From Sorex araneus (lineage: Eukaryota > Chordata > Mammalia > Eulipotyphla > Soricidae), in NCBI RefSeq assembly GCF_027595985.1, contig NC_073302.1, forward strand, positions 213,600,689 through 213,664,688: DNA of 64,000 nucleotides, in the 5' to 3' direction. Numbering within the stretch: the first letter of the stretch is position 1; each line of letters begins with the position of its first letter. Positions 1 through 64,000 of the stretch are shown here, in pieces. Made by a program: the position numbers and the translations under genes. Below the pieces are notes generated by a model that searched no databases, was not told where the DNA came from, and worked only from the letters and a program-made list of their open reading frames with translations.

Positions 1-149
1 TTTCTTTATTAATGGAGAACAATATAAGTAATTTTTTTCCAATATCAATCCATAATTGAGATTAACTCTTTTGAACAATCACAAGATATGTGATTTTCCC
101 TTGTAAATTTCAGCTCCATATTCAAATCAGGCATTTCTCTCTTTTCAAA

Positions 150-1430
150 TACCTTTCCTTTTATGAGAAAAAATTAAAAACTGTAGGATATCATTGGTTT
201 GTCCTTTCTCCCTTGCCACAGAGTTTAGGTTTATCTGGTAATAATCTCTAAACATTTTAGACAACATTGGTATGTCCTGTTCTCCTTGCCACAAGGAGCT
301 TAGGTATATTGGGTCACACCTATCAAAGTGCTCCTGAGTCACTCCCATTCCTTTGTCTATCTGTATCCACTTCTCTATGCTCTCTTCCCCAACCAATTAA
401 TTAGCTTTTCCCCCAAATCAGACTCTGTTAATTTGTAAGGTCAGACCTTTCTAGGACACTGAACTTGTATTGTAAGTTAATATTGCCTTTCTCCTCTCCT
501 TAAGTCTTTTGAATAGTTTACTTTAAAGCAATGTCCTTTTTGTATTGACAAAGAAAGACAGTTGTTACTATGTTTTTGTAATGTGGGATTTCATTGGCTT
601 CAAATATTATTCACTCCCGGGCATCTGCTTTCTCCATTTAAGCCTCAGCTGTCCTTACTTCCTAGCATCCCCAAAAGCAGGGTCCCGACAAGGGACGGGA
701 CAGACCCAGGGCAAGCGGTGAGTGGTGTGTTACCCTGGCATCGAGATGGGCCTGGCCAAAGTGCCTATTGCTTAACTATAAGTTAAGAGCGTGGTCATGG
801 ACAAATGCTTTCATGATCCAAAAGTAATGACGAGGCTGGGATCCTGCTAGAGATAGAAAAGACTAGTGTGGCCTGAGCACTGTAGTCTGAGATCGAGATG
901 ATCCCAGGAGAGCAATTGTATAAGTTTGTATAAGTTTGATGCATCTCTTGCTGTGTTCATACAAAATGATTGATATTATGAATGCTTATGTGTTAGTTGG
1001 ACAAGAAGAGGAGAAACACCCATGGGGTGGGCGGATCATCCTGCAGAAAGAGAATCTGTCCTAAAAGAAGCATCCCCTGAGGGAAAGAACTTTACTCCTA
1101 TTGATTGTGACCACACCTATGTGTAAGCCCCAACCCCTCATGCAAGAGTGGACTGGGGGGCCAGTCCCAATGCCAGATCTGGAGAAGCCAGATCAAGATC
1201 CAGATCCAAAGAAGGTGAATGAAGTTGCATGGGGGAGGAAGAAGCAGGAGGAGAATCAGAGGAGAATGGAGATGGGAATGGAATAATCTGCAACTGAGAC
1301 CAACCAGCCTGGCCCTCGTTCCTTTCTTCGCCTGCCTGGTCATCGCCATCAACCTCCCTGGGGTGGGGGAAGCGACTGGAGACTACCGAACACGGGCGGT
1401 AAGAGAGATAGAGTGCCGTTGCCCGGTTCC
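150..1430 (+). mobile_element. LTR-retroelement-like repeat, family X, copy 1
   Basis: This block is more GC-rich than its surroundings from about 640 on, and matches a second copy at 55710-59660. Shared landmarks include CATCGAGATGGGCCTGGCC, CTTAACTATAAGTTAAGAGC and, near the 3' end, the CCTCGTTC segment, which in copy 2 follows an AATAAA. An AATAAA followed by a C/T-rich CCTCGTTC segment resembles the R-U5 end of an endogenous-retrovirus LTR, so an LTR or MaLR-like element is the best guess. No gag, pol or env frame is visible. The 5' part contains an imperfect internal duplication around 190-300 (two CTTGCCACA-containing units). The 84-residue minus-strand frame at 145-396 matches nothing I recognise. 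Ends are approximate and no target-site duplication was found. Confidence 0.45.
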
Positions 1431-2744
1431 CGGTGTGGTGTCCCCTTCTTTTTTGTGTGTTTACACAAAAACAACAAATTCTATCTACATATTTCCCTAG
1501 AACTATTAATAATTTCAGTTAATTCTAACATAGCAGTATAAATTAAGAATCTCATCAGTTTCAACTATTATTTTGCATTTTAGAGTTTCCTTTGGTTTGT
1601 ACTGCTGGGGAGAAAATTGAAGACATAACCTCATCTAAACAGAATGTCAGGAAATAAACAACAACTACTTTTCAGAATGTAAATATTAATGACTTGCCAT
1701 ATCTAGTTTGTTGTTAGGGGGAAGGGTGCTGGCTCCTGGTTCCACCTTTTTTCCTTATAACTATACTCAGAGTCTTTTTACAATTTCTTCTCACAGAAAA
1801 TGTTCATTGAAGGAGTAATAGCTAAATTTTGCATTCTTTAACACCCCTTTCATCACCATCCAAATTACCTGTACATTTTCTAAAGCCTACACTGATAGAC
1901 CTCTGGAGTCAAATGCTAAATGTTATTAACCTCTAACAAATTGGATTCCTGATGAATCTATGTTCTTTTTTGAAATAATGTCATTAAATCATCACAGTGA
2001 CCCAAATAGCACTCATCACTTGTTTAGGAGAAAAGAACAAGGGTACTTGATCTTTGGATTTTATGATTTTGGTGCCATGTTTTGGTTAGGTATGAAATAA
2101 ATAAAAATATTAAAGTGTCGCTTTCTTTTGGTTCAGCAAACTTTTTTTTTGTTGTTATATTATTGTATCTGGTTCTGCACTTGCATTGACTGGTTGTAAA
2201 AATCTGACACATCCACAATGCTGTTTCAGTGGCTTTAGATGAGTTGTTTTTCTACTTCTGTAACTTACTCACATTTCACATTTTCAGCTTCAGATTTCTG
2301 TACTTTATTCAAACTAGTATCAATAGACATATTTTAAGCTTGATTAATAACGACACTGGGAATTTGAACATAATATGTTAATTTATATTTCATTTTCTGA
2401 TTTTTTTCTACCTTAATTTCAAAGGGGGAAATAAAGTCATATTGAGATGGCATTGTAAACAGTTTTAGAAAGGTTAAATTGTTGCCATTTTCAAGCACAT
2501 AAACATAATTCACTGAGCCTTTGATTTTCTATAGTCAAAGTATACATTGTAAATAAGCTAAGATACATGATAAGCCAACTCTTGGGTATATGGTAATAGA
2601 TAATGCTCTCTCAAATTCTTTGAAAGGGAGTACATGCAAACTTAACTACACATAAGTGACAAACTCACTATGGTGGTTTTCTCCTCAATTTACAGACCTC
2701 CAAGACTGTAAAACCATCCTTTTATTCCTCTTTATCTTCAAAAG
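1431..2744. other. AT-rich sequence with no recognised feature
   Basis: I see no repeat family member, splice-flanked frame or RNA gene here. Open frames are short and chance-like. Confidence 0.5.
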
Positions 2745-2990
2745 GATGAGGACTGTAGTGATAGCACAGCAAGTGTTTGCCTTGCATGAGGCCGACCCAG
2801 GTTCTATTCCTTCATCCCTTGCAGAGAGCCAGGCAAGCTACAAAAAGTATCCCGCCTGCAAGGCAGAACCTGGCAAGCTACCAGTGGCATATTGGATACA
2901 CCAAAAACAGTAACAACAAATCTCACAATGGAGATGTTAGTGGAGCCTGCTCGAGCAAATTGATGAACAACGGGATGACAATGATATAGT
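2745..2990 (+). mobile_element. SOR-B SINE (tRNA head, LINE-like tail)
   Basis: A tRNA-like head with an A-box region near 2758 and a B-box-like GTTCTATTCC at 2801-2810 is followed by the SOR-B body (GGCAAGCTAC, CCAAAAACAGTAACAAC). The tail contains GAGCAAATTGATGAACAACG and ends in GACAATGATATAGTG with no poly(A). The copy is moderately diverged and I see no clear target-site duplication. Confidence 0.85.
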
Positions 2991-4569
2991 GTAATTCTTC
3001 ACTCTGCTACAAGTACATTGGTATTTGTATAACAAATTTCATATTTTGTCTCATGTTTTTGGAATTCCAGAGGAAAGTTAGTCTGGATACCTCATACTTC
3101 ATTAGCAGAAATAAAGTCAGCCCTGTAATTTGTAAGCATTTCAGAGTGAAACTTCACCCTAACATAAATATTCTTGCTGAGTTTTGTATTTGAAGCCCCT
3201 AGTATGTACATTTTCCCCTATACATTTTCATCACACTGTTCTCTTTAAAATTGTGCTTTTTTGGAACACTTTTTTGAAGATTTTCAGTTTTCACTTATTT
3301 TCCCTTTTGTTATGATATTTTAGCATTCTCTGTTTCTATAATTGATGTTAATCAGGACTTTCAAGTTTAAAGATCACAAGTTTTCACTGGTTAAATGGTA
3401 ATAGAACTGTTGCAATTACAAAATCAGCATAATGTCATGGAAAAGGTACATGTGACTTAGGAAAAAGAAAAAAAGAATGAATTTTAAAGATTGTCTATCT
3501 CAGGGAAGTATTAAAAATCACTATTTCTTAAAATATTTTTCATATGAGATATCCAGTAAATAATGGATTAGAAGTCTGTGGCACTCTCTGCCCTGGGCAC
3601 TGGAAATGAGTTATGTTATGCATTGAGTAAAGACAAATATGACTCTAAAATAACTGAAAACTCTGGGTTACAAGGCACTTTTGTCAGAAACATTTTATCT
3701 ATTCTTTTATTTATTTTTATTTTTATCTTTCAAAGAATTGTTGGATTTTGTTTTCCATGTGGTATGTGATAATCCTATGTGTAATAGGTCTATGTGCTTT
3801 ACTACACATTTAGTCTATAACAATAAAAAATAAAATATTTAGAAACAAAAATAATTGGGACAAATTTCAGATTTCCAGCAATGTTTGACAAATTTTAAAT
3901 GTGTTTTTTTTTGTAGAGGTGACACATTTCAGTAGAGATGTAGAAATCATAGTAAATATTAACTTTGAGAGCTGTATGGAATTCTATATCACAAGAAACT
4001 ATAATAAAAGTTTTGTTGAAAAAGGAAAAGTAAGCTATGAAGGAATTCAAAATACAATTCATGCATAACTTCTAAAACTAACTAGGTAGACTTCTGATGA
4101 TATTTGAAATCATTTGGCAGATTTTAAAATAGAGGACTATACCATAATTATTTGTTTTGTTTTTATCTGAAATTTTTATATTTTGAAATGATTGTTGTCT
4201 TTTGTTTTTAGGTTTTAACATTCTAATGTAGTATGTATGCTGCTTCTGACATTGGGATAATATTTCTAAATGGTATGAAAAAATTTGTTGACCTTCTCTC
4301 TCATCACAGCATAGCTAATCATTCAGTGGAGTACATTTTTAAGATTTGATTACTGCATGGCACTTTACAGTTTAATTGTTTAAGTGTCCTATGCATACAT
4401 TAAAGTGAGGGGTGAGGCTATGGGAAAGTTTGAATTCTTTATTCAAATGTATGGCAAGTATATTCAATCTGCATCTAATCTCAATTCTATTTCTGAGGGA
4501 TCAAATTGAAAGTGAAAACAGATGATAAAAATATGTATTTTTAAATATGTCACTTATTTTATTTGTTTT
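2991..4569. other. AT-rich sequence with no recognised feature
   Basis: Long T- and A-rich runs dominate. The 63-residue frame at 3578-3769 has no recognisable domain. Confidence 0.5.
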
Positions 4570-4742
4570 CGATTTTGGTTCGGAGGTCACACACATGATG
4601 CTTAGAATATAGTCCTGGCTCTGAGCTCAGAGATTATTCTTGTGGGTGTTCCAGGGACTATAGGCAAACCTACCAGGGATCAATAGAGAGTTGGATATGT
4701 GCAAGGCAGGCATCTTATCCCCATGTTTTATCTCTTCAACCT
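4570..4742 (-). mobile_element. Old, degraded SOR-A-type SINE
   Basis: Read on the plus strand it keeps the reverse-complement order of SOR-A: a TTTGGTTCGGAGGTCACAC start, AGTCCTGGCTCTGAGCTCAG, and GTGCAAGGCAGGCATC near its head. Many substitutions suggest an old copy. Confidence 0.65.
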
Positions 4743-4760
4743 CAATAAGCATTTTGTAAA

Positions 4761-5174
4761 TCCCCATTTTCCAGTAGCTTGGCAGCCACACACACAACCT
4801 GCTCCCAGTGCTGTGTAACTCATCAATGGCCCATCAATGGCCAAGATCCAGAGACTATAAAACTGAACTCCTGAAATTGTGTGGCCGCAAATGCCTCCTA
4901 TAGCCTAGTTCTCCCTCTCGGAGGACCTGGCAAGCTACCAAGAGTTTCCTGCCCTCACTGGAGAGCCTGGCAAGCTCCCCATGGTGTATTCATATGCCAA
5001 TAACAGTAACAATGATGGGTCTCATTTTCTGACCCTGAAAGAGCCTCCAATGCAGAAATTTTGGGAAGGAAAAGTAAAGAGAGGCTTCTAAAATCTCAAG
5101 GCTAGGATAAATGGAGACATTCCTGGTGCCTGCTCGAGCAAATTGATGATCAATGGGATGACAGTGATACAGTG
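4761..5174 (+). mobile_element. Long-head SOR-related repeat, copy 1 (~410 bp)
   Basis: The 3' half matches the SOR-B body (GGCAAGCTACCAAGAG, ATGCCAATAACAGTAACAA, GAGCAAATTGATGATCAATG) and ends GATACAGTG. The first ~150 bases (TCCCCATTTTCCAGTAGC...) are not the tRNA head and have no visible A or B box. They include CCAGAGACTATAAAAC. It also carries ~75 bases between the CAGTAACAATG and ATGGAGACAT blocks that ordinary SOR-B lacks. The same structure recurs at 60536-60943, so this is a family rather than a chance fusion. Confidence 0.75.
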
Positions 5175-5876
5175 AAAATTATTGGTTAAATAAATGGGAA
5201 AAATTGACAAACATTCTAGGTATAAGACTATCAAATAATTTATGCACATACTTTATGTCAAAGAAGTTGGAAACTAATATGCCCTTTCTTAAGTCTGGAC
5301 TAAGTATAGCATATCCCTCCAAAAAGAATAAATATAAAAGGGATAAAAATGTGATCTGGGGGCAGACAGACTGCACATAAGTTAAGGCACTTGCCAAAAA
5401 TTTTAGAACTTCACTACAACATAATATTGCTATAAAATTAAAATTTTCTTTTAAAATATCTGCCTGTTTGTTCTGGAAAGAGATAACTTTAATGGATTGG
5501 GCTCAATGCTCAGTTCCAATTCTGAAGCAGGCCTGACTCCACTGAGCGTTACATCTTGCACAAACAGATTGTGTCAGAGATGGACATATAATCCATTTTA
5601 CTTAAATCTCAGCAAATCCTGAAGCACTTTCTTGAAGGACTAAAAAAGAGGTATTTTAATTTTCTTTTCAACTAGATTTCGTGCTGTATGTAGTATTTTG
5701 GAACTATTTTGCTACCACAAGGGCAGAATTTGACTTAATTGCTTTGGGAGAGAATGGAAAAGGAGCGGAGATGCGAGCTGAGGGGTAGCGTGGAAGGCTC
5801 TTCTTTCACACATTGTTTGAGATCCTGAATGCGACTTTTATTTTTCTTTCTTTCTTTTTTTATATATATTTTCAGG
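5175..5876. other. Sequence with no recognised feature
   Basis: AT-rich, with a slightly GC-richer patch near 5750-5800. No repeat or frame that I recognise. Confidence 0.45.
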
Positions 5877-6018
5877 GGTATGGAAGGCAAATCCAGTTAT
5901 TTTCATGGGTTGCTTCTAAATTACTTCTGGGAGTTTTTAGGGGAATTTAAGGAATTGGGAATCAAATCAAGGCCCCTAAATACAAAGCTTGCATTACAGC
6001 CCGATGAACTATTTCTTT
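5877..6018 (-). mobile_element. Degraded SOR-like SINE (tentative)
   Basis: GGAATCAAATCAAGGCCCC followed by a GCTTGCATTACAGCCC segment resembles a decayed reverse-complement SINE head. It lies directly beside a young SINE. Identification is weak. Confidence 0.35.
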
Positions 6019-6042
6019 GGCAACCAGATGTAATACCTTTTT

Positions 6043-6223
6043 TTTTTTTTTTTTTTTTTGCTTTTTGGGTCACACCTGGCGATGCACAGGGGTTACTCCT
6101 GGCTCTGCACTCAGGAATTACTCCTGGCGGTGCTCAGGGGACCATATGGGATGCTGGGAATCGAACCTGGGTCGGCCGCGTGCAAGGCAAACGCCCTACT
6201 CGCTGTGCTATTGCTCCAGCCCC
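6043..6223 (-). mobile_element. Young SOR-A SINE with perfect target-site duplication
   Basis: A poly(T) run, then CTTTTTGGGTCACACCTGGC, GGGGACCATATGGGATGCTG and GGTCGGCCGCGTGCAAGG, is the reverse complement of a near-consensus SOR-A copy. It is flanked by TGTAATACCTTTTT at 6029-6042 and again at 6224-6237, so it inserted by target-primed reverse transcription. Both Pol III boxes are nearly intact. Confidence 0.95.
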
Positions 6224-6247
6224 TGTAATACCTTTTTGTTCATTGTT

Positions 6248-6394
6248 TGGGACCAAATCTGGTGGTGCTCACGGATTACTCCTGATTCTTTGCTCAGGGA
6301 TCATTCTTTTCAGACCACACAGGGTGCTGACATCAAACTTGTGTCAGAAGTGTGCAAGGCAAGCACCCTGCCCACTATTCTATCTGGCCCCCAA
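6248..6394 (-). mobile_element. Older SOR-A SINE
   Basis: GGGACCAAATCTGGTGGTGC, GGATTACTCCTGATTCTTTG and GTGCAAGGCAAGCACC follow the reverse-complement SOR-A order with many changes. It is immediately next to the younger copy at 6043-6223. Confidence 0.75.
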
Positions 6395-7528
6395 GTGTAA
6401 TAATTTTTAAGCCAACAGTGATTGCCTCAATTTCCTATTTATGAATCATCAAGGGTCTTGCTTTTTAATTACAGGGCTGGAGATGGAGCCCAGAGCTTCT
6501 TATATGCCAGGTACCTACTTTATCTCTATGCTACACTTACAAACTATCTTTTGCTGAATGTTGTTTAAGTTCTGAGTTTTCAATTGACCACTATAATTCT
6601 AACAAAATAGCTCTGAGATCAGGCAGTGAACTGTCAGCAATGTATACATTGTCTATCAGTATCTTCCTCTGAGTACACATTTTGTAGCTCACACTGGCTT
6701 TAGTAGCACAGAGTATCAACATAATATATTGAAATCTAATTTATTTTTCAACATTTGTATAAATACAGCTGCTTGATTTTTCTAAGGGAAGATATGTTTA
6801 TAGTATGTGAATTTAAAACAGCAATTTTAATATATTCATTTATTATGATTTGTAGTGACTTTATTGAATGTATATATGTGAGAATAGAGTAGCAGTGAAT
6901 AAAACAGATATTGTTCCGATTTTATTCTAGAACAGAGATGGCCAATCCATACAAACAACCATACAAAGAATTTTTTAAATGTGGTTTTATCAGTGAAATG
7001 ATGTTATGTATCACAGAATAAATAAAAAGTATAAAGAAAATCAGAAAATGGTGGATAAAAGAGATTGCATAAATGACTGGGAAGGGATATTACTGTGAGA
7101 GGGATTAGAACCAACTCACTAAACACGAGTTCTTTCTTCAAATATTATTTGATTTGTAGTTAAAAAAAGTGTAAACTGCAGGAAGCAGAGGAAGAAAAAA
7201 TGAAAATTTAGAAATTAGAGCTAGAGTTTATTAAGAATATATAGAAATATAGAACGATTACAATAATTTGGCCACTGTTATGTGTACTGCTATAATCAAT
7301 CGGGTGGTAGTCTATTCAAATCATCATTAGTTTTTAACTAATCCCTCTAAGTTCTCGCTGAATCTCTTCTCGTGAGATAATTTTGATGAGCTATGAATCA
7401 GCCTTGACATTGCTTTTCCTTTTAATTCTGTCTTATTGATAATAAAAGCAAGTGAACTAAGAAATTTTGGCCAACTATTTACTCAAATAAGACAGTTAAA
7501 TAGTGTTTAAGTATATATACACATATAT
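6395..7528. other. AT-rich sequence with no recognised feature
   Basis: No repeat family, coding frame or RNA gene seen. TATATATACACATATAT at 7512-7528 includes the target site of the next SINE. Confidence 0.5.
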
Positions 7529-7777
7529 GGACTGGAGTGGTAGCACAACAGGTAGGGCATTTGCCTTGCAAGTGACAAACCTGGGTTCAATTGCTCCATC
7601 CCTCTCAGAGAGCATGGCAAGCTACTGAGAGCATCCCACCTGCAAGCAGAGCCTGGCAAGCTCCCCATGGTATATTTGATATGCCAAAAACAGTAACCAC
7701 AAGTGTCACAATGGAAACATTTGCTGGTGCCTGCTCAAGTAAATTGATGAACAACGGGATGACAGTGCTACAGTACT
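7529..7777 (+). mobile_element. SOR-B SINE with target-site duplication
   Basis: The head has GTAGCACAACAGGTAGGGC (A-box region) and GGGTTCAATTGC (degenerate B-box). The body and tail contain CCAAAAACAGTAACCAC and AATTGATGAACAACGGGATG. It ends GACAGTGCTACAGT with no A-tract. ACACATATAT flanks it at 7519-7528 and 7778-7787. Confidence 0.9.
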
Positions 7778-7787
7778 ACACATATAT

Positions 7788-9629
7788 ATTTTGGGCCATA
7801 TTTTCTTTATTTTTTTCTTTTTTTCCTATGCTAGGAATCAAAAATGCAATCCAAAAAAGTAAGCAGTAACTTACTTGTGACTTTATAAATTTTCCAGAGA
7901 TCAAATTTTAAAATTTAATTGCATTTTATCTTATAGTAGCACCATGAAGTAAAATGATTTTAATATAGTTTGCTTCATTTTTAAATGTTACCCCATTAGG
8001 GTCCCAAATATGTCTATTTCACTTGCCATTAGATGCAAAGCTAATGTAATGCATGATACAAAATAGTAGTTGTTAAATAAATATTTATTTAATGCATAAA
8101 AATTTTATTCTTACTGTTTTAATGAAGATCCTTTCCTAGACTAGCAGGAATAATTTATATACTCAGAATTCAAAATAGCTCAGGAATTGCACACTTGTAA
8201 GCTTTGATACAGAGAAGTAAATGATGCATTATGATTAATCCAAATAACTTGTTTCTTAATAAAATCCTATGCCAGATATATAGAAAAACACTTTTACTGA
8301 AATATCTATGTGGAAAGTAAAATAATTTTTGTCCCTTCCCTTTTAGCAGATGTTTAAATAGACAATTTATGACTCTGGCTCCAGGGTTATCACTATAGTA
8401 AAACAAACAAACAAACTGTTTGTATTTCTGTAATGGTATAGAAGAGAGAGAATTCGGACAGCTGACAAAAAAGGACATATAAATTTTAAAGACGTGTAAT
8501 ATATTTTAAAAACTTGTAAAATGCCCTAACATTTCAGGACTTGCTGTGTTTAATACTCTCTTACTTAAAAGATAAATATGGTATCTTTCAAAAGTCTGAC
8601 AGTATATATGGATTTTTGTTTGTTTTAGCTGTTTTTTATTTTGAATATACTGGGTTACTTAAGGTAATTGATTACCAAAATAAATGGTATTTGTTAAAAT
8701 CATTACCAAAGGTTAATCTAAGTTATAATGAAATAACTTTAAAACAATTTGTAATTTTTGCTCTGCATATGAGACCCTATTTTCATTGACTGTTTCATAA
8801 AAGGATAAAACATTCATACAATATATTATAAAAATTGAGTATTTATAGTACATACTGATTTCTTCATATCCAATGGAAAAAGTATCCATAGGTAGATATG
8901 GATTGATTTTTTAGACTTAAACTGCTAAGAGATATGAAGGGGGATATAGTTGGGGCAACTTCCCTCCTATAACCAGTCTGCTTCTTTTTGAAGCAGTATT
9001 ATCTTCTTCCTCTCTATAATTGCTCCCTCTATTCCAAGGAAAATTGCATTTTAAAATTTAAAAGGCACAGTAAATGAAAGAGTGATATACAATAATATAG
9101 TAATTAAGATAAATAACCAGTGATGTGCATTTAAAGAGGATGAAAAATAAACTAAAGTTCCTCTAGCTCAGCTTTTATCTCCATGCCCCTTATTTGGGTA
9201 GTGAGTTTGCTTGAGAATTTAATGATATTGGATATCACAAGTTTTCCAATATTATTTTATCAGTGTAGATTCTGCTTGGTCAAGGGTGGGAACTCCAAAG
9301 CAGTGCTCAGGAGGTCCAGGGCTGCATTAGCAATTCTTGACAGGTGGTTCAAAGCAGGGTCCTAGGATGCTTTGCTGCTCATATTCTGGGGTCAACTTCA
9401 GGCCCCTAGTGCACCCTTCACGTTTCAGGGGCGTCTCCAGAAACACATCTAAGGATGTTGAGTGAACCACACAGTGCCAGTATAGAACATAAATGCATTC
9501 TAGTCATGACCCCTAATTACTTTATTATCTCAGTGCTCCCTCAAGTGTAAATCTTACCCAACTGAGTACTGAGTACTCAATATTATACTACAGTAGAATG
9601 GCCTCAAATTTCTGAGGCCTATCTATTTT
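7788..9629. other. AT-rich sequence; GC-richer unclassified patch at 9255-9480
   Basis: Mostly unique AT-rich DNA. The patch at about 9255-9480 (GCAGTGCTCAGGAGGTCC and downstream) stands out in composition and could be a very old SINE or another decayed repeat, but I cannot assign it. The 102-residue minus-strand frame at 8170-8478 has no recognised domain. Confidence 0.4.
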
Positions 9630-9799
9630 TTTTTTTGCTTTTTGGGTCACACTTGGCAAAGCACAGGGATTACGCCTGGCTCTGCACTCAAGAATTGCTC
9701 CTGGCAGTGCTCAGGGGACCATATGGGATGCTGGGATTCGAATTAGGGTTGGCCACATGCAAGGAAAACGCCCTACTCTGTGCTATCACTCCAGCTCCT
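9630..9799 (-). mobile_element. SOR-A SINE
   Basis: The reverse complement shows the SOR-A order: CTTTTTGGGTCACACTTGGC, GGGGACCATATGGGATGCTG, CATGCAAGGAAAACGCCC and CACTCCAGCTCC. A few bases are missing in the A-box area (CTACTCTGTGCTATC). Confidence 0.9.
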
Positions 9800-10113
9800 A
9801 CTTTATTTTGTTTTTAAATTAACCTCATCAACAAATAAAAGTTGCATCCCTTAGTGCACTTTCACGCACTAAACTATAGAGTCAGCAAAGTATTGAAACC
9901 TTATTGTCCTTCATTCTGCATACGAAACCCTTAGAGTTCCATACTCTTCATGAAGCTGATAAGTAGAAGAAAAGCAAGGCCCCCATTTGTGCTGAGTCAT
10001 TTCAATTCCTAATGAAGAAAAAGAAGAAGAGAAGAAGAAAATTGGAGGACAATACAAAATTTGGGGACAATTGTAAAAATCCAAATACATCTATTTGTAT
10101 AAAGTAACTCAGC
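9800..10113. other. Sequence with purine-rich run, otherwise nothing seen
   Basis: A GAA/AAG-rich run lies at about 10014-10045. Nothing else is recognised. Confidence 0.4.
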
Positions 10114-10652
10114 TGTGGTCTCAGCACCGGGCCCTCTCGGTGAAGATGGTCAGGAGCTTGCTTTTTGCTCTCTTATTTGCCATTATTGCAACTACTCTTT
10201 TTCTTTAGTTCTTTTTGCCATAAACTGTTGGGGTCTTCTCCTGGCCTCTGTTCAGTGTGCTCCTGGGTCCAGCAAGAGGTTGTGGCTCACCTAAGCCGCT
10301 GCCTCCACGAGGGGGGGAGGGGGTCCTGTCAAGCGATTCCCGTTTATGAAGCAAACAGCATAACTTATATAGACTGGGAAATGGGGGAGCTATGCAAATG
10401 GTCAGTGCTCACAGACCTGTGTTTTTTTCACAATTCTATAGATAGGGTTACATTTCTGTCATCCGCACATCGCCAGATACATCCTGTCCCTGTAACACTG
10501 ACCTGCAATAAGGAGGCGTTGCAGCAGACGTCCTGAGAGATCTGGGAACACCTGCCGGGGTCCCAGCCCAGGGATTGGTGTTACACTTCAAAGCAGACTA
10601 AAAAAAGGTTTTCTCCCAACAATAAAGTTTTCTGTTCAACCAAAATCTGACA
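10114..10652 (-). mobile_element. Probable solo LTR of an endogenous retrovirus
   Basis: On the minus strand this ~540-bp block begins TGTCAG and ends ACCACA, the TG...CA ends expected of an LTR. It has a promoter-like pair: octamer ATTTGCAT (plus coordinates 10392-10399) and, 20 bases downstream, TATATAAG (10364-10371). A weak poly(A) signal variant AATAAG follows near 10170-10179. It is clearly more GC-rich than its flanks and contains a G-run at 10312-10322. No internal retroviral sequence adjoins it and I found no clear target-site duplication. The 123-residue plus-strand frame through it is not a recognised protein. Confidence 0.5.
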
Positions 10653-12358
10653 TTTACATGTAAGCCAGTCTTTCATCTGCATTATTTTTCTTCCTTCTTT
10701 TTAAAAATTGGAACAGAATGTTACATTTGAGGTTTAGTTAACTGTGATATGTGTGTGTTGCTTTTGCTTACAAATTGACCTCTCTAATAATTATTAGTAA
10801 TTTTCATTATTATCGACTCTAAGAAGTGCGCTCTTATTTTCTCTGATTTTTTTTCCAAATTTTCAAACATTTTGCTCAATTCTCTAATTGCTCACTACTC
10901 TCATGAAGTTTATGGCTACCATCAAGAGTCCAAATCTAGGACCCCAAGGCTAGCCTAATCCAGTATCCTGTTTCTTTGAAACTGTGTAGAATGGGAGGGA
11001 GATTAGCACTGTCCCTGCAGATGGCAAGATGCTAGGCTCTGTAGCTGTTTTTTTCTTATACACAGGATCACTTAGCTTTTAGGAAAACTGCAAGAACATG
11101 ACTTATTTCTCTCTTTGCTCTTTTCTTCATGATTGAATTTTGTATTTTTCTTTTAGAATTGTCATTATTGGATTTTATATTCTTCTGAGACCAATTTCTT
11201 AGCAAGCTCTTAAGTGTCATCATATAGCCAGAGTGCCTGTCTTTCAATGTTTTTTCTCAATATTTTAACCAATTTTGTTCCTAGGTCATAGTTATTACTG
11301 AAGAGACACCCTTCTTTTCAAGCTAGTTCTGGTTAAAATAATTGATAAAGTACATGCATGCACTGAATAAATGTCTTAATTATATTCTAAAATCAAATAA
11401 CTATCTCTGATGCAATAACCAGATAGCAATAGTTTTGAAATTGTTTAAAAACAAGTCACATTTGTTTGAATAAGTACATACTTAATTTAGGCATTATACA
11501 TCTTCATATTCTTTCATGAAGCTTTTTAAAAGCCATTACAAAAGATATTATAGTGAAATCTGAATTCTGTCACTTAACCACAAAAGTGCCCTGGCTTAAT
11601 AAATCATGAAAAGAATCAATGAGGCTTACATTGAATGCCTGAAACAAAACTGCAATCATTCATTGAAATAACTTTGGATGATTACTAAGTTCTCTAAAGT
11701 AGTTCATACTGCAGAAAACCATAAATGCTTTTATCCAACAATTATCACCATCCTATATACCAATGGAGCCATTTTGAAAGTATTTCCAATAAATCCACAA
11801 AATGCCTTGACTGGAACTGGTGTATTTTTGCAAAACTCTATTGTAACTCAGTTATAAAAGGTTGCTATCCGAGTAGAATAATAATGCTTTTTTGTCAGGA
11901 AGATAAATAATTGTAGTTGGAGATCCTTTGATAAAATGTTTCTTATACAGAGGAAACAAATAACAAAAGAAATGCTGTTATTATATAATCTAAAAAACAT
12001 AATAATATGACACAATCATTAAACTAATTTTGTATGTACTATGGATGGCTAAGAGGTATGGCTATTTGCCTTTCAGTGGTTTGATAAAGTTCATTTGTCT
12101 CCTTTATAGACACGAAAATACATTTCTTACATATTTTGATCCTGCTTTACACATTGTACTGAAGGAAAGAAGGGGTGAAAAAATTGCTTTCTATACTAAC
12201 GTGACTTTTAATATGGAGACAGCTTATAATAAATAAGCATAGTAATGAAGACCTGATTATAAAGAAGTTATTTTTATATATACTCATTCACACCGTAAGT
12301 TTCAGTATTAGCAAAAGAATCATGCTTGAATTTCTAAGCAAACAAACTATTAAATACA
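10653..12358. other. AT-rich sequence with no recognised feature
   Basis: No repeat family or convincing frame. Short open frames at 11725-11910 and 12030-12236 have no recognisable domain. Confidence 0.5.
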
Positions 12359-12406
12359 TTATTATGATGATGATGAAGACAATGATGATGATGATGATGA
12401 TGATTG
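12359..12406. repeat. (GAT)n microsatellite
   Basis: Two runs of GAT/ATG trinucleotides, separated by AAGACA. Such runs are often length-variable. Confidence 0.9.
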
Positions 12407-12548
12407 AGGTTGGCCAATGACAGTCTTACTCCTGTGTCTCAGTTAAGGTTCAATCTTCGAGTTGCTCTATGGGTCATAAACAGTGGTAAGAATTAAACCA
12501 GGACCAGCAGCATGTGAAGGCCTTTAAGCATTGGACACTCTCAAGTCC
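12407..12548 (-). mobile_element. Old degraded SOR-A-type SINE
   Basis: GTTGGCCAATGACAGTCTTA, TCTATGGGTCATAAACAGTG, TTAAACCAGGACCAGCAGC and CTCTCAAGTCC retain the reverse-complement SINE order. The (GAT)n run adjoins its 3' tail end. Confidence 0.55.
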
Positions 12549-12660
12549 ACAACTGCTATTGTTAAATAGATTTCTCACTTAATTTGCAGAGAAAATAGAA
12601 AATACATAAGCTCCATTCAAAAGCATTAAAGTTATTAAAATGTCAAGACTACATTTTAGG

Positions 12661-12909
12661 TACCACTGCAGCACTGTCATCCCATTGTTCATTGATTTGT
12701 TCAAGCGGGCACCGGTAACGTCTCTATTGTGAGATTTTTTGTTACTGCTTTTGGCATATCAAGTATGCCCCAGGTAGCTTGCCAGCCTCTGTGTGTGGAC
12801 GGGCTACTCTCGGTAGCTTGCCAGGCTCTCTGAGAGGGATGGAGGAATCAAACCCAGTCAGTCACGTGCAAGACAAATGCCCTATCTGCTGCGCTATCTT
12901 TCTAGTCCT
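12661..12909 (-). mobile_element. SOR-B SINE, minus strand
   Basis: It starts CACTGCAGCACTGTCATCCC, the reverse complement of the LINE-like tail, and ends at the head with GCGCTATCTTTCTAGTCC. GGTAGCTTGCCAGGCTCTC and AATCAAACCCAG mark the body and B-box. Imperfect duplications CATTTTAGGTACC (12652-12664) and CATTTTATACC (12910-12920) flank it. Confidence 0.85.
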
Positions 12910-15892
12910 CATTTTATACCTATTATATACATTTTTAGTATGTATAGTAAATCATTATGTATGTTATCTTGTCCTATATCTACTCATATGGGTTAAATGC
13001 ATTTTGATGAATACAATGAAAGAGCCAAAAAGATGTTATTAGATGTTAATTGAGGCATAGGAACAAGTGTAGGTAAATCATGAATCTATAAACTGTAAAA
13101 ATTTTTAACCATATGTTTATAAGAGAAACTTGACTTGCAGTACCTGGCCACTGCCAAATCAAGTGGATGATAAAAGAAAACATACCTGCTAGATAGAACA
13201 CATCATTAAGAGTCAGTTTTTATTTCTGCTTTGTTCTTAACAATAATTTAGAGCTCAGTGTTTCAACACATGAGAATGTTTGGCCTTACTGAGTTCACTG
13301 GAACCCAGAGAGAAGAGGAGAGAAGACAGCTGCATCTGCTCCGGATGGTGATACTACCTCATTTACATAGTTCTCTGAATCATTTTCACATCTCTCTGCA
13401 CATAACATGGGTAAGGATCCAAGTGTTGAGTGTTCTCTGAAGCCAATGGAAAACTGTTATTAGGTTATCTTGATATGAGTGTTGCATTTTTTAAAAATTT
13501 TCATTATGACTGAGGACCAGGAATAACAGATGGTTTGGTGAGGAAAGCGGAGGTTGCTGGCTAAAGCTCTTGCCAACAAGATTTGCTGTTAGCATAATAC
13601 GTTCAGTCAATTGGTGCATCTTGATGACACCAGATATAGAAAAGATAGATACTTCTGGTTGTCTTTGCAACTTATGTGATGGTTGAAAGAAAACCGACTC
13701 AACTTGCTATTAGGGATATTTATTTATTATGGAACAAAAAGTTACATTTTAAAACAATGTTTCCATGTTTATGAATAAAATTTTCATAGACACAAATCAA
13801 GTAATAATTAAAATTGTATTAATATTATTATAAAATTAAGCTTACCATCTGTTACTTATCTATACCTAAATATTTGAATGGTTATATGATACAAATAATA
13901 TAAGAAATACTGAATTGCTATATGACACAAATAGTAAATGAGAAAGAGAATATGCTGCTGCAAAATAGATCTTCCATATATATATATATATACATACATA
14001 TGCAGAGTTGATCCACAGAACTTTAATATTTCAGTACTTAAAATTGCTTTAAAAATAAATTTCTGTGACTGAAAAAAAGTAAAAATTGTTACAGTTGGTG
14101 AGGGTTTTTGGAACAAAAGTTGTCTTTTTGACCTTGTTGGAGTGAACAGATTATTATGAGTGTGGGATTGTGTTGAAATTATGGGTGTATGAAACTTCAT
14201 CAAAAGCATTATAAATCACAGTAACTAAATACAGTTCATAATAGGTTTGCTCTCTTTTTTTATGGAACATAACTGTGTTTTACAGTTGAGATAATTGACC
14301 CCTAACCATGAAACATGGATGTTAAATTAGGTGAATTTAAAATAAAAATCATCTTTTTCTCAGTCAGACATTGTGTCTCAGCTAATAAATTAACAATGTG
14401 ATTTATGTATGTAACAACCCTCATAGCTGAATTTTTATTTATGTAATATAGAAAAGGAAACAAAAAATTTCCCCCAAATTATATAGAATTATAAATGATA
14501 AAGAAAGTCTAAACACATCTATGCTCATGTGTTCTTAACCTCTAAATAGTATTACATTCCCAAATTAAAATACTGAGGTCCTTATCACATGATCAGTGAT
14601 GTTAGTTTGGTACTGTTAATAGTTTTTCTAGAATGCTATAGTAGTAACTGGATTATGGTCTGGCACCTGTTATTCAAGCCTAATTTACTAACCTTACTAT
14701 AATTATTATTTATAGTTTTTTCTTTAGAAAAAGTTATTTCACTTCAAGTAAGTATTCCCTGGGTAACATTAAAATAACATTTTTGCCTTATAATTGGCCA
14801 GATTTAGATTGAGACTGATACATTCATGTAATGGATTATATAGCACAATTAAGTATCTTGCTGTGAACGAGATGTGTTACATGATGGCACTTCTCTTATC
14901 TTTCTAGCTTGTCATCTTATTAAGCATGGGAACTATATTCTTTCCTAAAAGCATGCAAATCTTTTGTTTGAAAGTTGATAAGCATTTAAAATTTTATGCA
15001 TCTTATCAATGCATATATAATTTTCCTGGTAATTATAATAAAAGACAAATTTTACTTTCATATTAATGCATAACTTTTTAATTTGGAAAAATATAAAAAC
15101 TTCTAGATACTTCATACTCTGTTGGCAATAATTGAAATATTATGGGTAGCATATAATATATTTTTATCATATTCATGTGAAATATTTAGTAGTCACATTA
15201 ATCTGAAAAAGAGAAAATTTTTATTTTTTTGTAGAGTAAACAATTTAAACAACTGCTTAATTAATCAGTGTATCTGACAATAGACATTCCTTATCAACAT
15301 TTCCTCTGACAATGATTTGTTTTCTCATTTAGTCATTCTCCAAATATTTCATTTCCGTCTTTATAATACTGACTTTACTGTATCTTTATTCCTCTTCCCT
15401 TCATTTTTTTGCCATTTTTCACTTAAATAAAAGAATATTCTGGTTTTCAACATAAACTACTTAAACTCTTAGAGACTTATAAAATATTAATCATTGTTTA
15501 TGTTTTTTTAGAAGTACCTTGTAATTCATATTACACTACCCAGCACTGACATTAAACTAATTATATGGTACTTTTTAATCTATCAGATGTGTTATACTTT
15601 GTTTGGTAAGCATGTTTAAAATAGGAAGATAAAAAGCAAAGTCAAGCAAACAACACTATTCTCTATCTCGCCTGCCCAATTTCTTTATGGAAACTAGAAC
15701 ATCCATAAATTTACATATTCATCCTCTATTGCAGCAGTATGTAAATTATTAATTTTTCCTGAAAAATTTGCAAATGTATTCTTATATATATTCAACATAT
15801 TTCTTTGAGTAGTTCTAAATATCTTATTTTTTCTTTCTTTTTCCTTAGAATATTTATATTTTGATTATATTTTAGGAAAGAATTCTTTTTTT
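12910..15892. other. Unique AT-rich sequence, short (TA)n at 13976-13993
   Basis: Three kilobases without a recognised repeat or gene. A TA dinucleotide run followed by TACATACATATG lies at 13976-14000. The 117-residue minus-strand frame at 13856-14209 reads through that run and looks spurious. Confidence 0.5.
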
Positions 15893-16033
15893 TTTATATC
15901 TGGAAGTGTTCTGGGATTACTCCTGGCTTGATGTTCAAGGATCACCGAAGGCTTGAGGGGCCATACGAGGTGCTGGTAAGTACCCGACCCAAGTGTACCA
16001 TCTCTTCACCCTGACCTGTACCTCCGGTCCTTC
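15893..16033 (-). mobile_element. Old degraded SOR-A-type SINE
   Basis: CTGGGATTACTCCTGGCTTG, GAGGGGCCATACGAGGTGC and GTACCATCTCTTCACCC match the reverse-complement SOR-A order with heavy divergence. Confidence 0.65.
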
Positions 16034-17074
16034 TTTTCTTTATAGTCACAGACTTATTATTAGCCTGCAAATTCCCAATGGGCTGATTGAGTCAGGGCTG
16101 CTGTGATTATTCTGTATAACAGCTTTTTTTCTGGATACAGTTATTTTCAATTGATTTAAACACCTGACAGAGAAAGAACTTTGAATTGAGAATTCAGAAA
16201 CACTAGTAAATTCAGTCTTTTTTCCTGCTCTGATATTCTCCTTTTATAAAACAGTTGGGCAAACATGCCTCCCATATTATGGAGGAGAATGAAAAACTTC
16301 AGAAACGTTGGAATTTAAGATTATCAGAATAAATGAGACTAGAATGTACTGGTGCCTGCAAAATGGGAAGACGGAAAGACGGAGAAGAGGATAAAATGAA
16401 TGAGAATCATAAGATGAATTTCAGGGGAACTGCTCTAACACCTGATGCCTTTTTATTTCTAGAATAAAATTATTCTAGACACACACACACGCACACACCA
16501 CATATACATATGCATCAGCACCATAAAGATTAACATCACTCTGGTGAAGTCCATTTACAACATTTTAAATTTTTTTTTCATTAACTTTTTCATAAAAAGC
16601 TAACCGGGTAGTTTCCTGTCAAAGAAAGAAACAACAGAGACATGTAGCTAAGGGATATAACATAGAGGAAAAATAAAACTCAATGTCAAAAGTGTATGAT
16701 TTTATTTTTATATTCCATTAATGTGGTCATACCTTCCACATGATGTGAAAATGTTTTTTATGTGAATCACAAAGGAAGGGGTTATAGAATTTTACATCTC
16801 CCCTACAACCTGCCCCCAAAGAGAACTGAGAACAATGATGGTGTATAAAAATTAATTTCCAGTGGAAAAGGACTTAAAATTCTGCAACATGAATGGAAAG
16901 CAATGGATACACTATATTTAATTGGAATGTAATGAACTTTTGCAACTGACTTCTGAGAAACTGCAAACCATATCTGCAAATTATTTTCATGTTCTGCATT
17001 GATAGGTTGAGCTTAAGTCAAAAGGTAATCCAGGTTGAGTCATTTGAACATTCCTCTAGCTTGGTTATTAATTG
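16034..17074. other. AT-rich sequence, short (CA)n at 16480-16499
   Basis: A CA-rich tract (ACACACACACACGCACACAC) is followed by CATATACATATGCAT. Nothing else recognised. Confidence 0.45.
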
Positions 17075-17322
17075 TATTTATTTTAGATTGCACGCTGAGA
17101 AACAGACACTGGATTCCCCGGGATGTCAAAAGAACACTTGGCTGCCCACCTATGAGGTGGTCAGACTTCTTCATCAAGACCCTGAACAAACAGTTTGATG
17201 CTCTTCATGTTCCTGGAGCAAGCGGACACCATTGGGCCACAGTAGCACTTGACAGAGACGAATGGAGATGTTACTGGCACCTGCTTGAGAAAATCAATGA
17301 GCAATGGGATGACATGTGATAA
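17075..17322 (+). mobile_element. RTE-clade LINE, 3' end of the reverse-transcriptase ORF (5'-truncated)
   Basis: A frame ending at 17319 reads WIPRDVKRTLGCPPMRWSDF, then about 25 residues on HWATVALDRDEWRCYW and finally LLEKINEQWDDM before TGA. The order WIPR...GRPPTRWSD...HWATLARDRDEWRRYW is the C-terminal end typical of RTE-clade LINE polyproteins (established family pattern, recalled rather than searched). Here GRPPTRW has become GCPPMRW. Only the last ~80 codons are present, so this is a dead 5'-truncated copy. Its last ~60 bases (ATGGAGATGTTACTGG through GCAATGGGATGACA) correspond to the tail of the SOR-B SINEs in this window, which makes it the best candidate for the LINE lineage that mobilised them. 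There is no poly(A) after the stop. Confidence 0.75.
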
Positions 17323-17439
17323 AAGTGTTGTTATGTTGACATGTAATTTCAAATAGTTTCAGCATCACACTACACAAAGTAGTAGATTTTCATGAGTTGT
17401 TACCCAACTGTACCTTTGATAGTTTATAGTAAGAGTGTA

Positions 17440-17625
17440 GATTTTCTGTGGCAAGAGACATAATTCAAGGAGGCAGGACTCTTATTGATTGACACAAGGG
17501 GTTGGTCAATCGTTGGCACCACACACGCTCCCTGAGCCCAAACCTGGAGTGATCCCTGAATACAGTCCCAGAAGTAAGCTCTGAGCACTGGCAGGCGTGA
17601 CCCACAAACAACAACAACAACAAAA
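17440..17625 (+). mobile_element. Older SOR-A SINE, plus strand
   Basis: GCTCCCTGAGCCCAAACC, GGAGTGATCCCTGAATACAG and GGCAGGCGTGACCCACAAAC match the SOR-A 3' half. The head is poorly preserved. It ends in a (CAA)n-rich tail. Confidence 0.65.
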
Positions 17626-17796
17626 AACAAGAATGTGGCATTTCTAATGAAATTGTTTTGTTTTAAATATTAAATTTTTCCCCGTGTAATCTAAGGTAAA
17701 AGAGAGCTATTGCATTGCATAATTTTTCTTTAGACCAGTTTAAAATCCTAGGGCATGGTAGTAACCTCTGGAGCAATTGAAGGACTTTCTATTTTC

Positions 17797-17973
17797 ATTC
17801 TTTTTTTTTTTTGCCTTTTGGGTCACACTCAGTGATGCTCAGGGGTTATTCCTGGCTCTGTGCTCAGGAATTACTCCTGGCAGTGCTGGGGAGACCATAT
17901 GGGATGTCGGAGATTGATGACGGGTCAGCCGTGTGCAAGACAAACATCCTACATGCTGTACTATTGGGGGGGA
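17797..17973 (-). mobile_element. SOR-A SINE with target-site duplication
   Basis: The reverse complement begins in poly(T) then TGCCTTTTGGGTCACACTC. The head is altered near GATTGATGACGGGTCAGCC, and the 5' end is a G-run instead of the usual GCTCCAGCCCC. ACTTTCTATTTTC flanks it at 17784-17796 and 17974-17986. Confidence 0.9.
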
Positions 17974-18042
17974 ACTTTCTATTTTCTATAGAAAATTTAT
18001 TCTCAGAAAAAATGATATTTTTTTTAAGAAAGTAGGCTTTAC

Positions 18043-18490
18043 CTCCTGGTTCTTAGCTCTACTACTCTTGGTTATTAGTCTCTCATTCTGCTACTTTATA
18101 TTCCACAGATAAGTGCCCCACAGCTTGAAAACTGGCCTCACATGCTGGGGGAAAAGGCAGCTGAGATAGCAAAGGGAACAAATAGTAGAGAATGTTGGGA
18201 GAACGCACTCAGTTTGAAAGCTGAGTGCCGAAAATAGACTGTAGACCGAACATGAAGGCCACTCAATACCTCTATTGCAAACTAGAAACTAGAAACCCAA
18301 AAGGAAAGAGAACAAAAGGGAATGCCCTGCTGCAGAGGCAGGGTCGGGTGGTGGGGGCTCGGGTGGGGGTGGTGGGAGGGATACTGGGATCATTGGTGGA
18401 GGAGAATGGGCACTGGTGGAGGGATGTAAACTAAATGCAAACATGAAAGTTCATAAGTTTGTAACTGTACCTCACAGTGATTCATTAATA
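18043..18490 (+). mobile_element. 5'-inverted, truncated L1 (3' end)
   Basis: The plus-strand part (about 18116-18490) is L1 3'UTR: CTGGCCTCACATGCTGGG, ACTCAATACCTCTATTGC, a G-rich stretch and CACTGGTGGAGGGATG, ending in an A-rich tail. The first ~70 bases (TTATTAGTCTCTCATTCTGC, TTATATTCCACAGATAAG) are the segment just upstream, in inverted orientation. This is the signature of twin-primed L1 insertion. The target-site duplication is not clear. Confidence 0.75.
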
Positions 18491-18504
18491 AAAATTTTAA
18501 AAAA

Positions 18505-18835
18505 TGATAAATAAATAAACAAACAAATAAATAAATAAAAACAGTTAAAAAGAAAAAAGAAAGAAAACTGTGGGCTAAATAAATGTAGGAATCTCTGCTT
18601 TGGACTATTGATTTGTACAGAAAGACAGGTTTGCAGTAAGTACTCTCACAAAGTAGTCTTTTAAAAATATCTTAGCACTGTCTTTGCTTCAGACTCCAAA
18701 TATCAGTGATTACTTCCACAAAGTAAAAAACAAAAAAAACCCAAAAAAACAGGAGGTTCTAAAATGAAATAAATAAATCAAATAAATAAAATCTAATAAA
18801 TAAGTAAATAAATAAAATCTAAAATCTAATAGTTC
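18505..18835. repeat. (AAAT)n-rich runs
   Basis: Tetranucleotide AAAT/AAAC runs at about 18505-18540, just after the L1 tail, and AAAT runs at about 18760-18825. The first probably grew from the L1 poly(A) tail. Confidence 0.7.
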
Positions 18836-20099
18836 AAAAGGATGTATTGATGGCCTTGAGGAGTATTTTGTCTGTGCTCCTGAATTAATAAGGAAAAACA
18901 ATATTCAAACTAGGATGCAAAGTGATGTTATTTCAAATATGAAACAGTTTTGAGTACTAAAATTTAGTTATTTGCATAGTTTTGTTCACTCATAATCTGA
19001 TAGCAACATTTGCTTCTCATTAGTCAGGATGACTGTTAAAAATGCTTGAGGCTATTTACAGCCCTTATGATATTTATTCAGTCTGTCTGCACACAGAAAT
19101 ATCATCACAGCTCACAATTGGTGGCAAGAATTAATCTGTTTTCCATTTTGTATACCTACTCAGTCCATTCCAATAGATTAAGTTCTCCAAATCAATGCTA
19201 ACATATTTAAAAAAAAACTTTCTGTTGACTTCTTACACAGCTAATATCATAGGAAGCATCAATCTTTTTAGAGGGTTAGTGAAGGCAGGAAGAAATAAAC
19301 AGTATAATTTATTTAACTTAATAAGTGCCATCACATTTAGTAGGTTAAGAAATCCATTACTTTAAAAACAAAATAGTTTACTTACACATGTAATGGATCA
19401 TATAATGAAATTTCAAAAATAAAGTTTGGAGTTTTTAATTGAAGGATTTAATTAATGAGAAGACTATTATGTGAAACTTGACCAGAATGTTATAGGAGAG
19501 GGGGAATAATATATTTTGTACATTTCAATCTTTAAAAAAATAAAAAGTATTCTTAATTCTAAGCTGATTATATTTAACATAATTAGTTCTAAATGTGTTT
19601 GAATGTACTACCTAGATCATTCAGTTATAAGAGATATCTAACCATCGGTTTTCACTTGTGTTGAATAATTTTTTTAATAAAAATGGAATAGTTTTAGCTA
19701 ATGAACTTTTATGCATTAAATTTTAGTTAAAATAGTAAAAAAATACTATTAATTTAAAAATTAATAGCTTAGCCAATGAAATTTTATGTATTAATTTACT
19801 ATTATTTGTTCATTGTGCTTTTCAGAAGAATGTTTTAACATTGTGATGCCTTTGTAAATGACTAAAACTATTCTTCGGAGTGACATATTTACATTTTAGA
19901 TACCTATCGTTGTTCACAATTTATAGAGGGAACTGATTAAAGAAGAACATGGGGTACATATAATGTGATGTAAGGGGAGCTCCCACACGGCAAATGAAAT
20001 GGGCAGGAGAGTGACAGTAGCCTTGAGAAGGAGTCTACCTTTTACTCTCTGCTTTCTATCCACCTCTGATACCCAGGAACAGCTAAAGTAATCTGTGAT
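18836..20099. other. Unique AT-rich sequence
   Basis: No recognised repeat, frame or RNA gene. Confidence 0.5.
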
Positions 20100-20785
20100 T
20101 GTTAAGAGTCAGCTGTGAGCCTTGCACCTTGCATGAAAGGAAAATTACTCCTAGAGCTTATCCAGGACTTCCGGGTTCTGGCCTTTCTCTCAGAAACAAT
20201 TTCAGGAAAAGACAAGCAGTGAAGTGGAAAACAGGTTTCGTTTGGGAATGATAAGGAAGGAAAGAGAGAACATGGTGCCCAGGAGTGGAGAGAGAGCCCC
20301 AGAACGCGTCCCAGAATCAGATATGAAGGTATCAAAGCACACATCTCAGGAGGGGATATGCTGGCAACACATGTGCTCAGACACCACATGTGATCAATAG
20401 CGACACAGGGACACAGGCTTCCCGTGGGCTCAGGCAGCATATGTGCATGCTTCCTTTGTTCAAGTGGCTCTCATGGGTTTTCTCCCAAGCTGCCCATGAG
20501 GGATTTTCTTCATTGAGTCCCTTCTTAGGGTGGGTGCTGAGGGGCGAGAGTTGGGAGTAAGCGGTGGTCTTCTTTGATACTTTTCCTGGCCTTTGCTCCT
20601 GTTGGAACTCCTCTTACTTGGGGATCTATCCCTCAGATCTTTGCTGGCACCAGGAAAAGTTCTTACCAGGACTTATTTCCTGTATCCCCAAAGTGGGATT
20701 TGCAGCCTTGAGGCTGTTGGCTTTATTTATTTTCCAGGAATTCATTAGCACGAGGGCACGCTTTTCTGTCTATTCACCTGCCTCA
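20100..20785 (-). mobile_element. Solo LTR, family Y, copy 1 (decayed)
   Basis: It aligns in order and orientation with the better-preserved LTR at 26110-26837. Shared blocks include TTTCAGGAAAAGACAAGCAG, ACACATCTCAGGAGGGGAT, CAACACATGTGCTC and GGGCTCAGGCAGCATATG. Both begin TGTTAAG on the plus strand and end near CACCTGCCT. In this copy the minus-strand TATA box and AATAAA have been lost to substitutions. No viral coding sequence adjoins it. Confidence 0.6.
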
Positions 20786-21083
20786 AAAAAGAAGTTGAAA
20801 AATATGCAAAAATTGCTGTGAGGGAATATAATTACATCCATTTTGCATTTTTCTTTCTAGCTGCTTTTTATAGGGGCCTTCTTAGAGTGCTAGAAGTCCT
20901 AAAACCACTCCTGTCACAACATTTGACTTTATTCTGTAGGCCAGAGTTTGTACTTATGCCCATGTAATGCGGTACTGGGGCCACATCTGCGATTATTCAA
21001 AGGCCTATAAATTCTGGGGTTCCCCCTAAATCATGCAAAGGATGTAATCTACTATTTTAGCTACTTTTCTATCACTTATTTTT

Positions 21084-21835
21084 AAAATTTTCATTTTATT
21101 GAATCACCGTGACAAAAGTTACAAAGCTTTCAGGTTTAAGTCTCAGTCATATAATAACCAAACCCCCAACTCTTCAGCAGTGCACATGTTCCCCCACCGA
21201 GAACCCCAATATATCCCCCTCCCACACCCGCTCCCCCACCTGAGTGGCTAATGATCTTCACTGTATTCTCTCCATACTTTCAATATATTCAATATTTCAA
21301 CAGAAAACTCACTATTATTATTTGGAATTTTCCCCCAACAATCAAACCTGCTGAAAAGGCATCATTTGATAATTTGTTTTTCATTGCTGAGAATGAAGAT
21401 TATATGAAGTTTTGGATTTCTGATATTTTAGCTCAGTTCACAGTCTAGATGCATTTCTATAAGAAGCCTCTGAGTAGCAAAATGGGTTAGTAGACCTGTA
21501 GACCTCCCGGATAATAGTCTTTGAGGAGCAGAGGGGCCATGTCGTGTGCAGCTGCTCTGGATCTCATCCAGGCAGAGAGCGTGCCCGTAACACCCCCATC
21601 CCATGATCTCTTGCACACCACGTCACTACAAGCTCGTACCTCTGGGTTGTGAGTTCTAGAAGATGGCGGACACCACATGGGCACCACTGCTGCCACTACC
21701 GCTGCTGCCATCTCCCCCATAGAAAGAAAGTTTTGAGAGAGAAAATCCTTCCCCTTTCCCGGGCGGCATGGGGTTGTGGCTCAGTTCACAGTCTAGATGC
21801 ATTTCTATAAGAAGCCGCTGGGTGCCAAAATGGCT
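21084..21835 (-). mobile_element. ORF-less L1 derivative, copy 1 (L1 3'UTR fused to GC-rich tandem unit)
   Basis: The left part, about 21084-21430, is L1 3'UTR in reverse (TATTGAATCACCGTGACAAA, CAAAGCTTTCAGGTTTAAG, CCTGCTGAAAAGGCATCAT). Instead of ORF2 it continues into a GC-rich unit that starts GCTCAGTTCACAGTCTAGAT at 21431 and begins again with the same bases at 21779, a period of 348. The unit has a YY1-like AGATGGCAGC on the minus strand. Likely imperfect target-site duplications are CTATCACTTATTTTT (21069-21083) and CTGTCACCCTTTTT (21836-21849). The same architecture is at 38184-38956. No ORF1 or ORF2 sequence is present, so it would be non-autonomous. Confidence 0.7.
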
Positions 21836-22071
21836 CTGTCACCCTTTTTAAATTTTAAATTATTCATCTAATCTAACATGAAGCTTGTGTTGACCATGTT
21901 CATAAAAATGACATAAAGAGTCATAGCAAGGAAGCTAGATCATCACCTAGAACGTCTAGCAATAGCTTGTAATGAACATTGTTCAGGAACTTGCATAATG
22001 TATACAACCAGGACAGTTACAACATTACCAAATATTTCATCATTATTTGCTGAAATATTAGTTCACGTTAG

Positions 22072-22235
22072 GGGCCCTGAGAGATAGTACATTCACTTAC
22101 CTTCATCCAGCTGAGCTCACCCCAGCACCACAAAGAGACCCTCAAACTGGATAGAAGTGACGCTGACCACAGAGTCAGGAATATTCTCTGAGCACAGCTT
22201 AGTGTGGAACACCAAAAATAGTAAATTAATAAAGA
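22072..22235 (+). mobile_element. Old degraded SOR-A SINE
   Basis: GGGCCCTGAGAGATAGTAC, CCAGCTGAGCTCACCCCAGC, AATATTCTCTGAGCACAGC and TGTGGAACACCAAAAATAG keep the SOR-A order with strong divergence. Confidence 0.6.
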
Positions 22236-22320
22236 TAATCAGACATTACTCTGATAAAAATATGATTATCATTAAATATATATGTGTGTACGTAAATATA
22301 CATATATATATATATATATT

Positions 22321-24321
22321 TTAAATTTATTTATTTTTAATTAGAGAATCACCGTGAGGGTACAGTTACAGATTTATACACTTTTGTGCTTATACTTCCC
22401 TCATACAAAGTTTGGAACCCATCCCTTCACCAGTGCCCATTCTCCACCACCCGTAAACCCAGTGTCCCTCCCACTCTCCCCAATCCCATCTCCCCCCCAC
22501 CCCACCCTGCCACTGTGGCAAGGCATTCCCTTCTGTTTTCTCTCTCTAATTAGCTGTTGTGGTTTGCAATAAAGGTGTTGAGTGGCCGCTGTGCTCAGTC
22601 TCTAGCCCTCATTCAGCCCGCAACTCCCTTCCCCCACATGGCCTTCGACTACAATGTAGTTGGTGATCGCTTCTCTGAGTTGACCTTTCCCCGGAACGTG
22701 AGGCCAGCCTCGAAGCCATGGAGTCAACCTCCTGGTACTTATTTCTACAGTTCTTGAGGGTTAGTCTCCCACTCTGTTATTCTATATACCATAGATGAGT
22801 GCAATCTTTCTATGTCTGTCTCTCTCTTTCTGACTCATTTCACTCAGCATGAAACTTTTCATGCCCATCCACTTGACTACAAAATTCTTGACCTCCTTTT
22901 TTCTAACAGCTGCATAGTATTCCATTGTATAGATGTACCAAAGTTTCCTCAACCAGTCATCCGTTCTGGGGCATTCGGGTTTTTTCCAGATTCTGGCTAT
23001 TGTAAACAGTGCTGCGATGAACATACATGTGCAGATGTTGTTTCGATTGTACTTTTTTGCCTCTCTGGGATATATTCCCAGCAGTGGTATTGCTGGGTCA
23101 AATGGGAATTCAATATCTAATTTTTTGAGAGTCGTCCAAATTGTTTTCCAGAAGGGCTGAACCAGTTGGCATTCCCACCAGCAGTGAAGAAGGGTCCCTT
23201 TCTCCCCACATCCTCTCCAACAGCGGTTGCTTTTGTTCTTTTGGATGTGTGCTAGTCTCTGTGGTGTGAGGTGGTATCTCAAAGTTGTTTTGATCTGCAT
23301 CTCTCTGATGATTAGTGATGCAGAGCACTTTTTCATGTGCCTTTTGGCCATTCGTATTTCTTCCTTGGTAAAGTTTCTGTTCATTTCTTCGCCCCATTTT
23401 TTGATGGGGTTGGATGTTTTCTTCTTGTAGAGTTCAACCAGTGCTTTATATACCATTGATATCAACCCCTTATCTGATGGGTATTGTGTAAATATCCTTT
23501 CCCATTCTGTGGATAGTCTTTGGATTCTGGTCACTGTATCTCTTGCGGTGCAGAAGCTTTTTAGTTTAATGTAGTCCCATTTGTTGATCTCTGTTTTTAC
23601 TAGATTGCTTAGTTCCGTGTCACCTTTGAAGATACCTTTATCTTCAATATCGTGGAGGGTTTTGCCGACCTTGTCTTCAATGTACCTTATGGTTTGTGGT
23701 CTAATGTTGAGGTCTTTAATCCATTTTGATCTGACTTTTGTGCATGGTGTCAGGTCAAGGTCTAAACCCATTTTTTTGCATGTGGTTGTCCAGTTATGCC
23801 AGCACCATTTGTTAAAGAGGCTTTCTTTGCTCCACTTCACATCTCTTGCTCCCTTATCAAAGATTAGATGGTCATACATTTGGGGTTGTGTGTAGGGATA
23901 TTCCACCCTGTTCCATTGGTCTACGGCTCTGCCTTTGTTCCAGTACCATGCTGTTTTAATTGTTACTGCTTTGTAGTAAAGTTTGAGGTTGGGGATGGTG
24001 ATGCCTCCCATCATCTTTTTCCCAAGAATTGTTTTAGCTATCCTTGGACGTTTGTTATTCCATATGAATTTTAGGATTGCTTGATCCATTTCTTTGAAGA
24101 ATGTCATGGGTATACTTATAGGGATCGCATTGAATCTGTATAATGCTTTAGGGAGTATTGCCATTTTGACAACATTGATTCTCCCTATCCACGAGCAGGG
24201 TATATGTTTCCATTTCCTCATGTCCTCTTTGATTTCATGGAGTAGCGTTATGTAGTTTTCTTTGTAAAGGTCTTTTACTTCCTTGGTTAAGCTGATTCCG
24301 AGGTACCTGATTTTCTGGGGC
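22321..24321 (-). mobile_element. L1 LINE, 5'-truncated (~2.0 kb)
   Basis: The minus strand holds the last ~510 codons of ORF2 followed by the 3'UTR (reverse complement ends AGAGAATCACCGTGAGGGTA next to an AT tail). The 3'UTR includes a G-rich tract seen on the plus strand as CTCCCCCCCACCCCACCC. The AT-rich flanks TACATATATATA (from 22299) and TACACATATATA (from 24322) may be a target-site duplication but low complexity makes that uncertain. It sits next to an older SOR SINE at 24344. Confidence 0.9.
22782..24319 (-). pseudogene. L1 ORF2 protein, C-terminal third (uninterrupted frame)
   Basis: This is the longest open frame in the window: at least 510 codons with no stop, beginning in [16 protein letters not shown] and running to LIYGI and the stop. 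It covers the region after the reverse-transcriptase core and includes the cysteine-rich motif [18 protein letters not shown] (C-x3-C-x7-H-x4-C) characteristic of L1 ORF2p. Endonuclease and the RT catalytic motifs are missing because the element is 5'-truncated, so it cannot act alone. The open frame and small number of changes suggest a fairly recent insertion. Any methionine start (for example at 24221) is internal and not biologically meaningful. Confidence 0.9.
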
Positions 24322-24343
24322 TACACATATATATTTATATGTA

Positions 24344-24468
24344 TGATTTGGGGGCCATATCTGGTGATGCTCAGTGGTTATTCCTAGCTCTACAATCAGA
24401 AATTACTCCTGGCAGTCAAAGAGGATATGGGATGCTGGGGATCGAACCCTATCTGCTACATATACATA
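24344..24468 (-). mobile_element. SOR-A SINE, shortened
   Basis: GGGGGCCATATCTGGTGATG, CAGAAATTACTCCTGGCAG and GGGATGCTGGGGATCGAACC are the reverse-complement SOR-A body and B-box. The part between B-box and A-box is deleted. Confidence 0.8.
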
Positions 24469-25094
24469 TTTGATCCAACTGAGAGATAATAGATATAAAT
24501 TATATTTTCATTTCCATATATGTCTATATATACTTTAATGTTTATATCTAACCATATAAATGCAGCACAAAAATAATTTAACACAAGAAAATTATTTCTA
24601 ACCAAAAATTTTCAAGAATTGATACAATGAAATGACTATCAATGTTGAGATTCGAATCTGTTATATGGGAAATCAGAAGAATGTCTCATTTCCCTCTTTA
24701 TATCTTTGTCACAGGACAAAGATATAAAGAGATGAAAATTCCAAAGTACAATACAGCAAGCTGGAGTGGCCCTCAAACTGGAAAATAAAAAAAATTCTAG
24801 ATGAGCTGGGAGAAGAGATTCATGTTTAACCTAATGAAATTTTTGAACTCCAATTTTAAACATTTTTTAAAGTCTCCAACAGAGTTTTAAAACTTAATAT
24901 TTAAATTTTTTAATTCTAGCATTGAAATTTATTAGATAACAAAGCTTCAATATTAAAATCAATAAGTTTAAAAATTAATTTTTATGTGAAAATTGTCATA
25001 AGCTTTACTCATCTAGTAGAGAGCAACCCAAAATGCCATGAGTGAGTGAATACGTAATGGAAAGGTGCTAAAAAGTTTGTCTTGTTTTTTGAAG
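24469..25094. other. AT-rich sequence containing a perfect hairpin
   Basis: No repeat family or frame recognised, apart from the inverted repeat at 24694-24731 listed separately. Confidence 0.45.
24694..24731. repeat. Perfect 17-bp inverted repeat, 4-base loop
   Basis: CTCTTTATATCTTTGTC at 24694-24710 is exactly reverse-complemented at 24715-24731, around the loop ACAG. It could form a cruciform or RNA hairpin. It is too short for a typical microRNA precursor, and a template-switch mutation is the simplest origin. Confidence 0.9.
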
Positions 25095-25268
25095 CTCCTT
25101 TATTTTATTTTATTTGTTTTTTATTGAATCACCATATGGAAAGTTACAAAGATTTCAGGCTTAAGTCTCAGTTACGCAATGCTCAAACACCCATCCCTTC
25201 ACCAGTGCACATATTCCACCGCCAAGAACCACAGTAAACCTTCCCCCCACCCCTTACCCCCCCACAAG
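25095..25268 (-). mobile_element. L1 3'-terminal fragment
   Basis: TTTTTTATTGAATCACCATA, AAGTTACAAAGATTTCAGGC and CATCCCTTCACCAGTGCAC are the L1 3'UTR end in reverse. The copy stops at the C-rich tract near 25262, so it is a severely 5'-truncated insertion. Confidence 0.85.
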
Positions 25269-25699
25269 ATTTAAATTTTTAAAAAATGTCTCCCACAGAA
25301 ATAGCAGATGTTTTACACAAAGAAAACAACTTTTGATAGGTGACCAAAACTATTATAAGTGAATAACATTTTTATAGATATAAATATAGATATCTACATA
25401 GTTAAACATAGATACTACACATGTATAGCTATGTAGTTATATATGGTTATATAGCTCATAAGAGAAAATAGTTTTGTTTAATAATATTTACTTACAAAAA
25501 TGTAAGAATAAAACAAGAAAAATGTGTGTTTAAGAGAGAAAAGTCTTCTCCAGAGTGGAAAATGCAGAGAACTGATTTTGAAAGAAGGTATACACAATTT
25601 CTCTAAAGTTTTTAGTCCCAGAGTTCTCTGCAAATATAAACCTTAATCTGGTACTGTCACATGGAAAGCCTTGGACTCTTAATTGTCTTTTCATATCCT
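25269..25699. other. AT-rich sequence with no recognised feature
   Basis: TATA-rich stretches near 25370-25460. Nothing else seen. Confidence 0.45.
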
Positions 25700-25838
25700 T
25701 ATCACTGTAACACTGTCATCCCATTGTTCATTGATTTTTGGGATACTCTTGGTAGCTTACTGGGCTCTCTGAGAGGGGCTGAGGAATCGAACCCAGGTCA
25801 GCCGGTGAAAGGCAACTGCCCTACCCACTGAACTGTCT
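25700..25838 (-). mobile_element. SOR-B SINE with internal deletion
   Basis: The tail (AACACTGTCATCCCATTGTT, reverse strand) joins directly to ATACTCTTGGTAGCTTACTG, so the middle of the SOR-B body is missing. The B-box remains as GGAATCGAACCCAG. Confidence 0.85.
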
Positions 25839-25909
25839 TTTTTCCATATACTTATCAGGACCTTTAAAATCTCCAGTAGTTTCTTTTTTTTTCTGAGGGA
25901 AAGTCTTAG

Positions 25910-25913
<4 letters not shown>

Positions 25914-25961
<48 letters not shown>
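25914..25961. repeat. (CA)n microsatellite
   Basis: About 24 uninterrupted CA dinucleotides. Reading frames through it encode VCVC-type repeats that are not proteins. Confidence 0.97.
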
Positions 25962-25962
<1 letters not shown>

Positions 25963-26109
25963 ACCCTCCACACCCTTAAAGAATTAAAGGGTGCATGGGA
26001 GAAGTTCCATCTTCTATACCTGCTTCTTACAATCAAAGGAAGTAATGGACCTGCCTATGTAAAGGAGTAAAATCTCAAGTTGATGTCAGTGGGCCCCACG
26101 GTAGAATTA

Positions 26110-26837
26110 TGTTAAGCGGGGAGGAGAAAGACAGTCATTTTCTCCCCAACAACCTTTACCACCCTGGACCCAGGGGTACTGGGTTCTTGTCTTGCTCACG
26201 GAAAAGAATTTCAGGAGAAGACAAGCAGTGTAGTAAACAGATTTTATTTCTCGGTTTTGAGGGAAGGAGAAGGGATAAGTGGGAAAGAGAATAGTAAGAA
26301 TAACACACTCAAGAGAGAACTCAGGCTTCTCCAAGGGTGGAGAGAGCCCTACACACATCCTGCCACTAGACACAAAAGCATGGGAGTACACATCTCAAGC
26401 TGGGGATGCAGGCAACACATGTGCTCGGGGGACACATGGGCTTGGCCATGTGGGCGCAAGCAGAACATGGGCTCAGGCAGCATATGCACGCACTTTCTTT
26501 GTTTAAGGTGTCTTTTATAGGGTTTCTTCAACCTGCCCTCATGTGGGTCTTCTTTCCAGGCAAAAGTGAAAATTCATTGCTAAGGAGGTTACCAGGGAGG
26601 TTGGGAGTGGTGATGGTCTTCTTTAGGCTGGATAGCATTTTAATCAGATTAAGGGAGAGGTCTGAGAGTTTGAAGAACTTCATGGGGAGGGGTCCAACCT
26701 CCTCAGAGTCTGCTGAAAGTCTTATCAGGTCTGTTTTCTGTATCCACAGGGTGAATCTGTTTTAGAATTCTCCTTCCCAGAGACTTTGTTTATCTAAGTT
26801 TCATTGCCAAGATCCTTTCCCTATCTACCTGCCTACA
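26110..26837 (-). mobile_element. Solo LTR, family Y, copy 2
   Basis: On the minus strand it has a TATA box (TATAAAA, plus coordinates 26513-26519) and about 270 bases downstream an AATAAA signal (26243-26248), followed by CTGCTTGTCTTCTCCTGAAA and a U5-like end at TTAACA. That order of promoter, poly(A) signal and short end is the layout of a retroviral LTR. It aligns with copy 1 at 20100-20785 in the same orientation. I see no target-site duplication and no viral genes beside it. The 119-residue plus-strand frame at 26406-26765 is an antisense chance frame. Confidence 0.65.
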
Positions 26838-26943
26838 TAAAAGTTACCTTAATATTAATGAGACCCAGTCAACATTTTCTTGGATTTCAGAGTTGTCAAT
26901 CTGGAAGAGAAATCAGATAGATTTGACTTCTATGTAGCTGTGT

Positions 26944-26992
26944 ACATATGTATGTATGCATGTATGTATGTATATATGTATGTATCTGCTCG

Positions 26993-27057
<65 letters not shown>
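26944..27057. repeat. Compound (ATGT)n / (CTAT)n microsatellite
   Basis: ATGT repeats at 26944-26984 are followed by an almost pure CTAT run from 26993 to 27057. The tract is probably length-variable. Repeating SIYL frames through it are artefacts. Confidence 0.95.
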
Positions 27058-27366
27058 TTCAATGTTAGACCCAGGAGGAAAAAAACATTAAACAATGCTT
27101 TGCCTGGTCCAGAGAGAGTAGAATGCTTAAAGGAAAGAAGGAAATACTGGCCAAAGTATAGTGCTTTGTTCCTTCTTTTGCATTCTGATGAAGTTGTTAG
27201 AAAATAACTAGACCCTTTTTCTGCTGATTTTCCATAAGATGCATTTTATTTACGTTTTAGAGGAGAAGAGCAAGCCTAGTAAATCTTCAAAAGGAACCTT
27301 ACGTACCCATGAGCTCACAAAAATGGGCCAGCTCATTTCTATCAGTGTGGTACATTGGCTAAGGTA
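27058..27366. other. Sequence with no recognised feature
   Basis: Short unique stretch between the microsatellite and the L1 target site. Confidence 0.45.
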
Positions 27367-27803
27367 CACTGCACTACTTTTTTTTTAAATTTTTTTATTG
27401 AGTCAGCATGTGGAAAGTTACAAAGTTTTCAGGTTTAAGTCTCAGTTATACAATGCTCGAACACCCATCCCTTCACCAGTGCACATATTCCACAACAGCC
27501 CCCTCTTCCCGCCTGTGTAACTGATAAATTTCACTTTACTCTCACTTTACTTTGATTACATTCAATATTTCAACAAAACTCACTATTATTGTTTGGAGTT
27601 TCTCCCCCCTAAAGTCGGACCTGCTGAAAAGGAAGCATTTGATAATTTGTTTTCCGTTGCTGAGAATAAAGAGATATGAGGTCGAGTGGCTGCACTAGCG
27701 GCCGCATGGTTTTGGACTTCTGTATTTTAGTATTTTAGTAACTAAGTCCAGAGAAAGATCTGCCAGAAATTGCATCACTGCAAACTTGTACTTCTCAGCT
27801 ATT

Positions 27804-30800
27804 TTATATTCCACATATGAGTGCAATATTTCTATGTCGGTCTCTTTCTTTCTGACTCATTTCACTCAACATGATACTTTCCATGTTGGTCCACTTATAT
27901 GCAAATTTCATGACTTCATGTTTTCTGACAGCTACATAGTATTCCATTGTGTATATGTACCAGAGTTTCATTAACCAGTCATCTGTTTTGGGGCACTCTG
28001 TTTTTTTCCAGATTCTCGCTATTTTAACAGTGCTGCAATGAACATAGAAATGCAGATGCCATCTCTACTATACCTTGTTGCTTCTCTGGGATATATTCCC
28101 AGGAGTGGTATTACTGGGTCCAATGGAAGCTCAATTTCTAGTTTTTTGAGAATCATCCATATTGTTTTCCAAAAGGGCTGAACCAATCAGCATTTCCACC
28201 AGCAGTGAAGAAGGGTCCCTTTCTCCCCACATCCAAAACAGCACCGGTTGTTTTTGTTTTTGGGGATGTGGGCCAGTTTCTGTGGTGTGAGATTATATCT
28301 CATTGTTGTTTTGATCTGCATCTCCCTGATGATTAGTGATGAGGAACATTTTCTCATGTGCCTCTCAGCCATTTGGATTTCTTCTTTGGGAAAGTTTCTG
28401 TTCATTTCATCACCCCATTTTTGATCGGGTTGGCAGTTTTCTTCTTGTGGAGTTCAACCAGTGCCTTGTATATCCTTGATATTAACCCTTTATCAGATGG
28501 GTACTGCGTAAATATTCTTTCCCATTCTGTAGATTGTCTTTGTACTTTGGTCACTGTTTCTCTTGAGGTGCAAAAGCTTCTTAGTTTGAGATAGTCCCAT
28601 TTTTTTTATCTCTGTTTTCACTTGCTTGGCCAGTGGAGTGTCAGATTCGAAGATACCAGTGTCTTTAATGTCGTGGAGGGTTTTGCCGACCTTGTCTTCA
28701 ATGTTCCACAGGGATTCTGGTCTGATGTTGAGGTCTCTAATCCATATTGACCTGACTTTTGTACATGGTGATAGGCGGAGGTCTAAGCCCATTTTTTTGC
28801 ATGTAGCTGTCCAGTTTTGCCAGCACAATCTGTTAAACATGCTTTCCTTGCTCCACTTCACATTTCTTGCTCCCTTATCAAAGATTAAATTATCATATAT
28901 TTGCGGGATGTGTCAGAGTATTCAACCCTGTTCCATTGGTCTGCAGCTCTGCCTTTATTCCAGTACCAAGCTGTTTTAATGACTACCGCTTTGTAGTAGA
29001 GTTGGAAGTTGGGGAGGTTGATTCCTCCCATTTTTTTTCCCCATGAATTGCTTTAGCTATTCGTGGGGACTTATCGTTCCATATGAATTTCAAGAGCACT
29101 TGCTCCATTTCTTTGAAGAATGTCAAGGGTATCCCTATAAGGATCACATTGAATTTGTACAATGCTTTGGGGAGAATTGCCATTTTGACAATATTAATTC
29201 TTCCAATCTATGAGCAGGGGATATCTTTCCATGTCCTCGTGTCTGCTTTTATTTCCTGAAGTAGCATTTTGTAGTTTTCATTATACAAATCCTTTACCTC
29301 CTTAGTTAGGATGATTCCGAGGTACTTGATTTTTTTGAGACACAATTGTGAACAGGATTGCTTTTATCATGTTGCTTTCTTCTCTCTCATTATTTGCATA
29401 TAGGAAAGCCATGGACTTTTCTGTATTGATTTTATAGCCTGAAAGTTTACTATACAAGTCTATTGTTTCTAAGAGTTTCTTGGTAGAGGTTTTAGGGTTT
29501 TAGGGTTCTCATATCACGAGCGAATAGTGAGAGCTTGATTTCTTCCTTTCCTACCTGAATGCCCTTAATAGCTTTTTTGCCTAATAGCGATTGCAAGTAT
29601 TTCCAGTACTATATTGAACAGAAGTGGAAAGAGTGTGCATACTTGTCTCATCCCTGTTCTCAGAGGGAAGACTCTCAGTTTTTCCCAATTGAGGATGATG
29701 CTTGCCGTAGGCTTGTGGTAGATGGCTTTGACTATATTGAGGAAGGTCCCGTCTATACCCATTTTGACAAGAATTTTCATCATAAACGGGTGCTGAATCT
29801 TGTCAAATGCTTTCTCTGCATCTATTGATATGATTATATGATTTTTATCTGTTCTTTTATTGATATGATGGATTATGTTGATTGATTTCCAGATGTTAAA
29901 CCATCCTTGCATATCCGGGATGAATCCCACGTGGTCATTGTGTATAACCTTTTTGATGAGTTGTTAAATTCTATTTGCTAGTATTTTGTTGAGAATCTTC
30001 GCATCTATTGTTCATCAGCGATATTGGCCTGTAGTTTTCTTTTTTTTGTGGTGTCTTTGTTTGCTTTTGTTATTATGGAGATATGAGCCTCATTGAAACT
30101 GTTTGGGAGGGTGTCTGTTTCTTCAATTTCCTGGAAATGCTTGAGAAGAACTGGCAATAGGTCCTCTTTAAATCTTTGGAAGAATTTGCTAGTTAATCCG
30201 TCTGGACCTGGGCTTTTGTTTTTGGGAAGGCATTTGATTAACGTTTCAATTTCCTTGATTTTAATAGGACTATTTTGAAACTCCAGGTCTTCTTGGTTCA
30301 GCCTTGGGAGATTATAGGAATCCAGGAATTTATCCATTTTTTCTAGGTTCTCTTGTTTCGTGGCATACAGATTTTCAAAGTAGTCTCTGATGATCTTTTG
30401 AATTTCTTTGGTTTTTGTTGTGATGTTCCCCTTTTCATTGCTGATTCGGCTTATAAGGGTTCTCTCTCTCTCTCTTTCTTTGTGAGTCTTGCTTGTGGTT
30501 TCTCAATCTTGTTTATTTTCTTGAAGAACCTGCTCTTGGTTTCATTGATCTTTTGGATTGTCTTTTGGGTTTCCATGTCGTTATTGTCTGCTCTAAGTTT
30601 TATTATCTATTTCCTTCTGCCTGGTTTGGGCTCCTTTTGTTGGTCATTTTCTCAGGTCTTGAGCTGTGAAGTCAAGTTATTTATGTGGGCCCTTTCTTGC
30701 TTCCTGAGATATGCTTGCAGAGCTATAAATTTTCCCCTTAAAACAGCTTTAGCTGCGTCCCATATGTTCTGGTAACTCGTGTCTTCATTCTCATTTGTTT

Positions 30801-31619
30801 CCAGGTACCTTTTGATTTCTTCCTTGATTTCCTTCCTGACCCACTCATTGTTCAGCATCGAGCTATTTAATTTCCAGGTGTTTGATTTAGTTTTCTGCAT
30901 CTTTCCATGATTAACTTCTATTTTCAGTGCATCATGGTCTGAAAAGATAGCTGGTACATTGTCTATTTTGTTGATTCTGTTGAGGTATGTTGTGTGGCCC
31001 AGTGCATGGTCTATTCTGAAAAATGTTCCATGTGCACTGGAAAAGAATGTGTATTCCTATTTTTTTTTGTATATAGAGCCCTGTATAGATCTATTAGTCC
31101 TCTCTCTTCTATTTCTTCCTTCAAAGCCAGTAATTCCTTGATGAGTTTTAATATTCTTGATCTGTCCAGAGGTGATAGGGTGGTGTTGAAGTCTCAATCT
31201 ACTATTGTGTTGCTCACAATGTCCTTCTTAAGGTCTGTTATCAGCTGTTGTAGGTATTTAGCTGGTCCCTCATTGGGTTCGTACACGTTTAGGAGTGTGA
31301 ATTCTTCCTGCTGTACATATCCCTTGATTAATAAAAAGTGGCCTTCACTATTCCTTCTAATCTTTTTCAACCTGAAGTCTATGTTGTCCGATTCTAGTAA
31401 AGCCACCTCAGCTTTTTTGAGGGAGTTGTTTGCTTGCAGGATTGTTTTCCATCCTTTGACTTTGAGTCAGTGTTTGTTCTGGCTATTCAGATCTGTTTCT
31501 TTCAGGCAGCAGAATGTTGGGTTGAGTCTCTGAATCCATTTTGCCAGTCTGTGTCTCTTAATTGGTGAATTAAGACCATTGACATTGAGAGAGATTATTG
31601 TCATAGGGTTTTTTGCCAT
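27804..31619 (-). pseudogene. L1 ORF2 (endonuclease-reverse transcriptase), disrupted
   Basis: The start is MAKNPMTIISLNVNGLNSP, the usual L1 ORF2 opening, and the end is ALICGI plus TAA. The span equals about 1272 codons, matching the normal ~1275. The endonuclease part keeps the SDH motif ([11 protein letters not shown], near 30930). The RT domain keeps [13 protein letters not shown] (near 29815) but its FADD catalytic box reads FARD followed by a scrambled segment, caused by a local TTTTAGGG duplication and small deletion near 29500. The CCHC box survives as [17 protein letters not shown]. Several frameshifts and stops, for example after SNTIVD near 31195, make it a dead copy. Confidence 0.92.
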
Positions 31620-31662
31620 CTTTCTGTAAGTGTTTGTTGTGCTTGTACGGTTTTTTCTTGTC

Positions 31663-32711
31663 TTATAGTAGCATCTTTAGACCTTCTTTTAGGTTTGGTT
31701 TAGAGTCAATGAAGTTCCTGAGTTGTTGTTTATCCGCAAAATAGTGTATCATTCCTCGAGTTTGAATGAGAGTTTGGCCGGATAATGTATTCTTGGTGAA
31801 GTATCATTTCACTGAGTTTTTTCACTATATCCCACCACTGCCTTCAAGCTTGAAGGGTTTCCTCTGATAGGTCTGCTGTGAACCTAAGGGGTGCTCCTTT
31901 GTATGTGATTTCCTTCTTCCACCTTGCAGCTTGCATTAATGTGTCTCTATCTGTTATGTCTATCATCCTAACTATGATATGTCTTGGCGTTTTTCTGTTA
32001 GGGTCTCTTTTAGCTGGCACCTTTCTGGCTCCTTGAATATGGATGTCTGCATTGTCCAGCTCTGGGAACTTTTCAGCAATGATTTTTTTGACTGTGGCTT
32101 TTTCATTGGGGTTGGTTCCCTGTCCTTCTGGTACTCCAATTATTCTAATGTTGTTCCTCTTGAAATCATCCCCTAGGACTCTAATTCTTCCTAGAGCTAT
32201 TTTGAGGTCTCTCCTCATTGATTGTTGTTGCCTGTAGGCTGCCTGCAGTTCATCTTTATGCTCACTGATTCTGTCTTCTGCTGCAGCAATTCTATTGTTG
32301 AGGACACCCACTGAGTTTTTTAATTCATCTACCGAATCCTTTACTTGTGTCATTTCCTTTTGTAGGTTTTTTATTTCTGCTCTCATTTCTTCCCATAATT
32401 TCTCGGTTGTCTATTGTATCGCTTCTGTCAGGTCCTCCTTTAATTTAATGAATACCTTGTCAATCTTTCCATTGTTCATTGAACATCTTGAGGATTTTAT
32501 CTCTAAATTCTTTATCAGAGAGCTCAAGTTTGTAGGAAACATCTATTGAGGCATCTGGACTCCTTTCTTTGTCCTCTCCTTGTGGCGGGGATTTGCATTG
32601 TATTTTCATATTGTTGTGGTGGTATGGAAGAGGGACCTTCAAGTTCACCTCTGGTTGCAAAAAGGATTCTGAATGGGCTTGGTCAGTGGTGATCGATATC
32701 TTCTGTACCAC
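31663..32711 (-). pseudogene. L1 ORF1 (RNA-binding chaperone), disrupted
   Basis: About 350 codons long, the usual L1 ORF1p size. The first half has a coiled-coil-like region (KNLQKEMTQVKDSVDELKNS). The RRM region includes RNNIRIIGVPEGQG, and the C-terminal domain includes IVRMIDITDRDTLMQAAR. Breaks: a frameshift near 32465, an in-frame TAG near 32414, a TGA replacing the usual Arg codon after EETLQA at 31844-31846, and a frameshift near 31755. The end is LKEGLKMLL and TAA. The exact start upstream of 32711 is uncertain. Confidence 0.88.
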
Positions 32712-32935
32712 CTCTAGGACATGTCCCTCTCTGATGTTCCTCTATTCTTTATGTGAGGCTGCTAGCGATGCTTTTTGAGAATGGGGTCCTTTAGCTTTGG
32801 CTTGAATAGCTGCTTATATTCATTGGTACTTTTGAAACTTGGAATTAGCTAGCAACCTATTTGGGAACTTTTTTAGGGACCACTAAGATAACACTCAGTT
32901 ATATAGGTGATGAACACTGAGAAGTACCAAATAAA

Positions 32936-33117
32936 TCCTGCAAGAGGGAGAGGACCAGCGTGGCAGCGCTGGAGGGTGGCGAGGGGCTAGGTGGGCAGTG
33001 CCCAGGCAGGGTGGAGTGGGGATCGAAAGAAGGAGGCGCGGGGTGGGGTGGAGAGGGGGAGGTGCAGGCCCAGAGGAGATGGCGCCTGTTCAGTCCGCTA
33101 ACCTGCAAGAGGGAGCC
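32936..33117 (-). promoter_or_regulatory. L1 5'UTR, GC-rich internal promoter region
   Basis: This is the most GC-rich block in the window, at the true 5' end of the L1. The minus-strand motif CTCCCTCTTGCAGG appears at 33104-33117 and again at about 32937-32950, bracketing a ~167-base unit. This looks like one monomer plus the start of another, the organisation known from rodent L1 promoters. GGGTGGGG and CCCACCCC boxes would suit Sp1-type factors. Promoter activity is inferred. Confidence 0.6.
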
Positions 33118-33132
33118 CACTGTACTACTTTT

Positions 33133-33552
33133 AAGGAAATTGACTTCACAAATATATTCTCAAAAAAAAAAAAAAGAATATGTTCTCTGGTAAGACAGCT
33201 TTCTTTTTACTATGGAATATTGGAAAAAACATAAGACTTCAGGAGGTGTACTATTCTCATGAAAAATTCAAGCAAACTCTTGGCAAATGATCAGTGATGT
33301 TAATGAGAGGTGAGGTAGAGAAAATTAGCTACAGTTACTCCTTGCAATAATGTTAATAGTGTATATACAAACTTCTATAAGAAACTAAAGTACCCAACAA
33401 TCACCAATACCTCCATACATATGATGTGTGCTCACAAACACATAGAAACACACGCAGTCACACACACACAACACACACATAGACACACACACTATAATTT
33501 AGGAAAACATCTACTACAAAGAGAGGGAGCTAGTGAATTTTATTTATACATT
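33133..33552. other. Sequence with CA-rich tract at 33450-33492
   Basis: An imperfect CA tract with CACACACAACACACACATAG. Nothing else seen. Confidence 0.5.
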
Positions 33553-33704
33553 TGGGGGACAAACAGATATGCTCTGGAGGCACTCCCAGAAATGCTTTGG
33601 ATTTACGTCTAGCAATTTCTGGGTACAGCAAGCAGTGCCTGAAGGAACCTGGGCCTCCTACATGCCAAACATGCACCCAGCCCTTAGAGCTACTTCTAGA
33701 CATG
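33553..33704 (-). mobile_element. Old degraded SOR-A-type SINE
   Basis: GCTCTGGAGGCACTCCCAG, GAACCTGGGCCTCCTACATG and CACCCAGCCCTTAGAGC keep the reverse-complement order of SINE body, B-box and head. Confidence 0.5.
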
Positions 33705-34126
33705 CATAATTCATAATTTAATAATTAAGTATTTTAACCAAAGTCAAGCCATTAATAAGACTAAGTAAAAATCTATATGGTTAATGTTTTTTCTAATTGA
33801 TTGTTTTTTCTGCATAGCATACAGATTAAAAAGAAAAAAAAAGACTTCTGGTGTCAGTGACCCATAATTTATATAAGCCTTAGTTACTGCTCGAATTAAT
33901 TCCAAAAGAGAAGGATGGTTGGGGAGATAGCTGTGAGATATTCATCTCCAGAGTATGCATGTTTCTGAGTTTAGGCAGGCTTTTTTTTTTTTTTTCTGTA
34001 CTCTTTCAAACGTTGCTGGTATACATGTTGGGTTCCTAGCTTCACGATTTCTGGACCAGCTGAGCTCCACTATAACTAACCCCAGAATATGAAGCACTGC
34101 CAGGAATTTCAAAAATGAGAGGAAAT

Positions 34127-34247
34127 AATGGCTGGGAAACCAATAGAGAACAATAGATAAGGCATTCACATTGGATGCACCTGATCTGGGTCCATGTGTT
34201 TCCCCAAGACCCACCAACTGTGGCACCAAAACAAATAACAATAACAA
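34127..34247 (+). mobile_element. Old degraded SOR-A-type SINE
   Basis: ATAATGGCTGGGAAACCAA, ATAAGGCATTCACATTGGAT and GATCTGGGTCCATGTGTTTC follow the head order. It ends in an (AAC)n-rich tail. The adjoining 33915-34100 segment may be a further decayed SINE but I could not confirm it. Confidence 0.5.
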
Positions 34248-34418
34248 AAGGGAAATGTGTTGTAGTGCATTTTATTATTTAATATCTAATAAAACAGTGT
34301 ATGCATGAGATCAGTGTCAGTTTGCAATTTTAATTGCTGATTTATACTTTTCTTAAAGGAGAACATAACATGCATGCATCAATCATAGTTAGTGGAAATT
34401 TCATTAGTTGAGCTAATT

Positions 34419-34589
34419 TTGCTTTTTCTGAGGGATACCCCCACTTGTACTCAGAGGTTACTCCTGGCTTTGTGTTCAGGGGTCACTACTAGAGGGATTC
34501 CATAATTAATATGGGGTGCAAGGTACTGAACTTCGTTCAACCAAATGCAAGGCAATTATCCTACCCATTGTTCTATATCTCCAGCAACC
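34419..34589 (-). mobile_element. Older SOR-A SINE
   Basis: GAGGTTACTCCTGGCTTTGT, ATGGGGTGCAAGGTACTGAA, CAAATGCAAGGCAATTATCC and ATCTCCAGC follow the reverse-complement SOR-A order. Confidence 0.8.
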
Positions 34590-37500
34590 AGAGTAATTTT
34601 AAAGTAGCCATTATAATTAAGAACAAATTTTTCATTCAAGTATAATATTCAAATTTAGTTTAGAGACTATAGAATTCAGTGTTAATAACTCTACAAGTCT
34701 GATACATTATATTTTTGAAACTATAATGATGTAATATTATTCAGATATAATAAAGCTTGAATCAAAACATACAATTTTTAAAACTCAGTAGAATTAAGGT
34801 AGCATGAAGAGAAAATATGTAACTAAATAGGATATTTTAAATCCTGTTCACAAATACTTGAAGGAGAGTCATGTTGATAAATTCTATAATGCATAACACA
34901 CAAATTTTATAAAAAATTATCTTCTGATAGAAAAAATGTAATGAATAATTTAAAATCACAAACATTTCAAAATTACAAGTTATTAATATCCTTTAGTCAA
35001 AATTCACTGCATATTCATATCTCATGAATTGATAATGATTCATCAACTGGCAAATGTCTCACATTTTTGTCTAAAGCCTAGTTTTCAGAAGGATTAAAAA
35101 TAAGAAATAATACAAAATTAATTTGAATATGCCAGTAGAATTAAATAAGTGCAATGTTAATATTTGTGTGCATCAAAATTATTGTTGCTGAAGTGTTTTT
35201 TTTCAAACTTTTTCCTTCTGTTGAAAATACTATTTGACATTTAAAAGTACATATTTTGTGAAATATCTGATTATTCTCTTTGATGTTCAAAAATCTTAAA
35301 GTTTGCTATTTTTCTTTTATTTATCTCTCTTTTAAAGGAAATAACTGTGATCTTCTTATATTTATGGGAAAGTATCAGTGATTGCAAATCTAAACTCCTG
35401 CAAAAGTTACCCTAGAAGTATCATCACAATGACTTACTCTTGGGAGTTGATAAACAATTATGGAATCCAAGAAGTGGTTTATAAATTAGTAAAAATAATA
35501 TTTTCTACCTATATAGTTGTCCAACATTAAATTCTTCTATACCAAGAGTAGCAATCTTTTATTGTATAATAAATCAAATTTTTGAGATAACAATTTAAAA
35601 AAGACTTTTAGCCATAAAAATCAAATAGGTTTGGAATTAATAAACAGCATCAGCACAAAACTGCCATTGTGCTCATGAATGGTGAATGTATCTTTTTAAC
35701 ATGATTGCAAGATAATGTTGAATATTGCACAGAGCTGGTCACATATTAGGTACTCAATGCTTATTAGAATTAGATAATTTACTAATGTATTTCTATTTGA
35801 TACATCTAGAAAGATTATTTCATGTCTCTTTATTATTTTGCAACTCTTTTAAGAAGTAAGAATGCAAATAACCTAATCCTATAAGTTTTCTAATCACTTT
35901 GTGTATTATCTAACCACTCTCTCCAATAATGGATTTACTAATATATGGCAGAATAGAATATAGGTGGTGTTATGTTAGAGGAGTGTAGAAAACAAAATAA
36001 AAGTAAAGGTGAGGGGTAAGAGGTAAAGAGATTTTTAAGATAAAAGTAGAGGCAGAAATACCGTTAGTTCCCTATCTAATATCTATTTCCTTTCTTTCTT
36101 CTCTCCTATGAGTACATTATTTCTACTTTCATTTTATCTAGTTCTAACCAATGCCCATTTGAAACATTTATTTACTGACTGTAGACATATTTAAGATTAG
36201 GGATTATGACTGAGTTAAACACACAATTTTCCAAGTTTATATGTATTGTATTCACCTGGGGACTTGCTAAGTTGCCGGACCAATTATCAATGCTTTTAAT
36301 TCAACTTTACTTTAAATGAGTTCTGAGACCTTTCTGGGTTTTGCGTGTAGGTTTGTTTTTGTTTTGTTTTTACAACAGTAGATCACAAACAGTGTTGTTT
36401 TGTTCAATTTTTTTTAAATGTTTTGTCATAATGTTGACAAGGTAAAAGACAGTAGACTTTCACTGGAACAAAACTATTCAAGGACCTACTTTAGCTATAT
36501 AATGTTTGTTTAAGTTTGCTTTTACAAGAATCTATAAATGATATTTCTGAAATTTCAAGAAAATCCCCAAAGGATTATGTTGGTTCATATAATATAGTTT
36601 AAGAAATATTTCCATCAATAATAGTAGTATCTGATGCTATACACATAGACACATAGATAAAATAAATAGCCATATAAAGCTCTTGAAGAATTTTGTCCAT
36701 TGCTATTTCTTATGTTCTCTTTTAATCTATTGTTTGACAAATAGACATCATCCCAAATTATTAGATACACTTATTATATTTTATATGTTCTATTTTTTTA
36801 TCCTAATTCTAATCTCAAGTTGTGTGTAGTATCTTGCATAATAGACTTCACCAAAGGTTGTGTAGCACGATTATCAATAGCAGAAATGATTATGATTTTA
36901 ATAAAATTCTTAGTAAAAAATAAAAATCAAAACTCCAAAGTGATTTACTGCAGATATTTTTAAAAGTTTATGTTTAAAAGAAAGATTAAATTATTTATTC
37001 CTGCTCTGTCTCAGCAAAACCTGGATGATTTTGGAAGCCTGTGTAGGTTTGGAATTTTCACAGAGTAACAGTCTGGGCTATATTTAAGTTTACTAACCTT
37101 CTCTTCAGCCCATTTAAACATCACACAATCCGATCCAAATTCAATAACGTTCTTAAAATTTTAAGAGCATTTAGAGTATTAACTCTTATAATTGTTATGA
37201 AAGATGCACTTTCAAAAACTCCATCATAAATTTTAAAACTGCAAATGACTACCAGTTTGAGTCTCGTTCAATTCAAGGCAAAACTAATGTTCCTGGAACT
37301 AAATACTTCAGGTAAAATAGGGAATAAACACTTCTGCCACAACCCACAAAGCAGCCGGTGAGATATTTGTGGGAAATATTAAACCTTAGTAACTTCCTCA
37401 GGTCAGTCTTCTAAATCAGTCTATCAAAGTTTTCTAAAGATAAGGATATTGTGTCTTTGTATTATCTTTGAATGCAGTCGCTGAAACACCCTTCGTGTTG

Positions 37501-37834
37501 GCTAAACTGAGAAATTTGGAATTTGGTTAACACAGTTGCCAAAAGACTTTCTTGATGTACTTTGCTTTATACATAATATAATCAATTTTCTCTACTGCTT
37601 ATATCCACAATAACTCTAAATTTTTCACTTTTTCCTCTGAGATCTTACTTTTTTCCCTATTTTGCAACATTGGTTTCTGCTAACTTTTAATGTATCATAA
37701 CTAAAATAGATGTTGTCCCATCTCTAGATAATAGATCATCTTTGGCATATTGTCTACTCTTTTAAACTTCTCTTCTTTTATATTTTTACTATAGTTACAC
37801 TGTTACCACTTTGAGATTTGTACTGAAATAGTTC
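34590..37834. other. Repeat-poor unique AT-rich sequence (3.2 kb)
   Basis: The second-longest stretch with few young repeats. No frame above chance length, no splice-bounded frame and no RNA gene seen. Ancient repeats below my detection may be present. Confidence 0.5.
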
Positions 37835-37915
37835 TCTCTGTATCTGTGTCTGTCTGTATCTCTGCCTGCCTGTCTGTCTCTGTCTCTGTCTCTGTCTCTC
37901 TCTATCTCTCTGTCT
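37835..37915. repeat. (TCTG)n / (TCTC)n pyrimidine-rich microsatellite
   Basis: A mixed run of TCTG, CCTG and TCTC units. Confidence 0.9.
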
Positions 37916-37924
37916 CCTCTTGTT

Positions 37925-37980
37925 TGTTTTTTGGAGTACGCCTGGCTGCTCAGGGCCTATTCCTGACCCTGAGATTAGCA
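37925..37980 (-). mobile_element. SOR-A fragment
   Basis: TTTTTTGGAGTACGCCTGGC then GGCCTATTCCTGACCCTGAG resembles the 3' part of a reversed SOR-A, adjoining the pyrimidine repeat. Confidence 0.4.
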
Positions 37981-38183
37981 GAAATATTTGTTGCTACTAC
38001 TGGTTTGCTGTTATTACTTAGAAATCTAAAAGTTGGTATTTTTATTGTTTATGTATTTGTGCTACTAAGAATGTAATGGAGAATCAATAAGATTTTCAGG
38101 CAGGAAAAGGTATTACATTAAATAAACTTAGATGAAAAAGTAGACTGGAAGTACAAGTTTAGGAAAAAGAAACACTTCATTTT

Positions 38184-38956
38184 TAAAAAAAATTTATTTT
38201 ATTGAATCACTATGAAAAAAATACAAAGCTTTCAGGTTTAAGTCTCAGTCATATAATGATTAAACCCCCATCCCTTCACCAGTGCACATGTTCCACCACC
38301 AAGAACCCCAATATGCCCCCTCCCCCCCACCTAAATAGCTAATGATCTTCACTTTATTCTCTCTATACTTTGAATACATTCAATATTTCAATAGAAACTC
38401 GCTATTATTGTTTGGAATTTTCCCCCAACAATCAGGCCTGCTGAAAAGGCATCATTTAATAATTTCTTTTCATTGCTGAGGATAAAGATTCCATGAGCTA
38501 TCATAGCCGCGTGGTTTGGGATTTCTGATATTTTAGCTCAGATCACAGTCTAGATGCATTTCTGTAAGAAGCCGCTCTAGGTGCCAAAATAGGTTAGAAG
38601 ACCTCTCGGATCATAGTCTTTAGGAGCAGAAGGTCCATTTCTGGCCCGCAGCTCCGGATATTATCTGTGTGAAGAGTGTGCCGGTAAACCGCCCCCCCCA
38701 CCATCCCATGATCACATATGAGCTCCGTCACTGCAAACTCATACCTCTGAGTTGGGAGTCTCTCGCCATGAAGGTGTTGCCGCCTCCGCCATCTTCCGTG
38801 CAGAAAAACAGGGTAGAGAGGGAAAATCCCTCCCCGGGCGGCACGGGGTTGCAGCACAGTTCACTGTCTAGATGTATTTCTGTAAGAAGATGCTCTAGGT
38901 GCCAAAATGGGTTAGAAGACCTCTCAGATAATAGTTTTTAGGAGCAGAGGGTCCAA
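38184..38956 (-). mobile_element. ORF-less L1 derivative, copy 2
   Basis: It repeats the architecture at 21084-21835: L1 3'UTR in reverse (ATTTTATTGAATCACTATGA, TTTCAGGTTTAAGTCTCAG), then a GC-rich unit starting GCTCAGATCACAGTCTAGAT at 38536 and restarting as GCACAGTTCACTGTCTAGAT at 38854, a period of 318. The minus strand has a good YY1-type site, GAAGATGGCGG (plus coordinates near 38786-38796). Likely target-site duplications are AAACACTTCATTTT (38170-38183) and AAACAGTTCACTTT (38957-38970). No ORF1 or ORF2 sequence lies between. Confidence 0.75.
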
Positions 38957-39055
38957 AAACAGTTCACTTTTGTTAAAATCAAGATATTAAGTGAAAACAT
39001 TACTATGATATTTAGGTTCCATTGATTATATTTAAGTAAAGTAATATTATTTTAA

Positions 39056-39299
39056 GGGGCTGGAGCAATACCACAGCAGTTGGGCATTCGCCTTTCACAT
39101 AGCCCACCCGAGTTGATTCCTCCGCCCCTCTCGGAGAGCCTGGCAAGCTACCGAGAGTATCGAACCCGAGCAGCAGAGCCTGGCAATCTACCCATGTGTA
39201 TTGGATATGCCAAAAACAGTAACAATAAGTCTCTCAATGAGAGACGTTACTGGTGCCCGCTTGAACAAATCGATGAGCAACGGGATGACAGTGACAGTG
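39056..39299 (+). mobile_element. SOR-B SINE with perfect target-site duplication and no poly(A)
   Basis: It starts GGGGCTGGAGCAATACCACA and ends GATGACAGTGACAGTG, directly followed by the target duplicate. AATATTATTTTAA occurs at 39043-39055 and 39300-39312. Because the ends are fixed by the duplication, this copy shows that SOR-B has a LINE-like, non-poly(A) 3' end. The last part would translate as RRYWCPLEQIDEQRDD, matching the RTE LINE C-terminus at 17.3 kb. Confidence 0.95.
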
Positions 39300-39312
39300 A
39301 ATATTATTTTAA

Positions 39313-39930
39313 AATGTGAACATTAATTACAAACTTAAACTGATATTTTAATTCATGAAGAAAGTTTGCAATAATATAATTATATGAGTGAGTACACCAT
39401 CCCTGAAATTCTTTTAGGTGTACACTAGCAAAGAACTAAAATGAAGATCATTGCTTTATGTAACAATGTTGCTATTTTTCTTATACGATCATTAGTAAAT
39501 CTGTCCTCATTTTTCTGAATAAAACTATATACTCTGTTCCTTAAGGGGCAAAGTTATGGCCAATATTAATGTACTTTACAAAAATGAAAGAAACATTCAA
39601 ATGTTAGAAAGATAAAAACTTTAGTATACTGGACAAACTGATTTGTCAAATACGATAGTCATAAAAATGTTAAGAACTTGTTTATACTATTGGTCAAATT
39701 GTTTTCTTGAACTAAACATGCTAAAATGAAATGACCTGGTAGAATTAATATATAAAGTAGACAGTACTATGTAGAGTTCTGTAGTTTTAAACTGAGTAAA
39801 TTTTTTCACATTATTAAATGGGAAGTAGGAAAGTACATAATTTTGTTGTTGTTGTTGTTGTTTGATGTGTAAAAAACTGAGCATATGGTTGTCAATTTAA
39901 GTATGCAGAGATTTCGGAGAATTAAACATA
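39313..39930. other. AT-rich sequence; short (GTT)n at 39843-39862
   Basis: Nothing recognised beyond the trinucleotide run. Confidence 0.45.
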
Positions 39931-40104
39931 TTTTTTTTTCTTTTGGTGGGAGCCACACGTGGCTGTGCTCAGGGCTCACTCTTGGCTCTGTATTCAGGGA
40001 TTACTCCTGGCAGGTCTTCAGGGACCACATCTGGCACCAGGGTGCAAACCCAGTTCAACTGCACTCAAGGCATTAACCATTCCACTGCCTATCTCTCTGG
40101 TCAT
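39931..40104 (-). mobile_element. SOR-A SINE, diverged
   Basis: CTTTTGGTGGGAGCCACACG, GGGATTACTCCTGGCAGGTC, GTGCAAACCCAGTTCAACTG and CTATCTCTCTGGTC follow the reverse-complement order. Confidence 0.8.
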
Positions 40105-40181
40105 AAAATTGTTTTTGACCAATATTTTAAAGGCTGTAATTATTTTCATACTGGAACAATTGCTTTCTTTAAAAGTTGCTG

Positions 40182-40337
40182 ACATTCTAGTTTTCAAAAT
40201 CTCAACTATCTGGAACCCTCTTGAGTCTACGATGAAGCAAAATGACTTCATCTTCAATGTGTACTATACATTCAGACTGCAGGGTCCAAAAAGTACGCAT
40301 GCATATGTATGCACACTCAAACCCATTGCTTGATTTG
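40182..40337 (+). repeat. Source copy of a local 156-bp duplication
   Basis: ACATTCTAGTTTTCAAAATC through CATTGCTTGATTTG is repeated at 40689-40845 with a single added T. The segment itself is unique sequence. Confidence 0.95.
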
Positions 40338-40416
40338 TGTGTGTGTTTATATGTATATATGCATATATACATATATATATACATATATATGTATGATTTT
40401 GTATTTTCCCGCACGG

Positions 40417-40610
40417 CAGAGCCTGGCAAGCTACCCGTGGGATACTCAATATGCTAAAAACAGTAACAATGATTGTCCTCATTCCCCTGATCCTGAAAGA
40501 GCCCCCAATATGCCATCGAGCTACACTAGCATGTGACAGGGATGAATGGAGATGTTACTGGTGCCTGTTTGAGCGAATCGATAAACAACAAGATGACAGT
40601 GATACAGTGA
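40417..40610 (+). mobile_element. SOR-B-related fragment with extended LINE-like tail
   Basis: It lacks the tRNA head and starts within the body at GGCAGAGCCTGGCAAGCTAC. It then carries the CCTGATCCTGAAAGAGCC block shared with the long-head repeats, followed by GCTACACTAGCATGTGACAG and GGATGAATGGAGATGTTACT. That last part matches the RTE LINE fragment further upstream (ALDRDEWRCYW region) than ordinary SOR-B does. It ends GATACAGTG. Confidence 0.75.
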
Positions 40611-40690
40611 ATGACACTTAAGCCTCTGAATGATGGTGGTAAATCTAATTGGTCAGTTTCTTTACAGTTCTCAATATTGATATTAAATAC

Positions 40691-40875
40691 ATTCTAGTTT
40701 TCAAAATCTCAACTATCTGGAACCCTCTTGAGTCTACGATGAAGCAAAATGACTTCATCTTCAATGTGTACTATACATTCAGACTGCAGGGTCCAAAAAG
40801 TACGCATGCATATGTATGCACACTCAAACCCATTTGCTTGATTTGATCCTCTTTCAGGATCAGGGGAATGAGGAT
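40691..40875 (+). other. 185-bp locally templated insertion with 18-bp flanking duplication
   Basis: The insertion is made of a near-identical copy of 40182-40337 (here 40689-40845), three bases ATC, then an exact inverted copy of 40476-40501 (here 40849-40874). AATATTGATATTAAATAC flanks it at 40673-40690 and 40876-40893. No poly(A) is present. The near-identity of source and copy indicates a recent event. Confidence 0.9.
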
Positions 40876-40985
40876 AATATTGATATTAAATACTGTTCAA
40901 ACTCTGATGAACTAAAGCTGCAGTAGAATATCACATTGCTCGATAATATAATTAATTGCTATTGCCAGCTAATGGCCAGGACTTT

Positions 40986-41156
40986 TTTTTTTCTTTTTGG
41001 GTCACACCCAGCAATGCACAGGGGTAACCTCCTGGTTTTGCACTCAGGAATTACTCCTGGCAGTGCTCAGGGGACCCTATGGGATGCTGGGAATCGAACC
41101 TGGGTCGGCTTCGACAAGGCAAACGCCCTACCCACTGTGCTATTATTCCAGCCCTT
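40986..41156 (-). mobile_element. SOR-A SINE with target-site duplication
   Basis: CTTTTTGGGTCACACCCAGC through CTATTATTCCAGCCC, reversed. A short deletion lies between B-box and A-box (GGGTCGGCTTCGACAAGGC). Flanks GGCCAGGACTTT (40977-40988) and TGACCAAGACTTT are near-duplicates. Confidence 0.92.
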
Positions 41157-41169
41157 TGACCAAGACTTT

Positions 41170-42591
41170 AATGTCTGACAAAGCCAACCAAAATAACTAA
41201 CATGGATTATATATGCCAATGACTAAAAGACTTTCACAAAAGTCTTTAATTAAGTGTCTCTGTTTTGTGCAATGTGATATTGGCTTTGGAAGTTATCTGC
41301 TCTGGTGTGTGTCAAAGTCAAAGATGGGCAGTTGAAGTACACGTCCACATCTTCCTACAATTATTAGGATTTAGTATCAGTAGTGTCAATACTGTTTACA
41401 AGTAAATGGCTATGAGTCTATAATGGTAGTCACTGACATAGTATTTAAATTATCTGTAAACTGATTCTGAAACTCTAAGGATAATGCCACCTTTGTCAAC
41501 TGCACCAATTTACGTGAAAAAATCAAGCAATTCACATGACATGCCCATCAACTTTCCAATCTACATATTACTTTTCATTACTGTGTATTATTGACTACTT
41601 CTCAAGATTCTAGACAAAGAGAGAAAAAAATGCTATGGTTTTGGACAAGAGTACGTATTTTTCTACTGTTTTTTACTTTAAAATCATTTGGTAGCATTTT
41701 GCAAGGAAGCAAATGATTTTCAAAAATTCAGCTTTATTATTGATAAACATAGCGGAAAGTTTGAAAGAGAAGTTAATACCACAAATTTCCTTTATTTTAT
41801 GTCCCAGACGAGTCTTCTCACTCTTAGCACTTGTCATAAATAATCTCAGGTAGAAAAAAAAAGAGAGAGAAGAAATAAGTCTCTATCATTTTCATAATGA
41901 CATTGGCAATCATATTCCACTTTTCTTATGTGAGACATAAATATTAAGGACAGGTAACAGACACATTATAATAACAGAAATTTCACTGAAAGAAAATCTT
42001 AGCCATGATTTAAAAATATAGCCACTAGATTAAAGATAGCGTGAGTAATAACTTTATGTGTCATGTGACTGGTTCATGATTCCAGTTATTTTCTTTGTTT
42101 TCAAATATCACTTTATATGGTAGTAGGTAGGTATTTTTAAATGCAGTTAATAATCAAGCCAATAGTTTCAATACATTATAATGGTCTCTGTAACATATTG
42201 TGTCTGATACAATTAGTTGAAAGATTTAATAAAAATGAATGAAGTCCCTCAAGAAAGAAAATTTGCTTCCAGACTGCATGTGGACTACAGTTCGGATTTT
42301 AATTTATTTCTACATCATAGATATGTCAATTTACTATAAATTTGGGATCTTTAAGTTCTAAAAATCACTCACTCGATTTCTTTAATCTCTTTGTCTGTCT
42401 AGCTCACTCTCTCCTATATATAAACACATTTTTATTTCTGTGGAGAATTTTGCAAAGAGACATACCTAGCAAGCCAGTCCTGTAAATATGTATTCACTTC
42501 ACAGAATGTCTTTTTCTTATTGCAAGCCAGGATCATCTTTGGACTTAACAAGCTCTGTGTTTTTGTAATGGTTGATTGTCACAATTTTTTT
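41170..42591. other. Unique AT-rich sequence
   Basis: No recognised repeat, frame or RNA gene. Confidence 0.5.
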
Positions 42592-42690
42592 AAAAATGGC
42601 TCACAGACTGTGATGTTCATATGTTACTCCTGGATCTGTGCTCAGGGATCACTCCCAGGGTGATCATAGGAACTACTTAATATTATACTG
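42592..42690 (-). mobile_element. Older SOR-A SINE, 3' part
   Basis: GTTACTCCTGGATCTGTGCT and GGATCACTCCCAGGGTGATC are the tail half of a reversed SOR-A. A possible remaining head part (GGAACCATATGGAGTACTGA, GTGCAAGGCAGACAG) lies at about 42947-43003, beyond a younger SINE, suggesting nesting. Confidence 0.65.
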
Positions 42691-42731
42691 AGATTATTAT
42701 TTATTATTAATTATTAAAATGAGTTATTCTT

Positions 42732-42903
42732 TTTTTTCTTTTTGGGTCATACCCAGCCATGCACAGCGGTTACTACTGGTTTATGCACTCAGGAAATACT
42801 TCTGGCAGTGCTCAGTGGACCATATGGGATGCTGGGAATCAAACCCAGGTCAGCTGCATGCAAGACAAATGCCCTATCCACTGTGATATCACTCCAGTCC
42901 CAA
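42732..42903 (-). mobile_element. SOR-A SINE with target-site duplication
   Basis: CTTTTTGGGTCATACCCAGC, GGACCATATGGGATGCTGGG and ATCACTCCAGTCCC, reversed. AGTTATTCTT flanks it at about 42722-42731 and 42911-42920. Confidence 0.92.
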
Positions 42904-43293
42904 AAGAATAAGTTATTCTTATTTAATACTTTAATACATGCTAAAGGAACCATATGGAGTACTGAGGATAGAACTTGTGTCGACCAAGTGCAAGGCAGAC
43001 AGTTGTTATAAGCTTTAAGATAGTAGCTCTACATTAGACTACGTCATATTAATGTCCACAGTGAAATATGTAAGAGAAAATCTGAGTACTCCTAAGTAAT
43101 TATGCAACTTTTTTTTTGTTTTGGTATCTATCAAATGGAAACTGGATTTCTCTATATTTCCCTTCTTTGATTATGATCTTCTCAATAACCTGCCTTATGT
43201 CTCTAGCCCTAAATTGACACACTAAAGGGTATAACAATCATTTAATGGTTTGTCTTATAAATGAATTAAGAAAACAACATTAAAAAAATACTA

Positions 43294-43463
43294 AAATGGG
43301 CCCACAGGATAGTACAGTTGGTAGGAAACTTGCTTTGCATGCTACTCACCCAATTGGATCCCTGACCCAAAATATGGTGGCCGGAAACTTCCAAGGAGCC
43401 ATCCCTGAGCAAAGAATCAGGAGCAAAACAAGAGCACAGCCAGCTATGGCCCCCAGAGGAGGG
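43294..43463 (+). mobile_element. Old SOR-A SINE, plus strand
   Basis: GGATAGTACAGTTGGTAGG, CTTGCTTTGCATGCTACTCA, GAGCCATCCCTGAGCAAAG and GCACAGCCAGCTATGGCCC follow the head-to-tail order, strongly diverged. Confidence 0.65.
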
Positions 43464-43945
43464 TAAATAGTGAAATTAATTTAACACTGTGTTTATTTTT
43501 CACCAAGAAATAAACTGCAGAGTTTTATTTTCCCATTGAGTTATATGGTTAGTAGCAATGCTTTTATGAATAATAATCCTTTTTAATTGTTTTTTGAATT
43601 AGATAAAGGTTGAAAATACATAAGGAAAATAAGAATAATTTTATAAAGTGCTTTCTGAAAAGAAGAAATTAGTTGCCTATGTTATGCAATTTTAGCTTAT
43701 TCCAAAATGGAATTATTTTACAATATATATATTATCATCTATATGTATATATGTATATATCTTTTGCAATTTTCAAAAAGCATATATATGTTGGTGTGTT
43801 ATATAGAATTAGGCATACCTAGATAGGAGAGAATTAGACGTCAGAATTCCTCTAAATCATTTTTCCTCCAAACTTGCTTCCCTCTTCTTCACTTGCCCCT
43901 TTTTTCTTGCTCTTCTATATCTCTCATTTTGTTTTATTTTATTTA
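43464..43945. other. AT-rich sequence with (TA)-rich run near 43720-43760
   Basis: Alternating TATATA and TGTATATATG units. Nothing else recognised. Confidence 0.45.
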
Positions 43946-44107
43946 TCAATTTTGGGCACACCCAACTGCACTCATGACTTGCTCTCGACTATGAACTGCA
44001 GGATCATTCCTGCTGGGACCCAGGCCACGATATCAGGTGTAGGGATCAAATCCAGGTCATCAGGCTGAGAGGCAAGTACCCTACCCACTGAACAATCTCT
44101 CCAGTCC
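43946..44107 (-). mobile_element. Older SOR-A SINE
   Basis: TTTTGGGCACACCCAACTG, GATCATTCCTGCTGGGACCC, GGGATCAAATCCAGGTCATC and CAATCTCTCCAGTCC, reversed. Confidence 0.75.
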
Positions 44108-44339
44108 TTAAATCTCCTAAGGTTTATTATTTTAAAGTTGCTTATATCAGTTATTTCTAGCTGAAATATCTGCTAAATGCATCTGTCTGTGTATGTTAGT
44201 GGCATCAACTATGCTAATGAAAGTATAATCTCTAAACAAAAATCTAGTAGACAGCATAGTCATATAAACTATATTATGATCTTTATCAGAGGGGGTTGTT
44301 TGAAGGCTGCAATACATACATAAATTCTCAGGATTTTTT

Positions 44340-44512
44340 TTTTTTTTTTGCTTTTTGGGTCACACCCAGCGATGCTCAGGGGTTACTCCTGGCTTTGCAC
44401 TCAGGAATTACTCCTGGCGTTGCTTGGGGGACCATGGAATGCCGGGGATCGAACCCGGGTCGCCCGCGTGCAAGGCAAACGCCCTACCCGCTGTGCTATC
44501 GCTCCAGCCCCT
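44340..44512 (-). mobile_element. Young, near-consensus SOR-A SINE with target-site duplication
   Basis: This is among the best-preserved SINEs here. Reversed, it reads GGGGCTGGAGCGATAGCACA at the head, with intact A-box TAGCACAGCGG and B-box GGTTCGATCCC, and ends CCCAAAAAGC plus poly(A). TCTCAGGATTTTTT flanks it at 44326-44339 and from 44512 on. Confidence 0.97.
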
Positions 44513-44526
44513 CTCAGGATTTTTTA

Positions 44527-45609
44527 ACAGTGAATTTTTTGGTTGAAAACATCACCTTAACCACTTTCAAGCAGTATATGAATATTTGACATTATTAGTA
44601 GGTGGTTGCATTTGTCCCTGCAATGACCTTTTAGATACCATTGCTTTGGGAACACGCAATTTCCCAGTAACAGTATCTTTGAATTGGACACCTTAAAAGT
44701 CAATACTGCTCTTACTTACTGTGACCTACTTTTGAGATAGCAATGTGACTCATGGGGAAACATACATTGATAAATGAGGATCTTTGTTGAACATTAGACA
44801 AAAGGAACTAAATTGGGTCTCCAGATATTAATTATTCTCAGAGACACGGTTCATCTGAGTGATCTTCAAATTGAGAGACAATTTTATACTTAAATTTGAT
44901 TGAGCATAGAAACGTTTTAGACCTGGAGTGTAGTAAGCAATATTACAAATGAGTTGAAAAGAAGAAAAAAAAATCCATCAACACATTTATAAACTAAATT
45001 GAGAATGGTAATATTCTCAGCCCTGAGACATTTTGGCTTAGCAAAGCTACCTAATTCAAAATCTGAAAAGAGTGTAATTTTACCCTTTTCTGCTATACTT
45101 ATGAATGCCCTAGGGGCAACTTGCTTTGCAAAAGAGATCAAAGAACTTTTATAATAGGGGTAGCTTGATCAAAGTCAACATAAATGGTTTGGATTAATGT
45201 TCACTAAAGTAAAATAACAAGTAAATATGCCCTCTAAATTTTATTTTTGCATCTTGTTAGCTTATTTTGCAATATATGTGAAAAGATATCATCAATTTAT
45301 CTTGTCAAATAGGTACTATTTATGTTAATTATAATTTTATTATTACTGTAGATATACACTTCTCATGAAATCAGATTATAGAAAAAACAGTTTTGGAAAA
45401 ATAATTATACTAATAAACGATTATTATGATTATACCATCTTAAATAGTGAAGGTAACTTCTGCAAACACTTTAACAAATGCTTTCAACTATGCAGATTTT
45501 TCAGTCAATTTTTGTATTTATTTTGAGTATTCACACACCCAATTTAAATTATTCTAGCTAGAGTGCTAAAAATGAGAATATAGGAGCCGTGTTTTGGAAA
45601 ATACTTTTT
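44527..45609. other. Unique AT-rich sequence
   Basis: The 74-residue minus-strand frame at 44917-45141 has no recognised domain. Confidence 0.5.
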
Positions 45610-45782
45610 AAGTTTTGTTGTATTTTTGTCTTCACCTAGCAGTGCTCAGGACTTAGTCCTGTTTCTGTGTCTAGGAATCAGTTCTGGCAGTCCTGGGGGA
45701 CCATATGTGGTACAGGGGATCAAACTCGGGTTATCCACATGGAGGGCAAGCACTTTTACCCTCATAGTATCTCTCTGATCCT
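45610..45782 (-). mobile_element. Older SOR-A SINE
   Basis: GTCTTCACCTAGCAGTGCTC, GGGGGACCATATGTGGTACA, GGATCAAACTCGGGTTATCC and ATCTCTCTGATCC, reversed. Confidence 0.75.
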
Positions 45783-45844
45783 GCAAAGTTCATAATTGAA
45801 AGGAACCTGAGATACTCTTAAATGAATATACTAAAGTTACCATG

Positions 45845-46020
45845 GGGGGTGCTGGAGAGATTGTACAGCAGGTAGGGCATTTGCTTTGCATGCGGGTGAC
45901 CTGGTTTCAATTTCCAGCATCCCATATGTTCCCCCAAGCACTTCCAGGAGTAATTCCTGAGTGTATCAGCTAGGAGTGACTCCTGTGCATCGCCGGGTGT
46001 GACCCCCCCCCAAAAAGCAA
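45845..46020 (+). mobile_element. SOR-A SINE, plus strand
   Basis: GGTGCTGGAGAGATTGTACA head, degenerate B-box GGTTTCAATTTC, then CAGCATCCCATATGTTCCCC and GCATCGCCGGGTGTGACC with an expanded C-run before AAAAAGCAAA. Confidence 0.92.
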
Positions 46021-48554
46021 ATTTCATAAATTTGCTTTTATCTTTTGGTGTAATTTATTTTAACATATTGATTAGATTTTATCATATTATATGGCATATT
46101 CTTTTCAATATTTATATTGAAAGCTCCACATGTGGCTTAAGTAGTTAAAATGTAAACCATGTTAATTTCATTTGCAATTATTGAATTTATGTGTTTAATA
46201 ATAATTGAAATTTAATACAACCCATAAAGATCTGTGACAAATTGTCATTAAGTTTTATGAATATGTCTACATGGAGACTATAATTTTTAAAAACAAATCA
46301 TAGAATATAGAGCATTCTTTCTGAGAATTATAAGGTTCTAACCTTTTTTGAAACATATGTGAGTTCAAAATTTGCAAAAAGTAATTACTTTGAAATTATA
46401 TTGATTTAATATTAAATTGATATTGATTTTATGCAGTAAAATACCCTTACATTCTATATAGTGAAACTATATTTTGATTATTTTTACCACCCAATTATAC
46501 ATATGGATCATTTTATGAACATGATTTTATAGATAAAATGGCATACTTTTAGAAAAAGAAAAACATTTTGTAATAAATGTGTTTTTATTTAAGGATGGTA
46601 ATATGATCATATGATCATATACCTTATGGATGTTTAAAAAGGCTTTTACAAAACTACTTCAAAATAATTAAAATTTAATTTAAAAGTATTTTCTTTGACT
46701 AATCCCTAAATTCTAATCAAAATAGTTCTACTTAAAATACATAGCATTTTTTTTTGTTTTTTATTGTTAGCCTATTTGTTGAACTGCAGAACTAAATAAT
46801 TTCAATAGCAGTATTTTTTAAATTTATGTATCCTTACGACTTAAAAACTGCTGTATATAATTTTTTCCATCTTTGGGGACTTATACTTCTTACTCAGGCA
46901 AATACATTATCGATTTCAATGCAATTTTTGCTTGATTAAGAATGAGAAAGTCGTTCTTATTAATATCGCTATACAAGTAGGTCATTGATCAGTAGAAAGT
47001 GTCCATCTTCCTTTTTTTTTCCTAGAATGATGGCTTACATTTCCAGCACCTTTGTTATACCAGGGAACCTATTTGGCACTTGTTTCTTTCCATTTCATAC
47101 CATTATTGACGTATAATTTAATGATGGAAGATTCCTAATGCATTTGTTGATAAATAGGAGAACAGTTTTGCTCTCTATAGGATTACTGTGTTTTATCTTT
47201 TCTTCATTAAATTGTCAAGGCTGCTATCCTCAATCACAAGTACATCCTGTACATTAATGTACAACAATGATTGGTGATAGAAAAGTGCACTGGAGAGCAT
47301 TTCAATTTTTGAACTTCCTGGTTTTAGATTTTACTTAATTATTCTACAATTGATGTGCATGTAAGAATGTCACTACTGTCCTCTCTAATGCTTCTTGTAC
47401 AGTCTGATAGCAGGCAAAGCTCTCAGGGGGTAGGTTAATTCTCTGAGGCTAAAGAACACTACTGAGTGAATTATAATGAGCTGTTATTGTATGTGGGGTT
47501 TTTTATTCAGGACATTTATAGCAAGTTTTGAAGAGTATGCCACGACCCTCTATTCATCGCAAATTTTTCTATCAATATATGTCCTAGTTAGACATATGAT
47601 ATTATAGAATTACAAAACATAAGAGCTTCTACTCAACGAACATCATTTTTGAGAAGAATGAGTTGTAGTCCAGAAAGATTAAAGATTTGTGAGACTGTAA
47701 GGCTGATGACATCTGAAAAGCAAAGAAATGTGACCTAGCCTTTATTACACAGTGAGGTGGATCCAAATTTATTTCACTTATTGAATGCAAGATATTTGAC
47801 TAGTTGTCTATCTGGCCTCAGCCTCTTCATTTGCACTGTGTTAATATTAGCAACTTCATAAATTGTATGCAAAATGTCAAATATAGAATTCTTGTTGATT
47901 TTTCAAAAAGTTTCTCCCAGAGAAAAAACACACTGTAAAATTTTGAAAACTATTCCCAATTATAGTCTATTTATATGAACATGGGTGAGCAATTTTGTCT
48001 AATTCTTTTTATTAAAATTTTAAACTATTGTAAAAGATTTTATTGTCTTTGGTGGTTGAGCAGAGGAAAGGATAGGCAGGCATTAAGAAAATATGAGCTT
48101 CAATTATAATTAATTAGAAGCAAAATGAAATACACACACCTTAGCTGTTTTTTATTTCCTTCAGTGCAGGATTCCTTATAACAATTTTCTTTTTCTCATT
48201 GTCTATCCATGAAAAATAGCAAAATAAGTGATGGTTCTCTAGTTATATGTTTGGTTTTTGCATCTCTACTCTATTTCATATATATGCCTTACGAGCACAA
48301 GCTTTTGGGGTCCTATTGCTGTAGTTATTGTTTTCAACACTGAGAAACAAATTTAGTTCTGTAAAATGTAGGAAAGATATTTTAAAGATGTCAAAATCTG
48401 ATTGTTTGATAATGGACTTTGTTGAAGTTTTGGAAATAGTTTAATCATTTATTTGGAATGGAACTTTCTATCCCAGAGCTATTCCAAAATTAAAAATTTA
48501 TGCATCAAGCCATCTTTATTTATATTATTGTCTAATTCAAAAGGAAAGATTTAG
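46021..48554. other. Unique AT-rich sequence (2.5 kb)
   Basis: No repeat family or frame recognised. A small ATATGATC direct repeat with palindromic character sits at about 46600-46620. Confidence 0.5.
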
Positions 48555-48775
48555 AAAAGAGAGGAGAGAGAGAGAAGAAAGAGATGAAGATAGAAATAGA
48601 GTGAGAGAGAATAGTGTCTACCTTACAGGTGGGGGTAGGGGAGGGAAACTGGGGACATTGGCTGTAGGAAATGTACACTCATGAAGGGACAGGTATTGGA
48701 ACATTATATGATTGAAACCCAATCATAAACAACTCTGTAACTGTGCAAGTTACTGTGATTAAATTGACCTTTTAA
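48555..48775 (+). mobile_element. Old L1 3'UTR end, plus strand
   Basis: A GA-rich stretch, then GGTGGGGGTAGGGGAGGG, ATTGAAACCCAATCATAAAC, CTGTAACTGTGCAAGTTACT and a GTGATTAAATTG end resemble the L1 3'UTR terminus seen at 18.4 kb and 54.0 kb, but strongly diverged. Confidence 0.55.
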
Positions 48776-49541
48776 AACAAGGCAAAAATACCTTTAAAAA
48801 TGAAGCTAATTTAAGAAGATCTTAATTACAGAAAAAAAAAATTGTCAATTTTACTCAAGGTCTGTGTTTGGATCTAGGCATCAAACCACTAGGAAGAACA
48901 TGAGAAGAAAAATGAGCCAGCAAACTTCTTCAAAGTAAGGGACAAAGTGCTTATGCTTTATTTATACAATTAAGTAACACCACTTCAAAGTCTTTGATAA
49001 TGAATCAGAAAGAGACTGTTAATATTGCTGAACAGTAATTTTAGAAAACACTCATGGGTCTATTAATTATTTGGATCAGAAATTCATTGATAGTTTAATT
49101 TCAACATTAGTAATAAAATCTGTTAGGCTAACTTTGAAATAAATAATTAATTTAGATTCTGTTTACACAGTTCTGATTAACCCCAGATATTCAGTATATT
49201 CTCTCATTTCTTAAAACTTTGAGTAGTCTGAAAAAAAGTTGCAATGCTTTGACAAATAGTTGGATTTGTAGTCAGAGTTGTCTCAGCAGTAAAGTATATA
49301 TGTTACAGGTATAAGGACTTGTTTTATACCAACAGAATCCCTCATTCCTCAAGACAGTAAAATTGTAAAACTTCCATATGCATGAAGTCAGAACAGTATT
49401 CTGAGTCGCATGTATATTGAAGTTAAAGAACCATCAATTTTTTTTGTGTGTGTTGCACAAAAAATTGTAATTATACTATACATTTCTTTCTCTTCTTCTA
49501 AGTCCCTCGAGCACTGATTACATATAAATGTTCTTTTAAAA
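48776..49541. other. AT-rich sequence with no recognised feature
   Basis: Nothing recognised. Confidence 0.45.
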
Positions 49542-49549
49542 ATGTATTG

Positions 49550-49730
49550 CAGTGCCGGAGCGATATTACAGTGCCTAAGGCATTTGCCTTGCGAGAGGCA
49601 GACCTACCTGGGTTTGGTCACCAGCATCCCATGTGGTTCCCCGAGCATCGCCAGAACTGATTCCTGAGTGCAGAGCCAACAGTAACCCCTGAGCATCGTT
49701 GGATGTGACCCAAAAAGTAAAAAAAAAATT
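49550..49730 (+). mobile_element. SOR-A SINE with short target-site duplication
   Basis: GTGCCGGAGCGATATTACAG, GCATCCCATGTGGTTCCCC, CTGAGTGCAGAGCCAACAG, then GTTGGATGTGACCCAAAAAG and an A-run. TGTATTGC is present on both sides (about 49542-49549 and 49731-49738). Confidence 0.92.
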
Positions 49731-49920
49731 TGTATTGCGGAATACAGAGTTGAGTTGAAGATAATTGATTTTATGAATATATGAATTATATGAATCTGAT
49801 TTATCATTTGTGATATTAACTTCCACTTTATAAATTTATACAATTGTGGTTCTGAGAAGTAAAATGATTTACATAAAGATATAGAGCAAATTAGCTGTAA
49901 AGTACTATTCTTTTCCTTTT

Positions 49921-50047
49921 TGACATTTTGTTTTATGTTAGGCCATATCTGGCAATCGACTGGGGTTACTCCTAGCTCTGCACTGTGGAATCGCTCCAGG
50001 CTACCTGTATACAGGTAAGCACGTACCCTCTCTGTATTAGCTCTCCA
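49921..50047 (-). mobile_element. Degraded SOR-A SINE
   Basis: GGCCATATCTGGCAATCGAC, GGGTTACTCCTAGCTCTGCA and GTATTAGCTCTCC, reversed, with internal loss around the B-box. Confidence 0.6.
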
Positions 50048-50101
50048 TACCCTCATTTTCCCCCTTGCTTTTGTGTGTAAATGTGTTCCTGTATGCATTT
50101 G

Positions 50102-50145
50102 TGTATGTGTGTGTGTGTGTATGTGTATGTATGTTTATGCGTGTA
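50102..50145. repeat. (GT)n-rich microsatellite
   Basis: GT and GTAT units (TGTGTGTGTGTGTATGTGTA) ending in a G-run near 50147. Confidence 0.85.
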
Positions 50146-50159
50146 TGGGGGGGGAATGG

Positions 50160-50310
50160 TGTTCACGCCACACCAACTCTGCTGTGCTCAGGGCTTCCAC
50201 CTGATTTTGTGCACAGGGATCAATTCTGACAAATATGTTTAAGGGATTGAATCCGGGTCAGCCAAGTGTGAGATAGTGACTTGGATTTGTACTATCTCTT
50301 CACCCCAGCA
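50160..50310 (-). mobile_element. Degraded SOR-A SINE
   Basis: CTGCTGTGCTCAGGGCTTCC, GGGATTGAATCCGGGTCAGC and ACTATCTCTTCACCCCAGC, reversed. Confidence 0.65.
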
Positions 50311-51728
50311 CAATGCTTTCTATGTTATAAATTTAGATGTACTTGCAGAGACGCCGAAAGACTGCTTGTTTTAAAAGATTAGTCCTGCTTGAATGTTCTT
50401 TGTAATTTCAACAGAAACAGAGAGAAAAATCCATAAAAGCCTTTCTTTTTAGAAGATTTCTACTGACAAATCACCTGCACCTTCATTACTCCTTGTGTAT
50501 TTCTGAGCATAACAGAATTTCAGCAAATATATTTTATTAGGTGCTTAATACTATGCACCTACACTAAGCCTACGAACTAAAAGTAATCGACTCTATATTG
50601 GTGGAGTAAAATATTTTTAATTAAATCATAAGCAAACAGCATGACCTTGTTCTTAAACGTAATTTCATCACAGTTCCACAGATAAATATGTTAAGACTTT
50701 GTAAATATCAGATTCTGGAAAGTGAAGTCTCAAATTTTGAATGGAATTCTCATCCACATTTCCTTACTAAATGCAGAGTATTTAGTTTAAATCATCTACG
50801 TAAGCAGTTTCTGAAAGGAAAAAGAGATTGCATTGGTAGGACAAAACAGTAGACAACAAAGGAAAGCCTATTTGAAGTGAAATTTATGTCACGTTTACAA
50901 TCTTCTCTTTATTCAAATTTAACTAAATACAATTCTGAGCCTTAGGAAAGTAAAATATATTCATGATTAGAGGAAACGAGAGTAAACTTTCTCAATTCAA
51001 TAAACAACTTTCTCAATGGGGGTTGCATATATATATAAAAGATTAACCCAACACTATTACAGCTATGTCAGCAACATTTCAAAAGAAGTGGGTATTACAT
51101 CCTGTAATCTTTACAAGAAAACAAATAAAAATGACTCGAATTACTTTTTCCTTTGAAATATATTCACATTCATTCTCTCTCTTTCCAAAAATAAATCTCA
51201 TCTTCTAAATTTACACCTTTAAAAGATAAATTCTAAGTTTCTTCTTCTTACATTTATATTATCTTCTCTGGAATTTTGGTCAACCACCTAAAATTCCTCA
51301 AATCCAATAACAAATGTCACCTGAGTTATAATTTAGGCGTTTTCCTCCCTTTAGTGGATTCAAACTAGTTTCCTATGAGGATTTAAATCTACTTCTTTAC
51401 TACACATTTTTTTTAAATTGATGATAGCTGCAAATTACATTTTGTTGTATTTATAAGTAAATCCTCTCTATCTATATCCTTGAAAGAAATCTTGCAGTTA
51501 CCATTATTATTTAGCGTATTTCTTACCAGTACTGTTTCAAATAATCATTTATTGTGATGAATTGACACTAAACTGTACAAGGTTATGCAAATGTTTTAGT
51601 ATGAGTAACTATGATGATGAACTAACAAATTTTTAATTGGTATAACTAGATCTTTAATTGGTATAACTAGATTGGTATAACTCATAGAGAATGAGGCAGA
51701 AAAATGTCCAGAAATATGTGTCATGAGA
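50311..51728. other. AT-rich sequence with a small tandem duplication
   Basis: At about 51633-51682 the unit TTTAATTGGTATAACTAGAT occurs twice and ATTGGTATAACT a third time. Otherwise nothing recognised. Confidence 0.5.
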
Positions 51729-51745
51729 AGCAAAATTTTTATTTT

Positions 51746-52742
51746 TTTAATTTTAAAAATTTTTTAAATTTTATTGATCACTGTGAGATAGTTACAGGCT
51801 TTCACAATGACCAAACACCCATCCCTCCACCAGTGCACATTCCCCACCACCCATAACCCGGATATACCCGCCTCATTTCCCACCTTCCCCCTGCCTCTAT
51901 GGCAGACAATATTCCCCATACTCTCTCTATACTTTTGGGCATTATAGCTTGCAACACAGACATTGAGAGGTCATCATGCTGGGTCCATCATCTACTTTCG
52001 GCATGCATCTTCCATCCCAACTGGTTCCTCCAGACATCATTTTCTTAGTGATCCCTTCTCTATTCCATCTGCCTACTCCCCTCTGCTAATGAAGCAGTCT
52101 TCTAGCTATGGGGCAATCCCCTTGGCCCTTGTATCTACTGTCCTTGGTTGTCAGCCTCATGTGATGCTACCCTACACTCCACAAATGAGTGCAGTCCCTC
52201 TATGTCTGTCCCTCTCTTTCTGACTCATTTCACTTAGCATGATACTCTCCATGTTTACCCATTTATGAGCAAACTTCATGACTTCATCTCTCCTAACAGC
52301 TGCGTAGTATTCCATTTGTAGATCTACCAAAGTTTCTTTAACCAGTCATCTGTTTTAGGACACTCGGGTTTTTCCAGATTTTGGCTATTGCGAACAGGGC
52401 TGCAATAAGTATATAGGTACAGATGTCATTTCAACTGTTCTTTTGTATCCTCGGGCTATATTCCCAGAAGTGGTATTGCAGGGTCATATGGAAGCTCAAT
52501 TTCTAGTTTTTGAAGGACTATCTATATTGTTTTCCAGAAAGGCTGAACCAGTTGGCATTCCCACCAACAGTGAAGGAGCGTTCCCTTTTTCCCCACATCC
52601 ACGTCAGCACTGGTTGCTTTTGTTCTTTTGAATGTGTGTCAGTCTCTGTGGTGTGAGATGATATTTCATTGTTGTTTTGATTTGCATCTCCCTGATGACT
52701 AGGGATGTGGAGCATTTTTTCATGTGCCTTTTGGCCATTTGT
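51746..52742 (-). mobile_element. L1 LINE, 5'-truncated (~1 kb), with target-site duplication
   Basis: Reversed L1 3'UTR (ATTGATCACTGTGAGATAG, CCATCCCTCCACCAGTGCAC) joins the end of ORF2 (plus-strand CTCTCTTTCTGACTCATTTC, GTTTTCCAGAAAGGCTGAAC). The middle (51960-52130) is a 3'UTR variant not seen in the other copies. AGCAAAATTTTTATTTT flanks it at about 51729-51745 and 52743-52759. The ORF2 frame is broken. Confidence 0.92.
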
Positions 52743-52759
52743 AGCAAAATTTTTATTTT

Positions 52760-53045
52760 AATTTTTTAATTGAATCATCCTTAATTAGAGATTTACAGAT
52801 TTATTCATAATTAAGTTTCAGGTAATATTTCACTACCAATCCCTTCCTCAATGTCCTATTCCCTCCACCAGTGTCTCTGGTTTTCCTCTTAGCCTGCCTC
52901 TATGGAAAGCACACTTACCATTTTCTTTTTCTCCACCTCCCTCTTTCCTGTTAGGCACTGTGGTATACAAAACTGTTTCTGATCATGTATTATGCAAGCA
53001 TTTTTCCTCCTCTCAGCACCCAGCATAATAAATTCTTAATTGCCA
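52760..53045 (-). mobile_element. Probable ancient L1 3'UTR fragment
   Basis: AATTGAATCATCCTTAATTA, TTCCCTCCACCAGTGTCTC and GCCTGCCTCTATGGAAAGC parallel the L1 3'UTR of the neighbouring element with heavy divergence. Confidence 0.5.
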
Positions 53046-53369
53046 ACTGTTAAAAGATAGACTATTATATAGCCTTTGCTACCATCAATTCTAATGCACA
53101 TATGTAAGTTGTTGATAATGCCTACTAAAAGTAATTAACATTATTGTGCCTCTCTGTATTTAAAAGAGCAATAAATAATTGTACTGTGACATGCACATTT
53201 TTGGAATTTCTAAAAGAATTCTTGAAATTGCATCATTTGCTCTGTAACAGTCTAAAACTTTCTTGTCCAGAATTGTGTGGTAGTTTTGTTTGTGTAGCAT
53301 ATGCATGAGAGTACTTATTGTCAACATATATACAAATATACATATACATATTATTAAACAAATTTCTAT
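53046..53369. other. AT-rich sequence with no recognised feature
   Basis: Nothing recognised. Confidence 0.4.
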
Positions 53370-53383
53370 AAGAATAGTTGTGT

Positions 53384-54083
53384 ATTAGCATGATGCTTTC
53401 CATGTTGATCCACTTATATGCAAAGTTCATGACTTCATCTTTTCTAACAGCTGTATAATATTCCATTGTATAGATGTACCAAAATTTCTTTAACCAATCA
53501 TCTGTTCTCAGGTACTCGGGTTTTTTCCAGATTCTGGCTATTGAAAACAATATCTAAGTTAAATGAGTCAGAAAGAGAGGACAGACATAGAAAGTTTGCA
53601 CTTATCTGTGGAATATAAAATAGCAGAGTAGGAGACTAACACCCAAGAATAGTAGTATATAAAACCAGGAGGTTGGCTCCATGGCTTGGAAGCTGGCCTC
53701 ACATGCTGCAGGAAAGGCAGCCCAGATAGAGAAGGAAACACCAAGTAAAATGTGATTGGAGATTCAGTGTGGGAAGGGAGATGCATGCTAAAAGTAGACT
53801 AGAGACTGAAAAAGATGGCCACTCAATACCCCTATTGCAGACCACTACACACAAAAGGAGAGAGAGAAGGAAAGGGAATGCTCTGCCACATTGGTGGAGT
53901 GGGGTGGGGGGATGGGATTGAGGGGTGGGAGGGATGCTGGGTCCATTGGTGGTGGAGAATGGACACTGGTGGAGGGATGGGCTCTAAAACATTGTATGAG
54001 GGAAACACAATATGAAAATGTGCAAATCTGCAACTTTACCCTCACGGTGACTCACTAATTAAAAAATAAATAAATTTAAAAAA
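53384..54083 (+). mobile_element. 5'-inverted L1 (twin-primed) with target-site duplication
   Basis: The first ~170 bases (53384-53554) are late ORF2 sequence in minus orientation (reading [20 protein letters not shown] on the minus strand). From about 53560 the plus strand carries the ORF2 end and 3'UTR to an A-rich tail at 54058-54083. AAGAATAGTTGTGT (53370-53383) and AAGAATTGTTGTGT (54084-54097) flank the whole unit, so both halves arrived together. Confidence 0.93.
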
Positions 54084-54097
54084 AAGAATTGTTGTGT

Positions 54098-55002
54098 CCT
54101 AAAAATATATTCTGATCCCATCATGCAAACATATTTTTAAAATCTGTCCTTTATTTTTTATTAGTGTACTATAAAACATTGATAATTCTCTATAATCTAA
54201 ATGAATTTTTTGATCTTGTTATTTTTATTTTAATGAAAGAGCTTTGTATTTTGGAAAAAAAGATAAATATACATGTTTAGATTATCTGTATCCAATGTCT
54301 AAAAATAAAATTGAACAAAAGGAATCTATGATAGCTAAAAAGAAAATGAAAACAGAATCTAGCATATTCCACCAAATTTATAGCAATTTATATGGCTGTG
54401 AATTTACAGTGGAATCATTTCACCATATTATGAACATGTTCTGACCAAGTATGAGTGACTCTTTTTCCATAAAAAGGCTATTTTTAAAAAATTTTTTTTA
54501 AAAAATTTAAAAGGCATGTTATAAATTTTTTCTGCAAGAAAACAGTTGCATTATTTTCATGGATAATTGGTGAATGTATAATTTAATTGCAACAATAAAG
54601 ATTTTGCTCATTATTTTGCTCCTTATTGAGTTCTCTTGTGTTCTTTTTTTAATGGAGATAAGTTTTTTAGATTAAATAAATTAACAGTTAAAATTTGTTT
54701 TAATTTTTTGTTCTGCAATTTTTATACATTTTAATTCTGTAATTAGGATTTGATTTTTAAATTTTGTTGCTTTATGTATAACAAAATCACAAATTTTACA
54801 GTTATTCTATTTGTTTTCAGCTCTTTTCCATAAATCTTTTGATATATTGCCTTTTTGAAATTGAATTATTAGTTTATTTATAAAAGGTGTCAATTCACAA
54901 TTTAATAATTTGTAAAATTTAAGTATCAAAAATACATTTTTGCAATTTGCATCAAATTGTGTGTTTTTAAAATTCTCATAAATGTGACTATAAAGACAAA
55001 TT
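54098..55002. other. AT-rich sequence with no recognised feature
   Basis: Very AT-rich. The 66-residue frame at 54244-54444 has no recognisable domain. Confidence 0.5.
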
Positions 55003-55018
55003 TAGAAATACAATTGAG

Positions 55019-55179
55019 GGACCTGGAGCGATAGCACAGTGGGTAGGGCATTTGCCTTGCACCCAGCTGACCCGGGTTCAAGTCTCAGCATCCCATATGG
55101 TCCCCTGAGCACTGCCAGGAGTAATTCCTGAGTGCAGAGCCAGGAGTAACCCATGTAACCCAAAAAACAAATAAAAAAA
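55019..55179 (+). mobile_element. Young SOR-A SINE with 16-bp target-site duplication
   Basis: A-box TAGCACAGTGG and B-box-like GGTTCAAGTC are visible. It lost about 15 bases near the 3' end (CCCATGTAACCCAAAAAA). TAGAAATACAATTGAG occurs at 55003-55018 and 55180-55195. Confidence 0.97.
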
Positions 55180-55195
55180 TAGAAATACAATTGAG

Positions 55196-55709
55196 AGTTA
55201 AAATATTTTTCATGCTGCACATTTCATATTGAAAATCTACAATAATTAAGATGTCTACCATCCTATCTGCCATGCTACTATTGGGCTGTCAGTATTGTGG
55301 AAATTGGAAGTGTCACATGGCACTTTAAGTGGTCACATGCTCCAGGATCTATTGAACTGGGATGATTCTAGACCCACCACCCTCCCCAGTGATAGACAAC
55401 CACACACCCACCCATACTCTCCTACTTCTAGAAGCCCCAGCTGCCTCACACACATCCCAAAGTCACTGTCATATAAACAAAGGCCCAGAGATGCCAAGCC
55501 AAGCAAATGCAACTTATGGTGTACACCAATCTTTGGCTGAAAACACTGAGCATTTTTTGATGTATGTCAGTATTCTTTAAAAGTCTAATAGTATGCCAGA
55601 GTCCTATAGAAAAAAAAATTAATCATACTATTATTGTAATGTTATATAGACTTCCTCTTATGACTCCCTGATCAAAGAATTTTCTGTGTATTTATTTTCT
55701 ATTGCAGAG
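55196..55709. other. Moderately GC-richer sequence, unclassified
   Basis: The C-rich part at 55360-55460 (CACCACCCTCCCCAGTG and on) is open in two frames (55295-55540, 55362-55580) but shows no known domain. I call no gene. Confidence 0.4.
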
Positions 55710-56860
55710 ACGCAGAGAGGAAATACAAGAGGTGCCTCCCCCCCACCCTGTAGGATAACATAGCCTCAAGTAGTTTAGGTTTATTGGCTTACTCCCATCA
55801 CAGTGCTCCCATTCCTCTTTGTTTATTTGTAGCTTCTTTCTTACTGTTCTGTTGACTTGTAAATACTGTTTTTCTCTTCTCCTTGAGTCCTTTGCATAGT
55901 TTATTCAGAGCCATGTCCTTTTGTATGGACACAGGAAGACTTAGCAAATGCTATGCTTTTATAACCTGGGAGTCATTTGACTCTACATGATATTTTCCTC
56001 CTGGGCATCAGTTCTCTCCACCTAAGCCTCAGCTGCCCTTACTTCCTAGCACCCCCAAAGGCAGGGTCGTGACGAGAGACGAGACGGACCCAGGGCAAGC
56101 GGTGAGTTGTGTGCTACCTGGCATCGAGATGGGCCTGGCCAAAGTGCCTAATGCTTAACTATAAGTTAAGAGCTTGATCATGGACAAATGTTGTCATGAT
56201 CCAAACAGTGATAACTAGATTTGGACCCTGCTAAGGTGAGGAATGATTAATCTAGCCTGAGTGCTGTGGTCTGAGTCTGTGGCAAGATGTTGCCAAGAGA
56301 GCTGCCTTAAAAGCCTCAATGTATCTCTTGCTATGTCCATGCAAAAATAACTAGCATTAAGATGTTTGTTTTTTTTTAATATTTTATTGAGTCACCATGT
56401 GGAAAGTTACAAAGTTTTCAGGTTTAAATCTCAGTTATACAATGCTCGAATACCCATCCCTTCACCAGTGCTCATATTCCACCACCAAGAATCCCAGTAT
56501 AGCTCCACCCAGCCCCCTCACACCCGTAACCCCCCCACGCCCCTAGCCCCCCCACCCTAAGCCCCCTCCCTGCCTGTGTAACTAATAAATTTCACTTTAT
56601 TTTCACTTTGATTGCATACAATATTTCAACAAAACTCACTGTTATTGTTTGGAGAGTCTCTCCCCTAAAGTCAGACCTGCTGAAAAGGAAGCATTAGATA
56701 ATTTGTTTTCCATTGCTGAGGATGAAGAGGTATGAGGTCGAGTGACCACACTTAGCGGCCTCTCGGTTTTGGGTTTCTGTAATTTAGTATTTTAGTAACT
56801 AAGTCCAGAGAGATATCTTCCAGAAGTTGCATCGTTGCCAACTTGTACTTCTCAGTTACA

Positions 56861-58650
56861 TTATATTCCACATATCAGTGCAATCTTTCTATGTCTGTCT
56901 CTTTCTTTCTGACTCATTTCACTCAACATGATACTTTCCATGTTGATCCATTTATATGCAAATTTCATGACTTCATGTTTTCTGACAGCTACATAGTGTA
57001 GATGTACCAGAGTTTCTTTAACCAGTCATCTGTTTTGGGGCACTCTGGTTTTTTCCAGATTCTGGCTATTGTAAACAGTGCTGCAATGAACATAGAAATA
57101 CATATGCCATCTCTACTATACCGTTTTGCCTCTCCCGGATATATTCCCAGGAGTGGTATTGCTGGGTCAAATGGAAGCTCAATTTCTAATTTTTTGAGAA
57201 TCGTCCATATTGTTTTCCAAAAGGGCTGAACCAGTCGGCATTCCCACGAGCAGTGAAGAAGAGTCCCTTTCTCCCCGCATCCACACCAACACCGGTTGCT
57301 TTTGTTTTTTGGGATGTGGGCCAGTCTCTGGGGTGTGAGATGATATCTCATGGTTGTTTTGATCTGCATTTCCCTGATGATTAGTGATGTGGAACATTTT
57401 CTCATGTGCCTCTGAGCCATTCGGATTTCTTCTTTAGGAAAGCTTCTGTTCATTTCATCACCCCATTTTTTGATGGGGTTGGCAGTTTTCTTCTTGTGGA
57501 GTTCAACCAGTGCATTGTATATCCTTGTTATCAACCCTTTATCGGATGGGTACTGCATAAATATCCTTTCCCATTCTGTAGATTGTCTTTGTACTTTGGT
57601 CACTGTTTCTCTTGAGGTGCAGAAGCTTCTTAGTTTGAGATAGTCCCATTCATTTATCATGTTTTCACTTGCTTGGCCAGTGGTATGTCAGCTTTGAAGA
57701 TACCTTTGGCTTCAATGTTGTGGAGGGTTTTGCCGACCTTGCCTTCAATGTACCTTAGGGATTCTGGTCTGATGTTGAGGTCCTTAATCCATTTTGATCT
57801 GACTTTTGTACATGGTGATAGGTGGAGGTCTAAGCCCATTCTTTGCATGTAGCTGTCCAGTTTTGCCAGCACAATTTGTTAAACATGCTTTCTTTGCTCC
57901 ACTTCGCCTTTTTTGCTCCCTTATCAAAGATTAGATGGTCATATATTTGGGGGGATGTGTCAGAGTATTCAACCCTGTTCCATTGGTCTGAGGCTCTGCC
58001 TTTGTTCCAGTACCAAGCTGTTTTAATGACTACTGCTTTGTAGTAGAGTTGGAAGTTGGGGAGGTTGATTCCTCCCATTTTCTTTTTCCCAAGAATTCCT
58101 TTAGCTATTCGTGGGGTCTTATTGTTCCATATGAATTTCAGGAGTGTTTGCTCCATTTATTTGAAGAATGACAAGGGTATCCCTATAGAGATCGCATTGA
58201 ATTTGTACAATGCTTTGGGGAGAATTGCCATTTTGACAATATTAATTCTTCCAATCCATGAGCAGGGGATATTTTTCCATTTCCTCATGTCTTCTTTTAT
58301 TTCCTGAAGTAGCGTTTTGTAGTTTTCATTATACAAGTCCTTTACCTCCTTAGTTAAGCTGATTCCGAGGTATTTGATTTTTTGAGGCACAATTGTGAAC
58401 GGGATAGCTTTTATCATGTCGCTTTCTTCTCTCTCACTATTTGCATATAAGAAAGCCATGGACTTTTGGGTATTGATTTTATAGCCTGCAACTTTACTAT
58501 ACGAGTCTATTGTTTCTAGGAGTTTCTTGGTAGACGTTTTAGGGTTTTCTAAGTATAATATCATATCAACAGCGAATAGTGAGAGCTTGATTTCTTCCTT
58601 TCCTACCTGAATGCCCTTAATATCTTTTTCTTGCCTAATCGCTATTGCAA

Positions 58651-58651
<1 letters not shown>
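56861..58651 (-). pseudogene. L1 ORF2, RT end to C-terminus, disrupted
   Basis: Starting at [20 protein letters not shown], it includes the catalytic box region reading [14 protein letters not shown], where the first Asp of FADD is Val. An in-frame TAA sits at FFK*MEQ (near 58157), with frameshifts near 57850 and 57660. The CCHC box is intact as [18 protein letters not shown], and a deletion near 56996 disturbs the C-terminus. Confidence 0.9.
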
Positions 58652-59248
<597 letters not shown>

Positions 59249-59660
59249 TAATGAGTGTTTGGACTAAGGAAAAAAAAAAACCTTAAGAGTCAGAAAGGGC
59301 TTTGGAATGCCCTACACTCAGGAAGGGCTTTCTTATGTTGATTTTGCTACCTGGCTGGGGGTAGCCTAGAGGGCAAGGTGGGAGAGACAAGGAGGAGGAG
59401 AGATGAGAGAAGTGATAGAGGTGGCAGTTGATCCAGAGAGAAACTGGAGCTGGGAGTTTGGGAGATGAGAAAGACGGAAGATTGAATAAACAGTAACTAA
59501 TCAGCAACCAGCTTGGTCCTCGTTCTTCCTTCACCTGTCCTTGGTCAATGGCCGTCCCGATCCAGCCCATACACAAGGGTTCCAGAGCACCAAACACAGG
59601 TGGTGAGACAGAACCACCTGGATTGCCCGAGAGTGCACTAGCCCCTCAGCGTGCCTTACC

Positions 59661-60535
59661 CACCCCTTGCACTTACTTCTTCCTCAGCATATGTTTTTGC
59701 TTGGACAAAACCATGAATCACAAATTTTATTAATGCAAATAATTATGAACTCGAATTGTACTTACATTTATGTGTTTCATGTTGCTAGAGAAAAATCTTA
59801 GTTGTCTCTACCGTCAGATCCTTGACTATGCAGTATGCTTAGTTGCCTATCACTATCATTTAAGTTACATAATTTTAAGATAATAACAAACCTATACGCA
59901 ATCTTCCAAAGGTTTCAAATATTATTTCAGTGATATCACATTTAATCATACCATTACAGCCCTGGGAGATTTCATTATAATTTAGAGAAGACAAAATAGT
60001 TTGCTCAGTAACTATGCCAAGTTCTTTAATGAGAATTTAAATAAATCTGTCTTTATTCAAACTTGTCTTTTCAACTATATTATGTTGCCTTCACAATTTC
60101 TCTCAAATATAAAATGTGAATTCACACACACACTATCAGGTGTGTCTCACAAACAAAAAGATGGTAACATTTATTTCTTAAATTTTGCTGGTGTAATTTG
60201 ATACTTTCCATTTTGGAATGCTAAATTTGGAAAGTGGGGCAAATTTAGCTAAAAGATTCTGGGAAATCTTTTACAAATGCATTTTGACCTGGTTTGTCAT
60301 ATTTATTGTTGAAATCAATTGTACAAATAATAGTTTATCTCAAAGTTTTTGTAAGTAAATTAAAAAGTTTTGAGAACAATTTCCAGCTTTCACCATAGTT
60401 TTAATTTGAAGCATCTCCTTTATAATTGGACATTTTGATCATAAAGTTAAATAATGACAAGGTTATATAATTTATTGTAAATTGTCTTCATTTTATTGCA
60501 TTATATGACATTTATATGAGATATAATTGCCCAGA
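59661..60535. other. AT-rich sequence with no recognised feature
   Basis: Nothing recognised. Confidence 0.45.
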
Positions 60536-60943
60536 TCCCCATTTTCCAGTAGCTAGGCAGTCACAACCGCAAACTGCCCCTGGCGCCATGTAATCAATCC
60601 CATCAAGGGCCAACATCCAGAGACTATAAAACCAAGCTCCCAGAAGCACGAAGCCGCACAACATCTTATAGCCTAGTTCTCCTTCTCAGAGAACCTGGCA
60701 AGCTTCTGAGAATTTCCTGCCTGCACAGGAGAGCCTGGCAAGCTCCCCATGGTGTATTCATATGCCAAATACAGTAACAATGATAGGTCTCATCCCCTGA
60801 ACCCTGAAAGAGCCACTAGTGCGGCAGTCTTGGGAAGGATGAGTAAAGAGAGGCTGCTAAAATCTCAGGGCTAGGACGAATGGAGACATTACTGGGCCCG
60901 TTCGAGCAAATCGACGATCAATGTCTTGACAGTGGCAGTGATA
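60536..60943 (+). mobile_element. Long-head SOR-related repeat, copy 2
   Basis: It starts TCCCCATTTTCCAGTAGCTA like copy 1 at 4761, keeps CCAGAGACTATAAAACC, ATAGCCTAGTTCTCCTTCTC, the AACCCTGAAAGAGCC and AGTAAAGAGAGGCTGCTAAA blocks, and ends TTGACAGTGGCAGTGATA. The tail segment GGGCTAGGACGAATGGAGAC is close to the RTE LINE fragment at 17.26 kb. Length (~410) and internal order agree with copy 1 throughout. Confidence 0.78.
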
Positions 60944-61228
60944 ATTGATGTACCATTACTCTATGTCAATATGATGGCTTTGACATATGCATATATCTGT
61001 GATGCCATTATCACAATAAAAACATTGAAGCTTGCTTTCCAAGCCGTGCTCTCCTTTAAACACACATCTTGCTTTCTTGTCCCTATGTTTTTTTGCTTGC
61101 TTATTTCCACTCTGCAGAAGACGATGCTCTTATTCAACTAATGGATTTTCCCCTTTCTGTTCCCTCATATCTTTGTAAATAAGTTTCGATAAAAGCCTTC
61201 TTGCTTCACAAAAAAATGGATAAATAGG

Positions 61229-61409
61229 GGCTGGAGCAATAGCACAGCGGATAGGGCATTTGCCTTGCACGCAGCCAACCCGGGTTCGATTCCCAGCATC
61301 CCGTATGGTCCCCTGAGCACCTCCAGGAGTAATTCCTGAGTGCAGAGCCAGGAGTAACCCCTGTGCATCGCCGGGTATGACCCAAAAAGCAAAAAAAAAA
61401 AAAAAAAAA
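61229..61409 (+). mobile_element. Young SOR-A SINE, plus strand
   Basis: AGGGGCTGGAGCAATAGCAC, A-box TAGCACAGCGG, B-box GGTTCGATTCC, CAGCATCCCGTATGGTCCCC and GCATCGCCGGGTATGACCC plus a 19-base A-run. GATAAATA is found on both sides. This is the most complete plus-strand SOR-A here. Confidence 0.96.
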
Positions 61410-61935
61410 GATAAATAAAGATAATGAGAACATTGTAAAATGAAAAGATACAGGATATCCACATTCTGTTTAACACATGATGCAATCAAGCAAATTAAAA
61501 AAATTCTGGTCTCCAAAAGCACTAATGTTAATAACTAACTCAAAATATTTCTCAGAATTTATTTTCTTACCTCAACAAAATTGTTAAATATCAATAAAAT
61601 AAAGCAAAAATTACACCTGTTGTGGATGCCATTTCCGTTTCTTTTTTTAAAAATATCCAATAATTGCTCATTTACTTATAGGAACATATTTTCAAATATT
61701 TTTGACTGTACAACTCATCTGTGGAGTTTGTAATTGACTCCATTTTAATTATTCCTATTCCTCATAATTGACAGACAAAATCTGTCATTTCAGAAGCAGA
61801 CTATCACAAGAATTAAATTGTTATAGGAAATGCAATTCACTAAAACCAGTCTGCAAATGATATCTACATATGGAAAACAATATATTAGTTATAAGAACAT
61901 CTTTTCTTGTTTGAACATTTTTCTTTTTTTTTTTT
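61410..61935. other. AT-rich sequence ending in a T-run
   Basis: Nothing recognised besides the T-tract at 61924-61938 next to the following SINE. Confidence 0.45.
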
Positions 61936-61942
61936 TTAAACC

Positions 61943-62196
61943 ATGGGCTGGAGCGATAGCATAATGGGTAAGGCATTTATTTGCCTTGCACACGGCCAAC
62001 CCAGGTTTGATACCTCCGTTCCTCTCAGAGAGCCCAGTAAGCTACCAAGAGTATCCCACCTGCATGGCAGAGCCTGGCAAGCTCCCCATGGCGTATTCTA
62101 TATGCCAAAAACAGTAACAACAAATCTCACAATGGAGACGTTACTGGTGCCCACTCGAGCAAATAGATGAGCAGTGGGATGACAGTGATACAGTGT
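61943..62196 (+). mobile_element. SOR-B SINE
   Basis: Head GGGCTGGAGCGATAGCATAA with a 5-base ATTTT-type duplication (GCATTTATTTGCC), B-box-like GGTTTGATACC, then CCAAAAACAGTAACAACAAA and GAGACGTTACTGGTGCCC, ending GACAGTGATACAGTG. Approximate flanking repeats TTTAAACCATGG / TTTAACCAAGG suggest a target-site duplication. Confidence 0.92.
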
Positions 62197-62407
62197 TTAA
62201 CCAAGGGGTAGTGTGAACGCAGTACCCCACTATCACGAACTATGCCCCAGAATCTCCCACATGTGGAGGAATTGCAGGGGGCAGCACATCCAGAGTGTGA
62301 TGGTGAAGCCTCAACCTGGGAAAACTATCTTTGTGATCATGGTATCTCCCCTGCCGATTACATACAAGCCATTTTACACTTTATTTAGGATTGTAAGCTA
62401 CTAACAC
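62197..62407. other. GC-richer unclassified block between two SINEs
   Basis: GAATCTCCCACATGTGGAGG and GGGGGCAGCACATCCAGAG stand out from the flanks. I do not recognise a family. Confidence 0.35.
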
Positions 62408-62570
62408 AGGGGCTAGAGGGTGTTGTGGGAAGGGTTCTTGCCTTATATGGAGCTGACCCACACCCCATATGGCCCCCCAAGTTCCTACAGGGATGATCCT
62501 TAATACAGTGCCAGGAGGAAGCCCTGAGCACCACTGCATGTGACCCTAAGCACCAAAATAAATGAAAAAA
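62408..62570 (+). mobile_element. Older SOR-A SINE
   Basis: CAGGGGCTAGAGGGTGTTGT, TCTTGCCTTATATGGAGCTG, CCATATGGCCCCCCAAGTTC and CACTGCATGTGACCCTAAGC keep the SOR-A order. Part of the B-box region is deleted. Confidence 0.75.
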
Positions 62571-64000
62571 CTTAATGAAATAAAACACACACAGTTTTAA
62601 GAAATGAATGAAATGATCATCATATGGTGGTTTATCAGTTACTTGCAGTTATTTTCTTTTGGATACTTATATTTCTGGTTACCTTTATTTCAATTTTATG
62701 TTCTCAAACCATTCTAATTCATTATAAAAATGGAATATAGATATTTCACATATTTTACCCCTTTTGACACACTTTATGTTAATTGTTTGAAAAGCAACCC
62801 ATTAATACAATAAACTATTAGATTCACGTATATAAACTATTATGTAAGTATATTAATAGCTTATAACCTATCAAGATATTATCCTAAATATGATATAAAT
62901 TCCTATATTCCATTAGAATAAAACCAAGAAAATATTTATATTATTTATTTTCATTTTACCCTTGTGCTAAATGTGGAAATGTCATAAAAATATGGCAAAA
63001 TATCAACTTAATTTTATAAATATATTTGGTTTTGTTACATGGTTCTCATCTGGATTTGTTGGCATGTAATATAATTTAAATGATTTTTGCACATCTAAGA
63101 AGTATTTAAGGTATTTATGAAGAATGGCATGCATTTCATCACTGACAAAATGAATGGATTTATCAAGGAAAATACCTGAAGGATTTATTCAGGAAAAGTA
63201 AATGTGCATATTCAATGCTAGGAGAAATATAAATAATTAGAAACTTATACATGCAAAGATCTTCTGTATATCATATTAATTAAAAAATATTATTATGTGT
63301 CTCATGAAACTTCAGTCACAAATTTTATTCAGAGAAGCTAATTTAAATTCACTTAGCATTAAGCATTGTTGTATTTAAAATCAGGACAATGGCTGAACAA
63401 AAGAGTCATAACAAACAATGTCATGTTCTCTGGGTGCCATAGGGATGAATGTTAGACTAGCTTTATTTGAAATTTCATTAACAATCTGAGAGAAGGGGTA
63501 AATAGCATGAGATTCTAATGAAATTCTTAAATGAGCTAAGATTGACACATAGTAAAAGCACCACAAAATACAAAATAAAAGATCACTGCTTGAAACCATT
63601 GCAAATGGATAGTATTCATATGAAATGTAAAACACCTTTAATTTTTTTAATGGGGTAGAGCTTAAAAAATTAATGAAAACTATATAGAGGGTAAGCTCAA
63701 TCTTCCAAATGCACTTTTGAATCAGACTTTAGTTAATATTAATTAGAGTACTCTAGTTATACAATAAAATTGTTTTATAGCTAGTACAATGAACCATTCA
63801 AGTTTCAAAATTTCTATCAACAGGCACTTGTGTATGAAACATTTCATATATATTAATATTTATAGCGCATCAGTATATAGATTTTAATTTTTTATTGATG
63901 CAGGTTAATTTCAAGAAATTTTAGGTTAAAATTTAGATTAGAAAAAGGGAAAAATACCATAGAAAGCAAGTAAGAAGTAGAAAATATGTGATAAGTTAGA
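62571..64000. other. Unique AT-rich sequence
   Basis: No repeat family recognised. The 84-residue minus-strand frame at 63381-63635 has no known domain and I see no support for a gene. Confidence 0.5.

Follow-up and report, generated by a model that had tools for sequence, protein, structure and literature searches.

A 185-bp insertion of direct and inverted local pieces between 18-bp target duplicates: a possible scar of two-ended break repair in mammalian DNA

Introduction

A 64-kb stretch of mammalian, shrew-like DNA (hereafter the window) contains a 185-bp insertion that is flanked by an 18-bp target duplication and is composed of a direct copy of one neighbouring segment, three filler nucleotides and an inverted copy of a second. 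The presence of this insert between its duplicates is confirmed. For its origin the balance tips, by a small amount, towards chimeric repair-mediated duplication (RD), in which a staggered break would have been repaired by microhomology-primed synthesis from both of its ends. Two-ended synthesis of this kind is favoured over serial switching at a replication fork, the two mechanisms being only partly separable from sequence. The insertion is an ordinary mutation scar that is unusually readable, and it offers a worked example of two-ended break repair versus serial template switching because a template or a foldback can account for almost all of the inserted bases.

Architecture of the Insertion

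The target sequence AATATTGATATTAAATAC occurs exactly twice in the window, starting at 40673 and at 40876, and has no occurrence on the opposite strand. The 185 bp between the copies (40691-40875) comprise, in order, a 155-bp direct copy, a 3-nt filler, a 26-bp exact inverted copy and a single unmatched T. The left copy is preceded by the flank CAGTTCTC and the right copy is followed by TGTTCAAA. The components are as follows.

40673-40690, plus strand: left target copy, 18 bp
40691-40845, plus strand: insert block 1, a direct copy of donor 1 with one extra T
40846-40848, plus strand: filler ATC, 3 nt
40849-40874, minus strand: insert block 2, an exact inverted copy of donor 2
40875, plus strand: T unmatched by donor 2, from which C was expected
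40876-40893, plus strand: right target copy, the first three bases of which (AAT) also extend donor 2 past the mismatch

Blocks, duplication, shared bases and hairpin are directly visible in the sequence. The original prediction, which mentioned neither the position of donor 2 inside a SINE nor the foldback-like character of the filler, proved accurate on the remaining points: it had described an insert of this length between 18-bp duplicates, a copy of 156/157 bp derived from upstream (40182-40337, which aligns to 40689-40845), an exact inverted copy of 40476-40501, the sharing of AC at the first junction (the last two target bases are also 40182-40183) and the absence of poly(A). Neither end of the insert carries a poly(A)/T tract, since it begins ATTCTAG and terminates GAGGAT.

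Chance is excluded as a source of these matches because block 1 has an E-value of 4e-79 in a self-BLAST of the window (dust filter on, E up to 1e-3) and because blocks 1 and 2 are the sole matches of at least 95% over at least 30 bp among the 64 self-matches listed, namely those of at least 25 bp and at least 85%. When the AAT beyond the mismatch is included, the inverted arms extend over 30 nt, of which 29 match (97%). The two copies of the block 1 sequence lie 507 bp apart, and the donors are situated approximately 0.2-0.5 kb from the insertion. Simple tandem duplication by slippage was rejected on account of this separation and of the inverted piece attached to the copy. Ordinary retrotransposition, including insertion of a SINE, was likewise rejected, as a tail is absent and the insert is not an element; the sole SINE-model match reaching into it (40823-40881) is centred on block 2.

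Only two bases of the insert, the T added within block 1 and the one at position 40875, are left without a template or foldback to account for them. An assembly or read artefact is a very improbable explanation. The insert combines an 18-bp duplication without mismatch, microhomology at its junctions, a filler resembling a foldback and an indel that distinguishes copy from source, and assemblers are not known to generate such features.

Source of Block 1 and the Uncopied Stretch

Block 1 was derived from a segment upstream of the target that is followed, in the stretch left uncopied between the two donors, by features of possible relevance to where copying ended.

40182-40183, plus strand: AC, the 2-bp microhomology of donor 1 to the 3' end of the left target copy
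40184-40337, plus strand: donor 1, 154 bp, with no match to the SINE model used and single-copy in the window besides its copy
40338-40348, plus strand: TG/T run at which the copying of donor 1 stopped
40349-40394, no strand assigned: palindromic, AT-rich hairpin located between the two donors, in sequence that was left uncopied

Alignment of 40182-40337 (156 bp) with 40689-40845 (157 bp) reveals no substitutions and one extra T in the copy. As AC also ends the target, the copied part proper amounts to 154 source bases and 155 insert bases. Apart from its source, block 1 has no further match in the window, which at this scale speaks against origin from a dispersed repeat family. The possibility that the upstream copy is the derived one was rejected. 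The insert copy is regarded as derived on two grounds: the duplication flanks the insert, no repeat longer than 4 bp being shared by the near flanks of the source; and donor 2 occupies the middle part of a SINE (40408-40609) whose alignment continues to either side of the donor.

The copying of donor 1 halted at the TG run, 11 nt before the hairpin. Folded as RNA, the hairpin region (40330-40400) gives -14.9 kcal/mol. The minus strand of the whole donor stretch, 318 nt folded as DNA, folds better than 100 of 100 shuffles (z -3.15), with a shorter AT hairpin that is present in the minimum-energy structure and absent from the centroid.

Source of Block 2

Block 2 matches, in inverted orientation, a segment that lies inside a SINE.

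40408-40609, plus strand: SINE copy holding donor 2, recognised with a model ('sineB') built in this analysis
40476-40501, plus strand: donor 2, 26 bp, copied inverted and followed by CCCCC, where copying halted

The model was built from one SINE matching a published primer and has 36 matches in the window, fragments counted. Besides the insert, four copies in the window match it across the middle region. The insert agrees with the local copy at two bases, within TCCTCATT and GATCCTG, where two other well-aligned copies have a different sequence (GTCTCAT, GACCCTG or GAACCCTG); the fourth middle-region copy is divergent at these two diagnostic bases. The sharing of these bases, in which the insert is unlike the two well-aligned others, favours a local donor, and the SINE copy at 40408-40609 is on sequence comparison the likely donor of block 2, but an unproven one, as donor 2 is within a SINE and other copies could have supplied the block.

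The SINEs of the window also vary in form. A longer form with an extra middle segment is found at 40408-40609, 4952-5174, 60720-60940 and 17137-17321, and five other copies compared are without the segment. The difference of these four long-form copies in the middle suggests that subfamilies may be present.

Filler at the Inner Junction

At the inner junction, where block 1 meets block 2, the two sources share 0 bp of microhomology. The filler that occupies this position lies across a putative snap-back footprint.

40844-40862, plus strand: 7-bp perfect inverted repeat TGATCCT/AGGATCA with a 5-nt loop, spanning the filler

The arms are TGATCCT (40844-40850), of which TG is the end of block 1 and CT the start of block 2, and AGGATCA (40856-40862). 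Among the 64 possible 3-nt fillers, ATC is the only one to produce a 7-bp match, direct or inverted, within 30 nt, and among 20,000 random junctions and fillers drawn from the window an inverted 7-mer match arose in 91 and a match of any kind in 230, in a test framed after the sequence had been seen. A short templated filler arising from a foldback of a few bases is a mark of polymerase theta, and a foldback-like filler of this type, with its 7-bp inverted repeat, is seen here.

Microhomology at the Target Ends

The outer junctions share 2 bp (AC) on the left and 3 bp (AAT, after one mismatch) on the right. If the insert is read as a series of successive switches, the microhomologies are thus 2 bp, 0 bp with filler, and 3 bp after one mismatch. 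The left AC does not exceed chance expectation, since 0.247 of 3,000 random sites score equally or better. On the right, the resemblance extends further upstream of donor 2.

40467-40474, plus strand: CAATGATT, presumed priming site, similar to the CAATATT terminus (3') of the right overhang apart from one bulged base

Immediately ahead of donor 2, ...TAACAATGATT, which ends at 40474 and is followed by an unmatched G at 40475, is similar to the right target end (...TATCAATATT-3'). The end-anchored score of this homology, computed with the one unmatched base skipped, is 6.5 and is attained by 0.002 of 3,000 random window sites. Within approximately 1 kb, 7 of 3,464 combinations of site and strand, one of them the donor site, score at least as well, and for this reason, and because of the skipped base, the right-end homology is suggestive only.

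Proposed Mechanism

From these features we infer a staggered break and an order of events, any assignment of enzymes being tentative. A staggered double-strand break would have produced 18-nt 3' overhangs, both of which were retained. The left overhang (...TAAATAC-3') would have annealed by AC at 40182-40183 and been extended to 40337, halting at the TG run 11 nt before the hairpin; the right overhang (...TATCAATATT-3') would have annealed at 40467-40474, through the ATT at its terminus together with a bulged CAAT, and been extended to 40501, halting at the run of five C residues. The right nascent end (...GAAAGAG-3') would have snapped back through AG on CT and added GATCA, following which its terminal CA could pair with TG of the left nascent strand, with fill-in and ligation sealing the gap. 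The 18-bp duplication would represent the fill-in of both overhangs. The order of events is not recorded in the sequence, as the junctions read alike in either direction.

The contribution of polymerase theta may have been confined to the filler, and theta could be considered as the maker of the filler or of the 26-bp block. Block 1, at 155 bp, exceeds the size typical of theta templated insertions, since those credited to theta are typically no longer than ~30 nt, and theta is dispensable for templated insertions at Cas9 breaks (earlier findings, both cited by Yu et al., 2024, PMC11724301). According to a study of mouse ES cells (PMC5730883), 3' overhangs from paired nicks are preferentially repaired by classical end joining, not theta, and the 3'-overhang breaks so produced yield mainly tandem duplications. 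The original prediction had offered, without separating them, serial template switching (MMBIR/FoSTeS) or theta-type repair of a staggered break. The former survives as a live rival. Of the latter the staggered break is retained, and it is theta in particular that these two papers disfavour, as maker of a 155-bp block or as main joiner of paired-nick 3' overhangs.

Serial switching would involve one nascent strand that exits after TAAATAC, copies donor 1 and then donor 2 backwards, and returns 18 bp upstream of its exit, the upstream return creating the duplication. It is in our estimation rather unlikely. It accounts for the same blocks and for the 2- and 3-bp outer microhomologies, and the stop of donor 1 at 11 nt before the hairpin and that of donor 2 at C5 are as expected for stalling. 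Among complex insertions in yeast, an inverted pair of pieces from the same locus was reported in 15/23 from rad27, 14/18 from rtt105 and 3/3 from rfa1-t33 strains, but in just 9/144 from Dna2-deficient strains (PMC11724301). The 0-bp inner junction with its 3-nt filler is at odds with the median of 6 bp given for yeast inversion junctions in the same source, and an exact return to a point 18 bp upstream is an extra coincidence that a staggered break avoids.

The yeast data also bear on a scheme, proposed in the same work, in which the inversion was preformed in a single-stranded replication intermediate (a flap or hairpin), displaced, and then inserted into a staggered break through end joining. 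With 2 and 3 bp, the outer junctions are within the 0-4 bp (median 2) of microhomology given for break ends, and the non-overlapping pieces fit the RPA-type mutants (PMC11724301); moreover, a hairpin lies between the donors, in a strand whose fold surpasses all of its shuffles, as given above. Against this, the longest inverted match between 40320-40350 and 40460-40530 is the 5-bp CATTG, which is off the junction (the reported median being 6 bp), and the uncopied gap of 138 bp compares with 30-119 bp between junctions in rtt105 mutants (PMC11724301). Prior inversion is judged quite improbable.

Under two-ended repair with a separate priming event at either end, the two blocks can be read as copied from the minus strand of one stretch of ~320 nt. 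To the left of the break, resection in the 5'-to-3' direction would leave the broken chromatid with its plus strand exposed. On this reading the resected broken molecule was probably not the template, and the sister or homologue, single-stranded replication DNA and antisense RNA are the probable alternatives. This argument for a separate template fails if one strand made the whole insert by switching.

A more general idea, which we advance as unlikely but by no means negligible, is that a direct-plus-inverted two-donor insertion might be the fingerprint of two ends copying one exposed strand simultaneously. Applied to this locus, and with equal reserve, the ~320-nt hairpin-bearing minus strand might have been a single-stranded replication gap in the sister or an antisense RNA, and not resected ends. 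A narrow literature query matched no paper on this same-strand template idea, which is not proof of absence. If true and general, the orientation of two-donor insertions would report the template nucleic acid in germ-line break repair.

The Case for L1-Type Priming

An antisense RNA template is central to a further rival, tailless L1-type twin or dual priming, in which both 3' overhangs left by the L1 endonuclease prime reverse transcription on one antisense RNA of the locus. L1 target duplications range from ~7 to 20 bp, and the 18-bp duplication is inside this range. Their peak, at 14-16 bp (PMC2912911), is also near this length. A direct and an inverted piece together constitute the layout of twin priming. 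Approximately 70% of 5'-inverted L1 insertions are reported to carry 2-5 bp of microhomology at the 5' junction, as here, and microhomology is absent from the inner junction of 39 poly(T) loci ascribed to twin or dual priming (PMC2837659), again as here. Tailless retrocopies with target duplications are known (PMC2912911), and the window itself encodes reverse-transcriptase and L1 ORF1 domains, in short frames.

The endonuclease motif is equivocal. In plus orientation the left target edge TC/AATA scores 4/6 against TT/AAAA, which speaks for an L1 role: 8.6% of window positions reach or exceed this score, and the 8 SINE copies in which a target duplication could be identified average a similar 3.75. 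This SINE control is weak, an exact target duplication of at least 8 bp (median 11.5 bp) having been found in 8 of 27 near-full-length SINE copies. The classical order of primers would place the first nick at CA/GTAT, which scores 1/6, whereas the orientation with the better motif (4/6) leaves the two priming sites in the wrong order on the RNA. An endonuclease site compatible with the classical order was thus not found, nor was a poly(A) tail. Tails were present at 0 of 39 inspected human proximal duplications versus 17 of 29 interchromosomal ones (PMC2671141), and donors situated next door therefore point to repair. L1-type priming is on this evidence distinctly unlikely, though still a live rival. 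The original prediction of a local templated insertion, as opposed to ordinary retrotransposition, is supported by the lack of poly(A), the near donors, the outer sharing of 2-3 bp and the snap-back-like filler.

Age of the Insertion

Source and insert differ at one or two positions over ~180 bp, which corresponds to ~0.01 to 9 My under two rates, 2.2e-9 (used in PMC2671141) and 5e-9 (assumed) per site per year, with the indel counted as a substitution. The one-base difference originally proposed holds for block 1, and position 40875, with its unmatched T, may represent another. That the insertion is 'very young or possibly polymorphic', as had also been proposed, is not established, given that one or two differences over this length allow anything from about ten thousand to nine million years.

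Sequence Context

The window is mammalian and shrew-like, the shrew label being drawn from SINE primers. Two published shrew SINE primers (PMC8608897) each have seven sites in the window with at most 2 mismatches, and 100 shuffles give 0.

Several other repeats were observed. LINE-1-like remains are found on the minus strand, with a PF00078 reverse-transcriptase domain at 29568-29963 and again, below cut-off, at 58160-58744, and an L1 ORF1 domain (PF02994) at 31847-32410, also on the minus strand; 27497-29597 and 56560-58651 are 90.6% identical. An open stretch of 511 residues (22782-24317, minus strand) has no Pfam match and has wording in common with the frame at 56989-57687; we presume it to be the end of an L1 ORF2. 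Two diverged copies of a non-SINE repeat (21305-21833 and 38395-38955) are 77-91% identical in pieces, and inside each a direct repeat recurs at a distance of 348 or 318 bp. At 42596-43000 (minus strand), a SINE is apparently split by a SINE of the same family (42733-42895), probably through nested insertion. Perfect short tandem repeats include (TCTA) with 16.2 copies at 26993-27057 and (AC) with 24 copies at 25914-25961.

Comparison With Known Systems

Several described classes of insertion resemble this locus in part. The twin- and dual-primed L1 insertions (PMC2837659, PMC2912911) are similar in having direct and inverted pieces between duplications and short outer microhomology; they differ in that the present insert has no L1 and no tail, takes donor 1 from local non-element sequence, and presents a conflict between motif and primer order. 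Class 2 TSIPs (Onozawa and Aplan, 2016, PMC5110952) are alike in lacking poly(A) and in showing microhomology and filler, but they have no target duplication and have distant donors, whereas an 18-bp duplication and donors within 0.5 kb are found here. Assignment to this class was rejected, as the duplication that is present, together with the near donors, contradicts the class features. The inverted two-piece insertions of yeast (Yu et al., 2024, PMC11724301) likewise contain pieces of one locus in opposite orientation, with ~2-3 bp of microhomology at the break ends; they differ in their distant donor locus and their 6-bp median inversion junction, in place of which an adjacent donor and a filler are seen here.

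The closest likeness is to the RDs of vertebrates. In the human genome, the donor was located within 5 kb in 824 of 1,136 duplicons, and proximal copies had a mean length of 162 bp; 20 acceptors were chimeric, in 5 of which the second donor lay within 3.5 kb of the first (Pace et al., 2009, PMC2671141). On inspection of 39 proximal human RDs, a target duplication was recorded in 6, the combination 'MH+TSD+Filler' in 2 and poly(A)/T in 0, and RDs have also been reported from mouse, rat, dog, cow, chicken and zebrafish, in counts of 6 to 266 (same source). The present insert contains copied genomic DNA of at least 50 bp (the 155-bp block 1), has no poly(A)/T tract and shows microhomology, filler and target duplication at its breakpoints. 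With regard to a single donor, and within the window, donor 1 is found at one other place within 5 kb, and donor 2 is in a SINE. Two differences may be noted: the second piece is here inverted and lies in a SINE, with a foldback-like filler beside it, which may set the locus apart from the described RDs, and the acceptor is outside any recognised repeat, a transposable-element acceptor being a requirement of detection in that work and not part of the definition. In having donors within 5 kb, a copy of ~150 bp, no poly(A) and two nearby donors, this locus is like the proximal chimeric RDs, as it is like proximal RDs in its microhomology, filler and target duplication, and a chimeric two-donor repair scar is a kind already catalogued in vertebrates (PMC2671141).
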